Source: Flavobacteriaceae bacterium (GTDB lineage: Bacteria; Bacteroidota; Bacteroidia; Flavobacteriales; Flavobacteriaceae). From it: a DNA stretch of 64,000 nucleotides. The stretch's first letter is position 1. The number at the start of each line of letters is the position of its first letter. The notes under the pieces are model-generated. The model was given only the letters and a program-made list of their open reading frames with translations. It had not been told where the DNA came from and did no database searches. The stretch covers positions 1-64,000 of the forward strand of contig JABSPM010000013.1 in assembly GCA_013215095.1 (NCBI GenBank), written 5' to 3'. A program made the translations under genes and the position numbers. Shown in pieces: positions 1 through 64,000 of the stretch.

Positions 1-2529
1 AATAGTTATACGCCTATTGATGTTACTGTAGCTTGTGCAACTTGTATCAATCCAGAAGCAAACTATAGTATAGTGGATGATTGTGCAAATGGCGATCAAT
101 TCTTAGTTGATGTAGATGTTACCAGTATGGGTGATGCTACGACCTTAACTATTACAGATAACCAAGGCAGTGCATCTGTAGATGTTACGGCAATAGGGGT
201 AACACAATTTGGACCTTATCCTTTTGGTATTGATATTATAATTACAGTACAAAATGCTGATGATGCAAATTGCGTTATAATGAGCCCAACAATACAACAA
301 TTAGCTTGTCTTCCAGATAATGATGAATGTGTTGGAGCAGTAGAAATTACACCTAACGAAGATGGTAGTTGTACACTTTTCACATCGGGAAGTATTACTG
401 GAGCTACAGAATCCTCTGTTTCTAATGGATGTAATGGTACAGCAGATGATGATGTGTGGTATAGTTTCAATGCTACAGCTACCGATCATGGAGTAAATTT
501 GAGTAATATTGTTGGTGGAGACTTGAGTTTTGGTATTTATGAAGGCACGGATTGTAATACATTAAATGAGCTTTTTTGTAGTGAAGGAAATGAAACCCTT
601 TTAATGAACGGTTTAACAATAGGCAACACATATTACATTAGAATCTATTCTACAACAAATGAACCTACGCAGGATATTTCATTTGATTTATGTGTGTTTA
701 CCGTTCCACCACCTATCTATACAAGTGATACAGATTATACTGTGGAGGAAATTATTACAGATGTTTTAGTCGGGGAAAATCCTGATTGTCCTCAAATTTC
801 AAATATTACATACTCCACTGGAACTGATTTTGGTTCTACTAATGGAATTGGGTATTTCGAAGCAAATGGATCTAATTGGCCATTTGAATCTGGATTAATT
901 ATGACTTCGGGAGATATTAATAACGCTACTGGTCCGGAAGATGGGACCTTAAGTGATGGTGACGTGGCTTGGACTGGAGATGTCGACTTGGAAAACGCAA
1001 TAGCAGGCTTAAATTCTGGCGATTCAAATAATGCCTCAGTCATTGAATTCGATTTTGTTCCAATTGTAGATTATATGAGTTTTGAATTTATATTTGCTGC
1101 TGAAGAATACGGTACTTTCCAGTGCGCATACTCTGATTCTTTTGCGTTCTTACTTACAGATCCAAACGGTGTGACTACAAATTTGGCTTTGGTGCCAGGA
1201 ACTACAGATCCAGTGTCTGTATTTACGGTAAGAGATAATACCTATAATGGAGATTGTTCTTCTGAAAACCCAGAGTTTTTTGCAAACTACTATGGTCCAG
1301 GTGGTGAAGATCCAACGATAGCACCTATTAATTTTCTAGGACATACAACGATTATGACCGCAGAGTCTACTGTGGTACCAAATGAAGTTTACCATATCAA
1401 ATTGGTTATTGCAGATGCATTAGATACATCATTTGATTCTGCGGTATTTATTGGCGCAGGCTCATTCGATATTGGCCATCCAGACTTAGGAGAAGATATT
1501 ACTCTAGGCTCAGGAAATGAAGGTTGTGAGGGCGTTCCATTAACACTAGATGCTGGCGATATTCCTGACAATTCTACAACGACTTGGTATATGGATGGGG
1601 TATTGATTGAAGGAGCGAATACTTCAACCTTAGATGTTACGGAAACGGCGTATTACAAGATAGAATATACCTTTAGCAATATATCATGTGTCTTATCGGA
1701 TGAAATTCTAGTAGAATTTCATGATAATCCACAACCGGAGCCATTGCAAGACAATGTTGTAAGATGTGAAGATTTAGAGGTCACTCTTGAAGTTGAAGTT
1801 AATAATTCGGATATACCAGAGACGATAACTTATTATTGGACTTATGAAGGTAACGATATACAAGTTGGAGAAGACAACACCTTGGTGATTGCTGCTGGAG
1901 ATACTGGATTCGGAGAATATTTAGTTACAGCTATAGATGGGAGAGGATGTTTTGGAAACACAACTATTACGGTTGTAAGAGGCGAATATCCAGTTATTGA
2001 GCCTGTAGAAGAGCTTATAACTAAGTGTATTGAAGAAGATGTGACATTAGAAGTGAATGTGACTAATGCCGACCTAATTAGTGATGATTTAACGTATACG
2101 TGGTATATAGACGGTAATATCGTACAGTCAAGTTCGGATAATACATACATTCACGAGTCTGGTTCGCCTGAAGAGACTGTAGATGTTATAGTAACAGATC
2201 AGGCTTCGCAATGTACAGGAGAGACGAGTATAGAAGTTGTTTATTATCAAAATGAACATTGTATTGATGTTCCCCAAGGATTATCTCCAGATGGAGATGA
2301 ATTAAATGATTGTTTAATTTTAGATCATTTAGAAGCTAAGGAAGACATAGTGAAAGCAGAAGTGTTTAATCGTTATGGTGTTAAAGTATATGAGTTAAAT
2401 GAATATGTAGATCAATGGTGTGGTACTAACCAAGAAGGTGATTTATTGCCAGTAGGTACTTACTTCTATATCATTCGATTTAAATCATCAAGAGCACCAA
2501 TAACAAGTTGGATATATTTAAATTATTAA
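1..2529 (+). CDS. T9SS-associated gliding/adhesion protein, 5' partial
   Basis: The reading frame is open from base 1, so the N-terminus lies outside the window; the GTG at 73 is not a convincing start. About 842 residues are visible. A choice-of-anchor L domain spans roughly residues 255-495, followed by three Ig-like/PKD-like modules with paired cysteines. The last ~85 residues form a CHU_C gliding-motility C-terminal (type B T9SS sorting) domain, with LSPDGDELND, FNRYGVKVYE and PVGTYFYII. Such proteins are exported by the type IX system and stay at the cell surface as adhesins or SprB-like motility proteins. The porP/sprF gene follows after 22 bp, the usual pairing of a type B cargo with its own SprF-like partner. 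Family is clear; ligand unknown. Confidence 0.9.
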   Translation, partial: NSYTPIDVTVACATCINPEANYSIVDDCANGDQFLVDVDVTSMGDATTLTITDNQGSASVDVTAIGVTQFGPYPFGIDIIITVQNADDANCVIMSPTIQQLACLPDNDECVGAVEITPNEDGSCTLFTSGSITGATESSVSNGCNGTADDDVWYSFNATATDHGVNLSNIVGGDLSFGIYEGTDCNTLNELFCSEGNETLLMNGLTIGNTYYIRIYSTTNEPTQDISFDLCVFTVPPPIYTSDTDYTVEEIITDVLVGENPDCPQISNITYSTGTDFGSTNGIGYFEANGSNWPFESGLIMTSGDINNATGPEDGTLSDGDVAWTGDVDLENAIAGLNSGDSNNASVIEFDFVPIVDYMSFEFIFAAEEYGTFQCAYSDSFAFLLTDPNGVTTNLALVPGTTDPVSVFTVRDNTYNGDCSSENPEFFANYYGPGGEDPTIAPINFLGHTTIMTAESTVVPNEVYHIKLVIADALDTSFDSAVFIGAGSFDIGHPDLGEDITLGSGNEGCEGVPLTLDAGDIPDNSTTTWYMDGVLIEGANTSTLDVTETAYYKIEYTFSNISCVLSDEILVEFHDNPQPEPLQDNVVRCEDLEVTLEVEVNNSDIPETITYYWTYEGNDIQVGEDNTLVIAAGDTGFGEYLVTAIDGRGCFGNTTITVVRGEYPVIEPVEELITKCIEEDVTLEVNVTNADLISDDLTYTWYIDGNIVQSSSDNTYIHESGSPEETVDVIVTDQASQCTGETSIEVVYYQNEHCIDVPQGLSPDGDELNDCLILDHLEAKEDIVKAEVFNRYGVKVYELNEYVDQWCGTNQEGDLLPVGTYFYIIRFKSSRAPITSWIYLNY

Positions 2530-2551
2530 CGAAAACTAACTAAATTATATA

Positions 2552-3469
2552 ATGAAAAAAGTATATATCATACTATTTATTTTCTTGTTCGCTTATAAGG
2601 TAGACGCGCAACAAGATCCCCAGTACACACAATATATGTATAACATGAATGTAGTTAATCCTGCTTATGCAGGAACTACAGAAAGCTTATCTATTGGAAT
2701 GCTTTATCGCGCACAATGGGTAAGTTTGGAAGGGGCGCCAACCACAATGACTTTTGCGGTGCATTCTCCTGTTGGAGAACGCGTAGGATTAGGTTTATCT
2801 GTAATTGCAGATGAAATTGGACCTGTAAGAGAAACTAATGCTTTTGCAGATTTCTCATACCGTTTACCAGTAGGAAAATCAACACAACTAGCACTTGGAG
2901 TTAAGGCTGGTTTCACATTTCATGATATTGGAATTAGTGAAGATCTGATTACGTTGATTGATCAAGGTGACCCTTTCTTTGCTCAAAATATTAATGAAAC
3001 TACACCCAATGTAGGAGCAGGTGCTTATTTGTTTAAGCCTAATAGATATTATCTTTCTGTATCTATACCAAATTTATTGGATGCGGTTCATTTAGATGCT
3101 AATGGATCAAAAATTGGTTCAGAAACACAGCATTTATTTGCAGCAGCAGGATATGTCTTTGACTTGTCAGATAATTTTAAATTAAAACCTCATGGTTTCC
3201 TAAAGTATGCATTTGACGCTCCAGTAAGTTTTGATGTTAATGCTAATGTATTTATGTATGACTTAGTTGAGGTGGGTGTAGGTTATAGACTAGAAGATTC
3301 TTTTAGTGGTATGGTTAATTTCTTAATTACACCAAACTTAAGAATTGGTTATGCATATGATAGTATTGTGTCTGAATTGGATTTTGTCACAAGCGCTTCA
3401 CATGAAGTTTTTATCAATTTTGATATTAACTTTACTAAGAAAGTTTCACGTTCACCTCGTTATTTCTAA
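2552..3469 (+). CDS. PorP/SprF family type IX secretion system membrane protein
   Basis: A 305-residue protein with signal peptide (MKKVYIILFIFLFAYKVDAQ) followed by QDPQYTQYMYNMNVVNPAYAG, the hallmark start of PorP/SprF proteins. The rest is alternating beta-strand sequence of an outer-membrane barrel, including FGVGYR-like and NLRIGYAYD strands. SprF-type proteins are needed for secretion or attachment of the type B cargo encoded beside them. The gene lies 22 bp after the adhesin and 24 bp before the OmpA/PD40 gene, so the three probably form one transcript. Confidence 0.93.
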   Translation: MKKVYIILFIFLFAYKVDAQQDPQYTQYMYNMNVVNPAYAGTTESLSIGMLYRAQWVSLEGAPTTMTFAVHSPVGERVGLGLSVIADEIGPVRETNAFADFSYRLPVGKSTQLALGVKAGFTFHDIGISEDLITLIDQGDPFFAQNINETTPNVGAGAYLFKPNRYYLSVSIPNLLDAVHLDANGSKIGSETQHLFAAAGYVFDLSDNFKLKPHGFLKYAFDAPVSFDVNANVFMYDLVEVGVGYRLEDSFSGMVNFLITPNLRIGYAYDSIVSELDFVTSASHEVFINFDINFTKKVSRSPRYF

Positions 3470-3493
3470 TCCCTTAAGCTATATTAAAACATT

Positions 3494-5407
3494 ATGAAAA
3501 AATTAATCACACTTTTTGCAATCGCAATGTTGAGTAGTTTAAGTTTAATTGCTCAAAATAAAGACACTAAAAAAGCTGATAAGCACTACTCAAGATTTGA
3601 GTTTATCGAGGCGGCAGAAGACTATAATAAACTTATAGAAAAAAATAAAGCTGATCACTACGTCTATAAACAATTGGCGGAGTGTTACTATAATATCTAT
3701 AATACCGAAGAAGCAGAAAAATGGTATGCAAAAGCTTTAGAGACATCCGAAACTCCAGAGACAATTTTCAAGTATGTACAAATGCTGAAGGCTAATGGTA
3801 AATATGAGAAGTCAAATGAGTGGATGGCAAAGTTTGCAAAAATGCGCCCTAGTGATGTAAGAGCAATTGCTTTTAAGGAAAATCCAGATTACTTGCCTAA
3901 GATTTTAGAGAAAGGTAAGAAATTTAATGTGCAAGCTTTAGATATCAATACAGCATCATCTGATTTTGGTGGTATCCTTAAGGATGGTAAACTGTATATT
4001 ACTTCGGCAAGAAATGGATCTAGAAAGACTTATGGATGGAATGAACAGCCGTATTTAGATATCTATGAATTTGATGTAGCTGAAGATGGGGCATACACAA
4101 ATGAAACCCTTTTATGTAAAAAAATAAACACCAAATATCATGAGGGTGTGATGTCATTTAGTCCAGACGGAAAGGTAGCATATTTCTCTAGAGAGAGTTT
4201 CTATGACGATCTTTTTGTTAAAGATTCATTGCGTAATAAAGTAAGTGTGTTGAACCTCTATTCTACAGAGAAATTATGTGATGATGAATGGAGCGATGTA
4301 ACACCTTTACCTTTTAATAGTGAAAATTATTCTGTTAAAAACCCATCAGTTAGTGCAGATGGAAAAACCTTATATTTTGCATCTGATATGCCAGGTGGTT
4401 TTGGTAAATTTGATATTTATAAAGCCGAGATTTTCTCTGATGGTACTCTAGGAGAAGCAGTAAACTTAGGGCAGCAAGTGAATACCGAAGGTCAAGAAAT
4501 GTTTCCATTTTCGAGTAGCAATGGTACGATATATTTTTCCTCTGATGGTCACTTAGGACTTGGAGGTCTAGATGTGTTCCATACAAAAATGATCGATGGA
4601 AAAATGGCGCCAGTAAGAAATGTTGGTGTTCCTGTGAATAGTAATGCTGATGATTTTGCCTTTAATATTAACGAGGACACCGGAGAAGGTTTTATCTCTT
4701 CAAATAGACAAGGTGGTTCAGGTAGTGATGATATCTATGCAATTAAAAAAATACAGCCTTTATGCGATGTGTTAGTGGCTACCAATGTAACTGATGCAAA
4801 AACAGGGAGTACTATTAATGGTGCTAGTGTAGGTTTATATGATGCTAATGGTAACTTAATTGCAAACAAAATTACGGACGCGGATGGTCTAGCAGAATTT
4901 GTTGTAGAGTGCGATACAGATACGGAAGTAAAAGTTATAATGGACGGATACGAGAGTAAAAATGTAGCTGTTAAAGGTAGCAATGAAGAAGATATAAATG
5001 TTGATGTTGCTTTAGATCCAATTGAAGTAATCATTGAGAAAGAAGAAATTATACTCAATCCAATTTATTTTGATTTTGACAAATCTAATATCACGGCTAA
5101 AGCTGCATTTGAGTTAGATAATTTGGTTCAAATCATGAAAAAATACCCAGAATTGGTTATCAGAGCAGAATCGCATACGGATAGTAGAGGGCCAGCTCAA
5201 TACAATGAGGGCTTATCAGAAAGACGTGTGAAAAGCACAGTACAATACGTGATTTCTAAAGGAATCGACGCTAGTAGAATTACTGGTGAAGGTAAAGGTG
5301 AAAGCGTATTAAAAGTAGATTGCGGAAGCAATTGTAGTGAGGAAGATCACCAAATGAATAGGAGATCTGAATTCCATATTGTGAGTGGAAATCCAAACTC
5401 AAAATAA
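3494..5407 (+). CDS. OmpA family protein with TPR-like, PD40 and carboxypeptidase-regulatory domains
   Basis: 637 residues. A signal peptide (about 1-20) is followed by a short TPR-like helical region (~25-110) and WD40-like PD40 beta-propeller repeats (~145-410; FSPDGK, VSADGKTLYFASD, YFSSDG). Then come a carboxypeptidase-regulatory-like Ig fold (~430-515) and an OmpA peptidoglycan-binding domain (~530-637; FDFDKSNIT, SHTDSRG, LSERRVKS). This is the PorE/SprE-like architecture that anchors T9SS components to the cell wall. In Flavobacteriaceae many such genes follow a porP/sprF gene, as here. A terminator follows 26 bp after the stop, marking the end of the three-gene operon. Confidence 0.92.
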   Translation: MKKLITLFAIAMLSSLSLIAQNKDTKKADKHYSRFEFIEAAEDYNKLIEKNKADHYVYKQLAECYYNIYNTEEAEKWYAKALETSETPETIFKYVQMLKANGKYEKSNEWMAKFAKMRPSDVRAIAFKENPDYLPKILEKGKKFNVQALDINTASSDFGGILKDGKLYITSARNGSRKTYGWNEQPYLDIYEFDVAEDGAYTNETLLCKKINTKYHEGVMSFSPDGKVAYFSRESFYDDLFVKDSLRNKVSVLNLYSTEKLCDDEWSDVTPLPFNSENYSVKNPSVSADGKTLYFASDMPGGFGKFDIYKAEIFSDGTLGEAVNLGQQVNTEGQEMFPFSSSNGTIYFSSDGHLGLGGLDVFHTKMIDGKMAPVRNVGVPVNSNADDFAFNINEDTGEGFISSNRQGGSGSDDIYAIKKIQPLCDVLVATNVTDAKTGSTINGASVGLYDANGNLIANKITDADGLAEFVVECDTDTEVKVIMDGYESKNVAVKGSNEEDINVDVALDPIEVIIEKEEIILNPIYFDFDKSNITAKAAFELDNLVQIMKKYPELVIRAESHTDSRGPAQYNEGLSERRVKSTVQYVISKGIDASRITGEGKGESVLKVDCGSNCSEEDHQMNRRSEFHIVSGNPNSK

Positions 5408-5433
5408 TTTAACTAACCAACCAACTTTAAAAG

Positions 5434-5463
5434 GCCTTAGCAGTGATGTTAAGGCTTTTTTTA
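5434..5463 (+). terminator. Rho-independent terminator after the T9SS operon
   Basis: Perfect 6-bp stem GCCTTA/TAAGGC (5434-5439 and 5450-5455), 10-nt loop, followed directly by seven T residues. It sits 26 bp after the OmpA gene stop. Confidence 0.85.
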
Positions 5464-5895
5464 TAATGTGAAGTTAGTTGAGAAGACCCTTTTTGTAAAG
5501 GTATTAGGGTTTTCACAAGAAATTGTGCAATGAGTGCATTTATATTACGAAGTTATTATAATTGGCTATTTACTATCTAACAATTAGTGATAAGCTATGA
5601 CCGAATTGTAGTGTACTCATTTTATACTTCATATAATTAAAACATCATCTTTTTCTTTTTTCGGGTACTTTCAAATGGAAAATGGTATTATTTCCTTAAA
5701 ATAAAGGTTGTTTATCATTCTTTAGGGACATATATGTATAGCTTTCTTCTTTGAAAGTATGTAAATTAATAGTAAAATCGGTCTTATTGCAACAATTTCA
5801 GAGAAGAACTGAGATGCACCCTACACGCTATATGAGAAAGTATTTTAAGTGCTATCGGCTGAGAATATAGGGATTATTTAAAAATATACAACAAT
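5464..5895. other. Intergenic region without a gene
   Basis: About 430 bp between the T9SS operon terminator and the sufD stop codon. It holds one end of the dispersed MITE-like repeat (5640-5692) and no credible ORF. sufS and sufE, which often follow sufD in this family, are not here. Confidence 0.6.
5640..5692 (-). repeat. MITE-like dispersed repeat, copy 1 (left end only)
   Basis: Read on the minus strand this begins TAATACCATTTTCCATTTG and continues AAAGTACC, then A-rich sequence. It matches the left end of the complete copy at 35923. The other end is missing, so this copy is truncated or decayed. Confidence 0.55.
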
Positions 5896-7212
5896 TTATA
5901 AATCAAATCCAATATTGACACCTAGTTTATTGGCAATAAGTTTGTTGATGTTTTTCTTTAATTCTGGAATTCTTACACTTTCCAATACATTATTAGCAAA
6001 CGCATACATTAACAAAGCACGTGCTTCTTTTTCTGGAATACCTCTGGAACGCATATAAAATAAAGCGCTTTCATCCAGTTGACCAATAGTACAACCATGT
6101 GTACATCTTACATCATCAGCAAAAATCTCTAATTGTGGTTTCGTGTTTATAGTAGCTTTATCACTTATTAATAAATTATTATTAGCTTGAAATGCATTTG
6201 TTTTTTGAGCTTCTTTTTCTACAATAACTTTACCATTGAAAACCCCTGTAGCACCATCGGAAAAAATCCCTTTATAATCTTGATGACTCTCACAATTAGG
6301 TTCAATATGATGCACTAAGGTATTGTGATCCACATGTTGTTTGTCTCCAATAATGGTTACACCTTTTAAGGTGGAGTCTATATGCTCACCATGTTGGTAG
6401 TAGTTAAGATTGTTTCTTATAAGCTTTCCACCAAAAGAAAAGGTGTGTAGAGAGACATTGCTGTCTCCTTTTTGTTTGATGTAGGTATTATCTATTAAGG
6501 AAGCATTTTCTTTATCATTTTGTACTTTATAATAGTCTACAAAAGCACGTTTTCCAGCAAAAATCTCCGTAACGGAATTGGTTAAAACAGGGTGAGTAGT
6601 TAAGCTTTGATGACGCTCTATAATTTGCACATGTGAATGTTCATCTGCAATTATTAAGTTTCGTGGCTGTAACATTAAAGCAGCTTCGTTTCCTGTAGAA
6701 AAGTGCACAATTTGAATGGGTTTTTGAGCCATCTTATTCTTTGGAATATGGATAAAAGCCCCTTCTCTAGAAAAAGCTGTGTTTAATGAGGCTAGACTGT
6801 CTTCTTTTGAAGCTAACTTATTGAAATAATTTTCAATAATTAAATGATACTTTGGTTTGTTTAATACAGAAGACATTAAGCATACATCAATACCATCATG
6901 TGTTGTTTCAGATAATTGAGAAGAATATTTTCCGTCAACGAAAACAATCTTATAAGAGTCGATATCGTGAACGAAATACTTTTTGACCTCTTTATAATCC
7001 AATGCTTCAGCATCTTTTGCAAAAACACTATAATCTTCTTTCAGAATTTTATTTAACGAGGTGTATTTCCATGCTTCGTCTTTTTTACTTGGAAACCCTT
7101 TTATTTCAAAATTCTTTATTGCTTCACTTCTAATATCGTGTACATAGCTATCTATGTCTACTTGGTTCTCAAAAGCTAAAAAAGAGGATAATAATTTGTC
7201 TTTCAATTTCAT
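5896..7212 (-). CDS. sufD: Fe-S cluster assembly protein SufD
   Basis: 438 residues, normal length for SufD. It is a right-handed beta-helix protein that pairs with SufB in the SufBC2D scaffold, where Fe-S clusters are built in the cytosol. The family-typical C-terminal segment CTHGCTIGQLDESALFYMRS is present. N-terminal ...KGFPSKKDEAWKYTSL is the usual SufD opening. The gene is last in the minus-strand suf cluster, 86 bp after sufC. No sufS or sufE follows, so the sulfur-donating desulfurase must be encoded elsewhere. Confidence 0.95.
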   Translation of the reverse strand: MKLKDKLLSSFLAFENQVDIDSYVHDIRSEAIKNFEIKGFPSKKDEAWKYTSLNKILKEDYSVFAKDAEALDYKEVKKYFVHDIDSYKIVFVDGKYSSQLSETTHDGIDVCLMSSVLNKPKYHLIIENYFNKLASKEDSLASLNTAFSREGAFIHIPKNKMAQKPIQIVHFSTGNEAALMLQPRNLIIADEHSHVQIIERHQSLTTHPVLTNSVTEIFAGKRAFVDYYKVQNDKENASLIDNTYIKQKGDSNVSLHTFSFGGKLIRNNLNYYQHGEHIDSTLKGVTIIGDKQHVDHNTLVHHIEPNCESHQDYKGIFSDGATGVFNGKVIVEKEAQKTNAFQANNNLLISDKATINTKPQLEIFADDVRCTHGCTIGQLDESALFYMRSRGIPEKEARALLMYAFANNVLESVRIPELKKNINKLIANKLGVNIGFDL

Positions 7213-7298
7213 TGTATAGAGTTGTAAAATTCAAAATTTTTAAATGTTGCATAAACAGCGCTTTAACTTTCAGAAGCTGTTTGAGGGTTTAAAAACTT

Positions 7299-8051
7299 CT
7301 AGTCAACATTTTCTTCTTTAATCCAGTCGTATCCTTTTTTCTCCAATTCCTGTGCTAATTCTTTACCTCCAGATTTTACAATACGCCCATTAAACAAAAC
7401 GTGTACATAGTCTGGCACAATATAGTCTAGTAAACGCTGGTAGTGTGTAATGACAATGGTGGCATTGTCTTCATTTTTTAGCTTATTAACACCATTTGCA
7501 ACGATACGTAAGGCATCGATATCTAGACCAGAGTCGGTCTCATCTAAAATGGCTAATTTTGGCTCTAGCATTGCCATTTGAAAGATTTCATTACGTTTTT
7601 TTTCTCCTCCAGAAAAGCCTTCATTCAATGAACGTGATAGGAATTTGCGATCAATTTCTAAAAGCTCAGATTTTTCACGTATTAATTTCAACATGTCTTT
7701 AGCAGGCATGTCTTCTAGGCCTTTAGCTTTACGTGTTTCGTTAATTGCAGTTTTCATGAAATTAGTTACGGTAACTCCAGGGATTTCTACAGGATATTGA
7801 AATGATAAAAACACACCTTTGTGTGCGCGTTCATCTGCCTCTAATTCATTGATATTCTCATCATCTAAAATGATATCTCCTTGGTCTACTTCATACTCTT
7901 CTTTACCTGCAATGACAGAGGCTAGTGTGCTCTTACCAGAACCATTGGGTCCCATGATGGCATGTACTTCTCCAGCTTTAACTTCAAGATTAATACCTCT
8001 TAAAATGGATTTATCTTCAACACTTGCGTGTAAATCTTCAATTTTTAACAT
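7299..8051 (-). CDS. sufC: Fe-S cluster assembly ATPase SufC
   Basis: 250-residue ABC-type ATPase. Walker A GPNGSGKS (~34-41), Q-loop, signature SGGEKKR (~149), Walker [13 protein letters not shown] (~170) and the H-loop ITH are all present, including the SufC-specific ETDSGLD. It drives conformational change of the SufB-SufD scaffold during cluster assembly. The start lies 5 bp after the stop of the small lipoprotein gene, so the two are almost certainly co-transcribed. Confidence 0.96.
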
Positions 8052-8056
8052 AACTA

Positions 8057-8476
8057 CTATTTAGTGCCTAGTTTTATCGTTTGGTTCGTGTCTGCTTTTG
8101 GCTTAGACACATTTAATATTTCTACTATTTCTACTTTGTATTTCCACTTAATTATGGGGTCTTTTTTATCTGTAACACGCCCTTTGATTTCTACGGGAAC
8201 CATATCGGTGTCATCTGTTTTATAAGCCTGTACCATGGTATTAAGTTCATGTGTTTTCTCATTTATGATTATACCATAGAACTCTTTACTTGTTTGAAGT
8301 ACAGCAGCATTGTTGTAAAAAACAAATTCACCTTTTAAAAGGGTTAAATCGTCATCTTTGGACAATACATTAGTGTTGTGCTCTGTGGTGTTGCTAAGGT
8401 CGTTTGTTTTGTTCGTGTCATTTTTACAGGCACTAAAAATAGTGCATAAATAAAAACATAAAATGATTTTTTTCAT
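8057..8476 (-). CDS. Small lipoprotein of unknown function inside the suf operon
   Basis: 139 residues. An N-terminal lipoprotein signal ([16 protein letters not shown], Cys at ~17) is followed by a Thr/Asn-rich linker. The ~85-residue globular part has a core [19 protein letters not shown] and a Lys-rich [14 protein letters not shown] end. It suggests a small beta-rich OB-like fold, which is inference only. It lies 14 bp downstream of sufB and 5 bp upstream of sufC, so it is embedded in the operon although an exported lipoprotein has no known role in the cytosolic SUF machine. I do not recognise a named family. Confidence 0.8.
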
Positions 8477-8490
8477 AAATATTTAATTTG

Positions 8491-9939
8491 TTATCCCACA
8501 GAACCTTCCAAGCTAATCTCTAATAATTTTTGAGCTTCTACTGCAAATTCCATAGGTAATTTGTTTAGTACTTCTTTACTAAATCCATTAACGATTAAAG
8601 CAATCGCTTTTTCTGTATCTATACCACGCTGGTTACAATAGAATATTTGGTCTTCACCAATTTTACTAGTCGTTGCTTCGTGTTCTATTTGGGCTGTTTT
8701 ATTTTTGACCTCAATATATGGAAAAGTATGTGCACCACATTCATTGCCCATTAATAAACTATCGCATTGCGAGAAGTTTCTTGCGTTTTCAGCACGACTA
8801 CTAACATGTACTAATCCACGGTAGCTATTTTGAGATTTTCCAGCAGAGATACCCTTACTAATGATTGTAGATTTTGTGTTTTTACCCAAATGAATCATTT
8901 TGGTTCCCGTATCAGCTTGCTGAAAATTATTGGTAACCGCAATGGAGTAAAATTCACCAACAGAATTATCACCTTTTAATATGCAAGACGGATATTTCCA
9001 TGTTACAGCACTACCAGTTTCTACCTGTGTCCAAGAAATTTTAGAATTTTTTTCGCATAAACCACGCTTGGTTACGAAGTTATAAACACCACCTTTTCCT
9101 TCAGAGTTACCAGGAAACCAGTTTTGGACTGTGGAGTATTTTATCTCAGCATCGTCTAATGCAATTAATTCAACAATCGCAGCGTGCAGTTGGTTTTCAT
9201 CTCTACTTGGTGCTGTACAACCTTCAAGGTAACTGACATAACTACCTTTGTCAGCAATAACCAAAGTACGTTCAAATTGTCCTGTTCCTGCTTGATTGAT
9301 TCTAAAGTAGGTAGACAATTCCATCGGGCATCGTACACCTTTAGGGATGTAACAGAAGCTACCATCACTAAACACCGCAGAATTTAAAGCGGCATAGAAA
9401 TTATCTGTTTTTGGTACCACCGTTCCAATGTATTTTTTTACGAGTTCGGGATGTTCTTTAATAGCCTCACTGATAGAACAGAAAATAATTCCTTTCTCGG
9501 CTAAGGTTTTTTTGAAAGTTGTCGCCACAGAAACAGAATCTATAACCACATCCATAGCAACACCAGCTAATTTCTTTTGTTCATCTAAGGAAATGCCTAA
9601 CCTGTTAAAAGTATCTAATAATTCTGGGTCCACCTCATCCAAACTGTTGTATTTTGGTTTGCTATTCGGTGCAGAATAATAAGATATGTCTTGAAAATCT
9701 GGCTTTTCATAGTCGACGTTTGACCAATCTGGTTCGGTCATTGTTTTCCAAATTTTAAAAGCATCTAAGCGCCATTCGGTCATCCATTCTGGCTCTTCTT
9801 TCTTTTTAGAAATAGCACGTACAATATCTTCGTTTAAACCAATAGGAAAAGTGTCAGATTCTATATCTGTATAAAAACCATACTCATATTCTTTGGTTTT
9901 TAACTCTTCCCTTAAGTCGTCTTCTGTATATTTGCTCAT
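8491..9939 (-). CDS. sufB: Fe-S cluster assembly protein SufB
   Basis: 482 residues, full length. SufB is the scaffold subunit that receives sulfur and assembles the nascent cluster with SufC and SufD. Characteristic blocks are [40 protein letters not shown] and [18 protein letters not shown]. The gene heads the sufB-lipoprotein-sufC-sufD transcript and reads away from a 395-bp spacer that separates it from the hesB/iscA-like gene. Confidence 0.96.
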
Positions 9940-10334
9940 TCTTCTAATTTAAAAACTGAAAAATTAAATAATTCATCTATATTGCTTGGCTATAGGTAGT
10001 TTATGTGTCTCGAAAACGGTATTTGAATGTCTTAAATACAATAACACGTGATTTTTTAATCCTATTTAGTGCGTCGCAAATTTTAATATATTTCTTATTT
10101 TGTTTTTGAACCTTGCAGATATAAACAAAAACTGGATTACATCCTATATGGCTCTAGTTAAGCAACAGCTTCTATTTAAAACCGTGCTCTAAATCGTATA
10201 ATAATCTCAGGTTATTTGATGGTAAATCCTAGTGTTTTTACATGATGCTTAAACGCTCTGTCATATACTTTTAAACCTTCAAATGTCTTCATGCCTCAAT
10301 CTTTTGTTATTCAATTATTGATATTATTTTTTTG
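9940..10334. other. Spacer between hesB/iscA-like gene and sufB
   Basis: 395 bp, longer than expected inside a suf operon. A 26-codon minus-strand ORF (10292 to 10212, starting MKTFEGLKVYDRAFKHHV) faintly resembles the opening of four-helix-bundle proteins, but it is too short to call. No other structure was recognised. The spacer probably carries the sufB promoter. Confidence 0.4.
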
Positions 10335-10664
10335 CTAAAGCGAAAATGATTCTCCACAACCACAGGTTCTATTTGCATTGGGGTTATTAAAGACAAAACC
10401 TGTTCCATTTAATCCTCCAGAGTATTCTAGTGTTGTTCCTACGAGATATAAAAAACTCTTTTTATCAACAATAATTTTTATACCATTATTTTCAAAGATT
10501 TTATCGTCATCCAGTGATTCTTTGTCAAATTTTAAATCATAAGATAATCCTGAGCACCCACCACTTTTAACACCAACTCTGACAAAATCGGTGCTTGGGT
10601 TAAAGCCATCCTCGTTCATGAGCTGAACGACTTTATTTTTTGCTGTTTCAGAAACTTTTATCAT
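10335..10664 (-). CDS. HesB/IscA family A-type Fe-S carrier protein
   Basis: 109 residues, standard length. The three conserved cysteines are present: one in VKSGGCSGLSYD (~37) and two in RTCGCGESF (~101 and 103). A-type carriers accept Fe-S clusters from the SufBC2D scaffold and pass them to target proteins. It is the first gene of the minus-strand suf locus. A TATATTTG -7-like box (reverse strand of 10698-10705) lies 34 bp upstream of the start. Confidence 0.94.
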   Translation of the reverse strand: MIKVSETAKNKVVQLMNEDGFNPSTDFVRVGVKSGGCSGLSYDLKFDKESLDDDKIFENNGIKIIVDKKSFLYLVGTTLEYSGGLNGTGFVFNNPNANRTCGCGESFSL

Positions 10665-11120
10665 ACCATTAATATAGATTATTATCTATTAAGTTTGCAA
10701 ATATACAATATAAGTAGAGTTTTATTGCTAATCATAACATTATATTAGTAAATAACTTCATAAGTTTTACCTATCGCTGTTAAATTATATTACAATATAA
10801 CCTAAATATAACGCGCCGAAACTAAGGTTGAACCCATGTGAAAAAATATTATGATTACTTTTTTGGTTACCTATTAAAGGCAGCACTATAATTATAGGAA
10901 ATTAACTTGAGTTAGCTTTTTTGAAAATATTGATTTTATAGAATCTTACAGACCATAACCGAAGACAACCCAATTTTTATAAAATCTATGTTGCCAACGG
11001 TTAAGCTGTAGATTTGAGGAGATCAAATATAATATTATAATTTTATAAAAGTAGGATAAAATGCATTTTTTTAAGTTAATGTGTTATTTTTTTTTAATAT
11101 TAACATTTAAGTATTGATTG
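10665..11120. other. Intergenic region
   Basis: About 455 bp of AT-rich sequence upstream of the HesB/IscA-like gene. Apart from the TATATTTG box at 10698-10705 (minus) I see no gene or RNA. Confidence 0.5.
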
Positions 11121-11636
11121 TCAGTTTGTTATGATGTATTTTTTTTCGTTAAATGTCGCGGTAATTTTGTGTTTGAACGCGTAGAGAACTAGGCCAATCT
11201 TGCTTTTGACATTCAATTTCACAAATAAGTTGGCACGATACTTGTCGACGGTTTTTATAGAGATATTCATAATATCAGCGATTTAGCTATAGGTGTACTC
11301 CTTGTAATGGCATACCAATTCTAGAAAGCGAAACTCTTTGTTATTGAGCTCAGCTTTTGAAGGTGATTGATTGAGGCTTTGGGTGAAAGAACGTATAATA
11401 CGGAGGGTTTCGGTAAAGTTGGCATAACCGAGTTTTGTAATGTTGTCTATTGTAGTTTTTAGCTCTTGCGCCGTACATGTTTTATGCAACAAACCACGTG
11501 CACCATAGTGATAAGCTTTGTTAATAACGTCTTCTTTGAGGTTTTGCGTTAATATCAAAAATTTGTAATCTGGATATTGAGGTGTTACTTGTTTTAGAAC
11601 TTCTATACCATCAAGCATTGGCATTGAGGTATTTTA
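11121..11636 (-). pseudogene. LuxR-family response regulator, 5'-truncated with an in-frame stop
   Basis: Reading the minus strand from about 11636 gives TSMPMLDGIEVLKQ, the middle of a receiver domain just after the missing phospho-acceptor region. It continues through the conserved KT...ARGLLHKT end of the receiver and into the output domain (LNNKEFRFLELVCHYKEYTYS). A TAA at 11283-11285 interrupts the HTH, but the same frame continues IADIMNISIKTVDKYRANLF, a clear LuxR HTH, to a TGA at 11121. So the N-terminal half is deleted and one nonsense codon splits the HTH. The gene is dead unless readthrough occurs. Confidence 0.8.
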
Positions 11637-12101
11637 GAATTCCAATTACTGAAATTGATAGCGTTTCAATCGAAATTTACAATAAGGTTTCGCCGTCTGT
11701 TGGTGCTTTAAGCTTCCCGTTTAAATATCGTTTTAATGACAGAAGTTATGAGCCTTCATTTAACATGAATTTAGTTGGAGGTGTAAAGTGGAATCCATGG
11801 TACTCAGATAAGCATACATTTTCTATACTAGGTGGTATTGGTGCATCTTCTGTAAAACTCACTTCTGATAACACAAAGGACTCGGCAAGTTTAGAATTAG
11901 AAATAGATGCGGCTGCTGTAAGTTTTTTGTTAAATATAGTGTATCAATTTAAACCTTTGCAAATTGGTGTATTATTATGGTATAGATAATAATTTATATA
12001 CTTGGACGCATCAAGGAAAGCCATGGTTAAGTTTGGCTATTGGAGTTGATATTTTCAAAACATCAAAGACGGCTGAGCCAAATGGTAATAAGGATGATTA
12101 G
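11626..12101 (+). pseudogene. Outer-membrane beta-barrel protein, 5'-truncated and frameshifted
   Basis: From about 11626 the plus strand encodes barrel-like strands (FNMNLVGGVKWNPWYSDKH, FSILGGIGASSVKL) up to a stop at 11989. Just before that stop, a shift to another frame gives GIDNNLYTWTHQGKPWLSLA and continues to TAG at 12099-12101, the typical end of flavobacterial OMP barrels. The N-terminus, including any signal peptide, is missing where the sequence meets the broken response regulator. Confidence 0.7.
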
Positions 12102-12187
12102 CTGTAAATGGGAGTTGTCAATTAATCATAAGCGCTTTTAAAATGTTCTAATTGTTACAATATCGAAGAAGTTTCATTGGAATAAAT

Positions 12188-12195
12188 TACCTTTG
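12188..12195 (+). promoter_or_regulatory. Possible -7 box of thiL (leaderless arrangement)
   Basis: TACCTTTG matches the Bacteroidota -7 consensus TAnnTTTG and ends only 4 bp before the preferred ATG at 12200. No TTG is found at the ideal -33 spacing, so this is tentative. Confidence 0.35.
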
Positions 12196-12199
12196 TAAC

Positions 12200-13249
12200 A
12201 TGATTGAAGATAAGAATCCACAAAGGACACCATTGGGCAGTTTGGGAGAGTTTGGTTTGATAAACCATTTAACACAAAGCTTTAAGATTACCCAAAATAC
12301 AACTGTAAAAGGTATTGGAGATGATGCTGCTATAATTAAGGCAAATGATGGTAATCATATTGTGGTTACTACAGATTTGTTGGTAGAAGGTGTGCATTTT
12401 GATTTGTCCTATATGCCTTTAAAGCATCTGGGCTATAAAGCGGTAATGGTTAACTTATCTGATGTTTATGCAATGAATGCAGAAGCTACACAGATTACAG
12501 TTTCTATTGCAGTATCTAATCGTTTTCCTTTAGAAGCTTTAGAAGAATTGTATGCCGGAATTGAAACTGCTGCAGAGATATATAATGTAGATTTGATTGG
12601 AGGCGACACGACCTCATCTACAACAGGATTACTTATTTCGGTTACGGCGATAGGAACGGCAAAACCAGAACTTATTGTAAAAAGAGATGGAGCGAAACCA
12701 AATGACTTATTAGTGGTTACTGGAGATTTGGGTGGTGCTTACCTTGGCTTACAGGTCTTGGAGAGAGAAAAACAAGTGTATAAAGTTAATCCAAATAGCC
12801 AACCCGATTTGGAGCAATACAATTATATTATTGAAAGGCAGCTTAAGCCAGAAGCGCGTAAAGATATTGTGAAATTACTGGCGGATTTAGATGTAAAACC
12901 AACAGCCATGATTGATATTAGTGATGGTTTGTCATCAGAAATTATACATTTGTGCAAGCAGAGTAAGGTGGGTTGTGATATATATGAAAATAAAATCCCT
13001 TTAGATCCTCAAGTAATTTCTACTAGTGAGGAGTTTAATATGGATAGCACAACAATAGCCTTAAATGGTGGAGAAGACTATGAGTTGTTAATGACTATTT
13101 CTCAATCCGATTTCCCAAAGATTAAGGGCAATCCAAATTTAACGGTTATAGGATATATTAAAGAATATTACGCTGGGATGCATTTAATTACAAGAGCTGA
13201 AGAAAGCATTCCTATAACAGCGCAAGGCTGGAATTCAATTAGCGATTGA
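12200..13249 (+). CDS. thiL: Thiamine-monophosphate kinase
   Basis: 349 residues from the ATG at 12200. An upstream in-frame TTG at 12152 would add 16 residues unlike the family, while MIEDKNPQRTPLGSLGEFGL is the typical start. ThiL phosphorylates thiamine monophosphate to the active cofactor thiamine diphosphate. AIR-synthase-fold motifs are visible: GIGDDAAII, VTTDLLVEGVHFDL, LIGGDTTSS, VTGDLGGAYLGL, DISDGLSSE and NGGEDYELL. The 3' end overlaps the convergent small gene by 11 bp. Confidence 0.95.
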   Translation: MIEDKNPQRTPLGSLGEFGLINHLTQSFKITQNTTVKGIGDDAAIIKANDGNHIVVTTDLLVEGVHFDLSYMPLKHLGYKAVMVNLSDVYAMNAEATQITVSIAVSNRFPLEALEELYAGIETAAEIYNVDLIGGDTTSSTTGLLISVTAIGTAKPELIVKRDGAKPNDLLVVTGDLGGAYLGLQVLEREKQVYKVNPNSQPDLEQYNYIIERQLKPEARKDIVKLLADLDVKPTAMIDISDGLSSEIIHLCKQSKVGCDIYENKIPLDPQVISTSEEFNMDSTTIALNGGEDYELLMTISQSDFPKIKGNPNLTVIGYIKEYYAGMHLITRAEESIPITAQGWNSISD

Positions 13250-13463
13250 GAATAGGTTTTCGTCGTTGCGCGCGTTTGTAGTGGATCTTTTCTAATAATG
13301 CATTAATTTCTTGGTATTTTGGTGTGAGAGGAGTAAGTTTGCCATTACCATTTGTTGTCACTTTTTGTTTGCAATGTTTGCAAGAATATTCTTTGACATG
13401 ATAAGTCACACGTTTTGTTATGCGATAATCATGCCCAAAAATAGAACAGTATAAATGTTTCAT
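13239..13463 (-). CDS. Small conserved hypothetical protein with zinc-ribbon-like cysteines
   Basis: 74 residues, basic. The N-terminal CSIFGHDY and a central CKHCKQK could together form a small zinc-binding knuckle; the C-terminus is Lys/Arg-rich. The organisation C-x3-GH...C-x2-C recalls DUF1660-like small proteins, but I assign no function. It converges on thiL with an 11-bp overlap of the coding ends. Confidence 0.65.
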   Translation of the reverse strand: MKHLYCSIFGHDYRITKRVTYHVKEYSCKHCKQKVTTNGNGKLTPLTPKYQEINALLEKIHYKRAQRRKPILNR

Positions 13464-13834
13464 TTTCGATCGTATTTACTATTAATTTTAGGGATGCGTG
13501 CGCACTTAAAATAGCATAAAGAAAGGAAATAATTGATTTCGAGTGGTGTAAATCGATTAAAACGCTGTTTTTTTCTATAAACGTATTATTTGTGAAGTAT
13601 AAGGACGTCTCTGAATGTGGTTAATTTCCCTGCGAATTAAAGTTAATAATTATATTCATCCTTATTATTTAGAATTTTTGCTCTTTAGAGGTGTTACTAG
13701 GATGCTTCTTAAGAGGAAACATGTCTTATCATTAGATCCCAAATATACACTATAAATATATTTTAGAGTTTATAGATGTTTCATGTTAACCTTTAAGGTG
13801 TACAAAACAGTACAATAGTAACTGCAAAATAGAA
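13464..13834. other. Intergenic region
   Basis: About 370 bp between two minus-strand genes. No ORF, repeat copy or terminator with a clear T-tract was recognised. Confidence 0.5.
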
Positions 13835-14620
13835 TTAAAGGTTTTCTATAAAATGGATTAGGTTAGAAGAAAATAATTTAAAATCTTCTATATGACTCAT
13901 GTGTCCATCGGGTAATTCTACGACTTCAACTTCAGTATTTTGAGTTTGTGCTATCAAGCTAGAATAGTCAAGTATTGGATCTTTTTTACCTAATACCATC
14001 ATTTTTTTGTATGGAGAAAAGTGTAAGAGCACTTCACGATCTGGTCTTATTTTCATGCCTTCCAAAGCGGCAACAATACCTTGTAAAGGTGTTTTAAGCG
14101 CTTCTTTTTTTGTTGTGTTAACTTTATTACGAAACAAGGATCTGTTTTTTGGGCGAAACAAATTGGTTATAGACATCCTTATAAATGCGGTATGATTTTG
14201 TTTTACAAGTGCAATAGCACGCGATCTGTTTAGTTGTTTTTCTGGGGTGTCTGCACGAGCAGTGGAATTCATTAGTACCAATCCTTTTACATAATCTGGG
14301 TGAACATCAGCTAACGCTAAACTTACATAGCCTCCCATGGAGTGGCCTACCAAAGTCACACGTCTAAGTTTAAGGTGTTTTATAACAGCCATAACTGTTT
14401 CTGCCATCAATTCCATCGTATGTATATAGCCCATGCACTCTGTTTTACCATGCCCTAGTAAGTCGATGGATACAATTCTGTATTTGTCTTGTAGCAAAGG
14501 AATAAGGTCCTCCCACATCCTGTGGTTTTCTAAAAACCCATGAAGTAAAACAATAGCATTACCTTTGCCAATATCTTTGAAATGTATTGCTGTGTTTTTA
14601 TAAGTGATAAAATATGACAT
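13835..14620 (-). CDS. Alpha/beta hydrolase
   Basis: 261 residues with the alpha/beta-hydrolase fold: oxyanion region VLLHGFLENHRMWED (~24-38), nucleophile elbow GHSMGG (Ser ~94), acid near LGKKDPILD and the catalytic His in PDGHMSHIED near the end. There is no signal peptide, so it is cytoplasmic. Substrate cannot be inferred; the closest themes are MhpC/YbfF-like esterases. It is divergent from brnQ, and a TATATTTG -7-like box on the minus strand (14645-14652) lies 24 bp upstream of the start. Confidence 0.88.
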   Translation of the reverse strand: MSYFITYKNTAIHFKDIGKGNAIVLLHGFLENHRMWEDLIPLLQDKYRIVSIDLLGHGKTECMGYIHTMELMAETVMAVIKHLKLRRVTLVGHSMGGYVSLALADVHPDYVKGLVLMNSTARADTPEKQLNRSRAIALVKQNHTAFIRMSITNLFRPKNRSLFRNKVNTTKKEALKTPLQGIVAALEGMKIRPDREVLLHFSPYKKMMVLGKKDPILDYSSLIAQTQNTEVEVVELPDGHMSHIEDFKLFSSNLIHFIENL

Positions 14621-14662
14621 GATTTAAGAATCAATTATATTGCACAAATATACTTCTGAACT

Positions 14663-15958
14663 ATGAATAAAACTAAGGAAACATTTCTAATAAGTTTTGC
14701 TTTATTTTCTTTGTTTTTTGGGGCTGGTAATTTGTTGCTGCCGCCTTTACTTGGGTATAACTCTGGAAGTGATTGGTGGATCGTTGCTATTGGTTTTACC
14801 CTCACCGCTGTAGTAATTCCTATTTTTGGGATTTTTGCACACGCAAGATTACAGGGTAATATATTAGATTTTGGCAATAAGGTATCTCCAAGGTTTAGTG
14901 TTGTGTATGGAGTGCTGATATATGTTATTTCTATTGCAATACCTTCGCCAAGAACCGCAGCAGCTACACATGAAATTGCAATATATCCAGTCTTTGAAAC
15001 AGCGCCATTTTTTACAAGTATAGTTTATTTTTCCTTGGTATTGGTGTTTGTGTTAAACCGAGCAAAATTATTAAATCTTGTTGCTAAGTTCTTGACACCT
15101 TTATTGGGTCTTATTTTAGTCCTCATTATCGGTATAGGTTTGCTTTCTAATGAAGCACTTCTTACAGATGGGCGACTTAAAATTCCCTTGGTTGAGGGAC
15201 TTTTGGAAGGTTATCAAACTTTTGATGCAATAGGAGCCGTTGTGGTTGGAGCGGTAGTAATTATTTCATTAAACTTTAATCCAACAACGACCTACAAAGA
15301 AAAGAGGATACTCATTAGAAAATCGGGTTTTATAGCAGGATTGGTGTTGTTTATTATGTATGCAGGATTGATGGCTTTAGGAGCATATTATGGAGCTCAA
15401 GTAGAAGTTGATTTAGATTTGAGCAGTGAGATGCAGCGCGCAATAGTGTTGCGAGGTATTAGCACTGCTGCTTTAGGTGGTTTTGGTAATGCCGTATTAA
15501 GTGTGTTAATTGCTTTAGCATGTTTTACAACAGCTGTTGGTATTATTGCAGGAGCAGCAGATTTTTTTAAAGGTTTATGTAAAAATTCTCAAACCGTTTA
15601 TACAATAACAGCAATTATTGCTTGTGTGTTTGGAGTTGTAGTTGGGCAGTTCAACTTTCATTATATCATTATAATTGCGCTTCCAATTTTAATGTTTATT
15701 TATCCTATTACGATTGTTTTAATTTTGCTCAATGTATTACCCGAACAATTAGTTTCATCTTTGGTCTTTAAGTGGGTTGTTCTCACAACGTTTATATTTA
15801 GTTTACCCGATGTGTTTAGTTTTCTTATTAGTTCTAAAAAACTAGAAGCTCTTAAAAGCGTTATTCTATATTCAGAATTCCATTTGGGGTGGGTGTTGCC
15901 ATCAATATGTGTTTTTATAGTAGTGAATACGTTTCAGAAATTTTCGAAGAAACACTAA
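14663..15958 (+). CDS. brnQ: Branched-chain amino acid transport system II carrier protein
   Basis: 431 residues with about 12 hydrophobic segments. The N-terminal FGAGNLLLPPLLGYNSG matches the LIVCS (BrnQ) family signature, and PSPRTAAATHEIA in TM3 is also typical. It imports leucine, isoleucine and valine driven by Na+ or H+ symport. It is transcribed alone and divergent from the hydrolase. A bidirectional terminator-like hairpin lies between it and aminopeptidase P. Confidence 0.93.
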   Translation: MNKTKETFLISFALFSLFFGAGNLLLPPLLGYNSGSDWWIVAIGFTLTAVVIPIFGIFAHARLQGNILDFGNKVSPRFSVVYGVLIYVISIAIPSPRTAAATHEIAIYPVFETAPFFTSIVYFSLVLVFVLNRAKLLNLVAKFLTPLLGLILVLIIGIGLLSNEALLTDGRLKIPLVEGLLEGYQTFDAIGAVVVGAVVIISLNFNPTTTYKEKRILIRKSGFIAGLVLFIMYAGLMALGAYYGAQVEVDLDLSSEMQRAIVLRGISTAALGGFGNAVLSVLIALACFTTAVGIIAGAADFFKGLCKNSQTVYTITAIIACVFGVVVGQFNFHYIIIIALPILMFIYPITIVLILLNVLPEQLVSSLVFKWVVLTTFIFSLPDVFSFLISSKKLEALKSVILYSEFHLGWVLPSICVFIVVNTFQKFSKKH

Positions 15959-16086
15959 AATAGTTTCATATCATCATGCAAAATGACAACGTAATATTAC
16001 TTCCTTTTTTAAACATACTGTAATTTAGGAGTAGAGATGGTATTACATACGTGTTAATGTCTTATAGTACAGCGCAAGCTTGTTGT

Positions 16087-16117
16087 AAAAAAAGCAAGCC
16101 AATTAGCCTGCTTTTTT
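16087..16117. terminator. Bidirectional terminator between brnQ and aminopeptidase P
   Basis: Nine-base arms AAAAAAGCA and TGCTTTTTT (16087-16117), extended by GC-rich inner pairs with one mismatch around a short loop. A-run on one side and T-run on the other suit termination from both convergent genes. Confidence 0.7.
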
Positions 16118-16137
16118 AATTGTGACAACTCAAAATA

Positions 16138-17430
16138 TTAGTTGTTCATTAGCGCTTCAATATGATCAGCTTCAATCGGGATATCGCGCATTAAATTAAA
16201 CGGTTCTCCAGTTTCTTGGATAACAACATCATCCTCTAATCGAATTCCCATCTGTTCTTCGGGAATATAAATCCCAGGTTCTACCGTAAAGGCCATTCCT
16301 GCTTTCATTGGTGTTTTTAAAGCACCATAATCATGTGTATCTAAACCAATATGATGCGATGTTCCATGCATAAAGTATTTTTTATATGCTGGCCAATTGG
16401 GATCTTCATTTTGAATGTCGGCTTTATCAATTAGACCTAAGCCTAATAATTCTGAGGTCATTATATGTCCAACTTCTTTGTGGTATTCTGCCCAAAGCGT
16501 TCCAGGAATCAATAATTGGGTGGCTTCCTTTTTTACGCGATTTACAGCATTATATACAGCACGTTGCCTGTCTGTAAAACGACCGTTTACAGGAATAGTT
16601 CTAGACATGTCGCTAGAATAATTGGCATACTCTGCACCAACGTCCATTAATAGCATATCACCATCTTTACATTCTTGATTGTTTTCTATATAATGTAAAA
16701 CACAAGCATTAAAACCAGAGCCAATAATAGGCGTATAAGCAAATCCTTTTGAACGACTTCTTAAGAATTCATGCATGTATTCGGCTTCAATTTCAAACTC
16801 CATTACGCCAGGTTTTACAAAGTTTAGGATGCGACGGAATCCTTTATTAGTAATATCGCAAGCGTGCTGCATTAAATCTATTTCTTCGGTTTCCTTTACA
16901 CCCCTTATTTCTTGTAGGATTGGAAAGCTTTTTGCCCAACGATGAGCAGGAAATTGCGCTTTTACCATTTTAATAAAGCGATCTTCGCGGGTTTCCATTT
17001 CAACAGATTGACGATAATGTTCATTTGTATTAAAGTAAATGGTGTCTGCCTCAGTCATGACATCAAAAAAGACTTTATCAAAGTCGTTCAGCCAATACAC
17101 CGTTTGAATACCCGAAGTTGCCGTGGCTTGTGATTTGTTTAATTTCTCACCTTCCCATATAGCAATATGCTCATTAGTTTCTCTAACAAATAAAATTTCT
17201 TTGTGTTTTGGGTCAATTGCATCCGGAAACAATAGCAAAATACTTTCTTCTTGATCCACGCCACTCAAATAAAAAATATCTCTATGTTGATGAAATGGTA
17301 AATGCGTATCTGCCCCTGTTGTATAAACATCGTTTGAGTTAAATACGGCAATAGATTTAGGTGCCATTTGAGCTTTGAATTTCGCTCTATTTTTTATAAA
17401 TAGCGTATTGCTTATTGGATGGTACTTCAT
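16138..17430 (-). CDS. Xaa-Pro aminopeptidase (aminopeptidase P family)
   Basis: 430 residues: N-terminal AMP_N domain (~5-130) and C-terminal pita-bread M24 peptidase (~170-425). Dinuclear metal ligands are visible: Asp pair in MDVGAEYANYSSDMSRT, His in GTSHHIGLD, Glu in TVEPGIYIP and Glu in GIRLEDDVV. It removes N-terminal residues preceding proline. A decayed paralogue sits at 42883-44164 beside the hydroxyproline catabolic genes. This copy is intact and cytosolic. Confidence 0.95.
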   Translation of the reverse strand: MKYHPISNTLFIKNRAKFKAQMAPKSIAVFNSNDVYTTGADTHLPFHQHRDIFYLSGVDQEESILLLFPDAIDPKHKEILFVRETNEHIAIWEGEKLNKSQATATSGIQTVYWLNDFDKVFFDVMTEADTIYFNTNEHYRQSVEMETREDRFIKMVKAQFPAHRWAKSFPILQEIRGVKETEEIDLMQHACDITNKGFRRILNFVKPGVMEFEIEAEYMHEFLRSRSKGFAYTPIIGSGFNACVLHYIENNQECKDGDMLLMDVGAEYANYSSDMSRTIPVNGRFTDRQRAVYNAVNRVKKEATQLLIPGTLWAEYHKEVGHIMTSELLGLGLIDKADIQNEDPNWPAYKKYFMHGTSHHIGLDTHDYGALKTPMKAGMAFTVEPGIYIPEEQMGIRLEDDVVIQETGEPFNLMRDIPIEADHIEALMNN

Positions 17431-17595
17431 GAGAATAAGTTGTTGTAATTAAACAAAATTTAGTTTCCTCAAAATTAGAAATTTTATAGCTAACTATGTT
17501 AAAATCTAATTTTTTATTCGCAAGTTTTGACCATTAAGGAAGTTTTGAGTATTTTGAGTGTTTTTGAACTAAATAACTGACTAAGTAAAAACATC

Positions 17596-20433
17596 ATGAA
17601 GATTTATATACAATTTATGCTATTGTTGTTGGTAGCACAATTCACTTTTTCTCAACAGCCTGCAACTTCTGGAGATGCAGTAAAACAAGCGTTGCTACAA
17701 AAACGTAAAATGATGACGAATGCTTTGGTGAAAAATGTTGCTTTTGAAAACATAGGACCAAGTATTATGAGTGGTAGGGTTGTAGATCTCGCCGTAAACC
17801 CTGAGAATCCAACCGAATTTTATGTGGCATACGCTTCAGGAGGTGTATGGCATACGGTAAATAATGGTACTACTTTTGAACCAATATTAGATAATTCAGA
17901 CACACAAAATGTTGGAGATATCGCCGTAGATTGGAACAACAGAACGATTTGGGTAGGAACAGGAGAAAATAATTCGTCACGTTCTTCTTATGCTGGAATA
18001 GGATTATTGAAATCTTCAGATAATGGAGCAAATTGGGAAAATGTAGGACTTATAGATTCGCATCATATTGGTAGGATTTTAATCAATCCAAATCAGCCAA
18101 ATGAAGTGGTGGTAGGTGTTACAGGACATTTGTACTCTCCAAATAAAGTGCGTGGAATTTATAAAACTATAGATGGAGGAAAAACTTGGAGTCAAAAACT
18201 GTTTGTAGATGAGCTTAGCGGAATCATAGATGTACAACATGCACCAGATAACTTTAATGTCATGTTTGCCGCCTCATGGACCAAAGATCGTAAATCTTGG
18301 AATTTTAAAGGCAGCGGAAATAATTCAGCAATTTATAAAAGTACAGATGCGGGAGAAACATGGATTAAAGTTTCTACTAAGGCGAGTGGCTTCCCAACTG
18401 GTAAAGGCGTAGGTCGTATTGGTTTAGCGATGTATAATGAGAACATCATCTATGCGGTACATGATAATCAGTTTAGAAGACCATCGGATAAAAAAGATCT
18501 TAAAAAAGAGGGTTTAACAAAAGAAGACTTTAAAACTATGAGTGTCGATGTTTTTTTGAACTTAGAAAACAAAAAGTTAAACACTTTTTTAAAACGCAAT
18601 GGTTTTCAAGAAGAATATCGTGCGGCAAATGTAAAATCATTGGTTAAAAATGGTAGTGTAAAACCGGTAGATTTGGCGGCTTACCTTGAAGATGCTAATT
18701 CAATGTTATTTGATACACCGGTAGTTGGAGCTGAGGTTTATAAGAGCATAGATGGTGGCGTAACTTGGAAAAAAACACATGAGGAGTATTTGGATGGGAT
18801 ATATTATAGTTATGGGTATTACTTTGGGCATATTTATGTATCTCCAAAACACCAAGATCATATTTATATTTATGGTGTTCCAATTTTAAAATCTAAAGAT
18901 GGCGGAAAAACCTTTACCTCAATTTCTGCGGAAAATGTGCATGCAGATCACCATATACTTTGGATTAATCCAGATAATCCAAATCATTTAATTAATGGAA
19001 ATGATGGCGGTGTAAATATTACCTATGATGATGGCGAAAATTGGATTAAGAATAATTCGCCTTCCGTAGGACAATTTTATGCCATTTATGTGGATGATGA
19101 GACGCCATATAATGTGTATGGTGGTCTACAGGATAATGGTGTTTGGGTAGGGTCTCATAAGGCTAAAGAAAATAAAGCTTGGCATCAAAATGGACAATAT
19201 CCTTGGGAATTATTAATGGGAGGAGATGGCATGCAAGTGGTTACAGATAAAAGGGATGCCAGTATTGTTTATACAGGTTACCAATTTGGAAATTATTTTA
19301 GAATAAACCGAGAAACTGGAGAAAAAAAACCATTCAATATCAAGCATAAGTTGGGAGAGACACCCTATCGTTTCAATTGGCAAACACCAATTATATTGTC
19401 TCCGCATAATCAGGATATCGTATATTTTGGAGGTAATAAATTAATGCGTTCTATGAATCAAGGTGAAGATTGGGAAACTATAAGTACAGATTTAACTAAG
19501 GGCGGAAAAAAAGGAAATGTAGCTTATGGGACGTTAACTAGTATTTCTGAATCGCCATTTCAGTTTGGATTAATTGTTACAGGAAGTGATGATGGCTATG
19601 TCAATGTTACTAAAGATGGAGGTGCGACTTGGCGTCGAGTATCTCATACCTTACCTCAAGATCTTTGGGTAAGCCGTGTGATTGCATCTCAGCATAATAA
19701 AGAACGTATATATGTTACACTCAATGGATACCGTTGGGATGATTTTGAAACATATGTTTATAAGAGTGAAGACTATGGTGCAACTTGGTCTTCACTAAAG
19801 GGTAATTTGCCGTTAGCTCCAGTGAATGTGATTAGAGAAGACCCAGCGAATGAAAATGTATTGTATTTAGGAACCGATAATGGCGCCTATGTCTCTTTTA
19901 ATAAAGGAGACTCATGGGAAGCGTTTAGTAAAGGCTTGCCTAATGTTGCTGTTCATGATATTGTAATTCAGGCAAAAACAAGCGACTTATTATTAGGAAC
20001 GCATGGAAGAAGTATTTATAAAACGAATATAAAAGCTTTGCAGTCGAATGCCATTAATAGTGCAGAGTCCATTGTAATGTTTGATTTAGATAAGATAGCT
20101 TATTCTTGGAGATGGGGGAACTCTTGGAATCAATGGATGGAAGCAAATGAACCTGTTGTCATGATTCCGTTTTATTCAAATAGAAATGAAAAGCAAGATA
20201 TAGCGGTTTTATCCGAATCAGAAAAGTTGTTAAATACCATAACTGTAGATGTTTCAAAAGGATTTAACTATGCGAAGTATGATCTCTCGATAACAGAAAA
20301 AGGTAAGCAGATTCTTAATAAAGAAAATAAAGAATTACATATTTCTAAGGCGAAAAATGGAAAGTATTATTTGCCAAAAGGGAATTACATCATAAGGATT
20401 GGGTCAAAAAAAACAAGCTTAACAATTGAATAA
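17596..20433 (+). CDS. Secreted VPS10/sortilin-like BNR-repeat propeller protein
   Basis: 945 residues with a signal peptide ending ...LVAQFTFSQQ. Many Asp-box/BNR repeats are visible (SSDNGANW, TIDGGKTW, STDAGETW, SIDGGVTW, SKDGGKTF, TKDGGATW, SEDYGATW), predicting large beta-propellers like those of sortilin or xyloglucanase GH74. Often annotated as glycosyl hydrolase, but no catalytic acid can be assigned from sequence alone. No T9SS sorting domain is visible at the C-terminus, unlike the relative at 24891-27437. Single-gene unit upstream of sdhCAB. Confidence 0.88.
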   Translation: MKIYIQFMLLLLVAQFTFSQQPATSGDAVKQALLQKRKMMTNALVKNVAFENIGPSIMSGRVVDLAVNPENPTEFYVAYASGGVWHTVNNGTTFEPILDNSDTQNVGDIAVDWNNRTIWVGTGENNSSRSSYAGIGLLKSSDNGANWENVGLIDSHHIGRILINPNQPNEVVVGVTGHLYSPNKVRGIYKTIDGGKTWSQKLFVDELSGIIDVQHAPDNFNVMFAASWTKDRKSWNFKGSGNNSAIYKSTDAGETWIKVSTKASGFPTGKGVGRIGLAMYNENIIYAVHDNQFRRPSDKKDLKKEGLTKEDFKTMSVDVFLNLENKKLNTFLKRNGFQEEYRAANVKSLVKNGSVKPVDLAAYLEDANSMLFDTPVVGAEVYKSIDGGVTWKKTHEEYLDGIYYSYGYYFGHIYVSPKHQDHIYIYGVPILKSKDGGKTFTSISAENVHADHHILWINPDNPNHLINGNDGGVNITYDDGENWIKNNSPSVGQFYAIYVDDETPYNVYGGLQDNGVWVGSHKAKENKAWHQNGQYPWELLMGGDGMQVVTDKRDASIVYTGYQFGNYFRINRETGEKKPFNIKHKLGETPYRFNWQTPIILSPHNQDIVYFGGNKLMRSMNQGEDWETISTDLTKGGKKGNVAYGTLTSISESPFQFGLIVTGSDDGYVNVTKDGGATWRRVSHTLPQDLWVSRVIASQHNKERIYVTLNGYRWDDFETYVYKSEDYGATWSSLKGNLPLAPVNVIREDPANENVLYLGTDNGAYVSFNKGDSWEAFSKGLPNVAVHDIVIQAKTSDLLLGTHGRSIYKTNIKALQSNAINSAESIVMFDLDKIAYSWRWGNSWNQWMEANEPVVMIPFYSNRNEKQDIAVLSESEKLLNTITVDVSKGFNYAKYDLSITEKGKQILNKENKELHISKAKNGKYYLPKGNYIIRIGSKKTSLTIE

Positions 20434-20489
20434 TTGTTTTTTATAATTATTCTAAATAAGCCAAATAGCCAAAAAACATGTCAAATGTT

Positions 20490-20521
20490 TTGGTTTGAAG
20501 CTAAGCCCTGAATTATTTTTG
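20490..20521 (+). promoter_or_regulatory. Putative promoter of sdhCAB
   Basis: TTG (20490-20492), 21-bp spacer, then TATTTTTG (20514-20521), fitting the Bacteroidota -33/-7 pattern. The sdhC ATG lies 26 bp further on. Confidence 0.5.
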
Positions 20522-20547
20522 TAACAATTATAAAATTACGATTAACT

Positions 20548-21231
20548 ATGAGTGGATTTTTTAATTCTTCAATAGGGAGAAAAATTGCGATGGCGTTGTC
20601 GGCATTCTTCTTAATGTTTTTCTTACTTCAGCATTTTGCTATAAATATTTTATCTGTTTTTAATCCCGACCTTTTTAATGAAGTGTCTCACTTTATGGGG
20701 ACTAATCCAATGGTGCAATTTGCATTGCAGCCCGTATTAATTTTTGGTGTGGTGTTTCATTTTGTGATGGGTTTTATTTTAGAACTGAGAAATAAAAAAG
20801 CAGTAGGAGTGAAGTACTACAAGAATAATGGTGCGGCAAATTCATCTTGGATGAGTAGAAATATGATTTATAGTGGTGTCGTAATTTTAGCGTTTATTGT
20901 ATTGCATTTTATTGATTTTTGGTTTCCAGAAATTAATACCAAATTTATTAAAGGAGATTGGTCTGGCATGCATGAAGGCATTGAAGGATATAGGTATTTT
21001 CATGAATTACAAGTCAAATTTGTGAGTCCAATACGTGTTGCAGCTTATGTTTTAGCATTTGTGTTTTTAGGACTGCATTTATTGCATGGTTTTACTTCTG
21101 CATTCCAATCTATGGGATCTACAGCAGGGCGAAAAAAAACGCTTCAGGCGATAGGAAAAACGTATTCTGTTGTAGTGCCGTTAGGGTTTATTTTAATTGC
21201 CTTATATCATCATTTTACCTACCACCATTAA
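20548..21231 (+). CDS. sdhC: Succinate dehydrogenase cytochrome b subunit
   Basis: 227 residues, five hydrophobic segments with well-placed histidines, as in the b558-type single membrane anchor used by Bacteroidota and epsilon-proteobacterial SQR/QFR enzymes. It anchors the SdhAB catalytic heterodimer and carries the haems and the (mena)quinone site. First gene of sdhCAB, 12 bp before sdhA; no separate sdhD, as expected for this type. Confidence 0.95.
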   Translation: MSGFFNSSIGRKIAMALSAFFLMFFLLQHFAINILSVFNPDLFNEVSHFMGTNPMVQFALQPVLIFGVVFHFVMGFILELRNKKAVGVKYYKNNGAANSSWMSRNMIYSGVVILAFIVLHFIDFWFPEINTKFIKGDWSGMHEGIEGYRYFHELQVKFVSPIRVAAYVLAFVFLGLHLLHGFTSAFQSMGSTAGRKKTLQAIGKTYSVVVPLGFILIALYHHFTYHH

Positions 21232-21243
21232 TCTGGAAATATT

Positions 21244-23256
21244 ATGAAGTTAGATTCGAAAGTACCAAAGGGGCCTATTAAAGATAAATGGACAACTTAT
21301 AAAGATAAAATTAACTTAGTAAACCCAGCCAATAAGCGTCTTATTGATGTGATAGTCGTTGGTACAGGTCTTGCAGGCGGTTCTGCCTCTGCAACTTTAG
21401 CTGAGTTAGGGTATAATGTTAAAGCGTTTGCCTATCAAGATTCACCGCGTAGAGCACACTCTATTGCTGCCCAAGGAGGAATTAACGCAGCAAAGAATTA
21501 TCAGGGTGATGGAGATTCTAATTACAGATTATTTTATGATACTGTAAAAGGAGGAGATTACCGTTCTAGAGAAGCTAATGTCTATCGATTAGCAGAAGTG
21601 TCGGCAAATATTATTGATCAATGCGTGGCACAAGGTGTACCTTTCGCTCGTGATTATGGAGGGCTATTAGATAACCGTTCCTTTGGTGGTGTTTTAGTAT
21701 CTCGTACATTTTACGCGAAGGGTCAAACTGGACAGCAGTTATTGCTAGGCGCATACTCTGCAATGAATAGACAAATAGCTCGTGGTAAGATTGAAATGTA
21801 CAATCGTCATGAGATGTTAGATCTTGTTGTTATAGACGGAAAAGCTAGAGGGATTATAACCAGGAATTTAATTACTGGAGAAGTTGAACGTCATTCAGCG
21901 CATGCCGTTGTAATTGCCTCTGGCGGTTATGGTAATGTATATTTTTTATCAACCAATGCCATGGGCTCTAATGCTACAGCAGCTTGGAAGGTACATAAAA
22001 AGGGAGCCTTTTTTGCAAATCCTTGTTATACGCAAATTCACCCGACATGTATTCCACGTTCTGGTGACTATCAATCAAAGTTAACCTTAATGTCTGAGTC
22101 GCTGCGTAATGATGGGCGTATCTGGGTACCAAAGCACATGAAAGATGCTAAAGCAATTCAAGCAGGGAAGCTGAGACCTACAGAGATTCTAGAAGAAGAT
22201 AGAGATTATTACTTAGAAAGGCGTTATCCAGCTTTTGGTAACTTAGTACCACGTGATGTGGCATCTCGAGCTGCAAAAGAGCGTTGCGATGCTGGGTATG
22301 GTGTAAATGCTACAGGAGAAGCCGTGTATTTAGATTTTGCAACAGCAATACAAAGATACGGTAAAGAACAAGCGAAAATACAAGGTATAGATAATGCGAC
22401 CCCAGAAAAAATTACACAACTTGGAGAAAAGATTGTAGAAGCCAAGTACGGTAATTTATTTCAAATGTATGAGAAGATTGTAGATGAGAATCCTTATAAA
22501 ACACCTATGATGATTTATCCTGCTACACACTATACTATGGGAGGTGTTTGGGTCGATTACAACTTAATGACTACAATCCCTGGGTGTTATGCTATTGGAG
22601 AAGCCAACTTCTCTGATCACGGTGCTAACCGCCTTGGAGCATCAGCATTAATGCAAGGTTTGGCAGATGGATATTTTGTATTACCATATACAATAGGGGA
22701 CTATTTGTCAAACGATATTAGAACAGGTCCAATTTCTACAGAAGCTCCAGAATTTGAAGCTGCAGAAAAGGCAGTTAGATCGCGATTAGATTTCTTTATA
22801 AAAAATAAAGGAACAAAATCTGTAGATCATTTTCACAAGCGTTTAGGAAAAGTAATGTGGAATAACGTTGGAATGGCACGTAATGAGAAAGATTTGAAAG
22901 CAGCAATACAAGAAATTCAACAGATACGTGAAGAGTTTTGGAAAGATGTCACAGTACCTGGTGAACCGAATCAAATGAATCCAGAATTAGAAAAAGCCGG
23001 GCGTGTAGCAGATTTTCTAGAACTAGGAGAGTTATTTGCTATGGATGCTTTAGAACGTACAGAATCTTGTGGAGGTCACTTTAGAGAAGAATCTGTTGAA
23101 GAAGATGGCCCTCAGAAAGGAGAAGCAAAACGGAATGATGAAGAATTTACATTTGTTTCGGCTTGGGAATATAAAGGTGATCCTAAAGATGCTGTTTTGC
23201 ATAAAGAGCACTTAGAATTTAATGATATAGAATTAAAACAAAGATCTTATAAATAA
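21244..23256 (+). CDS. sdhA: Succinate dehydrogenase flavoprotein subunit
   Basis: 670 residues. The dinucleotide-binding [17 protein letters not shown] (~38) and the flavinylation region [15 protein letters not shown] (~77) identify the covalent-FAD subunit that oxidises succinate to fumarate. [11 protein letters not shown] and the [24 protein letters not shown] blocks are typical of the long (non-proteobacterial) SdhA form. It works with SdhB and SdhC in the TCA cycle and respiratory chain. It lies 12 bp after sdhC and 7 bp before sdhB. Confidence 0.97.
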
Positions 23257-23263
23257 GAAAGTT

Positions 23264-24025
23264 ATGTCTGGTAAAGGAATGAATCTAACATTGAAAATTT
23301 GGCGTCAGAACAGTTCTGAGAAGAAAGGTCGAATGGTGGACTACAAGGTAAGTGATATTTCAGAGCACATGTCTTTCTTAGAAATGATGGATGTCTTGAA
23401 CGAACAGTTAATTGCCACTGGAGAAGAACCTGTAGCATTTGATCATGACTGTCGTGAGGGTATTTGTGGAATGTGTTCGATGTATATTAATGGTGAAGCA
23501 CATGGGCCTGATAGAGGTATTACAACCTGTCAGTTACATATGCGTATGTTTAATGATGGTGATACCATTACAATTGAACCTTGGAGAGCCTCTGCCTTTC
23601 CAGTGATTAAGGATTTGGTCGTAGATAGAACATCTTTTGAGCGTATACAACAAGCTGGTGGCTTTATTGCTGTAAATACCTCAGGAAACACCCAAGATGC
23701 CAATGCCATACCTATTTCTAAGCACGCTGCAGATGAGGCAATGGATGCTGCAACTTGTATTGGTTGTGGTGCTTGTGTGGCAACTTGTAAGAACTCTTCC
23801 GCGATGTTGTTTGTAGGTGCAAAAATATCGCAATATGCTTTACTACCACAAGGACAAGTAGAAGCACCAGATCGTGTTAAGAATATGGTTGCACAAATGG
23901 ATTTAGAAGGTTTTGGAAACTGTACCAATACAGGAGCTTGCGAAATTGAATGTCCAAAGGGAATTTCATTAGATAATATTGCCCGTATGAATCGAGAGTT
24001 AATCAAATCGAATTTCATAAAATAA
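23264..24025 (+). CDS. sdhB: Succinate dehydrogenase iron-sulfur subunit
   Basis: 253 residues. Plant-type 2Fe-2S cysteines occur in [15 protein letters not shown], and two ferredoxin-like clusters in [13 protein letters not shown] and [15 protein letters not shown]. SdhB relays electrons from FAD of SdhA to quinone in SdhC. Last gene of the operon; a terminator begins 29 bp after the stop. Confidence 0.97.
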
Positions 24026-24054
24026 GAATACATGTTTAAACGATATAAAAGAAA

Positions 24055-24084
24055 AACCTAAGCAATATCGCTTGGGTTTTTTTT
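24055..24084 (+). terminator. Terminator of the sdhCAB operon
   Basis: Stem AACCTAAGC/GCTTGGGTT (24055-24063 with 24070-24078, one T-G pair), six-base loop, then a run of T residues to 24084. Confidence 0.85.
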
Positions 24085-24108
24085 ATTCTTCGTTTGTCGA
24101 CCAAAAAC

Positions 24109-24184
24109 TAATACCATTTGTAACGTAAAAGAAAAAGCAAAAATGGCGTTTTATTCAAGTAGTTTCAAATCGAAAATGTTATAA
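24109..24184 (+). repeat. MITE-like dispersed repeat, copy 2 (short)
   Basis: Begins TAATACCATTTG and ends ...TTCAAATCGAAAATGTTATAA, with GCGTTTTATTCAAGTAG shared with the right end of other copies. The two ends are imperfect inverted repeats and the central part is nearly absent, giving a 76-bp element between the sdh terminator and the DUF4345 gene. Confidence 0.6.
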
Positions 24185-24200
24185 TTGCTAACCTAAGCAC

Positions 24201-24587
24201 ATGAGTTTTAAAAGGCACTTCATTTTGAAAAATCTCCATCTAATTGTTTCTATAATGATTGTAATGCCAACAGCTCTCATTTACGGAACACCATCAATGC
24301 TGTCTCATCAATTAGATATAGAAGTTAATACCATTGATCTTGCCAATATGCTGAAGGCTACAATGGCGTTATATTTGGGCTGTTCATTCATATGGCTTTT
24401 AGGTATTTTAAAACACGGATATTGGATATTTGCAACGGCACTCAATATTATATTTATGCTTACGCTTTCCGCTGGACGTGGATGGAGTATGGTTGTTGAT
24501 GGATGTCCAACACGAGGTTATGTGTTTGGAATAGTCGCAGAGTTTACAATCGGTATTTATGCAGTTTACCAACTTAAGAGCAATTAA
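24201..24587 (+). CDS. DUF4345 family small membrane protein
   Basis: 128 residues with four hydrophobic segments and the family-like GRGWSMVVDGCPTRGYVFGI block near the third/fourth segment. Function of the family is unknown. It begins 17 bp after a MITE-like repeat and appears to be a single-gene unit. Confidence 0.75.
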   Translation: MSFKRHFILKNLHLIVSIMIVMPTALIYGTPSMLSHQLDIEVNTIDLANMLKATMALYLGCSFIWLLGILKHGYWIFATALNIIFMLTLSAGRGWSMVVDGCPTRGYVFGIVAEFTIGIYAVYQLKSN

Positions 24588-24890
24588 TAACATCCTAATA
24601 ATAAGGCGCTAAATAAATTGTATGTTGCTTTTTAAGCATAATGATTTTACGTCTAATTTTAAGGATTTTTAGTTATGCAATAAATACTGAATAAGAATTA
24701 ATGATAGTCAACTACAACACTAAACATTTAGTGTGCATTTAGTATCTGAACAAGATATGCTTTTTATCGAATTTTATATAGGTTATTCTTAAATATGAAA
24801 TATTTCAATTCAGGCAGTTGCCCTGTCAAAGATGGATATTAGAGAACTGCAATCATTTTTTTGACCAGTTGGTTCATTATAAAAATTGAT
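24588..24890. other. Intergenic region
   Basis: About 300 bp between convergent genes. AT-rich; no gene, RNA or convincing terminator recognised. Confidence 0.45.
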
Positions 24891-27437
24891 TTATTGCTTC
24901 ACAATCTTTTTTGAAAGTGTTTGGTTTTCTGAACTAATCTGAATAAAATATACTCCCTTAGGAAGTTCGGCTAAAGAAAAGGATTTGTTGCGAGACGACG
25001 CTAAATTACCTTCGTACAATTGCTTTACATTTCTTCCTAACAGATCTAACAGATTAATATTTCCTTCTGAAGATAGATTATGGGCAATTTGTATTTCGGA
25101 TTTGGTCGGTACGGGATATGCTACCACCGAGTTCGCTTCTAATGAAACATCTTCCGTTCCCAATAACTGGGTAAGGTCGAAACTGTGCATGGATCTTCCG
25201 TAAGTTCCAGCATATAGGGTGTTGGTGGGTTCATGAAGTTTAAGATCACGGGTAAGGGTTAGGGGTAAATTATTTCCTAAAATAGTCCAAGAAGTGCCAT
25301 CGTCATCAGAATACCAAACATTAAGATCTGTAGCTGCGTAAAGTGCTGTTTCGTCACTATTAACCAAAATATCGTTCACTGGAATGTTGGGTAAGTTTCC
25401 TGAAATAGTTGTCCAATTCTGTCCACCATCGGTAGTTTTAAAGATGTGTGGGTCATAATCAGATAGCTGGTATCCTGAAAGAGCTATATAAGCTGTCATG
25501 TCATCCGAAGGTGAAACTGCTATGGAAGTAATATATCTATTCGGCAATCCATTACTGATGTTGGTCCAAGTAGTTCCTCCATTAAAGGTGACGTGTACAT
25601 TCCCATCGTCACTACCTGTATAAATGGTATTGGTATTAAGATGTGAAGGTCCAATAGCTGTCAATGTTCCAAAACTGGTGGCTCCACTAGGGTGGGGTCC
25701 ATCGGTTAGATCAGGGCTTATTGGACTCCAAAGTTCAGCCCTATTAGAACTATACAATCTGTTAGTGCCGTAGTATATTATCTCATTGTCAAAAGGTGAA
25801 ATCACCACTGGAGTATTCCAATTGAAGCGATCATTGGAGTCAATTCCATTGGTTGCTGATTGGAAATTATTTCCTCCATTGGTAGAGCGTGCTAAGTTTC
25901 CAAACTGAGATTCAACATATATAAAATTGTTATCTACGGGATCTACATTAACATGAAATCCGTCACCGCCCCAAATAGAGTTCCAATCACTTTGTCCTCC
26001 TGTAATAGTTCTAATGGAATTATTGTCTTGAGTACCTCCGTAAAGTCGCTCAGGCTGTAAATTGTCAACTTCTATATTGTAGAATTGCGTAATGGGCAGA
26101 TTGGTGAATTTATTCCATGTATTTCCTCCGTTTTCAGAAAGGTAAAGACCACCGTCATTTCCTGATAAAATGAAATTACTGTCATTATTTGAAAATTCCA
26201 TAGCATGGTGATCTACATGCATGCCATATATTTCATCCCATGAATTACCACTGTCGTCAGTTCTTAAAAGGGCTACCCCCAAAATATATACTTGATTTGG
26301 ATTGGTGGGATTGACGCGCAAATTTCCAAAATACCAGCCAAATGAGGAATCTACAAAATAGATATCCGAAAGGGCAACCAAGGTCCAGTTATTTCCGTTG
26401 TCTGTTGATTTATATAAGCCATTAAAAGTATTGGTAAGTTCATTGGTTGTAAACCTAGCATAGACAGTAGAAGGGTTGGATTGCGATATGGCAATTCCTA
26501 TACGTCCTGTTTGTGCATTTGCAGCAGGAAGCCCATGAGCAGCCCCCAGCTCTTCCCAGGTATTACCTCCATCTATAGAGCGATGTATAGCAGAAGTCAT
26601 TCCGCCATAATCTCTTTGCCAAGGTTTTCGGGTGCGTTCCCACATGGCGGCAAAGATAATATCTGTATTTTCAGGATTCATGGCTACGTCTATTGCAGCG
26701 GTAGAATCTGTGACGTGTAATACTTTATCCCATTGTATTCCACCATTGGTAGTTCTGTAAATGCCTCTTTCTGCATTATAGTCATACAATTTACCTGTGG
26801 CTGCGGCAAATACCCTATCTTCATTGGTAGGGTCTACAACTATACGACCTATGTGATTACTTTCGGGTAACCCCACATTGGTCCATGTGGCTCCAGCATC
26901 GGTCGTTTTATAAATACCATCTCCAAAAAAAGCGCCCGTATTTACACTTCCATTGGCTTCGCCAGTACCCACATATAAGGTATTTGCATTGGAAGGTGCA
27001 ATGGCAATATCTCCAATGGAAAGTTTAGTCTGATCGTCGAAGATGGCCGTCCAACTAACTCCTCTATCGGTGGTTTTAAAGACACCTCCAGTAGCTGTTC
27101 CTGCATAGAACACATCATCATCATTTGGAGATAATGCAATATCAGTAATTCTTCCTCCTGTATTAAGTGGACCTTTTAATTCCCAAGTTCCAACAGATTG
27201 ACGGCTTTCTAAAATCTGCTTTGCCTGTAATTCTGCATTTCGAATGGCCTTCACGTTTATGATTCCATCTGGATAGGCACGTTCGTTGTAAAACCATTCT
27301 CCTGGATATTGCTTGTTCAATACATCCCAATCACTAGCAGTATCGTTTTGGGTTAAATCATGAGAAAAATATAATACCATGTATAATGCAGATCCAAAGA
27401 TGCATAGAAGATGTAGAGATTTCAATTTATAGCGCAT
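24891..27437 (-). CDS. Secreted VPS10/BNR-repeat protein with T9SS type A sorting domain
   Basis: 848 residues. An N-terminal signal/TM segment (~8-26) is followed by about ten BNR/Asp-box repeats (TTDRGVSW, TTDAGATW, SIDGGNTW, STDNGNNW, SENGGNTW, TTDGGQNW, SDDDGTSW). The final ~75 residues form a Por secretion tail: VAYPVPTKSEIQI, NLLDLLGRNVK, LPKGVYFIQI and the ending KKIVKQ. It is therefore a type IX-exported, surface or released protein. Same repeat architecture as the 945-residue protein at 17596, which lacks the sorting tail. Confidence 0.9.
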   Translation of the reverse strand: MRYKLKSLHLLCIFGSALYMVLYFSHDLTQNDTASDWDVLNKQYPGEWFYNERAYPDGIINVKAIRNAELQAKQILESRQSVGTWELKGPLNTGGRITDIALSPNDDDVFYAGTATGGVFKTTDRGVSWTAIFDDQTKLSIGDIAIAPSNANTLYVGTGEANGSVNTGAFFGDGIYKTTDAGATWTNVGLPESNHIGRIVVDPTNEDRVFAAATGKLYDYNAERGIYRTTNGGIQWDKVLHVTDSTAAIDVAMNPENTDIIFAAMWERTRKPWQRDYGGMTSAIHRSIDGGNTWEELGAAHGLPAANAQTGRIGIAISQSNPSTVYARFTTNELTNTFNGLYKSTDNGNNWTLVALSDIYFVDSSFGWYFGNLRVNPTNPNQVYILGVALLRTDDSGNSWDEIYGMHVDHHAMEFSNNDSNFILSGNDGGLYLSENGGNTWNKFTNLPITQFYNIEVDNLQPERLYGGTQDNNSIRTITGGQSDWNSIWGGDGFHVNVDPVDNNFIYVESQFGNLARSTNGGNNFQSATNGIDSNDRFNWNTPVVISPFDNEIIYYGTNRLYSSNRAELWSPISPDLTDGPHPSGATSFGTLTAIGPSHLNTNTIYTGSDDGNVHVTFNGGTTWTNISNGLPNRYITSIAVSPSDDMTAYIALSGYQLSDYDPHIFKTTDGGQNWTTISGNLPNIPVNDILVNSDETALYAATDLNVWYSDDDGTSWTILGNNLPLTLTRDLKLHEPTNTLYAGTYGRSMHSFDLTQLLGTEDVSLEANSVVAYPVPTKSEIQIAHNLSSEGNINLLDLLGRNVKQLYEGNLASSRNKSFSLAELPKGVYFIQISSENQTLSKKIVKQ

Positions 27438-28147
27438 TTTATTTAGTTTTTTTTTGTGAATTGATTTAAACTCCTTTAAAGATATAAAAACATCTATATA
27501 CTTGCTTTTTAGTGCTTAAGTTTTTCAAAGAATAATTATTTACGTGCTATTGGATAAGTATATGGTTACAAGGGTAGTACAACCACTCTTCCTAATAGAT
27601 TAAAATCAAGATTCACACAAAGATGGATAATTTTTGACTTGACAAAATGTCTGTAGAATAAATGGGCTGACCCCCGAGATGCGAAAACCAGAAATTTTCA
27701 ATTGATTTTAGTCAAACCTCAATCTTATTTAAGAAGTGATTAGAGCTTGTTAAATCTAAATGCGATAGACGTACTTTTGAAGCTCAGAGTTCAAAAAATT
27801 GCTTGTGTTGGAGAAGATAGTAATGTGAAATTTAACAAAATGGATACTAAAATCAATCGACATTAATGTTTAAATATTGGTTATAAACAGTTCGGATTGT
27901 TAAGGAGGTTATTGACACATTTGACAACTAATAAATGAGTACAACAATAGTTACACTATATTACGGGATTCATTTTAAAAACCTAGTTATCAAGTTAAAT
28001 ACCGACTTAAAGATGTTTTTTTCTTAAAAAAGTAAAATCAAAAAAATTAAAGTATATATTTGGGCATATAGCTTAACAAACACAATTTTTGCTTGACAAA
28101 AATCGCGTGTATTTAAGTGTTACCTACGAGCTATTAAACAATATGCA
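27438..28147. other. 710-bp intergenic region
   Basis: Divergent spacer between the BNR/T9SS gene and the DUF998 gene. A TATATTTG box (28055-28062) is a possible -7 element for DUF998, without a matching TTG at the right distance. Nothing else recognised. Confidence 0.45.
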
Positions 28148-28774
28148 ATGAATAATAGATTAATCTTTTTTATAGGAATATTGGGAGTTATATTATTTAC
28201 TACTACTTCAATTGTTGGTGGGCTTTTAATCGAAAATTACAGTATAACAAGTCAATATATTAGTGAAACTTTTGCTATAGATACTGAATATGGATTAATG
28301 TTAAGAGTTTTAGGTCATATTCCAAGTGGAATTTTATTTGTAGCATTCAGTTTTCTAGGATATAAATATTTTCCAGCTTCTAATTTAACTAAAATCGGGT
28401 TTTATGGTATTGGATTATTTTATGGAATTGGAACTATAGTAGTTGCTATTTTTCCTTGTGACATGGGTTGTAATAAAGAATTCATTGACCCTAGTTTATC
28501 ACAAGTGATTCATAATTTGATGGCGCTATTAGTGTATACTTTAGTGCCTATTAGTATCATTATGATTGGTTTTGGATTAAAAAAATCATCGAATAATAGA
28601 CGCTTTTCAATAACAGCCATAAGCCTAGGAGTACTAAGTATTCTATTTGTGTGCTTGTTAATTTCTGATCCAAAATCAGAATATTTAGGCTTATACCAAA
28701 GGATTATAGAATTATTGTTTTTAATTTGGATAATAATCTGTGCTTTCAAAATAAAAAATACCAGTAGCTCATAA
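28148..28774 (+). CDS. DUF998 domain-containing membrane protein
   Basis: 208 residues with about six transmembrane helices. The order (TM1, an ISETFAIDTEYGLMLRVLG loop, TM2, GIGTIVVAIFPCDMGC, TM4-6) matches DUF998 proteins; their function is unknown. Isolated in an accessory region with long flanking spacers, possibly acquired. Confidence 0.75.
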   Translation: MNNRLIFFIGILGVILFTTTSIVGGLLIENYSITSQYISETFAIDTEYGLMLRVLGHIPSGILFVAFSFLGYKYFPASNLTKIGFYGIGLFYGIGTIVVAIFPCDMGCNKEFIDPSLSQVIHNLMALLVYTLVPISIIMIGFGLKKSSNNRRFSITAISLGVLSILFVCLLISDPKSEYLGLYQRIIELLFLIWIIICAFKIKNTSSS

Positions 28775-28966
28775 CGCCACTATCTATTTAGCGCAATTCA
28801 AAATCTAAAAATGTCTAGACTAAATCTTAAGTTCTGAATGCCTTTGGTAGCAATTACTTTACTATGGGTATTGGGATTGCATTGGGAAACCTGTGGTTGA
28901 AATTGCTACAAAAAACCAGAACAACAAGATGGTCATTCTGGTTCTAAGAATTACAATTTTACTTTA

Positions 28967-29974
28967 TTACAGAAGAGGTTGAATAGATTTTGCAGTGTCT
29001 AAGATTGTTTTCTCAAAATGAATTGGCTCCCAATTAAAAACCTGTTTTGTTATTGAAATATCTGCACTCACTTCTGTATCAAGAAATGGCAACATTCCCT
29101 TCATTTCGCTATTAAACAAACTCATAAACTTGACCATCAAACTAGGGGCTTTTATTGGGCGTGCTTTTTCAAATCCATTTTTTTTCAATAAGGCTGCAAT
29201 ACCAACAAATGAATAAGGTTGCTCTGAGCTAACGATCAAACGTGCTCCATTAGATTTGTCATTTTCCATTGCCGCTACATGTATCTTAGCAATATCCCTA
29301 ACATCTGACATAACATAATGCGCATTTGGTAACATCGGCACTTTACCTGTTATAATGTCTTTTATCATGCGCATTGAAGCACCAGAAAGATTCCCTGTTA
29401 ATGTTGGTCCGTATATTGGTCCAGGATTAACGACGGTCAATTCCATTTTAGTCTCAGTTTCTTGATTATTGTAAAAATTCCAAGCGGCTTTTTCGGCTAA
29501 TGTTTTACTCTTAATATAAGCGGTTATTTTATCTGTTTCTGGATTGGTCCAACTCGTCTGTGTAAGATGGTTGTTCTTTTTATCTCCTGCCATTGCAACA
29601 GTAGATGAGGTCAATACCACTTTTTTTATTCCTGCTTTCTTCGCTGCCTTTAAAGCTCTTAGAGTTCCTTCAACAGCGGGTTTAATCATTTCATTTTCAT
29701 CTTTTGGTTCTGCAATGACAAATGGAGAAGCAACATGTAATACATAGTCGCAACCTTCCATCGCTTTATCCCAGCCTTTGTCGCGCATTAAATCAAGCTC
29801 ACAAAATTCTAAATTAGTTTTGGCGTCAATTACTTTAGCAATGCCTTTTCGAACTTCTTGCTCCTTGGAAAGGTTTCTTATAGACCCTCTTACTGCGTAG
29901 CCATGTTCTAATAGTTTGACTGCACAATGCTGCCCAACAAACCCAGATATTCCAGTTAATAGTACCTTTTTCAT
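28967..29974 (-). CDS. NAD(P)-dependent epimerase/dehydratase family reductase (DFR-like)
   Basis: 335 residues, extended SDR fold. Rossmann motif TGISGFVG (~8-15) and catalytic YIKSK (~158). The pattern resembles dihydroflavonol-4-reductase/aldehyde reductases acting on small carbonyl compounds; substrate unknown. It lies 16 bp downstream of another SDR gene in a two-gene operon controlled from the repeat-rich promoter at 30764-30845. Confidence 0.87.
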   Translation of the reverse strand: MKKVLLTGISGFVGQHCAVKLLEHGYAVRGSIRNLSKEQEVRKGIAKVIDAKTNLEFCELDLMRDKGWDKAMEGCDYVLHVASPFVIAEPKDENEMIKPAVEGTLRALKAAKKAGIKKVVLTSSTVAMAGDKKNNHLTQTSWTNPETDKITAYIKSKTLAEKAAWNFYNNQETETKMELTVVNPGPIYGPTLTGNLSGASMRMIKDIITGKVPMLPNAHYVMSDVRDIAKIHVAAMENDKSNGARLIVSSEQPYSFVGIAALLKKNGFEKARPIKAPSLMVKFMSLFNSEMKGMLPFLDTEVSADISITKQVFNWEPIHFEKTILDTAKSIQPLL

Positions 29975-29990
29975 GAATTTCTAGTTTGAG

Positions 29991-30737
29991 TTATTTCCAA
30001 GTAGAAAACATTTTTTCAACCTCTTTTGGAGTAGTTCCATAAACTTGTTTTATTTGTGCAGACATAACATCAGGAAAAATATCTTCCTCACCTTGCTCTA
30101 ATGCACTTACTACATTTTTAGCCAGATTTTCTGGTTTATCCAATTCAATACCTTCAAAACCTTTTGCCATATCCGTTTCAATAGGCCCAGGGTAGATGCC
30201 AGAGACTAACACATTGCTGTCTTGCAATTCACCTCTTAGTCCTTGAATCATACTATGAACCGCAGCTTTAGAAGTACAATATCCATTCATCATCGGCATA
30301 TTACCTAAGCCAACTACAGAAGATACAGTTGCTATTGTGGCATTCGGTTTGTTTTCAATGTTAGGAAGAGCGGCTTGAGTTAAACGAATTACTCCCAGTA
30401 CATTTACCTCCATATTTAGATGTATTGATTCCAACATATTCTCTGTTTTATAACCACCATGCGCCATGACACCAGCATTATTAATTAGCATTGTTGCATC
30501 AGAAGCTACCTTTACAGCATTATCTACAGATTCTTGATTAGTTACATCTAATTGCAACGGCTTTAAACGGGCGCCATATTTTTCTTGAAGCGCTTTAAGG
30601 CTTTCAAGTTGTCTTGCTCCGGCATATACTTTTTTTATGCCTCTATTTAATAATTCTTCGGTGATTGCTTTACCAATACCACGATTTGCGCCACTAATTA
30701 AAGCTACACTGTCTTTGATTGAAATTTCTGTTTTCAT
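29991..30737 (-). CDS. SDR family NAD(P)-dependent oxidoreductase
   Basis: 248 residues, classical short-chain dehydrogenase. Cofactor motif SGANRGIGKA (~14-23), NNAG (~87) and catalytic YCTSK (~153) are present. First gene of the SDR operon. The promoter is well formed and is covered by repeated palindromic sites, indicating regulated (probably stress or substrate-induced) expression. Confidence 0.9.
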   Translation of the reverse strand: MKTEISIKDSVALISGANRGIGKAITEELLNRGIKKVYAGARQLESLKALQEKYGARLKPLQLDVTNQESVDNAVKVASDATMLINNAGVMAHGGYKTENMLESIHLNMEVNVLGVIRLTQAALPNIENKPNATIATVSSVVGLGNMPMMNGYCTSKAAVHSMIQGLRGELQDSNVLVSGIYPGPIETDMAKGFEGIELDKPENLAKNVVSALEQGEEDIFPDVMSAQIKQVYGTTPKEVEKMFSTWK

Positions 30738-30763
30738 TTTAGTCTTGATTTTATTAAATATTA

Positions 30764-30845
30764 TTACTTGTAATTTGAAAGCAAATATACCGTATTACTT
30801 GTAAAAAACAAGTGTTATGTAATAAAATTTTTGTTTTGCAAGTAA
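30764..30845. promoter_or_regulatory. SDR operon promoter overlapped by three TTACTTGTAA operator-like sites
   Basis: On the minus strand: TTG (30809-30811), 19-bp spacer, TATATTTG (30782-30789), an exact Bacteroidota promoter. TTACTTGTAA occurs at 30764-30773 (downstream of the start site) and 30795-30804 (between -33 and -7), exactly 31 bp apart. A one-mismatch reverse copy TTGCAAGTAA lies at 30836-30845. The layout suggests repression by a dimeric regulator. Confidence 0.65.
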
Positions 30846-30858
30846 AAAAGGTGATTTA

Positions 30859-30984
30859 ATGCCTATGAATCAACAACCTTTCTATAAAAAAATAGGAGTG
30901 ATAGTTCCAATAACTTCTTCACGAGATAGTATAGGAGATAGGTGGATATCGGTTAAAATAAAGAGAGGTCATATAAGTGAATGA
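30859..30984 (+). pseudogene. Possible N-terminal remnant of an HxlR-type regulator
   Basis: A 41-codon ORF divergent from the SDR operon. Its RDSIGDRWISVKI resembles the conserved IGxRW-leu/ile core of HxlR winged-helix regulators, and it stops right after. HxlR regulators are commonly divergent from the reductase genes they control. The match is short, so this is suggestive only; it may be the stub left when the regulator was deleted. Confidence 0.3.
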
Positions 30985-31120
30985 TAGCTGTTAGAATTTT
31001 GTTAAGTGTAATCCCCCATAAAATTTAAAACTTCCTGAGTACAACAATACGTATAAAACGATTAAAAATGAGGGGGTTTATAAGTTTAGTCGAATATTAT
31101 ACTTCGTAAGTATCATTACT

Positions 31121-31204
31121 GAACCGTCAAGTACGAGACCCTTACGCTTGGTGGTGCGAGAGGCGCACTCCGCTTTTATTTAGTAGCGGAGGCGTCTACT
31201 CGAT
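31121..31204 (+). mobile_element. Group II intron 3'-end remnant (domains V and VI)
   Basis: 31121-31156 can fold as domain V: nine-pair lower stem ACCGTCAAG with CTTGGTGGT (G-U pairs allowed), a CG bulge on the 3' side and a short upper stem. GTGCGAGAGG links to a second hairpin (TCCGCT/AGCGGA) like domain VI, ending CTACTCGAT at 31204, a typical intron 3' boundary. No reverse transcriptase is present upstream. The fold was made by eye from the sequence; family placement is from recollection of bacterial intron ends. Confidence 0.5.
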
Positions 31205-31223
31205 TGTGCGTTCGTTTTTTATT

Positions 31224-31742
31224 TCATTCAGGTATTCCAATCTGACTTCTTGTTTTACCTGTTTTCGATTCTAATTTAGAAACTAATTCGTCAAATCCAA
31301 CCAAATGCATATGCGCTTTGATATTTTTATCAGCACTTTTTATTTTCAATTCTAAACTAGTTTTTCCAAAGGTCAAACCTTTAATTTCATTCCATTTTAT
31401 TTCTTTCTGTTTAGCGAACATTGTTGTTTCAACAATTCCTAAATCAGTCAATTTTATATGAGAAATATATCCTTTTGCGAACAATAATAACCCGAGAACC
31501 ATTGCAATTAAACTACAAGCAGCAGCTAAAACTTGGTCGGTTCCATTAGCGAAAAAGAATGCAAATATTATCAAACCTATTCCACCAATTATGACTAAAA
31601 TTCCGATTATTGAGTAAAGTTTTGGAAGTTGTAAAATACTATTTCCAATTTCGTCTTTTTTTGGTTTCTTTTTTGAAGCAACTAAAAGCAAACCCATTAC
31701 AAGAGTCACTACAATTACTGGCAAAATGTTTTTCAATATCAT
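31224..31742 (-). CDS. Hypothetical membrane protein with PH-like C-terminal part
   Basis: 172 residues from the ATG at 31742. A longer in-frame start at 31865 would overlap the upstream gene and adds non-membrane sequence, so it is rejected. Three hydrophobic segments lie within residues ~1-90. The C-terminal cytoplasmic part (ISHIKLTDLGIVETTMF ... KEIKWNEIKGLTFGKTSLEL) resembles bacterial PH-domain proteins that sense membrane surfaces. Function unknown; in an accessory cluster next to intron and recombinase remnants. Confidence 0.6.
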   Translation of the reverse strand: MILKNILPVIVVTLVMGLLLVASKKKPKKDEIGNSILQLPKLYSIIGILVIIGGIGLIIFAFFFANGTDQVLAAACSLIAMVLGLLLFAKGYISHIKLTDLGIVETTMFAKQKEIKWNEIKGLTFGKTSLELKIKSADKNIKAHMHLVGFDELVSKLESKTGKTRSQIGIPE

Positions 31743-31777
31743 AAGTTTTTTTATTTTTAGTTTCTGCTGCAAAATGA

Positions 31778-31831
31778 CTAGCAACGGTTTGGCTAAGCTG
31801 TGTTTTAATGCATTTTTACATAATGTTGTAG
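31778..31831. other. attC-like imperfect inverted repeat between two accessory genes
   Basis: CTAGCAAC (31778-31785) and GTTGTAG (31825-31831) face each other across about 39 bp, overlapping the last codons of the 138-residue gene. This position just after a cassette-like gene recalls integron attC sites, but the core sites fit the integron consensus poorly. Confidence 0.25.
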
Positions 31832-32232
31832 CTTCGTTTTGATTTCTTTTTAATCCAAAATTCACGTATTAATGGTGTTACTTCCCAACAGTCCTCAATA
31901 TTGTCGTTATCCCAACAACACCAATAATAAATAGTGTATTCATGTAAGTCAAAGTCCTTATTCAAGATAGGTTTGACCAGTTTCCATTTCTCCTCCATCA
32001 ACTTTTTATCCTCTTGTTCAGCCAATGATTGAATTATCATTTCCATAAGAGAAAATTTCGTGTCCTCATTAGTGATTTTGGTATTGTAAGTCTGAATATA
32101 TTCTTCGATTCTATCAGATTCCACAATCGTATAAGTCCAGTCTTGGTCATGTTTATCAATTTCGTAACCAAATAAGTCAGCAAGTTCTTGCCAATTACCG
32201 CCACATCTAAACTCAGGCTCTTTAATCTTCAT
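31816..32232 (-). CDS. Hypothetical protein
   Basis: 138 residues, acidic, no signal peptide or membrane segment. Aromatic/cysteine-rich middle (YTIYYWCCWDNDN) and a basic tail. Overlaps the preceding 95-residue gene by 11 bp, so they are translated as a pair. I recognise no family. Small paired acidic proteins in accessory islands are sometimes immunity or antitoxin proteins, but nothing here proves it. Confidence 0.6.
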   Translation of the reverse strand: MKIKEPEFRCGGNWQELADLFGYEIDKHDQDWTYTIVESDRIEEYIQTYNTKITNEDTKFSLMEMIIQSLAEQEDKKLMEEKWKLVKPILNKDFDLHEYTIYYWCCWDNDNIEDCWEVTPLIREFWIKKKSKRSYNIM

Positions 32233-32509
32233 TCAGATTGTATTTATTATTCAAAATCTCAAACACATCAGAGGTGAACATTGATTTTAATTCTTCTATT
32301 TCTTTTAGATAATTGGTAACCATTTGTTCACTGTAAGAACCAGTACAAATCATCTCGAATCTGTGGTCAACAGCTTCAATTAGATCGAACATTTTATCTG
32401 TTTCTTCTGTGGTGCAGTTTGGTCTAGATACTCTAGAATCATTTATCCAGAGACATTCACTTCCATGTTGTAAAAACAACTGATATATGTTTATGTCTAC
32501 TTTTTTCAT
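32222..32509 (-). CDS. Hypothetical protein
   Basis: 95 residues, soluble, mostly helical by composition, beginning KKVDINIYQLFLQHGSECLW. Overlaps the next gene by 11 bp (coupled translation). No recognised domain. It sits directly after a broken tyrosine recombinase. Confidence 0.6.
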   Translation of the reverse strand: MKKVDINIYQLFLQHGSECLWINDSRVSRPNCTTEETDKMFDLIEAVDHRFEMICTGSYSEQMVTNYLKEIEELKSMFTSDVFEILNNKYNLNED

Positions 32510-32574
32510 TCTAATGAAATGAGCTACAACATGAATATATAGAACATATGTCCTACATATTTATATGTTTTTAC

Positions 32575-32905
32575 TTACAAATATAGTGGATTTCTGATTA
32601 GCTTAAAATTCTGAGTATATACTTCTGTTGTTTTTATACTGACTATGCCCCAAAAGAGTTTGTATATACCTTAAATCTGTTTCATTCTTTAATAGGTGAG
32701 TTTCAAACGAGTGCCTAAGTATATGCGGTGTGACCCTTCTTTTGATATTTGCTTTTAAAGCAGCTCTAGCAACAATTGCTCCTACACTTTTTCCAGAATA
32801 TTTCATTCCATTTGGGGATTCGAAGAGATACTTTTTAGGATTCCATTGCTTATAATACGTTCTTAATCTTTTAATGTTTTTCAAAGAGTAATAACTGAGT
32901 CTCAT
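32575..32905 (-). pseudogene. Tyrosine recombinase, C-terminal fragment with frameshift
   Basis: Only the catalytic end remains: [22 protein letters not shown] (box II His and Arg) and LGHS. The first frame ends at 32603, but a shift right after LGHS restores [12 protein letters not shown] (with the nucleophile Tyr) and continues to a stop at 32575. About 200 N-terminal residues, including the first catalytic Arg, are missing. It is an XerC/D-like integrase typical of Bacteroidota mobile DNA, now inactive. Confidence 0.8.
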
Positions 32906-33003
32906 GCTTATGGTTTAGGTATTTGAACAGACCAACTTCATATTCATCAAGAAATAGTACTTTTGTCCACACCTCCAAACAGCGTAATTAATAATAAGCA
33001 CTA

Positions 33004-34158
33004 ATGAGCGGCATCTACCTCCATATCCCATTTTGCAAGCAAAAGTGTCACTATTGCGATTTTCATTTTTCTACATCTTTAAAACGAAAAGATGACATGA
33101 TAGCTGCTTTAAAAACCGAGTTGCTGTTAAGAAAAGACAAATGGGAAGGCACCGCTATAGAAACTATTTATTTTGGAGGAGGTACACCATCTATTCTATC
33201 CATAACTGAATTACAAGGCTTATTAGACCTTATCTATGAAAATTATAAGATTTCTGCCCAACCAGAAATTACGTTAGAAGCCAATCCAGATGATTTGTCC
33301 AAAGACAGCATCAACCAGTTGTCCAAAAGTCCAATCAATAGACTCAGTATTGGTATTCAGTCTTTTTTTGAAGATGACCTCAAAACTATGAACCGGGCGC
33401 ATAATGCAGAAGAAGCGAAGACATGCCTAGATGAAGCTACAAAGCATTTCGATAATATTACGATTGACCTTATTTACGGTATTCCAAATATGAGCCTTAA
33501 AAAATGGGAGCAAAATTTACAAATGGCTTTTGACTTTGGAGTACCTCATATTTCTAGTTACGCCTTAACCGTAGAGGATAAAACTGCTTTGCACAACTTT
33601 ATTAAAAAAGGAAAATATCCCCCATTAGACGAAGTATTGGCAGCGCAACATTTTAAGCACCTCATTAAATGCACTCAAGATCAAGGTTTTGTGCATTATG
33701 AGATTTCTAATTTTGGAAAATCAAACTACTTTTCAAAGCATAACACAAGCTATTGGCAAGGCAAAACATATTTGGGTGTTGGACCATCTGCACATTCTTT
33801 TAATGGCAAAGAACGCAGCTGGAATGTTGCCAATAACATCAAATATATAAAAGCCTTAGCGCAAAATATATTGCCAAGCGAAATAGAAACCTTAACCAAA
33901 AATGATAGGTTTAATGAATATATCATGACAGGGTTACGCACCGTTTGGGGGATTGCACTAAACAAGATTGAAGACGACTTTGGAAAAGCATATAAAAGGC
34001 AATTGTTAACCTCAGCTCAAAAATTTATAGACCAGAAACTCTTAGTCAGAACTGTAGATATTGACACCCATCAAAATGTTGTTGAAAAACTCAAAACCAC
34101 ATCCGATGGAAAATTTTTGGCAGATGGCATTGCGGCAGATATGTTTATCCTTGACTAA
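33004..34158 (+). CDS. hemW: HemW-like radical SAM protein (haem chaperone family)
   Basis: 384 residues. Radical SAM motif CKQKCHYC (~11-18) preceded by GIYLHIPF, then YFGGGTPS, EANPDDL and GIQSF, all typical of HemW/CPO-III-like proteins. The C-terminal HemN_C region includes GVGPSAHSF. These were long annotated as oxygen-independent coproporphyrinogen oxidase; the short form with CxxxCxxC and no further Cys is now regarded as a haem-insertion factor. Single gene. Confidence 0.92.
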   Translation: MSGIYLHIPFCKQKCHYCDFHFSTSLKRKDDMIAALKTELLLRKDKWEGTAIETIYFGGGTPSILSITELQGLLDLIYENYKISAQPEITLEANPDDLSKDSINQLSKSPINRLSIGIQSFFEDDLKTMNRAHNAEEAKTCLDEATKHFDNITIDLIYGIPNMSLKKWEQNLQMAFDFGVPHISSYALTVEDKTALHNFIKKGKYPPLDEVLAAQHFKHLIKCTQDQGFVHYEISNFGKSNYFSKHNTSYWQGKTYLGVGPSAHSFNGKERSWNVANNIKYIKALAQNILPSEIETLTKNDRFNEYIMTGLRTVWGIALNKIEDDFGKAYKRQLLTSAQKFIDQKLLVRTVDIDTHQNVVEKLKTTSDGKFLADGIAADMFILD

Positions 34159-34188
34159 TGTTATAAACTAAAATCTCGTCTATATATC

Positions 34189-34401
34189 CTAGCACCAAAT
34201 GTAAACTAGTGCTTCTTCATAAAGATAAGTAATAAGTAGCAACAGTAAGATGATATTTACGGGAAGCGCGATAAAAATAAAAATGTAGAAATCCCATGGT
34301 CCTTTCCCTTCTAACAACCAAATCGAAAGTAGCAAGACAATACCCCATAATACTCCAATACGATAAAACGCTCTATTATAATCTGGTTTTGGTCGTGTCA
34401 T
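34189..34401 (-). CDS. Small two-helix membrane protein
   Basis: 70 residues with two hydrophobic segments (~16-30 and ~38-62) separated by EGKGPWDFY. No family recognised. It is convergent with hemW and divergent from the cyclase gene. Confidence 0.55.
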   Translation of the reverse strand: MTRPKPDYNRAFYRIGVLWGIVLLLSIWLLEGKGPWDFYIFIFIALPVNIILLLLLITYLYEEALVYIWC

Positions 34402-34444
34402 GATATAAATTTATTAAATTTACATTAAAATCAATTTAGAAAAC

Positions 34445-35194
34445 ATGAAAGCAGTCATTAACGTTAATAGTCGTACATACGCGATACACATAGACCAACC
34501 ATTAGATATTTCTATTCCGCTTCGTGCCACTAAAAATAATGTTAATGCATGGTATCTTGATGCCCCCAAAATTGAGCCCGTAAAAATAGGAGATTGGATT
34601 GGAAGCGTAGAGGCAGGGGCAGTTGTAAACTTTAATAATATTCAATTCAATCCGCATGCACATGGGACACATACAGAGTGTGTAGGCCATATTACCGAAA
34701 CAAAATATAGCATTAACAAATGCCTTAAACAGTTTTTCTTTGTCGCAGAAGTAGTCACTGTAGCTCCAGAAAAAGTAGAAGATGATTTTGTGATTTCGGC
34801 AAAGCAATTGCGCTATGCTATAGGAAATAAAAAGCGAGAAGCAGTCATTATTAGAACCCTACCAAATACCAATGAAAAACTAGAACAACACTATTCCAAC
34901 ACAAACCCTCCATACTTATTAAAAGAAGCCGCTGAATATCTTAAAAACAAAGGTGTTAAGCATTTATTGATTGACTTGCCAAGTGTAGATAAGGAAAAAG
35001 ATGATGGTCTATTATTAGCGCATAATGCCTTTTGGAATACAGCAGGAAAAATTAGAATGGAAGCCACCATTACCGAGTTAGTTTTTGTACCAAATACTAT
35101 TGAAGATGGAAAGTATATCTTAAATCTTCAAATAGCACCATTTGAAAATGATGCTACACCAAGTAAACCTGTATTATATAAATTGTACGATTAA
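34445..35194 (+). CDS. Cyclase family protein (kynurenine formamidase-like)
   Basis: 249 residues. The metal-binding segment HAHGTHTECVGH (~77-88) corresponds to the HxGTHxDxPxH signature of the cyclase/KynB family, though the Asp and Pro positions are changed (Glu-Cys-Val), seen in the Bacteroidota branch. A late DLPSVDKEKDDG adds a further conserved Asp. Family members hydrolyse N-formylkynurenine or arylformamides; specificity is not certain here. Followed after 40 bp by a DUF4230 gene. Confidence 0.85.
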   Translation: MKAVINVNSRTYAIHIDQPLDISIPLRATKNNVNAWYLDAPKIEPVKIGDWIGSVEAGAVVNFNNIQFNPHAHGTHTECVGHITETKYSINKCLKQFFFVAEVVTVAPEKVEDDFVISAKQLRYAIGNKKREAVIIRTLPNTNEKLEQHYSNTNPPYLLKEAAEYLKNKGVKHLLIDLPSVDKEKDDGLLLAHNAFWNTAGKIRMEATITELVFVPNTIEDGKYILNLQIAPFENDATPSKPVLYKLYD

Positions 35195-35234
35195 ATTAAT
35201 GTGACAACACACAAATACTGTGTCTTAAAATTAT

Positions 35235-35843
35235 ATGGAAACCCTTTTCGGATTACTTATCGGTATATTAATAACAGCTGGGGTATTGATGTATGTCAAA
35301 CACCAAAAAGCCAAACACTTATCAAGTGCGCAGTCCATAATTTTATGCGATAAAATAAAACGTGTATGCAAATTCATTACCGTAGAAGGCGATTTTGCAG
35401 AGATTTATCATTATGAGGATGTGAAACAAAAATTTCTAAAACTCATTTCAAGCAAAAAGAAAGCCTTAGTAATCGTCAATGCAAAGGCCTATGTAGGCTT
35501 TGATTTGGCAAAAATAAAAATAGAAGCTAAAGCAGCTTCAAAAACCATTGTGATGCATGAGTTTCCTCAAGCAGAAATTTTATCAATAGAAACCAATCTC
35601 AATTATTATGATAAGACCGATGGGTATTTCAATAAATTTGAAGCTACAGACCTTACCGATTTGCACGATCAATCCAAAGCCCATATTAAAGCAAAAATTC
35701 CAGAAAGTGGGATGTTTCAAACAGCACAAAAAGAAGCCTTAGAAACTATTTTATTAATTGAAAATATAGTACAAACTATTGGCTGGACACTAGATTATTC
35801 GGCCTTAAAACTAGAAGAAAACTCAACCAAAAGTATAAACTGA
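35235..35843 (+). CDS. DUF4230 domain-containing membrane-anchored protein
   Basis: 202 residues with one N-terminal transmembrane helix (~5-20). The body (KRVCKFITVEGDFAEIYHY, NAKAYVGFDLAKI) matches the DUF4230 pattern: a periplasmic or cytoplasmic beta-rich domain of unknown function. Likely co-transcribed with the cyclase gene. Confidence 0.8.
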   Translation: METLFGLLIGILITAGVLMYVKHQKAKHLSSAQSIILCDKIKRVCKFITVEGDFAEIYHYEDVKQKFLKLISSKKKALVIVNAKAYVGFDLAKIKIEAKAASKTIVMHEFPQAEILSIETNLNYYDKTDGYFNKFEATDLTDLHDQSKAHIKAKIPESGMFQTAQKEALETILLIENIVQTIGWTLDYSALKLEENSTKSIN

Positions 35844-35922
35844 AATACGTAAATTTTTCGTGATTTTTATACAGTATAAATGTTATAATGCGCAAACACA
35901 TCATAGCCTCAATAGTATAAAA

Positions 35923-36071
35923 TAATACCATTTTCCATTTAAAAGTACCGTAAAATTTTTCTTTATATAACAGTAGAACATGAAAGCATAGCCGTAGCTA
36001 CTGGTTTCTTTTTATACTGAAAGAAAAAAGAGAAAAGGATGTTGTATTCAAGTAATTCCAAATGGAAAAAA
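35923..36071 (+). repeat. MITE-like dispersed repeat, copy 3 (complete)
   Basis: Left end TAATACCATTTTCCATTTAA and right end TATTCAAGTAATTCCAAATGGA form imperfect inverted repeats around a ~100-bp core. The core (AGCCGTAGCTACTGG, TTCTTTTTATACTGAAAG) is shared in reverse orientation with copy 5. No ORF. Confidence 0.65.
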
Positions 36072-36079
36072 GCATAAGA

Positions 36080-36919
36080 TTAATAGCGCTGTTTATACTC
36101 AGAAGGTGGCATGTGTTTTATGGTTTTAAACTGCCTGTTAAAATTAGAAATGTTATTAAAACCTGAACTGTTAGCAATCTCAAAAATAGAGTAATCGGCA
36201 TTAGAAAGCAGTAATTTGCAAGCATTTTCAATACGCAATTCATTTAAGAATCTAAAGTACGTTTTATTGGTACGCTTTTTAAAATACTTGCAAAATGCAT
36301 TTTTTGTCATCGCAGCAATCATAGCAACACCTTCCAAAGTAATATCTTTGTTGTAGTTATTCATAGTATATTCCATGATATCTTGCATGCGTTTACCCTC
36401 TAAATCCGAATATTTTTTTTCATATATAAATGAAGATAAAGGCTTGCGCTCACATTTGCCAAGCGCTTTTAATAACCTCAATAAGCTTATAAAACGCTCC
36501 AACTTTGTGCAGCACTTAAGATGCATAAAAAGATTGATAAGCATTGGATGCGCTTTTATTTTATAACCATTTTCTATCCCCTTAAAAAACAAACGGGCTT
36601 CTCTCAATTCTTCAAGTTCAAAAAAATCTAAGCCAAAATTAGACCTTGTAAAAAATAATGTAAGCATATGCGATAAGGTGTCTGACTTAGGCGTGCTTTT
36701 AAAAACATGAGGCAAATTACTTCCAAAAACAAGAATGTCTCCAGGGCCATAAGTGTTAATCGTATCACCAACAATCAAAGTACCATCGCCCTCAACAATA
36801 AAGCTGACCTGAATCTCATCATGTTGATGTAGCTTGTCATAAAACAGATACTCCTTGTCCTCCTGAAACACTAAAGCATCGCGCTCAGGTTTTGGTATTT
36901 GAAACGGTAATACTTTCAT
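36080..36919 (-). CDS. AraC family transcriptional regulator (hydroxyproline locus)
   Basis: 279 residues. An N-terminal cupin sensor (~15-100; HQHDEIQVSFIVEGDGTLIV and GPGDILVFGSNLPHVF) is followed by a C-terminal AraC HTH pair (~180-279; LEGVAMIAAMTKNAFCKYFK, IFEIANSSGFNNISNFNRQF). It is divergent from the hydroxyproline genes with about 208 bp between starts. The facing promoter carries two 12-bp direct repeats spaced 21 bp, as AraC dimers bind, so it probably activates the catabolic genes in response to the substrate or an intermediate. Confidence 0.93.
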   Translation of the reverse strand: MKVLPFQIPKPERDALVFQEDKEYLFYDKLHQHDEIQVSFIVEGDGTLIVGDTINTYGPGDILVFGSNLPHVFKSTPKSDTLSHMLTLFFTRSNFGLDFFELEELREARLFFKGIENGYKIKAHPMLINLFMHLKCCTKLERFISLLRLLKALGKCERKPLSSFIYEKKYSDLEGKRMQDIMEYTMNNYNKDITLEGVAMIAAMTKNAFCKYFKKRTNKTYFRFLNELRIENACKLLLSNADYSIFEIANSSGFNNISNFNRQFKTIKHMPPSEYKQRY

Positions 36920-37033
36920 TTATAAAAAACGTATTCTAGTGCCTTTTTTATTAAACATACTATAGCATTCTTTATTGTTTCCACATCAGTGTAAATATAT
37001 GCAAATAATGCCTTTTTGTTACATATATATGAA

Positions 37034-37066
37034 TATTATGGATAATATAATACCTATTATGGATAA
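37034..37066 (+). promoter_or_regulatory. AraC-type direct-repeat operator upstream of the hydroxyproline genes
   Basis: TATTATGGATAA occurs twice, at 37034-37045 and 37055-37066, with 21 bp from start to start (two helical turns). It lies 31 bp before the -7 box at 37098, where an activator would overlap the -33 position. Confidence 0.65.
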
Positions 37067-37097
37067 AACAGCATTACGAAAACCCATAAGAACATCT

Positions 37098-37105
37098 TAA
37101 ATTTG
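37098..37105 (+). promoter_or_regulatory. -7 box of the hydroxyproline catabolic promoter
   Basis: TAAATTTG fits TAnnTTTG and lies 22 bp before the ATG at 37128. No TTG is present at the normal -33 position, consistent with dependence on an activator. Confidence 0.5.
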
Positions 37106-37127
37106 CGTAACACAAACAGATTAATTT

Positions 37128-38042
37128 ATGAAATTCAATTGGGAAGGTGTCATGCCTGCGGTAACAACAAAATTTAAGGAAGATGATACTTTAGATTTGC
37201 AAATGTTTACAAAAAATATTCAAGCACAATTAGATGCAGGCGTGCATGGTATTGTCCTTGGAGGCACATTAGGAGAAGCGAGTACATTAAGCAAGCAAGA
37301 AAAAAGAATATTAACACGTACTACAGTTGCTATTGTAGAAGACAAAATACCTGTAATGATAAATATTGCGGAGCAATCCACTAAAGCGGCCATAGCGGCA
37401 GCTCAAAACGCCGAAGATGATGGTGCAAGCGGATTAATGATGCTCCCACCAATGCGTTATAAAGCTGGAGACAGAGAAACCGTAGCATATTTTAAAGCCG
37501 TTGCCAACGCTACCAGCTTGCCTATTATGGTTTACAACAATCCTGTAGATTATAATATTGAAATAACCCTAGAGATGTTTAATGAATTATTAAAATGTCA
37601 CAACATCACAGCAGTAAAAGAATCTACAAGAGATATCTCTAATGTCACTCGCATCAAAAATCAATTTGGAGACCGATTAAAGATAATGACAGGCGTAGAC
37701 ACACTAGCTTTAGAAAGCCTATTGATGGGTGCAGACGGGTGGATTGCAGGATTAGTATGCGCATTTCCTGCCGAAACTGTAGCAATTTACGAACTTCAAA
37801 AAGCGGGGAGAATTCAAGAAGCAATCGCTATTTACCGCTGGTTTTTACCATTGCTAGAGTTAGATATTAATCCTAAATTAGTACAAAATATCAAACTCGC
37901 TGAAGTAGCCACCGGAATTGGAACAGAAATCGTGCGTGCACCACGTTTACCTTTAATTGGAGAAGAACGCAAACACGTCTTAAAAGTCATTGAACAAGGT
38001 CTTAAAAATAGACCAACACTACCAGAATATAAGAATTTATAA
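37128..38042 (+). CDS. Dihydrodipicolinate synthase family deaminase (pyrroline-4-hydroxy-2-carboxylate deaminase)
   Basis: 304 residues, TIM-barrel DHDPS/NAL family: GGTLGEASTLS (~43-53), MVYNNP with the catalytic Tyr (~134) and the Schiff-base Lys in AVKESTRD (~163). Within this gene set it most likely deaminates and dehydrates delta1-pyrroline-4-hydroxy-2-carboxylate to 2-oxoglutarate semialdehyde, the third step of the D-hydroxyproline route. That role is inferred from the neighbours. First gene after the AraC-controlled promoter. Confidence 0.9.
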   Translation: MKFNWEGVMPAVTTKFKEDDTLDLQMFTKNIQAQLDAGVHGIVLGGTLGEASTLSKQEKRILTRTTVAIVEDKIPVMINIAEQSTKAAIAAAQNAEDDGASGLMMLPPMRYKAGDRETVAYFKAVANATSLPIMVYNNPVDYNIEITLEMFNELLKCHNITAVKESTRDISNVTRIKNQFGDRLKIMTGVDTLALESLLMGADGWIAGLVCAFPAETVAIYELQKAGRIQEAIAIYRWFLPLLELDINPKLVQNIKLAEVATGIGTEIVRAPRLPLIGEERKHVLKVIEQGLKNRPTLPEYKNL

Positions 38043-38100
38043 TTTTTGGGTGTTCCCTAAAGGTCGCGCTTTCGGCAGTCGCTTTTTTTATGCCCAAAAA
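38043..38100. repeat. TTTGGG...GGTCG...CCCAAA intergenic element
   Basis: TTTTTGGG (38043-38050) and CCCAAAAA (38093-38100) are perfect inverted repeats enclosing GTTCCCTAAAGGTCGCGCTT and a T7 run. The inner pattern (GGGTGTTCCC ... GGTCG) resembles a short intergenic repeat I recall from many Bacteroidota genomes. It starts directly at the stop codon and may double as a terminator. Confidence 0.5.
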
Positions 38101-38163
38101 CATGACCATAAAAAAGAGCTTCAACAAAGCCTCAATCGCTAACACAAAGGAATGAACAAATAA

Positions 38164-38427
38164 CTAATGAAACAATGAGACAATGAAGGAATGAAGCAAT
38201 GAGATAATGAAGGAATGAACATTATAACATTTAACCACTGTAATATTACGACATTAAATCATTAAGACATTAAAACAATGAAACAATGAAACAATGAGAC
38301 AATGAGACAATGAGACAATGAAGCAATGAAGGAATGAGATAATGAAACATTATAACATTAAACCATTGTAGCATTAAGACATTAATTCATTACGACATTA
38401 ATTCATTACAACATTAAAATATTGAAA
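38164..38427. repeat. Octamer-periodic array of AATGAnnn and CATTAnnn units
   Basis: Thirty-three consecutive 8-bp units keep exact register from 38164 to the ALDH start codon. Seven AATGA-type units (such as ACAATGAG, GCAATGAG) are followed by CATTA-type units (CATTATAA, CATTAAAT, CATTAAGA), nine more AATGA-type units and nine more CATTA-type units (CATTAATT, CATTACGA, CATTACAA). The second half repeats the first in organisation. Related sequence starts at 38151. No ORF in it. Confidence 0.85.
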
Positions 38428-38428
38428 A

Positions 38429-40018
38429 ATGATTACAGGAAAAAACTATATAGGACAACAAATTTCGGCACAAGGGAATAAAACGTTTAAAACCTTTAAT
38501 CCATTACTAAATGCTGAAAACCCATGGAAATTAACAGAAGCCACGGCAGAAGAAGTAGAAGAAGCTTGCAATTTAGCAACTGAAGCATACAAGACATATT
38601 CTAGAACTTCAGGCGTACAGAAAGCAAAATTTTTAAGGGCTATAGCAGAAGAGATAGAGGCTTTAGGCGATATGCTTTTAGAGGTGTATCAGTCAGAAAG
38701 CGGATTGCCAAACGGACGAGCAAGAGGCGAACGTAAGCGAACTTTAGGACAATTGAGAGATTTTGCAGATTATGTAGAAGCTGGAGACTGGGTAGACGCC
38801 TCAATAGATACGGCTCAACCAGAACGTCACCCAATTCCAAAAGTAGACTTACGAAAAATGAATATCGCTCTGGGACCCGTTGTGGTTTTTGGAGCTTCTA
38901 ATTTTCCATTAGCATTCTCCACTGCAGGAGGCGATACAGCAGCAGCTTTAGCAGCAGGATGCCCAGTCATTGTAAAATCCCATCCAATGCATGCCGCAAC
39001 AGGAGAAATGGTTGCTAGTGCCGTAATTAAAGCCGCACAGCAAACAAGTATGCCCAATGGTGTGTTTTCAAATTTAAACAGCAGTGGCATCGAAGTAGGT
39101 CAACAATTGGTATTGCATCCAAATATAAAAGCAGTAGGCTTTACCGGCAGTATTAAAGGCGGTCGTGCATTATATGATTTAGCAGCTCAACGCAAAGAAC
39201 CCATTCCTGTTTTTGCCGAAATGGGAAGTATCAATCCAATAGTTTTGTTACCAAATGCACTGCATAATAGAGCCGAAAATATCGCAAAAACATACGCAAA
39301 TTCAATCACCCTAGGTACAGGACAATTTTGCACCAATCCAGGACTAATACTTGGCGTAAAGTCAGATGGCTTAACCAGATTTATAAACACTTTAGCTCAA
39401 GAAATTATAAAAGTTGAACCCACCTGTATGCTACATCCAAATATTGCAGGGGCTTATGAAGCCAAAAAGGCTAATGCATTAGAACAACAAGGTGTCAAAG
39501 TCTTGGCAACTTACCCCGAAGAGGTAAAACCAAACCATGCACGTCAAGTCGTTACAACAGTAGAAGGAGAAACATTTTTAAATAATACAACATTACATCA
39601 TGAAGTCTTTGGACCATTTTCAATAGTAGTCCAATGTGAAGATGAAACACAATTAGAAACTGTAATTTCAAAATTAGAAGGACAGCTCACAGGAACAATT
39701 ATTTCAGATGAAAATGAAATAAATACAAAATATAATATTGTGGCAGCATTGCAAAATAGAGTCGGACGTATTATTTTTAATGGGGTTCCTACAGGTGTAG
39801 AAGTGTGTCCATCTATGCAACATGGTGGACCTTATCCTGCAACCACAGATAGCAGATTTACAGCAGTTGGAGTAAATTCTATCAAACGATTTGTAAGACC
39901 TTTTAGTTTTCAGTCTTGGCCAAATGAATTACTCCCAGATGAATTAAAAAACGAAAACCCTTTAGGTATTTTAAGAACTGTAAATGGAAAAACCACCAAT
40001 GAACCAATGAACCAATGA
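38429..40018 (+). CDS. 2-oxoglutarate semialdehyde dehydrogenase (ALDH family)
   Basis: 529 residues, aldehyde dehydrogenase fold of the alpha-ketoglutaric semialdehyde dehydrogenase type. NAD(P) site GFTGSIKGGRAL (~237), catalytic Glu in FAEMGSINPI (~267) and catalytic Cys in GTGQFCTNPG (~300) are present. It oxidises 2-oxoglutarate semialdehyde to 2-oxoglutarate, the last step of hydroxyproline breakdown. The start codon abuts an octamer array, and the last codons (TTNEPMNQ) plus the stop are themselves written in the next array, an unusual C-terminal tail. Confidence 0.92.
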   Translation: MITGKNYIGQQISAQGNKTFKTFNPLLNAENPWKLTEATAEEVEEACNLATEAYKTYSRTSGVQKAKFLRAIAEEIEALGDMLLEVYQSESGLPNGRARGERKRTLGQLRDFADYVEAGDWVDASIDTAQPERHPIPKVDLRKMNIALGPVVVFGASNFPLAFSTAGGDTAAALAAGCPVIVKSHPMHAATGEMVASAVIKAAQQTSMPNGVFSNLNSSGIEVGQQLVLHPNIKAVGFTGSIKGGRALYDLAAQRKEPIPVFAEMGSINPIVLLPNALHNRAENIAKTYANSITLGTGQFCTNPGLILGVKSDGLTRFINTLAQEIIKVEPTCMLHPNIAGAYEAKKANALEQQGVKVLATYPEEVKPNHARQVVTTVEGETFLNNTTLHHEVFGPFSIVVQCEDETQLETVISKLEGQLTGTIISDENEINTKYNIVAALQNRVGRIIFNGVPTGVEVCPSMQHGGPYPATTDSRFTAVGVNSIKRFVRPFSFQSWPNELLPDELKNENPLGILRTVNGKTTNEPMNQ

Positions 40019-40076
40019 AGTAATGAAGTAAAGAAATATCAATTCATTACAACATTAAACCAATTGATAATTTAGG
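39997..40076. repeat. Octamer-periodic array, left of the S23-like gene
   Basis: CAATGAAC, CAATGAAC, CAATGAAG, TAATGAAG, TAAAGAAA, TATCAATT, CATTACAA, CATTAAAC, CAATTGAT follow one another in strict 8-bp register, with AATGA-type units first and CATTA-type units second, as at 38164. It overlaps the end of the ALDH gene. Confidence 0.8.
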
Positions 40077-40082
40077 ACACTT

Positions 40083-40443
40083 ATGGAAAAAATATTTTTT
40101 GTTGAGCAATTAAAAAAAAGAACCAAAAAGTTAGCTATTGATGTTATCAATTTATATGATATAATAGATAAAACTGAAGCATCAAGAATTATGGGAAGAC
40201 AATTAATTCGTTCTGTAACCTCTACGGCAGCAAATTATAGAGCTGCTTGTATAGCACGTTCAAAAGAAGGAGTTTTATTCGAAAATGTCTATAGTTGCTG
40301 AAGAAGTTGATGAAACTTTATTTTGGTTAGAAATGTTAGTCGAAACCGATTTTATTTCAATGGAAAAAGTAAAACCAACCCTAGACGAAACCTTAGGAAT
40401 AGTTAAAGTTGTTTCAAAAGCTAGAAAAAACGCTAGAAGTTAA
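40083..40443 (+). pseudogene. S23-type four-helix-bundle protein, frameshifted
   Basis: The first frame (KIFFVEQLKKRTKKLAIDVI ... RAACIARSKEG) ends at 40301. Removing one G in GAAGGAG near 40270 restores the family continuation SKMSIVAEEVDETLFWLEML, ending ...SKARKNARS at 40443, about 119 residues in all, the normal length. Family members are four-helix bundles first described inside 23S rRNA intervening sequences, also found free in Bacteroidota genomes. Here the gene is flanked on both sides by octamer arrays and splits the hydroxyproline gene set. A sequencing error cannot be excluded. Confidence 0.8.
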
Positions 40444-40451
40444 GGTTGAGG

Positions 40452-40528
40452 CAATTAATTAATGAAGCAATGAACTAATGAAGTAAGTAAGGAACCATTA
40501 AGACATTAAATCACTAGTATATTGAATA
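40452..40528. repeat. Octamer-periodic array, right of the S23-like gene
   Basis: CAATTAAT, TAATGAAG, CAATGAAC, TAATGAAG, TAAGTAAG, then after a 4-bp slip CATTAAGA, CATTAAAT, CACTAGTA, TATTGAAT. Same unit types and order as the arrays at 38164 and 39997. It runs into the epimerase start. Confidence 0.75.
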
Positions 40529-40530
40529 TT

Positions 40531-41538
40531 ATGAAAAAAACTTTTTTTTGTGTAGATGCGCATACCTGTGGAAACCCTGTGCGAGTAGTTGCTGGAGGTG
40601 GCCCAAATCTAAAAGGTGTTAATATGAGCGAGAAACGCCAGCACTTTTTACAAGAATATGATTGGATACGTAAAGGACTAATGTTTGAACCACGAGGACA
40701 CGACATGATGAGTGGTTCTATTATATATCCACCACATGATTCCAATAATGATTTTGGAATTCTGTTTATAGAAACCTCAGGCTGTTTACCTATGTGTGGA
40801 CATGGTACTATTGGAACCATAACAATAGCTATAGAAGAAGGCTTAGTAACGCCAAAAATCCCAGGGGAAATAAAAATGGAAACACCCGCAGGATTGGTAG
40901 AAATAGAATATCATCAAACAGGTAAAAAAGTAGATTGGGTAAGACTCATCAATGTAAAAAGTTACCTCGCTGCTCAAGATTTAACTATAGAATTGGATGC
41001 TCTTGGGCTAATCACCTTTGATGTATCTTACGGAGGAAACTACTACGCTATCGTAGAACCACAAGCCAATTTTAAAGGGGTTCATAATTACACTGCAGCT
41101 GAGATTATTCGGTTTTCTCAAGAAGCAAGACAAAAAATTAATGTCAAATATCCAGACTATTTTATCCATCCAGAAAACGACACCATAAGGGATGTAAGTC
41201 ATATGCTCTGGACTGGAAACCCTTTAGACCCGAATTCTTCTGGAAGAAATGCAGTTTTTTATGGCAATAAAGCCATAGATAGAAGTCCTTGCGGAACAGG
41301 AACGTCTGCAAGAATAGCACAATTGCATGCTAAAGGCCAATTGAAAAAAGGCGAAACTTTTGTGCATGAAAGCTTTATTGGATCAAAATTTATTGGACGT
41401 ATAGAAGAAGAAACCACACTAAAAGGAAAACCTGCTGTAATACCTAGTATTCAAGGATGGGCAAAAGTGTATGGATATAATACTATTATTATCGATGAGG
41501 AAGATGACCCATATGCACATGGATTCCAAGTCATTTAG
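40531..41538 (+). CDS. 4-hydroxyproline epimerase (proline racemase family)
   Basis: 335 residues from the ATG at 40531; the in-frame TTG at 40522 lies within the repeat and is not preferred. The family opening FFCVDAHTCGNPVRVVAGG and both catalytic cysteines, GCLPMCGHGTIG (~90) and DRSPCGTGTSAR (~254), are present. The Cys/Cys pair indicates an epimerase/racemase rather than a dehydratase (Cys/Thr). It converts trans-4-hydroxy-L-proline to cis-4-hydroxy-D-proline, the first step of the pathway encoded here. Confidence 0.93.
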   Translation: MKKTFFCVDAHTCGNPVRVVAGGGPNLKGVNMSEKRQHFLQEYDWIRKGLMFEPRGHDMMSGSIIYPPHDSNNDFGILFIETSGCLPMCGHGTIGTITIAIEEGLVTPKIPGEIKMETPAGLVEIEYHQTGKKVDWVRLINVKSYLAAQDLTIELDALGLITFDVSYGGNYYAIVEPQANFKGVHNYTAAEIIRFSQEARQKINVKYPDYFIHPENDTIRDVSHMLWTGNPLDPNSSGRNAVFYGNKAIDRSPCGTGTSARIAQLHAKGQLKKGETFVHESFIGSKFIGRIEEETTLKGKPAVIPSIQGWAKVYGYNTIIIDEEDDPYAHGFQVI

Positions 41539-41618
41539 ACATGATAAATAAGTAACAGCATCAAATATTTTAGACGATTATAAACGTATGTAAGTATTTA
41601 TATCAAAATAATATAACA

Positions 41619-42866
41619 ATGAAAAATTGTATCGTTATTGGAGGAGGTATTATAGGTCTATGTACCGCATATTATCTCCATAAAGAAGGGCATGAAGTTA
41701 CCGTAATTGATAAGTCTGATTTTACATCAGGAGCATCTTATGTCAATGCAGGATACATTACACCAAGCCATATTATGCCATTAGCTACACCAGGTATGAT
41801 TAATAAAGGAATTCGATGGATGTTTAATGCCTCTAGCCCGTTTTATGTAAAACCTAGATTAGATAAGGATTTTCTAAAATGGTCTTGGGCGTTTAAAAAA
41901 TCGGCGACAGCAAAGAAAGTAGAAGCCGCTATTCCAGTGCTAAAAACTATTAATTTATGGAGTAGAGATTTGTTTGAAACCATTAAATCTAGCAATGAAT
42001 TTGAATTTCATTACGAACGCAAAGGCTTGTTGATGTATTACCAAACAGATGCGGTTGGAGAAGAGGAATGGAAGGTTGGTCAACGCGCCATTAAAGAAGG
42101 AATTAAAGTAGAGCATTTATCAAAAGAAGCCTTAACATCTATAGAGCCAAATGTTGACCTTAATGTAAAAGGTGCAGTGTATTTTCATTCGGATGCACAC
42201 ATGACACCAAGAAGCTTTATGGAACAAATACTAACGTATCTCAAATCCCAAGGCGTAACTATAAAATCAAATGAAGAGGTAAAAGACTTAAAGGTTTCCG
42301 ATGCTTCTATTTTAGAACTGTGCACAGATAAAGCAAATTATACCGCAGACGAATTTGTGATTGCTGCGGGTAGCTGGAGTTCGATACTAACAAAAAAACT
42401 TAACTTAAATATTCCTATTCAAGCAGGAAAAGGCTATTGCATTAATGTAGAACGTCAAACCAATATTACGATGCCGTCTATTTTATGTGAAGCCAAAGTT
42501 GCGGTAACGCCAATGCAGGGTTATACGCGTTTTGCAGGCACCATGGAAATCGGAGGAATTAATCACAATATTAATCCGAAAAGAGTGAATGCTATTGCCA
42601 AAGCTGCAGAAAGCTATTATACAAATTTAGAAATTACTACTCCCGAAAAACAAGCAGCAAAATGCGGTCTGAGACCCTGTTCTCCAGACGGTTTGCCTTA
42701 CATAGGAAGGTCTTCAAAATACGACAATCTTACACTTGCGGCAGGACATGCTATGATGGGGTGGAGCTTAGCTCCTGCTACAGGAAAATTAGTGTCTGAA
42801 ATAGTGTCCAATAAAAAAACATCCGTAGATTTGGACCCCTTTCATCCCGATAGAAAATTTATCTAA
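41619..42866 (+). CDS. D-amino-acid dehydrogenase (probable D-hydroxyproline dehydrogenase)
   Basis: 415 residues, DadA-like FAD oxidoreductase. FAD motif VIGGGIIGLCTAYYL (~5-19) and the C-terminal GLRPCSPDGLPYIG and GHAMMGWSLAPATGKL are typical. It oxidises cis-4-hydroxy-D-proline to delta1-pyrroline-4-hydroxy-2-carboxylate; electrons go to the respiratory chain. The assignment from general D-amino acids to hydroxyproline rests on the neighbours. Confidence 0.92.
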   Translation: MKNCIVIGGGIIGLCTAYYLHKEGHEVTVIDKSDFTSGASYVNAGYITPSHIMPLATPGMINKGIRWMFNASSPFYVKPRLDKDFLKWSWAFKKSATAKKVEAAIPVLKTINLWSRDLFETIKSSNEFEFHYERKGLLMYYQTDAVGEEEWKVGQRAIKEGIKVEHLSKEALTSIEPNVDLNVKGAVYFHSDAHMTPRSFMEQILTYLKSQGVTIKSNEEVKDLKVSDASILELCTDKANYTADEFVIAAGSWSSILTKKLNLNIPIQAGKGYCINVERQTNITMPSILCEAKVAVTPMQGYTRFAGTMEIGGINHNINPKRVNAIAKAAESYYTNLEITTPEKQAAKCGLRPCSPDGLPYIGRSSKYDNLTLAAGHAMMGWSLAPATGKLVSEIVSNKKTSVDLDPFHPDRKFI

Positions 42867-42882
42867 TCCTAAAATTCATAGA

Positions 42883-44164
42883 ATGCGATACGATATCATA
42901 CCTCAATCTTTATTTATAAACAATAGAAAACGTTTTGAAAAAAAGATGCAGCCAAATACGATTGCTATTCTAACATCAAATGACATTAAACATAAACAAT
43001 GCCGATGATGTCATGGGTTTTACGTAGAATAATGATTTGTTTTACTTGTCGGGTATTGAGCAAGAAGTTACGATTTTAATGTTATATCCTGATGCTTACA
43101 AACCAGAAAATAGAGCCATTCTACTTGTAAAAGAAACTAATGCACATATCAAAATTTGGGATGGAGAGAAGTTAACTAAAGATAAAGCTTCGAGAATTTT
43201 TGGTATTGCACGCGTGGAATAGGTTCATCATTTTGAAACACAATTACAATACATAGCTTTTGAAGCCGATGGTTTATTTGGGACATGATGAGCACAGTAA
43301 GCATATCACTAAAGACCAAGAAACGCAACAAGACCGAATGATATTTTGGTGCAAGCAAAAATATCCACTACATGATTATCATCGCGTAGCAAAAATTACA
43401 CGCTATTTACGTCAAATTAAATCTAAAGAAGAAATTGTATTAATTCAAAAAGCGGCTGATATCAGTGTGGAGAGTTTTTGTAGGGTTTTGAAAGCTTGCC
43501 AACCTAATATGAGAGCATATGAATTGGAAGCTGAACTAAGCTCTAATTTAATAAAATCTGGAGCTACACGTCATGCATTCAAGCCTATTGTGGCATCTGG
43601 TAGTAATGTTTGTATATTACATTATAACACCAAATAATAATGTCTGTAAATCTGGGGATATGATACTTTTAGATTTTGAAGTCTGTTATGCCAATTACAA
43701 TAGTGATACAACACGATATTTTCCTGTAAACGGGAAATTTTCGGAACGTCAAAAAGAAGTTTACACTTCGGTGATACACTGTTTAAAATAAGGCGATAAA
43801 CGACTTAAAACTGGGGTTTTACATGCAGATTATGAAAAACAAATGGCAGGTTTGGTAGAGTTTGAACTGATAAAAATAGGACTATTAGATGCGGATGAAG
43901 TAGCGCAACAAGACCCTCAAAACCTCTTGTACAAAAAATATTTTATGCATGGCACTGTACATCATATTGGATTAGATGTGCATGATGACCCGTATAAAAT
44001 GATTGCCCCAGGAATAGTGTTTACTTGTGAACCCGGCATATATATCCCCTATAGGATGCAGACTGGAAAATGATTATTTAATAACCGAAAATGGCAACAT
44101 TAACCTTACAGAAGCAATACCTATAGAAATTGATGCTATTGAAGCTCTAATGCAGGTTGACTAA
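42883..44164 (+). pseudogene. Aminopeptidase P family protein, multiply frameshifted
   Basis: Segments in different frames align in order with the intact aminopeptidase P at 16138. They include the start (MRYDIIPQSLFINNRKRF), FYLSGIEQEVTILMLYPDA, KETNAHIKIWDGEKL, LLDFEVCYANYNSDTTRYF, MHGTVHHIGLDVHDD, FTCEPGIYIP and the end IEIDAIEALMQVD. At least four frame changes or stops separate them, so no functional enzyme is made. It was probably a proline-releasing peptidase feeding the pathway next to it. Confidence 0.9.
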
Positions 44165-44212
44165 AAAAATGACTCGATGTTTCAAATCGTCTTTTAGTTG
44201 TATATAGTGGTA

Positions 44213-45544
44213 TCAATTGAAAATCCAAGAATCGATAATACTGTAAATCTCTGTTTGTGTTTTTGAATTAAAACTACTAATACGTGTTTTATGGTCGCCT
44301 TTAGGATGTATGTATTTATACATTTCGCGCTGTTTTGGATTATTTTCTAACACAACCGCGGTCGCACTCCAAGCATCATATTCACCATAAATAAATAATA
44401 TTTTTTCAGCTGTTGTGTTTAAAAACGCACGAATTTTTTGCATGGGTTTAAGGTCGTAGGTTTTAGAAATACCTTCAGGAAATGCCCAATCAAACGTATA
44501 AATTTTATCGGTATTGAGATACTTTTTAAATGGAGCTGTTTCGTAGCCATAAATGCCTTGCTCGGTTAATGCTGCCCAGAAATAAGGTTGCAAATCACTT
44601 ACAGAACGGTCTTCGAAAAAACTGTAACCTACAACTTTTATAAGGTGCTTGTAAATATCCTCTGGTGATATATCTCCAAATGGAATACTTTCAGGAGGTA
44701 CGCCCCATTGCCAAAATGCAAAAGCATATTCCAAAATTGTATAATCAATAGCTTTATCTATGCCAAATTCCCATGTAAAATTCTTTGTCTTAGCCTCTTG
44801 TTTCATAAGGTCTAAAAGTGCCGCTCGATTTTCAAAACACAACTCTTGGAACGCTTTTACTTTAGCACGATCCTCAGTAGTTCCAACATGATTTAGAAAG
44901 CTATAAACTCGTGGATCTTCACGTTGATAATTTAAAGGTCCTACATAACAAACGCTAGCATCTACATTATTTGGAAAAAAACGACGATGTGCCATTGTGG
45001 TTTGACAGCCTTTTGATATGCCTGTAGTCACAAATTTGGCGTTTGGGAATAAAGCATCTCTAATGGCATCAATGATTAAAGCTTGATCATTAGCGGCATT
45101 TTTTATAGTTAATGTGTTCCAATCAATATGCTCTGGACGTGAGTTTTTAAAATAACGATGCTCAATAGTTAGCTGGTTAGCCTCATAATGTTTTGCAAGC
45201 TCTCCCGATTGATCTGTGTAAATTCCGTAACCTTGCAGCTCAACAATAACTGGAGATTCTGGTTGCTTAAAACCCAATAATACACGCTGCATAAAGGTCC
45301 CTTTGCTTGGGTCCTCATGATCAATTGGTTGCTCAAACCAAATTTCATAGTTTTCATCAAAATGATCTACTGGGTTCTTTTTTATAATCTGTGCTACATT
45401 TTTTATAGACGACAATTTTTCATAATTTGAAATGACCTTAGATACTTCGGAAACAGGAGCAAGAGCGGTGGTTTTTTGTGCCGATTTACAGTTGAAAAAT
45501 CCTAAAGTAAATAAAAGTGCATAGCACAAGTGCAATCGTTTCAT
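44213..45544 (-). CDS. S37-family serine peptidase lipoprotein (prolyl tripeptidyl aminopeptidase type)
   Basis: 443 residues with a probable lipoprotein signal (Cys ~19 in LGFFNCKS). Alpha/beta-hydrolase peptidase of the S28/S37 group: oxyanion region VELQGYGIYTD, nucleophile in TTGISKGCQTT (~194), Asp in IYGEYDAWSA and His in HPKGDHKTR. S37 peptidases release tripeptides or residues around proline from extracellular peptides. Its place after a hydroxyproline catabolic set and a decayed aminopeptidase P fits use of proline-rich peptides. It lies 20 bp downstream of the DUF4440-like gene on the same strand. Confidence 0.88.
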   Translation of the reverse strand: MKRLHLCYALLFTLGFFNCKSAQKTTALAPVSEVSKVISNYEKLSSIKNVAQIIKKNPVDHFDENYEIWFEQPIDHEDPSKGTFMQRVLLGFKQPESPVIVELQGYGIYTDQSGELAKHYEANQLTIEHRYFKNSRPEHIDWNTLTIKNAANDQALIIDAIRDALFPNAKFVTTGISKGCQTTMAHRRFFPNNVDASVCYVGPLNYQREDPRVYSFLNHVGTTEDRAKVKAFQELCFENRAALLDLMKQEAKTKNFTWEFGIDKAIDYTILEYAFAFWQWGVPPESIPFGDISPEDIYKHLIKVVGYSFFEDRSVSDLQPYFWAALTEQGIYGYETAPFKKYLNTDKIYTFDWAFPEGISKTYDLKPMQKIRAFLNTTAEKILFIYGEYDAWSATAVVLENNPKQREMYKYIHPKGDHKTRISSFNSKTQTEIYSIIDSWIFN

Positions 45545-45564
45545 ATAAAGCGGTTATTTTGAAT

Positions 45565-45993
45565 TTAACATGACATGTCTGCTACAATTTTCCATGCACC
45601 ATTTATCTTTTCAAAGATAATCATAAAAACACCATTAGCATTACCTACTGGTCGTTGTAAATGATATTCACCCATCACATAATAAGCAGTAGTACTAATT
45701 TTGGTGATAGCATTAACTTTAAATTTTAAAGTTCCAGTATGATCCTTTGTAGGGTATGCTTTTTTATAATTCTCTAAAGTTTGTTCCCAGCCAGATGTAA
45801 GACCACTACTCCCATAAAATTTTAAGGCATCACTTCTCCAATAGCCAGACATGAAGCCTTCTAAATCATGATTGGACCAAGCTGTTTCTTGGGATTTCAT
45901 GATATTGATAATGGCCGTTTTATCCGATTCTTCGCTTGATATTTGACAAGAAACCATACTTAAAACAAAAAATAAGAAAAATACGTGCTTCAT
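45565..45993 (-). CDS. DUF4440/NTF2-like lipoprotein
   Basis: 142 residues. Lipoprotein signal with Cys ~16 (LSMVSCQ), then a SnoaL/NTF2-like cone fold: IMKSQETAWSNHDLEGFMSGYW and WKIVAD near the end are typical of DUF4440. Members bind small ligands; no catalytic role can be assigned. Probably in an operon with the S37 peptidase. Confidence 0.82.
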   Translation of the reverse strand: MKHVFFLFFVLSMVSCQISSEESDKTAIINIMKSQETAWSNHDLEGFMSGYWRSDALKFYGSSGLTSGWEQTLENYKKAYPTKDHTGTLKFKVNAITKISTTAYYVMGEYHLQRPVGNANGVFMIIFEKINGAWKIVADMSC

Positions 45994-46058
45994 AGTTTGC
46001 AGTTAAGTTAAAGTGCTAATTTACACAAAAATCGGAATACGTTTTGAGTTCTTAATAG

Positions 46059-46125
46059 TTATACCATTTTCCATTTGAAATTACTTGAATAAAACGTCCT
46101 TTTCTCTTTTCTCTTTCCGTACAAA
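46059..46125 (-). repeat. MITE-like dispersed repeat, copy 4 (right end only)
   Basis: TTATACCATTTTCCATTTGA followed by AATTACTTGAATAAAACG and a pyrimidine-rich CCTTTTCTC stretch matches the right end of copies 2, 3 and 5. The left end is missing. Confidence 0.55.
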
Positions 46126-46224
46126 AATAAAAATTCGATATATTAAGAATTAATCCCCAAGATTATATAGCTACAAAATGAACTTAATTACGTATTTTGC
46201 TCGAAATATAAATTTAGATAAATT

Positions 46225-46815
46225 ATGGTAGATGATTTCTGGTTTTACCTTGAATATGGTGTAAAACATGTTCTAGATATCAATGGTTATGATCATGTTT
46301 TATTTTTAATGTTACTCGCTGTCCCTTATTTGTTTAAAAATTGGAGGCGTGTCTTAATATTAGTGTCAAACTTTACTCTAGGACATACGATATCGTTATT
46401 ACTTGCTGCCTATGGCGTAGTGACAATGAAGGACAGTTTGGTGGAATTTTTAATTCCATTAACAATATTGATTTTAGCAGTTTATAATGTCTTTACGGCA
46501 GGAAAAAATGAAAAGGATAAGAATATTAACCTGGTGTTTATAAGTACATTGTTTTTTGGCTTGATTCATGGTCTTGGGTTTGCAAGAGAATTTAAGATCC
46601 TTGTAGACCGTACAGAAAACAAATTAATTCCGCTTCTAGAGTTTGCCCTTGGGATTGAAATTGCACAAGTTATTATTGTTTTTGTGGTGCTTTTTGTTGG
46701 ATTTTTATTTCAAACTGTCTTTAGACTCTCAAGAAGAGACTGGATTATGGTGGTTTCTGCAATAGTGATTGGCTTAGTAATCCCAATGTTATTTACTAGT
46801 GATTTTTTATCTTAA
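46225..46815 (+). CDS. HupE/UreJ family membrane protein
   Basis: 196 residues with about six transmembrane helices. NGYDHVLFLMLLAVPYLFK, SNFTLGHTISLLLA and GLIHGLGFAREFK contain the conserved His/Asp residues of the HupE/UreJ family. Members transport nickel or cobalt in some bacteria, but this short Bacteroidota form has no linked metalloenzyme here, so substrate is open. Confidence 0.85.
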   Translation: MVDDFWFYLEYGVKHVLDINGYDHVLFLMLLAVPYLFKNWRRVLILVSNFTLGHTISLLLAAYGVVTMKDSLVEFLIPLTILILAVYNVFTAGKNEKDKNINLVFISTLFFGLIHGLGFAREFKILVDRTENKLIPLLEFALGIEIAQVIIVFVVLFVGFLFQTVFRLSRRDWIMVVSAIVIGLVIPMLFTSDFLS

Positions 46816-46921
46816 TTTAAGCGTATGACGTCTCATAAGTTTGCAAAACTTTAACGACAAATAAGTTGTTATTGAACTACGAACCGAGTATCTTCGTTTA
46901 TAAGATTACAATGTCAATGTA

Positions 46922-47350
46922 ATGTCAAATCAAAAACAACTCAAGTACGATAAAGCCTATCTTAGAATGGCTCAAGAATGGGGCAAATTGTCCTATTGCA
47001 AACGAAAACAAGTAGGTGCCATAGTGGTAAAAGATCGTATGATTATTTCAGACGGTTATAATGGCACACCAACGGGGTTTGAAAATTTCTGTGAAGATGA
47101 AGACGGATATACCAAATGGTATGTATTGCATGCTGAAGCCAATGCTATTTCTAAAGTCGCCTCATCTACACAATCATGCAAAGGGGCAACATTGTACATC
47201 ACATTATCACCCTGTAAAGACTGTAGTAAGTTAATTCATCAAGCTGGAATTGTAAGGGTGGTTTACAAAAAAGCTTATAAAGATGCTTCTGGCTTAGATT
47301 TTTTAAAAAAAGCGGGGGTTGATGTCGTGGAAGTTAGTGACTTAGAATAA
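46922..47350 (+). CDS. dCMP deaminase family protein
   Basis: 142 residues, zinc-dependent cytidine/deoxycytidylate deaminase fold. Zinc ligands and proton shuttle in LHAEANAIS (~69) and LSPCKDCSKL (~100). It probably converts dCMP to dUMP for thymidylate synthesis. Its stop overlaps the start of the S41 protease gene by one base (TAATG), so translation is coupled. Confidence 0.92.
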   Translation: MSNQKQLKYDKAYLRMAQEWGKLSYCKRKQVGAIVVKDRMIISDGYNGTPTGFENFCEDEDGYTKWYVLHAEANAISKVASSTQSCKGATLYITLSPCKDCSKLIHQAGIVRVVYKKAYKDASGLDFLKKAGVDVVEVSDLE

Positions 47351-48936
47351 TGCAAAAGCAAAACAAATATGTACCATTTCTGTTAGGCTTTGCAGTAGCC
47401 TTAGGCGTTTTTATGGGCGGAAAACTTAGCTTTACAGATAAATCAGATCGCTTATTTACTGCAAATTCGAAAAAAGACAAACTTAATAGGCTTATAGATT
47501 ATATTGAATATGAGTATGTAGATGACATCAATACAGATAGTATAGTAGATGTTACAGTTAATGGCATTTTAAATCATTTAGACCCACATTCTACTTACAT
47601 CCCTCAAAAAGATCTCGAACGTGTTACGCAAAGCATGAAAGGTGGCTTTGTAGGTATTGGTGTTAGTTTTTATATCTACAACGACACTGTTGCGGTAATT
47701 AGACCCTTAGAAGGAGGACCAAGTCTTAAAGCTGGGATTCAAAGTGGAGATCGCATTTTGGCTGTAGATGACAAACCCATTTATGGTGAGTCGTGGAGCA
47801 AAGAAGCTATTGTAAATACACTCAAAGGCGAAAAAGACACAAAGATAAAGCTCAAAATCTATAGACCACAAACAAAAGAGCATCTAGAATTTACAATTAA
47901 ACGCAATAATGTACCTATACTAAGTTTAGATGCAGCTTACATGCTCAATGGAAATTTAGGGTATGTAAAATTAAATCGCTTTGCCGAGTCCACTTATAAA
48001 GAGTTTAAACGTGCCTTGAATAAATTGCAGGATAAAGGAGCAACAAAATTAGTATTGGATTTAAGAGATAATCCTGGCGGGTTCCTTGGAGTTGCAAAGG
48101 AAATTGCAGATGAATTTTTAGAAAACAATAAATTGATATTGTTTACAAAAAATAAGAAAGGAGCGATAGAAAAAACCTTTGCTACGCGACGCGGTGATTT
48201 TGAAGATGGTGAAATCTTTGTTTTAATCAATGAAAAATCGGCATCAGCAAGTGAAATTTTAGCGGGCGCGCTTCAAGATAATGATAAAGGAACTATTGTA
48301 GGGCGTCGTTCTTTTGGAAAAGGTTTGGTACAACGCGAAATGGCTCTTGGAGATGGTAGCGCCGTACGCCTAACGGTATCTCGCTACTATACACCGACAG
48401 GACGTTCTATTCAACGCTCTTATGAACATGGAAACAAAAATTACTACCATGATTATCACGACCGAAAAAATCATGGCGAGCTTACAAATGCCAGTAAAAT
48501 AGAAATTGCCGATTCCTTAAAATTTGTTACGCCAAAAGGAAAAATCGTATATGGTGGAGGTGGTATTGTACCTGATGTGTTTGTACCTATTAACTTAAAA
48601 ATGGATAATCCTACGATCAATAACATAAAAGCTTCTGGAATTATGAGTAATTTTATCTTTGAAACATTGGATCAAGACAGAACTCTTTATGCTAATATTG
48701 AAAAGGATGCCTTTATTGATACTTTTGAAATTTCGGATGATTTACTAGAAAAATTTAAAACTTATCTCAATAACCACATTGGATATAAAATTGTTTTTGT
48801 AGCCTATAAAACTGAGGTTAAACTGTATCTGAAAGCAGCATTAGCCGAACAGCTTTACAGCAATTCGGCCTATGTTGAAGTTTTGAACACCAATGACAAT
48901 ATGCTTTCTAAAGTTATAGAACTTTCTAAAGATTAA
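47350..48936 (+). CDS. S41 family C-terminal processing peptidase
   Basis: 528 residues. N-terminal membrane anchor/signal (~8-28), PDZ domain (~85-175; GGFVGIGVSFY, GIQSGDRILAVDDKP) and S41 protease domain. The catalytic Ser lies in NEKSASASEILAG (~297) and the Lys in RRSFGKGLVQ (~324). Such proteases act in the periplasm on C-termini or misfolded proteins. Its end overlaps the convergent flavoprotein gene by 4 bp; both stop codons share the palindrome TTAA. Confidence 0.93.
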   Translation: MQKQNKYVPFLLGFAVALGVFMGGKLSFTDKSDRLFTANSKKDKLNRLIDYIEYEYVDDINTDSIVDVTVNGILNHLDPHSTYIPQKDLERVTQSMKGGFVGIGVSFYIYNDTVAVIRPLEGGPSLKAGIQSGDRILAVDDKPIYGESWSKEAIVNTLKGEKDTKIKLKIYRPQTKEHLEFTIKRNNVPILSLDAAYMLNGNLGYVKLNRFAESTYKEFKRALNKLQDKGATKLVLDLRDNPGGFLGVAKEIADEFLENNKLILFTKNKKGAIEKTFATRRGDFEDGEIFVLINEKSASASEILAGALQDNDKGTIVGRRSFGKGLVQREMALGDGSAVRLTVSRYYTPTGRSIQRSYEHGNKNYYHDYHDRKNHGELTNASKIEIADSLKFVTPKGKIVYGGGGIVPDVFVPINLKMDNPTINNIKASGIMSNFIFETLDQDRTLYANIEKDAFIDTFEISDDLLEKFKTYLNNHIGYKIVFVAYKTEVKLYLKAALAEQLYSNSAYVEVLNTNDNMLSKVIELSKD

Positions 48937-49544
48937 GCCATTTTTATTTTATCATGTACCATAGCATGATTACCATCATTCCATTCAGTTAAAATATCTG
49001 TAGCAACACTAGCTCCACTGCCACAAGCTATTGCAAACTGACTACGCCAACCTGCCAATACTCCAGCTACATATATGTTACTAGCAACTTTGTGATCTTT
49101 ATTTTTAAGTTGAATACGTTCTTTTTTGGCAGAAAGCTTCCTGTGTGGCTCTATGTAAGATTCAAGGCCTTTTATATTAAAAAGGTTAGAAGCTCCTAAA
49201 GCAACAACGATCGCTTTGGTTTCGTAAGTATTTTTATTGGTTTTAACCACAATAAAATCTTCCGTTTGTTTAACAGATATCACTTTTTCTTTGTCTATTT
49301 GCTCTACATGATTGTAAATAGCATTGAGATGCTGTCTTCCCTCCTCTAGGATATCAGCACCTTTGGTTTGAGGCGCTAAGCCCAAAACATTATTAAGTTC
49401 AGCATTTTGCAATGCCGACGATTTTTGATGCATGATGATGCCTATACGCTTGTTTTCTGCAAAAGACTTGTGCTTGGCAGAGCCCAATATTAAAGCACAA
49501 GACATACCAGCAGCACTACCGCCGAAGATTAATACGTCATACAT
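48933..49544 (-). CDS. Short thioredoxin-reductase-like FAD oxidoreductase
   Basis: 203 residues. FAD motif LIFGGSAAGMSCALIL (~5-20) and a C-terminal AGVLAGWRSQFAIACGSGAS match the flavin-binding domain of thioredoxin reductases. The redox CxxC and a separate NADPH domain are missing, so it is about two-thirds of the usual length and cannot be a standard TrxR. No truncation scar is seen; it looks like a natural single-domain relative. Operon with the next two genes is likely (4 bp and 1 bp gaps). Confidence 0.8.
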   Translation of the reverse strand: MYDVLIFGGSAAGMSCALILGSAKHKSFAENKRIGIIMHQKSSALQNAELNNVLGLAPQTKGADILEEGRQHLNAIYNHVEQIDKEKVISVKQTEDFIVVKTNKNTYETKAIVVALGASNLFNIKGLESYIEPHRKLSAKKERIQLKNKDHKVASNIYVAGVLAGWRSQFAIACGSGASVATDILTEWNDGNHAMVHDKIKMA

Positions 49545-49548
49545 AAGT

Positions 49549-49752
49549 TTAGTGTCTTTTTTTTACGTTTTTCTCAATTTTTTTTGAGACCATCAAAATA
49601 GCTAACATTAAAATAGAACATACACCAGCAATAGCGGTTATTACAGCCTCTATACTCCCTTTTTTAAAAGGCGCATCAAAATTAATTTTTGTAATATTAT
49701 AAATGACCAATACAACGGCAATGCCCATTAAGGTATAGATGAAATATTTCAT
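49549..49752 (-). CDS. Small two-helix membrane protein
   Basis: 67 residues, two transmembrane helices (~4-22 and ~36-57) and a basic tail (KKIEKNVKKRH). No family assigned. It sits 1 bp after marC and 4 bp before the flavoprotein gene, so it is part of the same minus-strand operon. Confidence 0.65.
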   Translation of the reverse strand: MKYFIYTLMGIAVVLVIYNITKINFDAPFKKGSIEAVITAIAGVCSILMLAILMVSKKIEKNVKKRH

Positions 49753-49753
49753 A

Positions 49754-50332
49754 TTATAAAAGTGCTTTTATATTTGACGTGAATAGTTTTACAGCTATTG
49801 CTAATAAAATTACACCAAAAACTTTACGTATAATACTAATCCCATTTTTTCCTATAAACTTTTCAATACGCGATGAGGTTTTAAGAACAACATAAATAAA
49901 CAGTACATTTATTATAACTGCTACAATAATGTTTTCAATTTTAAATTCTGCGCGTAAAGACAGTAAAGTTGTTAAACTACCAGGCCCAGCAATTAACGGG
50001 AAGGCCAATGGAAATACAGATGCCGTTAGTGCGGTATTTTCATCCTCCTTATAAAGTGTGATCCCAAGGATCATTTCTAAGGCAATAAAAAATAAAATAA
50101 AAGCACCAGCAACGGCAAAGGAGTTGACGTCAATTCCAATAAGACTTAAGATGCGTTTTCCAATAAACAGGAAAATAATCATAATTACACCTGCTATGAT
50201 AGAGGCTTTCTCGCTTTGAATATGTCCAACTTTCTTTCTTAAGTCAATAATAATCGGAATGTTCCCAATAATATCTATTACTGCAAATAGCACCATAAAT
50301 GCCGTAAATATTTCTTTAAAGCTAAATTGCAT
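49754..50332 (-). CDS. MarC family integral membrane protein
   Basis: 192 residues with six transmembrane helices. FAVIDIIGNIPIIIDL, AFILFFIALEMILGI and FPLAFPLIAGPGSLTTLL are hallmarks of the MarC (UPF0056) family. Despite the name the family is not tied to multidrug resistance; function unknown. First gene of a three-gene minus-strand operon. Confidence 0.9.
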   Translation of the reverse strand: MQFSFKEIFTAFMVLFAVIDIIGNIPIIIDLRKKVGHIQSEKASIIAGVIMIIFLFIGKRILSLIGIDVNSFAVAGAFILFFIALEMILGITLYKEDENTALTASVFPLAFPLIAGPGSLTTLLSLRAEFKIENIIVAVIINVLFIYVVLKTSSRIEKFIGKNGISIIRKVFGVILLAIAVKLFTSNIKALL

Positions 50333-50415
50333 TTTCTACGTGTGTTAAATTTTTTTTGCAAAGGTCGGTTTTTAAATAATATCTTCAACATTATTTTAAT
50401 GTAAAGTATAAGTCC

Positions 50416-50445
50416 TTGTAAATTTGTTTATGAACATTATATTTG
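50416..50445 (+). promoter_or_regulatory. Promoter of the DUF3109 gene, leaderless arrangement
   Basis: TTG (50416-50418), exactly 19 bp, then TATATTTG (50438-50445). The ATG follows at 50450, only 4 bp after the -7 box, so transcription would begin at or beside the start codon and no Shine-Dalgarno region would be transcribed. Confidence 0.7.
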
Positions 50446-50449
50446 CAAC

Positions 50450-51019
50450 ATGTTTCAACTTGGAAAAACCATAGTCTCTGAAGATATCATTGAAAGTGAT
50501 TTTGTTTGCAATTTAAAAGCATGCAAAGGTGCATGCTGTATAGCTGGAGAAGCTGGTGCACCGCTAGATGCACAAGAAACAAAAATACTAGCTGAGGTTT
50601 ATCCTTTTGTAAAACCTTATCTAAGGCCAGAAGGCATTAAGGCTATAGAAGCACAAGGAACTCATATTACAAATGATTTTGGAGAATTGGAAACACCACT
50701 TATAGGTAACGCAGATTGTGCATATGTCGTTTTTGACCAAAACAATACCGCATTATGTGGCATTGAGGCCGCGTATAACAAAGGTGATATTCAATGGAAA
50801 AAACCAATTTCTTGTCATTTATATCCTATCCGCGTAAAAGATTACAGCGCCTTTTCTGCTGTCAATTATCACAATTGGAAAATCTGCGATGACGCTTGTT
50901 CTCTTGGACAAGAACTACAAGTCCCTATATATAAATTTGTTAAAGAAGCACTTGTTAGAAAGTTTGGAGAAGATTGGTATACTGAACTAGAAAAAATCGT
51001 TAAAAAGAAAGCAGAATAA
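50450..51019 (+). CDS. DUF3109 family cysteine-rich protein
   Basis: 189 residues. Cysteines in CNLKACKGACC (~23-33), NADCAYVV (~87), LCGIEAAY (~103) and PISCHLYPIR (~123) form the conserved set of the DUF3109/YkgJ-like group, likely binding zinc or an Fe-S cluster. Function unknown but widespread in Bacteroidota. The promoter is unusually well matched and suggests a leaderless mRNA. Confidence 0.87.
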   Translation: MFQLGKTIVSEDIIESDFVCNLKACKGACCIAGEAGAPLDAQETKILAEVYPFVKPYLRPEGIKAIEAQGTHITNDFGELETPLIGNADCAYVVFDQNNTALCGIEAAYNKGDIQWKKPISCHLYPIRVKDYSAFSAVNYHNWKICDDACSLGQELQVPIYKFVKEALVRKFGEDWYTELEKIVKKKAE

Positions 51020-51529
51020 TTCTTTTTAGGTAAGAAAACACATTTAATCGTCAAACAAAAAAATAGATTACTAGGACACCCTACCTTTAATTTTAAAAAT
51101 GTTTAAAAAAGCAAACGCTTCTAAGCTCAGTAAAATCAATTAGTGAGCATACATTTCAACAATTCATGTTAAAAACTTTATGTGCTTTTAGCGTATTCTC
51201 GCTTTCATTTTAGACCTCTTTTTTAAATCTTTGTTGAAGTTGAAAAAGACATTGTGATTTTAAACAATCAATTGTTTTTAAGCAATTTCGGTTTTTTATA
51301 GTCGAAATTTTTTAAACGAAGATTTAATCAAGTTACATAATATTATTTATTGCAAACAAGCCTGTTTAATGGTCATAGTACTGTTAAATATAAAGATAGA
51401 GGCTCATGGCAATCCTTTGGTTAAAAAAAGCGAAATAAATAGTTGAATTTAGAGAACGACTTAAGAAAATATTTAGGAAGGAATAGTGAGAACTATTGCG
51501 TATTAGTTAAAAAAAATATGTGATAAAAA
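51020..51529. other. Intergenic region upstream of nrdB
   Basis: About 510 bp. A hairpin-forming pair AATTTCG/CGAAATT (51284-51290, 51303-51309) followed by a T-run could be a terminator or a regulatory stem. It is too far (about 220 bp) from either gene to assign. No ORF. Confidence 0.45.
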
Positions 51530-52804
51530 ATGGAGATTACACAAGTTATTAAGCGCGATTATGTAAACAGTGAGTTTGTCTTAAACAAAATCACAAATGC
51601 TATTGAAAAAGCAATGATGTCTGTAGGAACAGGCACAAGACAAGATGCTGAAAGAATTTCTCAAAATGTGTACGCAACACTTTTAGAAACTAAAAAAACG
51701 GAGCCACTATATATTCCAACAGTTGAGCAAGTGCAAGACTTAGTAGAAGACAAATTAATGGGTAGTGAGTTTCATAATGTTGCTAAAGCTTACATTTTAT
51801 ACAGAAATGAACAGGCAAGAAAAAGAAAGACCAATATTTTTGAAAAACGGTTGAATTTAAAACCATATGAATACCCCAATTTATACGAATATGTAAATGC
51901 TATTAGACATTCGTATTGGATTCATACCGAATTTAATTTCACAAGTGATATTCAAGACTTTAAAACCAGTTTAGATGCTGTAGAACGCAGCGCTATAAAA
52001 AACACAATGCTTGCAATTTCTCAAATCGAAGTTGCAGTAAAATCATTTTGGGGAGATATATACCACAAAATGCCTAAACCAGAAATTGGATCTGTAGGAG
52101 CAACTTTTGCAGAAAGTGAAGTGCGTCATCATGATGCATACTCCCATTTACTAGAAATACTAGGTTTAAATAATGAGTTTAAAAACCTAAAGAAAAAACC
52201 TGTAATCATGCGACGTGTGAATTACTTAGAGGCAGCTGTGAAAAATGTAAAGAGCGAAGATAATAGAGATTTTGCAGAGTCAATCCTGTTATTCTCTTTG
52301 TTTATAGAGCACGTGTCACTGTTTTCTCAGTTTTTAATCATCATGGCATTTAACAAGCATAAGAACGTACTCAAAGGCATATCAAATGTTGTGGAAGCAA
52401 CCTCAAAAGAAGAACAAATCCATGGCGATTTTGGGATTGATATTATAAAAATTATAAAAGACGAAAATCCAGAATGGTTTGACAGCACTTATATTGAAAT
52501 GACTCGTGATTTATGTAAAAGTGCCTTTGATGCAGAAAGTAAAATTATAGATTGGATTTTTGAAGCAGGAGAATTAGACTTCTTACCAAAAGCAGTGGTT
52601 AATGAGTTTATAAAAAATAGATTTAATAAATCATTAGAAAGCATCGGTATTGAAAAAGTATTTGAAGTCGATGAAAAATTAGTCGCAGAAACCGAATGGT
52701 TCGATGACGAAATTATAGGAACTAAGCACGGAGATTTCTTCGTAAAACGATCAATAGCATACACCAAAAGAAGCAAAAGTATAACACACGAAGACCTATT
52801 TTAA
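51530..52804 (+). CDS. nrdB: Ribonucleotide reductase beta subunit with N-terminal ATP-cone
   Basis: 424 residues, about 80-100 longer than a plain NrdB. Residues ~1-95 (VIKRDYVNSEFVLNKITNAI ... AKAYILYRNEQARKR) are an ATP-cone, normally found on NrdA. The radical-generating core follows. Metal ligands by comparison with E. coli NrdB are Asp in FTSDIQDF, Glu and His in ESEVRHHDAY (Tyr retained four residues after the His), Glu in FIEHVSLF, and Glu/His in EEQIHGDFG. The C-terminal THEDLF tail docks to NrdA. A similar architecture is known from Leeuwenhoekiella blandensis, where the cone gives allosteric activity control through NrdB and the cluster is Mn-based. Confidence 0.93.
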   Translation: MEITQVIKRDYVNSEFVLNKITNAIEKAMMSVGTGTRQDAERISQNVYATLLETKKTEPLYIPTVEQVQDLVEDKLMGSEFHNVAKAYILYRNEQARKRKTNIFEKRLNLKPYEYPNLYEYVNAIRHSYWIHTEFNFTSDIQDFKTSLDAVERSAIKNTMLAISQIEVAVKSFWGDIYHKMPKPEIGSVGATFAESEVRHHDAYSHLLEILGLNNEFKNLKKKPVIMRRVNYLEAAVKNVKSEDNRDFAESILLFSLFIEHVSLFSQFLIIMAFNKHKNVLKGISNVVEATSKEEQIHGDFGIDIIKIIKDENPEWFDSTYIEMTRDLCKSAFDAESKIIDWIFEAGELDFLPKAVVNEFIKNRFNKSLESIGIEKVFEVDEKLVAETEWFDDEIIGTKHGDFFVKRSIAYTKRSKSITHEDLF

Positions 52805-52806
52805 TT

Positions 52807-54591
52807 ATGGAGAACAAAATCGCAACTACGCACATCAACCCAAAAACATCAGAAAAGGACCAACTATTACAAGCAAGAAAAGCGGCCTTAACTGCTGAAA
52901 ATAATACCGAACACTCAGAAATTAAATGGCTAACAGAGAATAGTCGTAAATTTTTAGAGTCGGGTTATTTGACAGATGGTGTTACGCCAGAAGGACGTAT
53001 AAGGGAGATTGCAGAAAATGCACAAAGGATTTTGAAAATTGATGGATTTGCCGATAAATTTTACAACTATATGGCAGAGGGTTATTTTTCATTAGCATCT
53101 CCTGTGTGGTCTAATTTTGGAAAACAACGTGGTTTACCAATCAGTTGTTTTGGTTCACATATCGCGGATGATATGGGTGATATTTTATTCTCACAATCAG
53201 AAGTTGGTATGATGTCTAAGCTTGGTGGAGGAACTTCGGGTTATTTTGGAAAGTTACGTCATAGAGGTGCTCCTGTAAAAAATAATGGTAAGTCTTCGGG
53301 ATCTGTACATATTATGCAATTGTTCGAAAAAATGGTAGATGTCGTAAGTCAAGGTTCTGTAAGAAGAGGTCGTTTCTCACCGTATTTACCTATAGATCAT
53401 CCAGATGTTAAAGAATTTTTAGAAATAGGAACAGAAGGAAATCCAATCCAAGAATTAACCCATGGTGTTACTGTGAGTGATAAATGGATGGAACAAATGC
53501 GTGATGGCGATGTAGAGAAACGCAGTATTTGGGCAAAAGTACTCCAATCTAGATCTGAAATAGGCTATCCATATATCTTGTTTAGAGATAATGCAAACAA
53601 TAATGCAGCAGATGTTTATAAGGATAAAAACATGGAAATCTATGCCAGTAACTTGTGTACAGAAATTATGCTCCCTTCTAATGACGATTGGTCTTTTGTT
53701 TGTTGTTTATCGTCTATCAATTTATTGCACTATGATAAATGGAAAGATACAGATGCCGTAGAAACCTTAACGTATTTTCTAGATGCAGTAATGGAAGAGT
53801 TTATTACAAAATTAGAAGCCTATAGAGACGCTACAGATCGTGATGATATGTTAACGTTTAAGTTTATGGAAAAGGCTTATAAATTTGCCAAAGAAAACAG
53901 AGCCTTAGGTTTAGGCGCTCTGGGATGGCATTCCTTACTACAATCAAAAATGTTATCTTTTGACAGTCAAGAAGCATTTAACCTTAATCATGAAATTTTC
54001 AAAGCCATTAAAGAGAAGTCATATAAAGCTTCTGAAGAATTGGCAAAATTGCATGGAGAGCCAAAAGTTTTGGAAGGTTATGGGCGTAGAAATACAACCT
54101 TAAATGCGATTGCACCAACAACGTCTTCAGCATTCATTCTAGGACAAGTGTCTCAAGGTATTGAGCCAATTTGGTCTAATATCTATGTAAAGGATATTGC
54201 AAAGATTAAAACAACGATAAAGAACCCTTTCTTAGAAGCATTGCTTGAAGAAAAAGGTGAAAATACAACTGAGGTTTGGAGAAGTATTAGAGATTATGAC
54301 GGTTCTGTACAACACTTAGAGTGCTTAACCGAGCATGAAAAAAATGTCTTTAAAACCTACCCAGAAATTGATCAATTGGACGTGGTATATCAAGCAGCAA
54401 GTAGACAAAAACATATAGATCAAGGTCAATCTATTAATGTGATGGTACATCCAGATATGCCAACAAAAGATCTCAACAATATTTATATGACGGCATGGAA
54501 AATGGGTATAAAATCAATGTATTACCAACATAGTATGAATGCTGCTCAAAAATTTAAGCAGAAAAAAGAATGTACCAGCTGTGAAGGTTAA
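52807..54591 (+). CDS. nrdA: Ribonucleotide reductase alpha subunit lacking an ATP-cone
   Basis: 594 residues, short class I NrdA. The N-terminus goes straight into the catalytic domain with no ATP-cone, matching its presence on NrdB. Active-site residues: Cys in PISCFGSH (~118), NLCTEI (Asn/Cys/Glu), the second redox Cys in SFVCCLSS, the Tyr pair in KSMYYQHS and the C-terminal redox pair ECTSCEG. It reduces ribonucleoside diphosphates using the radical passed from NrdB. Two bases separate it from nrdB; a terminator follows. Confidence 0.96.
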   Translation: MENKIATTHINPKTSEKDQLLQARKAALTAENNTEHSEIKWLTENSRKFLESGYLTDGVTPEGRIREIAENAQRILKIDGFADKFYNYMAEGYFSLASPVWSNFGKQRGLPISCFGSHIADDMGDILFSQSEVGMMSKLGGGTSGYFGKLRHRGAPVKNNGKSSGSVHIMQLFEKMVDVVSQGSVRRGRFSPYLPIDHPDVKEFLEIGTEGNPIQELTHGVTVSDKWMEQMRDGDVEKRSIWAKVLQSRSEIGYPYILFRDNANNNAADVYKDKNMEIYASNLCTEIMLPSNDDWSFVCCLSSINLLHYDKWKDTDAVETLTYFLDAVMEEFITKLEAYRDATDRDDMLTFKFMEKAYKFAKENRALGLGALGWHSLLQSKMLSFDSQEAFNLNHEIFKAIKEKSYKASEELAKLHGEPKVLEGYGRRNTTLNAIAPTTSSAFILGQVSQGIEPIWSNIYVKDIAKIKTTIKNPFLEALLEEKGENTTEVWRSIRDYDGSVQHLECLTEHEKNVFKTYPEIDQLDVVYQAASRQKHIDQGQSINVMVHPDMPTKDLNNIYMTAWKMGIKSMYYQHSMNAAQKFKQKKECTSCEG

Positions 54592-54633
54592 AAGTAAAGT
54601 TACTTAAATATCCTATCATGGTATAATCAATAG

Positions 54634-54670
54634 CAATAGCCGTCCTTAAAAAAGGTGGCTATTGTTTTTT
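54634..54670 (+). terminator. Terminator of nrdBA
   Basis: Perfect 8-bp stem CAATAGCC/GGCTATTG (54634-54641, 54657-54664) followed by six T residues, 43 bp after the nrdA stop. Confidence 0.88.
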
Positions 54671-55519
54671 GTATGGACATTTAAAGCTCGATTAAAACCT
54701 TGTGTGTTGTTATACCGCTTTCCGTTTTTGAAATTATTGGAATAAAACGCCCTTTTTTCCTTTCTTTTTCAGTTTAAAAAGAAACCGTAGCTAAGCTTGT
54801 ACTTTTATTTTCTGCATTATAAAAATAAAAAATTATCTTTTTATTTCACAGTACTTTAAAATGGCATTAGTCAATTAGCACTCACAAAACGAGGCAACGG
54901 CATTCTGCAAAATATTTGAATCTGAATGAACATCCTATAATATATCAATTTGACAAAAATTTTATTCTGAAAAATTATTGTTAAGTAAATAACCACATCT
55001 GATAACAATACAGAAATCAACCTGCTAAAACTGATAACAAAAACGCCTGAAAACATAAAAAAGGTTATCGAAACACGAATACAAGCAATTGAAAATATAA
55101 AACCAGCTCTCAACAACTAATCTTCTCATTCTTCATAGCGCAACAGCTAAAAATATTATAGCCTAAAATCAAGATCTTTATTGCGCTTGATATGAGTTGT
55201 TTTCCTATAGGTGTTCTGAGTAATGTCAAGTTTTTTATTCCTATTTTTAATTCACATACTGCTCTTGACGTTTGCCAAAGTACTCAGGAATTTTTGAATT
55301 CTATAGAGGATTGTGATCATGATCAAGTGTTTTTGATAGCAACCTTCAAACATTATGAAGTATAACCTTTGAAGTCGTCTAAAGTAGCTATAATGACCTA
55401 GATATTGATTTTTTAGCTATTTAAATTCTCGGTTTTTACTATATTTGAGAGAAACCAATGATGAAGATATACGTATTGGTTTATATAGCCGCATGTTGTG
55501 ACTCATTAGAATTATAACT
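54671..55519. other. 850-bp intergenic region
   Basis: Contains MITE-like copy 5 (54710-54869). A plus-strand stretch from about 55000 to the TAA near 55119 reads INLLKLITKTPENIKKVIETR and on to IKPALNN, which looks like the C-terminus of a lost protein but has no start. The minus-strand ORF at 54871-55116 is hydrophobic only because it mirrors this and is not believed. Confidence 0.45.
54710..54869 (-). repeat. MITE-like dispersed repeat, copy 5 (complete, reverse orientation)
   Basis: Right end TTATACCGCTTTCCGTTTTT with GAATAAAACGCCCTTTTTTC, core AAAAAGAAACCGTAGCTAAG shared with copy 3, and left end AGTACTTTAAAATGGCATTA. The two ends are imperfect inverted repeats; no ORF. Confidence 0.6.
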
Positions 55520-56680
55520 ATGAAAAAAACTTTAACAATAATTGTTCTTACCATCTCAATATCAATTTATTCTCAAAAACCAAGGGCAAGAGACTTAGGG
55601 ATTAAATTCGAAGGAAATACTGGAAAAAATAATGCAATAACTGATGTTAAAGGTGTTTCAGTTGGGCATTCTACAATTATTTCAGGAAACGGAATGAATG
55701 AATTAGGAAAAGGACCAATCCGAACTGGAGTGACAGCAATATTTCCAAGTGGAAAAAAGAAAAAACCTTTATATGCAAACTGGTATAGTCTAAATGGCAA
55801 TGGAGAGATGACTGGAACAACTTGGATTACGGAATCAGGTTTTTTAGAAACACCTATAATGTTGACGAATACATTTAGCGTAGGTACCGTTAGACAAGCA
55901 ACTTTAAAATGGATGGTTGAAACTTCTTGGAGTGATGAAGACTGGTGGTGGGCTTTTCCAGTGGTTGCTGAAACTTATGACGGATTTTTAAATGATATTT
56001 ATGGATTTCAAGTACAAGAAAAAAATGTTTTAGAAGCGATTGAAAACACTACCACCGGAGAAGTTGCAGAAGGTAATGTTGGTGGTGGAACCGGAATGAT
56101 GAGTTTTGGATTTAAAGGTGGCATTGGTACTTCTTCTCGAATTTTAAAATTCCCCGATACAACCTACACATTAGGAGTTATAGTTCAGTCAAACTACGGG
56201 GATAAGAGACGGTTTAGAATTGACGGAGTACCTGTAGGAAAGGAATTAAAAGACACCTTAAATATTGAATACAATGCAGCACCAAAATCCAGAAGAAAAA
56301 ATGGAGATGGTTCTATTATTGTAGTTGTTGCTACTGATATACCATTACTACCACATCAACTTAAAAGAATTTCTCAACGTGTACCAATCGGCATCGGAAA
56401 ATTAGGCGGAATTGGAGCAAATGGCTCTGGCGATATTTTTATCGCTTTTTCTACTGCCAATCAAAATGCATACATTAGGGAAGGAAAAACTTCAGTCGAA
56501 ACAATCTCAAACGACTGGATGAATGATGTATTTGATGCCACAATTCAAGCAGTTGAAGAGGCAATCATAAACGCAATGGTTGCGGCCGAGACCATGGAAG
56601 GAATTAATGAAAACAAAGTTTATGCATTACCACATGATAAACTGATAGAAATAATGAAAAAATATAATCGAATAAAATAA
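55520..56680 (+). CDS. P1 family peptidase (DmpA-like aminopeptidase), secreted
   Basis: 386 residues with signal peptide (KKTLTIIVLTISISIYSQ). The DmpA/BapA family is an Ntn-like fold that cleaves itself to expose a Ser nucleophile. The conserved GNVGGGTGMMSFGFKGGIGTSSR region (~184-206) carries that site, and TNTFSVGTVR and GKLGGIGANGSGDI are further family blocks. It removes N-terminal, sometimes D- or beta-, amino acids from peptides. Isolated gene in an accessory region. Confidence 0.92.
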   Translation: MKKTLTIIVLTISISIYSQKPRARDLGIKFEGNTGKNNAITDVKGVSVGHSTIISGNGMNELGKGPIRTGVTAIFPSGKKKKPLYANWYSLNGNGEMTGTTWITESGFLETPIMLTNTFSVGTVRQATLKWMVETSWSDEDWWWAFPVVAETYDGFLNDIYGFQVQEKNVLEAIENTTTGEVAEGNVGGGTGMMSFGFKGGIGTSSRILKFPDTTYTLGVIVQSNYGDKRRFRIDGVPVGKELKDTLNIEYNAAPKSRRKNGDGSIIVVVATDIPLLPHQLKRISQRVPIGIGKLGGIGANGSGDIFIAFSTANQNAYIREGKTSVETISNDWMNDVFDATIQAVEEAIINAMVAAETMEGINENKVYALPHDKLIEIMKKYNRIK

Positions 56681-57052
56681 CTATGATAACAACTGCTCTA
56701 GAAATTGCTCACAGCCTAACATCTTAAATAGTGTTAACTAAACCCCATTATTTCCTTAGGTATGCAACCTCATATATTTATATCAAGTTTCAGCGCATAG
56801 GTCAACCTAAACCACCTTTGCTTCACATAGGGCCGTTAGCTCTCGTGTTCGGTACTTAAACCCTCTAGGATATTCTTCTAAAAAAACTATATTTACCATG
56901 CGAGGCACTCACAATGGCTAAATTGTATTACACGGCAGTTTATGCTATTGCGCAAATCATTATGTTACAATTTACAATAAAAAAAAATACAAGGTCTATA
57001 AAGTTAATACCTTTATACAATTGTTTGTAAAACATATAAAAATTAACTCAAA
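56681..57052. other. Intergenic region
   Basis: About 370 bp. No gene, RNA or repeat copy recognised. Confidence 0.5.
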
Positions 57053-57268
57053 TTGAAAATTGAACATCATAGAATATTATTTTTTTTCGTAATGATTTGT
57101 GCATTTCAATCGTGTTCATTTTTAGTTCAAACATCAAGAATTTCTAACGATTCTAATGCATCTAAAATTTACAATTCTGATATCGAAAATTTCTATAAAG
57201 CGTTTGATTTAGTATTAAATGACACTGATAACGCTAAACGAATTTTTAAAAAAGAATCATCACATTGA
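57053..57268 (+). CDS. Short lipoprotein-like ORF, possibly the N-terminal stub of a longer protein
   Basis: 71 codons from a TTG. A lipoprotein-type signal (ILFFFVMICAFQSC) is followed by DIENFYKAFDLVLNDTDNA, which recalls the opening of DUF2268-type predicted Zn-peptidases, and then ends abruptly. The first ATG lies inside the signal, so the TTG start is uncertain. Could be a decayed gene. Confidence 0.35.
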   Translation: MKIEHHRILFFFVMICAFQSCSFLVQTSRISNDSNASKIYNSDIENFYKAFDLVLNDTDNAKRIFKKESSH

Positions 57269-57437
57269 AATTTCAAGGAATTTTCAAGTCAGAATGATAT
57301 TGGGGGAAGGACATTTTTAAGCCAAAATTGAAAAATTACTTCTTTACGACTAGACACTAAAAAATGATAAAATATTTGCATTATAGTAAGTTTTTTTTAA
57401 CTTTACTAACTTAATTTACCGCAAAACAAAAAAATAC

Positions 57438-59651
57438 ATGTTCATAAAAAAAATATCCCTTGCAGTTTTAATCCTATTTGTAAATTTCATTTTTGCACAA
57501 AGATTGAAAGTTGAAAGTTTGATTACAGATAGTTTAAAAAAAAGTAAATCTACCTTAAATTTTCCTATAGCGCAAGTTACCGAAAAAGAACGTTATAAAT
57601 TGTCTAATATACAGGTAGGAGATTTTGTTTATCAAACAGATAATTTATCAGGTATATATTATTATTCTCTAGAAGGATGGATTCCTATTCCAACATCAGA
57701 TAGTGTATTGAATGATTTATTGATCTGTTCAAAGGTAACAACTGTAGAAACTGTTTCTGATTTAAGCTCAGTTCATGGTATATGTGGGACAGCTGTAACT
57801 ACAGCAATAGTGTTGGGATATCATGAGAAAAATGACGGAGGAGGAGGTATTTTTGTGTTTGATTCTAGTCTTACTGATGCGGACAATGATAATGGTCTTA
57901 TTTTTGACGGATGGAGAAGAAGTATAGTTGATTCTTCAATAAACGTAAAGTGGTTTGGAGCAAGAGGTGATTGTGAAAATGAAGATATAAATAATTCAGA
58001 TCTAATTGAAAGTAATACGCTTGCTTTTCAAAATGCGCTTAGCGCTTTAAGGAGGAGAACTATACCTGTTATAAATCAAGTAGATGATAATGGAATTCCA
58101 TTGCATGACCAACCAAATCTTGTGAAAAATCGTATTTCTACAGCTAGTATTTTTATTCCATCGGGTCATTATATAATAGGTGAAGACGCTTTGTTTTCTG
58201 ATGACGCTAGTGATATTTGGAACTTTAGGTTTTTTGGGATAAAATATTTTTCAGATGGAAATGCAACTATATCACTTACTAATAGAGGACAAACATACGC
58301 CTTTAAAAATTTAGACCAAGGTTTAAAAATATCTTTTACTGATATAACCTTTGTTGGATATCATAATGACACTAATTTAATTTATTCTGCTTCCAATGGT
58401 GGAGCACAAGATTATTATTTTGAAAGATGCAGTTTTCTAGGAAAGTATGATAAAATCTTTACATTAAGAAATGAAGACACGGGAGACACTAATTCAGAAT
58501 GGGGATTTTTAAAGTGTAATTTTAGTGGAAACGTTAATACCATTTTAGATCTTTCAGGATCTAATGTTTCGGATCAATTTTTAAATTATTGGTTTGATCA
58601 AACGAAATTTTGGATTGACGATGGTACTATTATAAAATCAAGCAAAGGCGGACATTTCAAGTTTGTAAATTGTGATTGGTCTGGCTATAATCCATCAAGC
58701 GAAAGGTATTACTTTGAACTTAACAGTAGTCTTTCCGCTCAAGGTGTAAATGATTTTAGAATTATAAATGGTAGGTTCGAAATGAAGAATGAAAATGCAA
58801 GGGTTTTAAAAAGTAATTGGACCCATGGGAATATAGAAATTAATGCTGATTTCGGATCTCAAACATATCGAGATTTCTTTGATGAAAACATAAAACATTT
58901 TGAATTTAATATTTATGGCACTTACAGCCCCCCTAATCAGTCATCTGGATGCAGCTTAAATGTGAATTTTAAAAACTCGGTTATGATGGGATATCATGAA
59001 TTTAATTATAATGAAGAAACCTTTAGAGGAACTAGCAAATTTTTATATGAGAATTGTTCTTTTCCATACCGAAATACATTAGATGGGTTTATCAAAATTA
59101 ATCATGGTAATAAAGTCAATAAGGCTTTTTCTAATATAGAAATAAGAGATGCCCTATTTGCCAACAACAATCCATATGATTCAGAGAATAATCAGTTTAG
59201 TCCTCCAGATAATATTGACTTAGAAATTTCTTCGGTAAATTATTTACCGTCATATAGTAATAGTGGTTTGAAAAAGAAAATTTTTAAAATAGCCCATCCG
59301 GCGCGAGGTGTTAATCCAATAGGAGACCAAAAATTCACATTAAATTTTCCTGTGGAATCTGAAGCAATTATAACAAAAGTGCATTGGTTTTTACCAAAAA
59401 ACAGACTAACTTCACATAGAGTTGTACAATTTCAACTTACAAACATATACGACGATGTTATAACAGATGATTTTAATCCAGAGGAAAAACTCGAAATTGA
59501 TCCTGTGTTGATGAAAGATGGTTTTAACCTAAAACAAGATGTGCATATAAATGTTAAAAACCTTCCTGAAGGAAAATTAGTCTTAAAAGATAAGGAAGGT
59601 AATGCAGATCAAGCCGCAAGTGAATTCCATTGTATTATTGAATATTATTGA
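57438..59651 (+). CDS. Secreted pectate-lyase-superfamily (tail-spike-like) beta-helix protein
   Basis: 737 residues with signal peptide (IKKISLAVLILFVNFIFAQ). After it, QVTEKERYKLSNIQVGDFVY resembles the head-binding or trimming module found before phage tail spikes. VETVSDLSSVHGICGTAV with GYHEKNDGGGGIFVFD and VKWFGARGD are the classic opening of the pectate-lyase-3 superfamily beta-helix. The body (residues ~160-590) is rich in F-x-x-C/N ladders such as YYFERCSFLG, WGFLKCNF and FKFVNCDW. No catalytic residues or T9SS tail identified. Likely binds or cleaves polysaccharide. Confidence 0.72.
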   Translation: MFIKKISLAVLILFVNFIFAQRLKVESLITDSLKKSKSTLNFPIAQVTEKERYKLSNIQVGDFVYQTDNLSGIYYYSLEGWIPIPTSDSVLNDLLICSKVTTVETVSDLSSVHGICGTAVTTAIVLGYHEKNDGGGGIFVFDSSLTDADNDNGLIFDGWRRSIVDSSINVKWFGARGDCENEDINNSDLIESNTLAFQNALSALRRRTIPVINQVDDNGIPLHDQPNLVKNRISTASIFIPSGHYIIGEDALFSDDASDIWNFRFFGIKYFSDGNATISLTNRGQTYAFKNLDQGLKISFTDITFVGYHNDTNLIYSASNGGAQDYYFERCSFLGKYDKIFTLRNEDTGDTNSEWGFLKCNFSGNVNTILDLSGSNVSDQFLNYWFDQTKFWIDDGTIIKSSKGGHFKFVNCDWSGYNPSSERYYFELNSSLSAQGVNDFRIINGRFEMKNENARVLKSNWTHGNIEINADFGSQTYRDFFDENIKHFEFNIYGTYSPPNQSSGCSLNVNFKNSVMMGYHEFNYNEETFRGTSKFLYENCSFPYRNTLDGFIKINHGNKVNKAFSNIEIRDALFANNNPYDSENNQFSPPDNIDLEISSVNYLPSYSNSGLKKKIFKIAHPARGVNPIGDQKFTLNFPVESEAIITKVHWFLPKNRLTSHRVVQFQLTNIYDDVITDDFNPEEKLEIDPVLMKDGFNLKQDVHINVKNLPEGKLVLKDKEGNADQAASEFHCIIEYY

Positions 59652-59754
59652 CACACAGACTTCATTAAAGTGACAAATGAAACTTTTTTGTTAAATAATA
59701 AGGCGAAGCTCTAATTGGAGCCTGCCGACTTTCTAACAGAAATGTTTTAAAGTA

Positions 59755-60087
59755 TTGACAATTATTGCTTTATGTTGTTTATTGCTGATTTCTTGTGTAA
59801 CGGCAAAGATTTTTGTGTCTTACTATTATAAAATTGGAATGTCCTACGATAATGAAACGCATTATAGTGCTTTATTGTTAGCGATTAAATCTGGATATAA
59901 TTTAATTGATACTGCCACTAACTATCAAGGACGTAAATCTGAAGATTTAATAGGTAGGTTAATTTTTAATTACCCCTATTTTTCAGATAAATTATTTATC
60001 ATATCAAAAGTAGGATATATACCAAGTAAAAATAAAATTTCTAACGAGATAAAGCTTTTTTTAAGTAGTAATTCAACAAGCAACTAA
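59755..60087 (+). pseudogene. Aldo/keto reductase, N-terminal fragment
   Basis: The core LAIKSGYNLIDTATNYQGRK with SEDLIGR is the NADP/active-site opening of aldo/keto reductases (the family pattern is G-x-N-x-I-D-T-A-x-x-Y). Only the first ~100 residues remain. The ORF runs into a stop just where integrase sequence begins. The hydrophobic start may be of foreign origin. Confidence 0.7.
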
Positions 60088-60293
60088 AATTTATTGCTGA
60101 AAGTGTAGGAATAGAAAAGAGTTTAACAAGTTATTTAGCAAGACATAGCATGGCGACTCATCTTAAATTTAATGGTGTTTCTGAAAGTGTAATTAGTCAA
60201 TCAATGGGTCATTCTGGCGAAGCAATAACTAAAGCCTATTTAGAAGATTTTGGAAGCTCTGTTTTAGAAGAAGCTATGAAACAACTAAACTAG
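60072..60293 (+). pseudogene. Tyrosine recombinase, C-terminal fragment
   Basis: In a frame different from the aldo/keto reductase scrap, without a start codon: FNKQLKFIAESVGIEKSLT, then YLARHSMATHLKFNGVSE (catalytic His/Arg), QSMGHSGEAITKAYLEDF (catalytic Tyr) and stop at 60293. This is the last ~70 residues of a phage-type integrase of the kind carried by Bacteroidota elements. Confidence 0.8.
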
Positions 60294-60344
60294 ATTTTTA
60301 ACTTGTTGTAAATTATACGTATATTTGTCGTAAAACATACAATT

Positions 60345-60596
60345 ATGATACAAGAACGTAAGCGAAAAGAAGTAACACTATCTAATAACACATTAGCCTT
60401 ATTACAAATTCAAGCAGAAAAGGAGGGTAGAAAATTAAAAAACTATATGGAGCATATTTTAAGAGAAAAAGCGAATAGTTTTGAATTGACAGATGAATAT
60501 AAAGCTATGATGGACGATATGCTAGAAAAACATAAAAATGGTAAACTAAATTATATCAACGAAAGTGAATTTAGAAAACTGACTGCTCGTAAATGA
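60345..60596 (+). CDS. Antitoxin of a RelE/ParE-type toxin-antitoxin pair
   Basis: 83 residues. N-terminal ribbon-helix-helix-like part (KRKEVTLSNNTLALLQIQAE, ...GRKLKNYMEHILRE) for DNA binding, then a charged, probably flexible C-terminal tail that would wrap the toxin. Ends overlapping the toxin start by 4 bp (ATGA), the usual coupled arrangement. Confidence 0.82.
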   Translation: MIQERKRKEVTLSNNTLALLQIQAEKEGRKLKNYMEHILREKANSFELTDEYKAMMDDMLEKHKNGKLNYINESEFRKLTARK

Positions 60597-60871
60597 ATTA
60601 CAACATAAAATTTGAAAAAGGAACTTTAGAGGATTTTAAAGATGCTATTGACTACTATGAAGGTATATCTGGCAATCTTGCAGATAAATTTCATAATGAG
60701 TTCTGGAATAAAATAGATTACATAAAAGGAAACCCTTTGCATTTTCAAACAAAATACAGAGGCATCCGCATAGCACATTTAAAAACCTTTTCATTTGGCA
60801 TTCATTTTATAATTGATGAAATTACTATAACAGTTTTTAAAATTCTTCATCATAAGCAATATTACAAGTAA
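60593..60871 (+). CDS. RelE/ParE family toxin
   Basis: 92 residues with the ParE/RelE fold pattern: DFKDAIDYYEGISGNLADKF (helical hairpin), then GIRIAHLKTFSFGIHFIID and a final ITVFKILHHKQ. Such toxins act on gyrase (ParE) or on mRNA at the ribosome (RelE); the YYE/LHHK features fit the ParE-like group. Pair appears intact. Confidence 0.85.
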   Translation: MNYNIKFEKGTLEDFKDAIDYYEGISGNLADKFHNEFWNKIDYIKGNPLHFQTKYRGIRIAHLKTFSFGIHFIIDEITITVFKILHHKQYYK

Positions 60872-60876
60872 AAAAA

Positions 60877-61912
60877 ATGCTAGAAGAACCATCAAGTGCA
60901 TTTCATCAAATGCAATTAGATTTTATAAATGAAAGGTTATTTATTAGTAAAAATCTAAATCAATATTTTGAAAACCATTTCATAACAAGTAGGTTTAATA
61001 CAATAGCAACTTTAAAATCAGGATTAATATTTTTTATTGACTTTGAAAACAACGGGACTTATATATAGTATATTAACAGTAATCTTAATCTTATAGAGCA
61101 ACTTATTGAGTCGAAGAATAGAAAATTTATTTATAACAGATACCTCAAAATAGACAACCATCATCAATGGTTTGTAACGTATTACTGCTCTTTTTTAGAA
61201 AAAAATATAAACCTTAATGCTCATTCAGAAATAAACAGCTTACAACTTCTTGAATTTACAGGAATTTTAAACGATTCATCTGCCAACAAAGTTAAAAGAG
61301 AAGATATAAAAACAGGCTTTTTAAGCATTCATTCAAAAGGTGTTTCATTTATTGGAAAAAACAATAATGAAACTATTGAAGAATTTATAAGCAAGTATAT
61401 AAAATGCTTAATTATTGACCTTGGAGCTGATTCAGAACCTAATATATTTTATAGTCTTGGTAAAGATGATTCTCGTGAACCAATTATTAAAATTGATACA
61501 GAGACCCAAGTTATTATTAATGATATAGATAAAAAATTAGAAGAACTTAAAGCCACAGGAAAGTTATTTGCGGTAGCACCAAAAATTCAAGAACTGTTAA
61601 AAGTACATTTTAATAACGTAGCAACCGAAGAAAAACAAATTAGCCCTTTAGTAATAAAAGAAGATTACAAAATATTTCTGCCAGAATACAATAATATGGA
61701 AGTAGAATTAAATCATCTTACCAAAGCAATATTTATTCTATTTTTAAAGCACAATAGCATACATTTAAAGGATTTAAAAGATTACAAAGATGAAACTACT
61801 GATTATTTATAAAAATATATCCTACAAAAGCGATTACGACCAAATTAAAAAAAGCATAGACCACCTCATACAAGACAAAAACGCAATCTTTGTACATTTA
61901 TCTCGCATTAAA
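60877..61912 (+). pseudogene. Bacteroidota conserved hypothetical protein, broken by amber codon, frameshift and IS
   Basis: The frame starting at 60877 stops at TAG (61066-61068) but continues without interruption to 61812, about 311 residues. The C-terminal module VIKEDYKIFLPEYNNMEVEL and FLKHNSIHLKDLKDYKDE is one I recall from many Bacteroidota unknown proteins. A frameshift near 61790 then continues LLIIYKNISYKSDYDQIKKS and HLSRIK, after which transposase sequence begins (~61905). Three lesions make it non-functional. Confidence 0.7.
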
Positions 61913-62558
61913 TCTAGGTTTAATTGCTATTTCAGACTATTATGCTGATAACTACTATATACAAGGCGAAAGAGGAAAAGACAAACAGGCTACCGAGTTT
62001 GAAGCCAAGATCAGTGCTAGTGAAGTTGATGGAATGAGCAGAGTAGAGCACATAAGTTGGAACCAGTTTAATGAATCGACTGACTTAGAGCTATAATTCA
62101 CTATCTTTAAAAACATCTATGGTCATTATCCAGAATTACTACTAGCAGATAAAATTTATCTCAACAGAAGCAACAGAGTTTGGCTCAAAGAAATCGGTAT
62201 TAGAATCGTTGGAAAATCACTAGGCAGACCACCTAAGCAGCAACTTATCGAGTATCAAAAACGAAAACGAAAGAAAGAACAAAACCAAAGAAACCGTATT
62301 GAAGGAAAATTTGGCCAAGCTAAAAACGCTTATGGACTCAATAATATACAAGCAAAAAGAAGCGATACATCAGAAAGTTGGATTGCTTGTATCTTCTTTG
62401 TGATGAATTTGATAACTTTAGAAAAAATAGCAGAACAATATGCTATTTTTTGTGCTTTATTTGAAAAAGCTATTTTTAGATTGCCACAAATAACCAAAAT
62501 TTACCTTTTGCAGCAAAACCCTCATGTGAAATTTGATTTGATTCAAAATCAGTATTGA
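61890..62558 (+). mobile_element. IS5-superfamily transposase remnant (C-terminal part)
   Basis: One frame encodes ISDYYADNYYIQGERGKDKQ, EFEAKISASEVDGMSRVEHI, an in-frame stop at 62094-62096, then HYPELLLADKIYLNRSNR (second catalytic Asp), GRPPKQQLIEY and RIEGKFGQAKNAYGL (catalytic Glu), ending 62558. The N-terminal third and the left inverted repeat are missing, so the element is dead. It interrupts the preceding conserved gene. Confidence 0.8.
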
Positions 62559-62692
62559 ATAAAATCAGCAAGCCTTAAATACATTTTGACACTCATACAA
62601 GGGAACTACATAATGTAGTCATGTCATGTATGGCTATTACATTGTTCAAGATGGCAAAAGACATGAAATTTTATATACTATAAGACACAAAA

Positions 62693-62725
62693 AAGCCACT
62701 CAATGTTTTGAATGGCTTGTGTTTT
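62693..62725. terminator. Hairpin resembling a terminator between the two IS regions
   Basis: AAGCCACTCAA (62693-62703) and TTGAATGGCTT (62708-62718) pair with one mismatch and are flanked by ACACAAAA and GTGTTTTG, extending the stem. May terminate reading from either side. Confidence 0.55.
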
Positions 62726-62889
62726 GCTCCCCCTCTTAATCTACTGTCGAACCTTACCAACTATCTATTAAGCTCTCAATCTAACTTTACTTTATTCATT
62801 TAACATATTTAGCCAAAGAATTACTAGTATTATTAATTTTGTTTTGACCCCTATAAAACAAGAGTAATCTTTTAAATTTCGATTATAAA

Positions 62890-63735
62890 TTAAGCGGTTG
62901 ATTTTTTCATTAAAATTAGATGTTTATCAACGTTCCATTTTTCCATTGGTGTAATACGTCCCAAGAGTCCGTGAAGCCTTCGATTATTGTAAAATTTTAC
63001 ATATCGTTTTAATATTTGTTCTATTTCACCAAAATATTGATAGTCGAACCTTTTAAAGACTTCTTTTTTCAATATACCATGATACGCTTCAATGTGAGCA
63101 TTTTCCTCTGGTGTGGCAACATGAGTAAACTCTTGTTGTACACCAATTAAAGCTAAATACTCACGTACTTTTCTTGCTATAAACTGGCTGCCATTATCAC
63201 TTCTAATAACAATATTATTAAGATAATTATATTGCTCAAAGAGAGCCGAAAGAAGTGCTATTACTTGGTCTTGTTTGATATTAAAAGAAAAATAATCTTT
63301 CAATATTCTGCGTGTATGAACATCTATAACAGAGAGTAAATAAGCGTTTTTACCTACACTAGGTATCCAAACCATTTTTATATCCATCTCTAAGCACTCC
63401 ATTGGTCTAGTGGTAATTACTTTTCTATATTTAACAAACTTACGACCAGAACCACTTCTATCTATTCTGTTATCAAGTTTCAACAAACCTTCTTCTTTCA
63501 TAATTCTATACAACTTTTTATGATTGATAACATAGCCTTCTCTCTTTAAATAGCTAGCCATTAATCGATATCCACAATCTATAAATTCATGTTTTAGAAT
63601 TTCCTTTACAGAAGCTACTACAGTATCCTGAGAGACTAAACCTTTACGAGTATGTAAGGTACATATAGATGGCTTTTTTCCTTTTTTTCCGTCACTAGCC
63701 TTTCTATAATAACTACTCTGAACAATACCTACCAT
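62890..63735 (-). CDS. IS3-family transposase OrfB (DDE integrase)
   Basis: 281 residues from the first ATG; in the fused product it extends upstream in the same frame (KKVWDIRSKKDLVDATYKRY) to the frameshift site at 63816. HTH_21-like region, then the rve integrase core: Asp in LEMDIKMVWIPS, Asp in VIRSDNGSQF and Glu in TPEENAHIEAYHG complete the DDE triad. No internal stops, so the element may still be active. Confidence 0.93.
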   Translation of the reverse strand: MVGIVQSSYYRKASDGKKGKKPSICTLHTRKGLVSQDTVVASVKEILKHEFIDCGYRLMASYLKREGYVINHKKLYRIMKEEGLLKLDNRIDRSGSGRKFVKYRKVITTRPMECLEMDIKMVWIPSVGKNAYLLSVIDVHTRRILKDYFSFNIKQDQVIALLSALFEQYNYLNNIVIRSDNGSQFIARKVREYLALIGVQQEFTHVATPEENAHIEAYHGILKKEVFKRFDYQYFGEIEQILKRYVKFYNNRRLHGLLGRITPMEKWNVDKHLILMKKSTA

Positions 63736-63785
63736 TTTTATGACCTTTGTTTTACTACACTTATATCTCTTGTAAGTTGCATCTA

Positions 63786-64000
63786 CTAAATCTTTCTTGG
63801 ATCGGATGTCCCAAACTTTTTTTTTAAAAGTTCTCGCTGTACTTCAAGTTCTATTTCCTTGTCACTAAGTAGCTTTCGTAGTACACGATTTTCTTCTTCT
63901 GCTGCTTTAAGCTCCTTGCTTTTTGTATCATAAGTAACCTTTAAACCTGCTTCGCCTCTATGCTCAAACTTCTTTTTCCAGCTGTAAAATGTACCAGTGC
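63786..64000 (-). CDS. IS3-family OrfA, 5' partial, with programmed frameshift signal
   Basis: The frame begins outside the window (TGTFYSWKKKFEHRGEAG ... ) and shows the HTH end followed by a leucine-zipper-like heptad region (LKAAEEENRVLRKLLSDKE). It stops at 63786. Near its end nine A residues plus G (complement of 63816-63825) contain A-AAA-AAG, the classical -1 slippery heptamer. Slipping there joins OrfA to the OrfB frame. Confidence 0.85.
   Translation of the reverse strand, partial: TGTFYSWKKKFEHRGEAGLKVTYDTKSKELKAAEEENRVLRKLLSDKEIELEVQRELLKKKFGTSDPRKI

Follow-up and report, generated by a model that had tools for sequence, protein, structure and literature searches.

A probable decayed S23 fold-back element between the genes of a flavobacterial operon

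Results

The operon and its octamer arrays

The window, by which we mean the whole stretch of 64,000 nucleotides that was analysed, carries on its forward strand what we presume to be a hydroxyproline operon, a label that comes from an earlier sequence-only reading of this DNA. It comprises a dihydrodipicolinate-synthase (DHDPS) family gene (PF00701, 37128..38042), an aldehyde dehydrogenase (PF00171, 38429..40018), a proline racemase family gene (PF05544, 40531..41538) and an FAD-dependent oxidoreductase (PF01266, 41619..42866). Downstream of the operon, an aminopeptidase P gene (AMP_N and Peptidase_M24, 43037-44073) is split over four ORFs and has decayed. Three of the operon's spacers are octamer arrays in which AATGA-type units come first and CATTA-type units second, as the sequence-only reading had it; their lag-8 identities (0.71, 0.65 and 0.57) exceed the maxima of 500 shuffles in each case (0.41, 0.43 and 0.52). 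The statement that no such array occurs elsewhere in the window also holds, as no further AATG or CATT chain of at least three units was found outside the three spacers, and such chains are absent from 16 of 20 block-shuffled windows; genome-wide, however, the pattern is spread over seven contigs.

The longest array (38166-38419) has no S23 gene in its own spacer. It begins with an AATGA-type block of seven units (38166..38221) and a CATTA-type block with several decayed units (38220..38275), followed by a second AATGA-type block of nine units (38277..38348) and a second CATTA-type block of nine units (38348..38419), which ends just 5′ of the aldehyde dehydrogenase start; by eye, an (AATGA)n(CATTA)n array seems to stand there twice, head to tail. 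The array had been described as free of register slip, with three freely varying bases per unit, and neither description quite holds. The AATG starts move from phase 6 (mod 8) at 38166-38214 to phase 5 at 38277-38341, a single one-base shift between the two AATGA blocks, and all 14 CATT starts are in phase 4. Apart from the one that ends the first block, the AATGA units follow AATGA-[AG]-N-[CTG]. As RNA, the array folds moderately well (z -2.9), less strongly than its opposite strand (-39.6 versus -53.3 kcal/mol). Between the DHDPS gene and this array lies a GC-richer stretch (38048-38095, GGGTGTTCCC...TATGCCC); we considered 38048-38082 as a dispersed element and rejected it, since the patterns tried matched once in the window and once in the genome.

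The other two arrays flank an S23 four-helix-bundle gene. The left array has four AATGA-type units (39998..40029), one of which contains the aldehyde dehydrogenase stop codon (40016-40018), and CATTA-type units read by eye (40045..40060); the right array likewise has AATGA-type units (40461..40484) and CATTA-type units, again read by eye (40496..40511). The placing of the gene between two arrays was therefore right, but the gene is broken, its N-terminal part (40083..40301, TIGR02436 E 6.6e-08) and its C-terminal part (40285..40443, E 2.1e-04) lying in different frames. Against a TIGR02436 cut-off of 24, a direct scan gives 32.8 bits for the first part and 21.4 for the second, and in the genome search both parts are above the cut-off (30.5 and 28.6). 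Both are under the cut-off of Pfam PF05635, for which an intact relative in L103 scores 58.3 bits (cut-off 33.8); it is by its TIGR02436 match that the window gene belongs to the S23 family (TIGR02436/PF05635). Each flank of the gene is itself an AATGA-then-CATTA array, and the complementarity between the two is not significant (score 17, equalled by 11% of 246 other 3′ arms, fraction 0.114). As RNA, the element has an unremarkable fold (z -1.0), and a search of 37000-42000 with Rfam gave no family at gathering score. We take the window element to be a decayed copy, to judge from its sequence.

The same operon and the same arrays in relatives

Sixty genomes including the window's own were compared, and the aldehyde dehydrogenase was found in 20 (E 1e-60). 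An S23 gene was located by tblastn in four of these 20 loci, namely the window and G006, G024 and G029. In the window it stands between dehydrogenase and racemase; in the three others, which belong to other genera, it stands between racemase and oxidoreductase, in a spacer that is array-less in the window. In each of the four, S23 is immediately preceded by AATGA-type units in a chain of three to eight. The earlier proposal that array and S23 gene form one insertable unit thus gains support, from the array-flanked S23 of all four operon loci and from an arm type that follows the gene (see below). In G006, G024 and G029 (L097, L098 and L103), unlike the window, the S23 flanks are complementary (fractions 0.012, 0.000 and 0.028). 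At the remaining 16 loci, a search of the operon with AATG/CATT words gave no array of at least three units; L108 has a broken three-unit chain some 2 kb from the operon. The aldehyde dehydrogenase runs straight into the racemase start in L097, L101 and L108, and L104 and L113 (among others) have a dehydrogenase-racemase spacer without such units. The S23 gene of the G024 operon has an internal stop codon (L098, 11961-12308). Two of the four operon copies of S23 are broken, and their arrays persist.

A five-unit AATGA pattern occurs in five of the 60 genomes. The sole place of the (AATGANNN)4AATGA pattern in G006 and in G024 is the window-type operon, beside S23. The window's own genome has the slightly looser (AATGNNNN)4AATG pattern on seven contigs, the window's included, and no match to the reversed pattern; its S23 genes are on C22, C53, C76 and C24 only. 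Six array sites in this genome have no S23 nearby. Arrays without an S23 link had been named beforehand as evidence against the unit, and the outcome is mixed: such arrays exist, at these six sites and in the longest array of the window, and the association of arrays with S23 genes proves to be general. The six AATGA/CATTA octamer arrays without S23 stand on G000:C35, C37, C40, C64, C89 and C100 (L038-L043); by eye, five of them lie shortly 3′ of a stop codon, in the orientation of the gene or ORF that it ends. A candidate second S23-like gene near the C40 array was dropped, having no Pfam match. G023 and G037 also bear arrays, of which four places were read by eye (L047/L116, L072, L051 and L061). 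The G023 genome has eleven places with octamer arrays of the AATGAGAA/AATGAGGA type (on C1, for example, L047 and L072), and those that were read are intergenic.

Complementary arms around S23 genes

Read by eye, 30 S23 loci from other genera mostly have a short-period array 5′ of the gene and its reverse-complement kind 3′, with a repeat word that differs by lineage. Since the word differs between lineages, the phased protein binding offered by the sequence-only reading is unlikely to explain the arrays in general if the protein recognises a fixed sequence motif, and we set it aside. We assembled 96 loci (90 of the best-scoring among the matches listed, three copies from the window's own genome and three window-operon loci); in 43 of the 96 (expected 4.8), the gene's own 3′ flank ranks within the top 5% of reverse-complement matches. 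In the same like-for-like test, control genes (195 from 19 other genomes, with untrimmed 100-base flanks, unlike the 246-element set below) reach the top 5% in eight cases (expected 9.8), with a faint preference for the own flank by rank (p 0.04). When partner arms were permuted with the spacers trimmed, at the 89 of 96 loci of intact length, the own arms scored 2228 against 1251 ± 42, a value reached by none of 2000 permutations. Pooled inside orthologous sites, the permutation gave 1068 against 911 ± 35 (again 0 of 2000); at two of the six sites tested singly, there was no covariation (mean fractions 0.667 and 0.5). The mean score of own arms is 25.0 when inverted and 14.3, near background, in direct (uninverted) comparison.

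Among named loci (the best 80 of at least 590 confirmed), 35 of 49 from Bacteroidota and 17 of 31 from other phyla are in the top 5%. The latter loci include Desulfobacteraceae, Planctomycetales, Clostridia, Anaerolineae, Acidobacteria and Gracilibacteria; many named loci are metagenome bins, so that an individual label may be mistaken. L257, which is among the 17 and is labelled Limnohabitans, is a flavobacterial-type locus and probably a mislabelled flavobacterial contig. For the pooled set, with S23 starts, ends and neighbours assigned by simple ORF rules, 263 distinct elements, which do not include the window's broken copy, were reduced by length filters to 246 (17 dropped). The own partner is in the top 5% in 182 of the 246 and in the top 1% in 124; 64 miss the top 5%. 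In raw counts, the 5′ arms are C-poor (G > C in 206 of 246) and the 3′ arms G-poor (C > G in 203 of 246).

As RNA, own arms form a duplex of -25.0 kcal/mol against -12.8 kcal/mol for exchanged arms, and the antisense duplex reaches -26.5. G-U wobbles number 69 versus 91 A-C mismatches (share observed 0.43, expected 0.49, p 0.15), and the first set likewise has no wobble excess (29 versus 39). Because wobble pairs are not favoured, pairing in the mRNA is insufficient on its own to explain the complementarity, and we rejected the idea that selection on mRNA alone keeps the arms paired. The missing excess points to renewal of the arms at the DNA level, or to arms too young to carry the signal.

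Arm type, lineage and movement

A significant period was found in 154 of 247 arms tested (cluster representatives): seven in 106, eight in 44, nine in three and 11 in one, so that 150 of the 154 have a period of seven or eight. The fixed octamer phase that had seemed special in the window is thus the habit of a minority of the family.

In pairwise comparison, the similarity of arms tracks the identity and lineage of S23 and not the site. Pairs at the same site with 35-45% S23 identity have a mean 5′-arm score of 13.4 (225 pairs), at the background level of 14.0, and we discarded the idea that the site dictates the arms. Pairs at different sites score 39.7 at S23 identities of at least 80% (16 pairs) and 20.9 at 65-80% (104 pairs); the 16 pairs are not independent, since "different site" includes linked cases (neighbouring spacers, the tandem pair L361/L362 in one genome and the truncated contig L250). 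A same-genus sample took 90 loci out of 121 matches; of the 12 genomes in the genus of G007, 11 carry S23. At one site in a thiolase operon, followed through 11 species, there are four arm families, and both arms are of the same family wherever both are readable; the length of S23 varies with the arm family, and in the fourth family the S23 genes are either broken or short. At some sites in the genus data, the arms share little or hold both orientations. (The gene names thiolase, fadN, hisH, hisA, atpA and atpG used here are our presumptive assignments.)

The cleanest unlinked case of arms and gene together at different sites is L363 and L368, from two species: their DNA is 86% identical from S23 start -60 to S23 end +61/+86, and their flanks (about 0.9 kb examined) are otherwise unmatched, bar short repeat pieces. 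L356 and L363 (G145 and G146) have, 5′ of S23, long 14-bp (2 × 7) tandem arrays with both word orientations, nearly identical in the two species. Relatives in neighbouring spacers are found in the window operon (the window versus G006, G024 and G029), in the fad operon (L258 before fadN; L235, L257 and L146 after it), and in L356/L365 and L208/L211; independent insertion of related elements would look the same. In 54 of 69 cases an S23 gene has its best match at its own site, so movement is not frequent on this scale.

Placement, S23-less spacers and selection

S23 is co-directional with both neighbours in 208 of the 246 pooled elements and in 88 of 96 of the first set, compared with 130 of 235 controls. 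Two spacers of the 12-genome genus, hisH|hisA and atpA|atpG, are long and S23-bearing in six genomes each and S23-less in the remaining six. Ten of these 12 S23-less spacers were tested, and four (L385, L392, L393 and L398) have significant inverted arms, the inverted repeat of L398 being of a different kind from the arms of the others. L377, L380, L384 and L386 have one-sided array-like stretches and were negative in the inversion test; L390 and L397 have no significant inverted arms. The bare inverted arms at a few S23-less orthologous spacers of this other genus suggest how arrays lacking S23 can arise, and we infer that the long array of the window is a solo array left by gene loss. The median dN/dS of S23 is 0.068 (116 unsaturated pairs of 179, the pairs not being independent); on this measure S23 is under purifying selection.

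Discussion

We suggest that the window probably contains a decayed S23 fold-back element, in which a gene of the S23/Avd fold lies between inverted arrays of period seven or eight and which is placed between two operon genes. Comparison of sequences shows the anatomy, an arm complementarity that is present family-wide and when pooled within orthologous sites, an arm type that goes with lineage, homology limited to arms plus gene in L363/L368, co-directional placement, the occupied and S23-less versions of one spacer within a genus, and purifying selection on S23. The element is probably read by the operon's own transcription. We envisage that the unit would be mobile and selfish, with ends recognised by their fold-back shape and not by a fixed sequence, and that the S23 protein would bind the fold-back structure. 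Slippage and copying between arms may renew the arms at the DNA level, and solo arrays such as 38166-38419 would be what remains once the gene is lost. The fold might also let RNase III excise the element from the host transcript, as in the 23S rRNA intervening sequence (IVS), which would make insertion nearly harmless; this is the least certain step. The interpretation offered by the sequence-only reading is partly supported.

Three other explanations have to be set against the fold-back element. Complementarity of the arms could be maintained for the sake of mRNA pairing, which would either allow RNase III to excise the element or give an S23-bound hairpin that controls the operon. The gene family and the gene-in-loop layout are those of the Coxiella 23S rRNA IVS, which is described as cut by RNase III (PMC4990558), the placement is co-directional, and the own-arm RNA duplex is about twice as stable as the exchanged one. 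However, G-U is not favoured over A-C, the antisense duplex is no less stable and S23-less orthologous operons exist, so that we regard an RNA-level intervening sequence or regulator as rather unlikely. It seems improbable, too, that the arms are a mutational by-product, inverted short repeats that grow and homogenise by slippage and template switching anywhere and that S23 genes merely tolerate: control genes are almost devoid of own-flank pairing (the eight of 195 above), and from site to site the type of arm goes with the S23 lineage. This is despite a period of seven that fits the slippage-unit idea discussed for tandem heptamers (PMC4679880), the existence of S23-less arrays and the lack of a wobble signal, all of which a by-product would accommodate.

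The remaining explanation concerns the window's genome alone and makes its AATGA/CATTA arrays an S23-independent family of spacer-invading repeats, with S23 between two of them by coincidence. We give it little credence. The six other S23-less array sites in the genome, the arrays in three spacers of one operon and the non-significant pairing between the window's arms speak for it; yet this operon in three other genera holds, in another spacer, an S23 of the same lineage immediately preceded by AATGA units, and G006 and G024 carry the (AATGANNN)4AATGA pattern in that operon and nowhere else.

The decayed fold-back element thus remains our preferred reading, and there is a real chance that elements of its kind are a new class of mobile element. 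In its widest form, which we advance tentatively and with the balance of our judgement somewhat against it, the class would extend across many phyla, have no conserved end sequence, be identified by the shape of fold-back arrays of seven or eight bases, carry a single gene of the S23/Avd fold and no transposase of its own, hop between neighbouring operon spacers and leave solo arrays; the rRNA IVS would be a special case. Both the tandem heptamers of Bacteroidetes and the S23 genes of rRNA are already known, each on its own. Among the matches listed in a search of open-access papers, none connects S23 genes with inverted tandem arrays. S23 proteins are described as having no known function (PMC4990558). 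If S23 genes do travel with inverted short-repeat arms, the family would gain a context and a testable role, the binding or mobilising of fold-back nucleic acid, many unexplained intergenic repeats would gain a possible origin, and the fold common to S23 and the Avd protein of diversity-generating retroelements would become directly testable.

Comparison with known systems

MITEs and insertion sequences resemble the S23 element in being small, apparently mobile, bounded by inverted ends and accompanied by gene-less derivatives. The ends of a MITE or insertion sequence share a fixed sequence between copies, whereas the ends of S23 elements differ between S23 lineages, and distant lineages have arms at background similarity even at one site, in place of conserved terminal inverted repeats. 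About 0.5 kb is common to L363 and L368, and the gene in this unit is S23.

Short tandem repeats in intergenic regions are a feature that the arms have in common with the TAACTGA heptamers, and the cyanobacterial STRR repeats, short tandem intergenic heptamers, are comparable. The arrays of the window have a period of eight and so differ from the 7-bp head-to-tail repeats of the TAACTGA and STRR kind. The TAACTGA study describes intergenic short direct repeats, found in Bacteroidetes as well (MacGregor 2015; PMC4679880), and reports 169 direct sets and one indirect repeat in its main genome; S23 does not occur in its main text (PMC4679880).

The likeness between S23 and Avd of diversity-generating retroelements is one of fold, a common four-helix bundle. 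PF05635 is described as resembling Avd through a homologous four-helix-bundle fold (PMC10053308), and the Xanthomonas S23 protein as a homopentamer with a likeness to Avd (PMC4990558, PMC10053308). Structures of S23 proteins are known (2GSC and 2RLD).

In layout there is a parallel with the 23S rRNA IVS of Coxiella and Leptospira, which, like most of the wider family, has an S23-family ORF between complementary ends. The S23 ORF of the IVS is described as flanked by stem-forming complementary ends that RNase III cuts, and the IVS is called a selfish element (PMC4990558). The Coxiella IVS lies inside the rRNA and has one 28-bp stem (PMC4990558), whereas S23 elements lie between protein genes and have arrays of 7- or 8-mers that vary with lineage. 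Stem-forming ends are found in most of the wider family and in L097, L098 and L103, the window copy standing at a fraction of 0.114, and the window element is inserted between protein genes and not inside a 23S rRNA gene. Our best reading is that the S23 fold-back element is related to the S23-bearing intervening sequences of 23S rRNA but has its place between protein genes.
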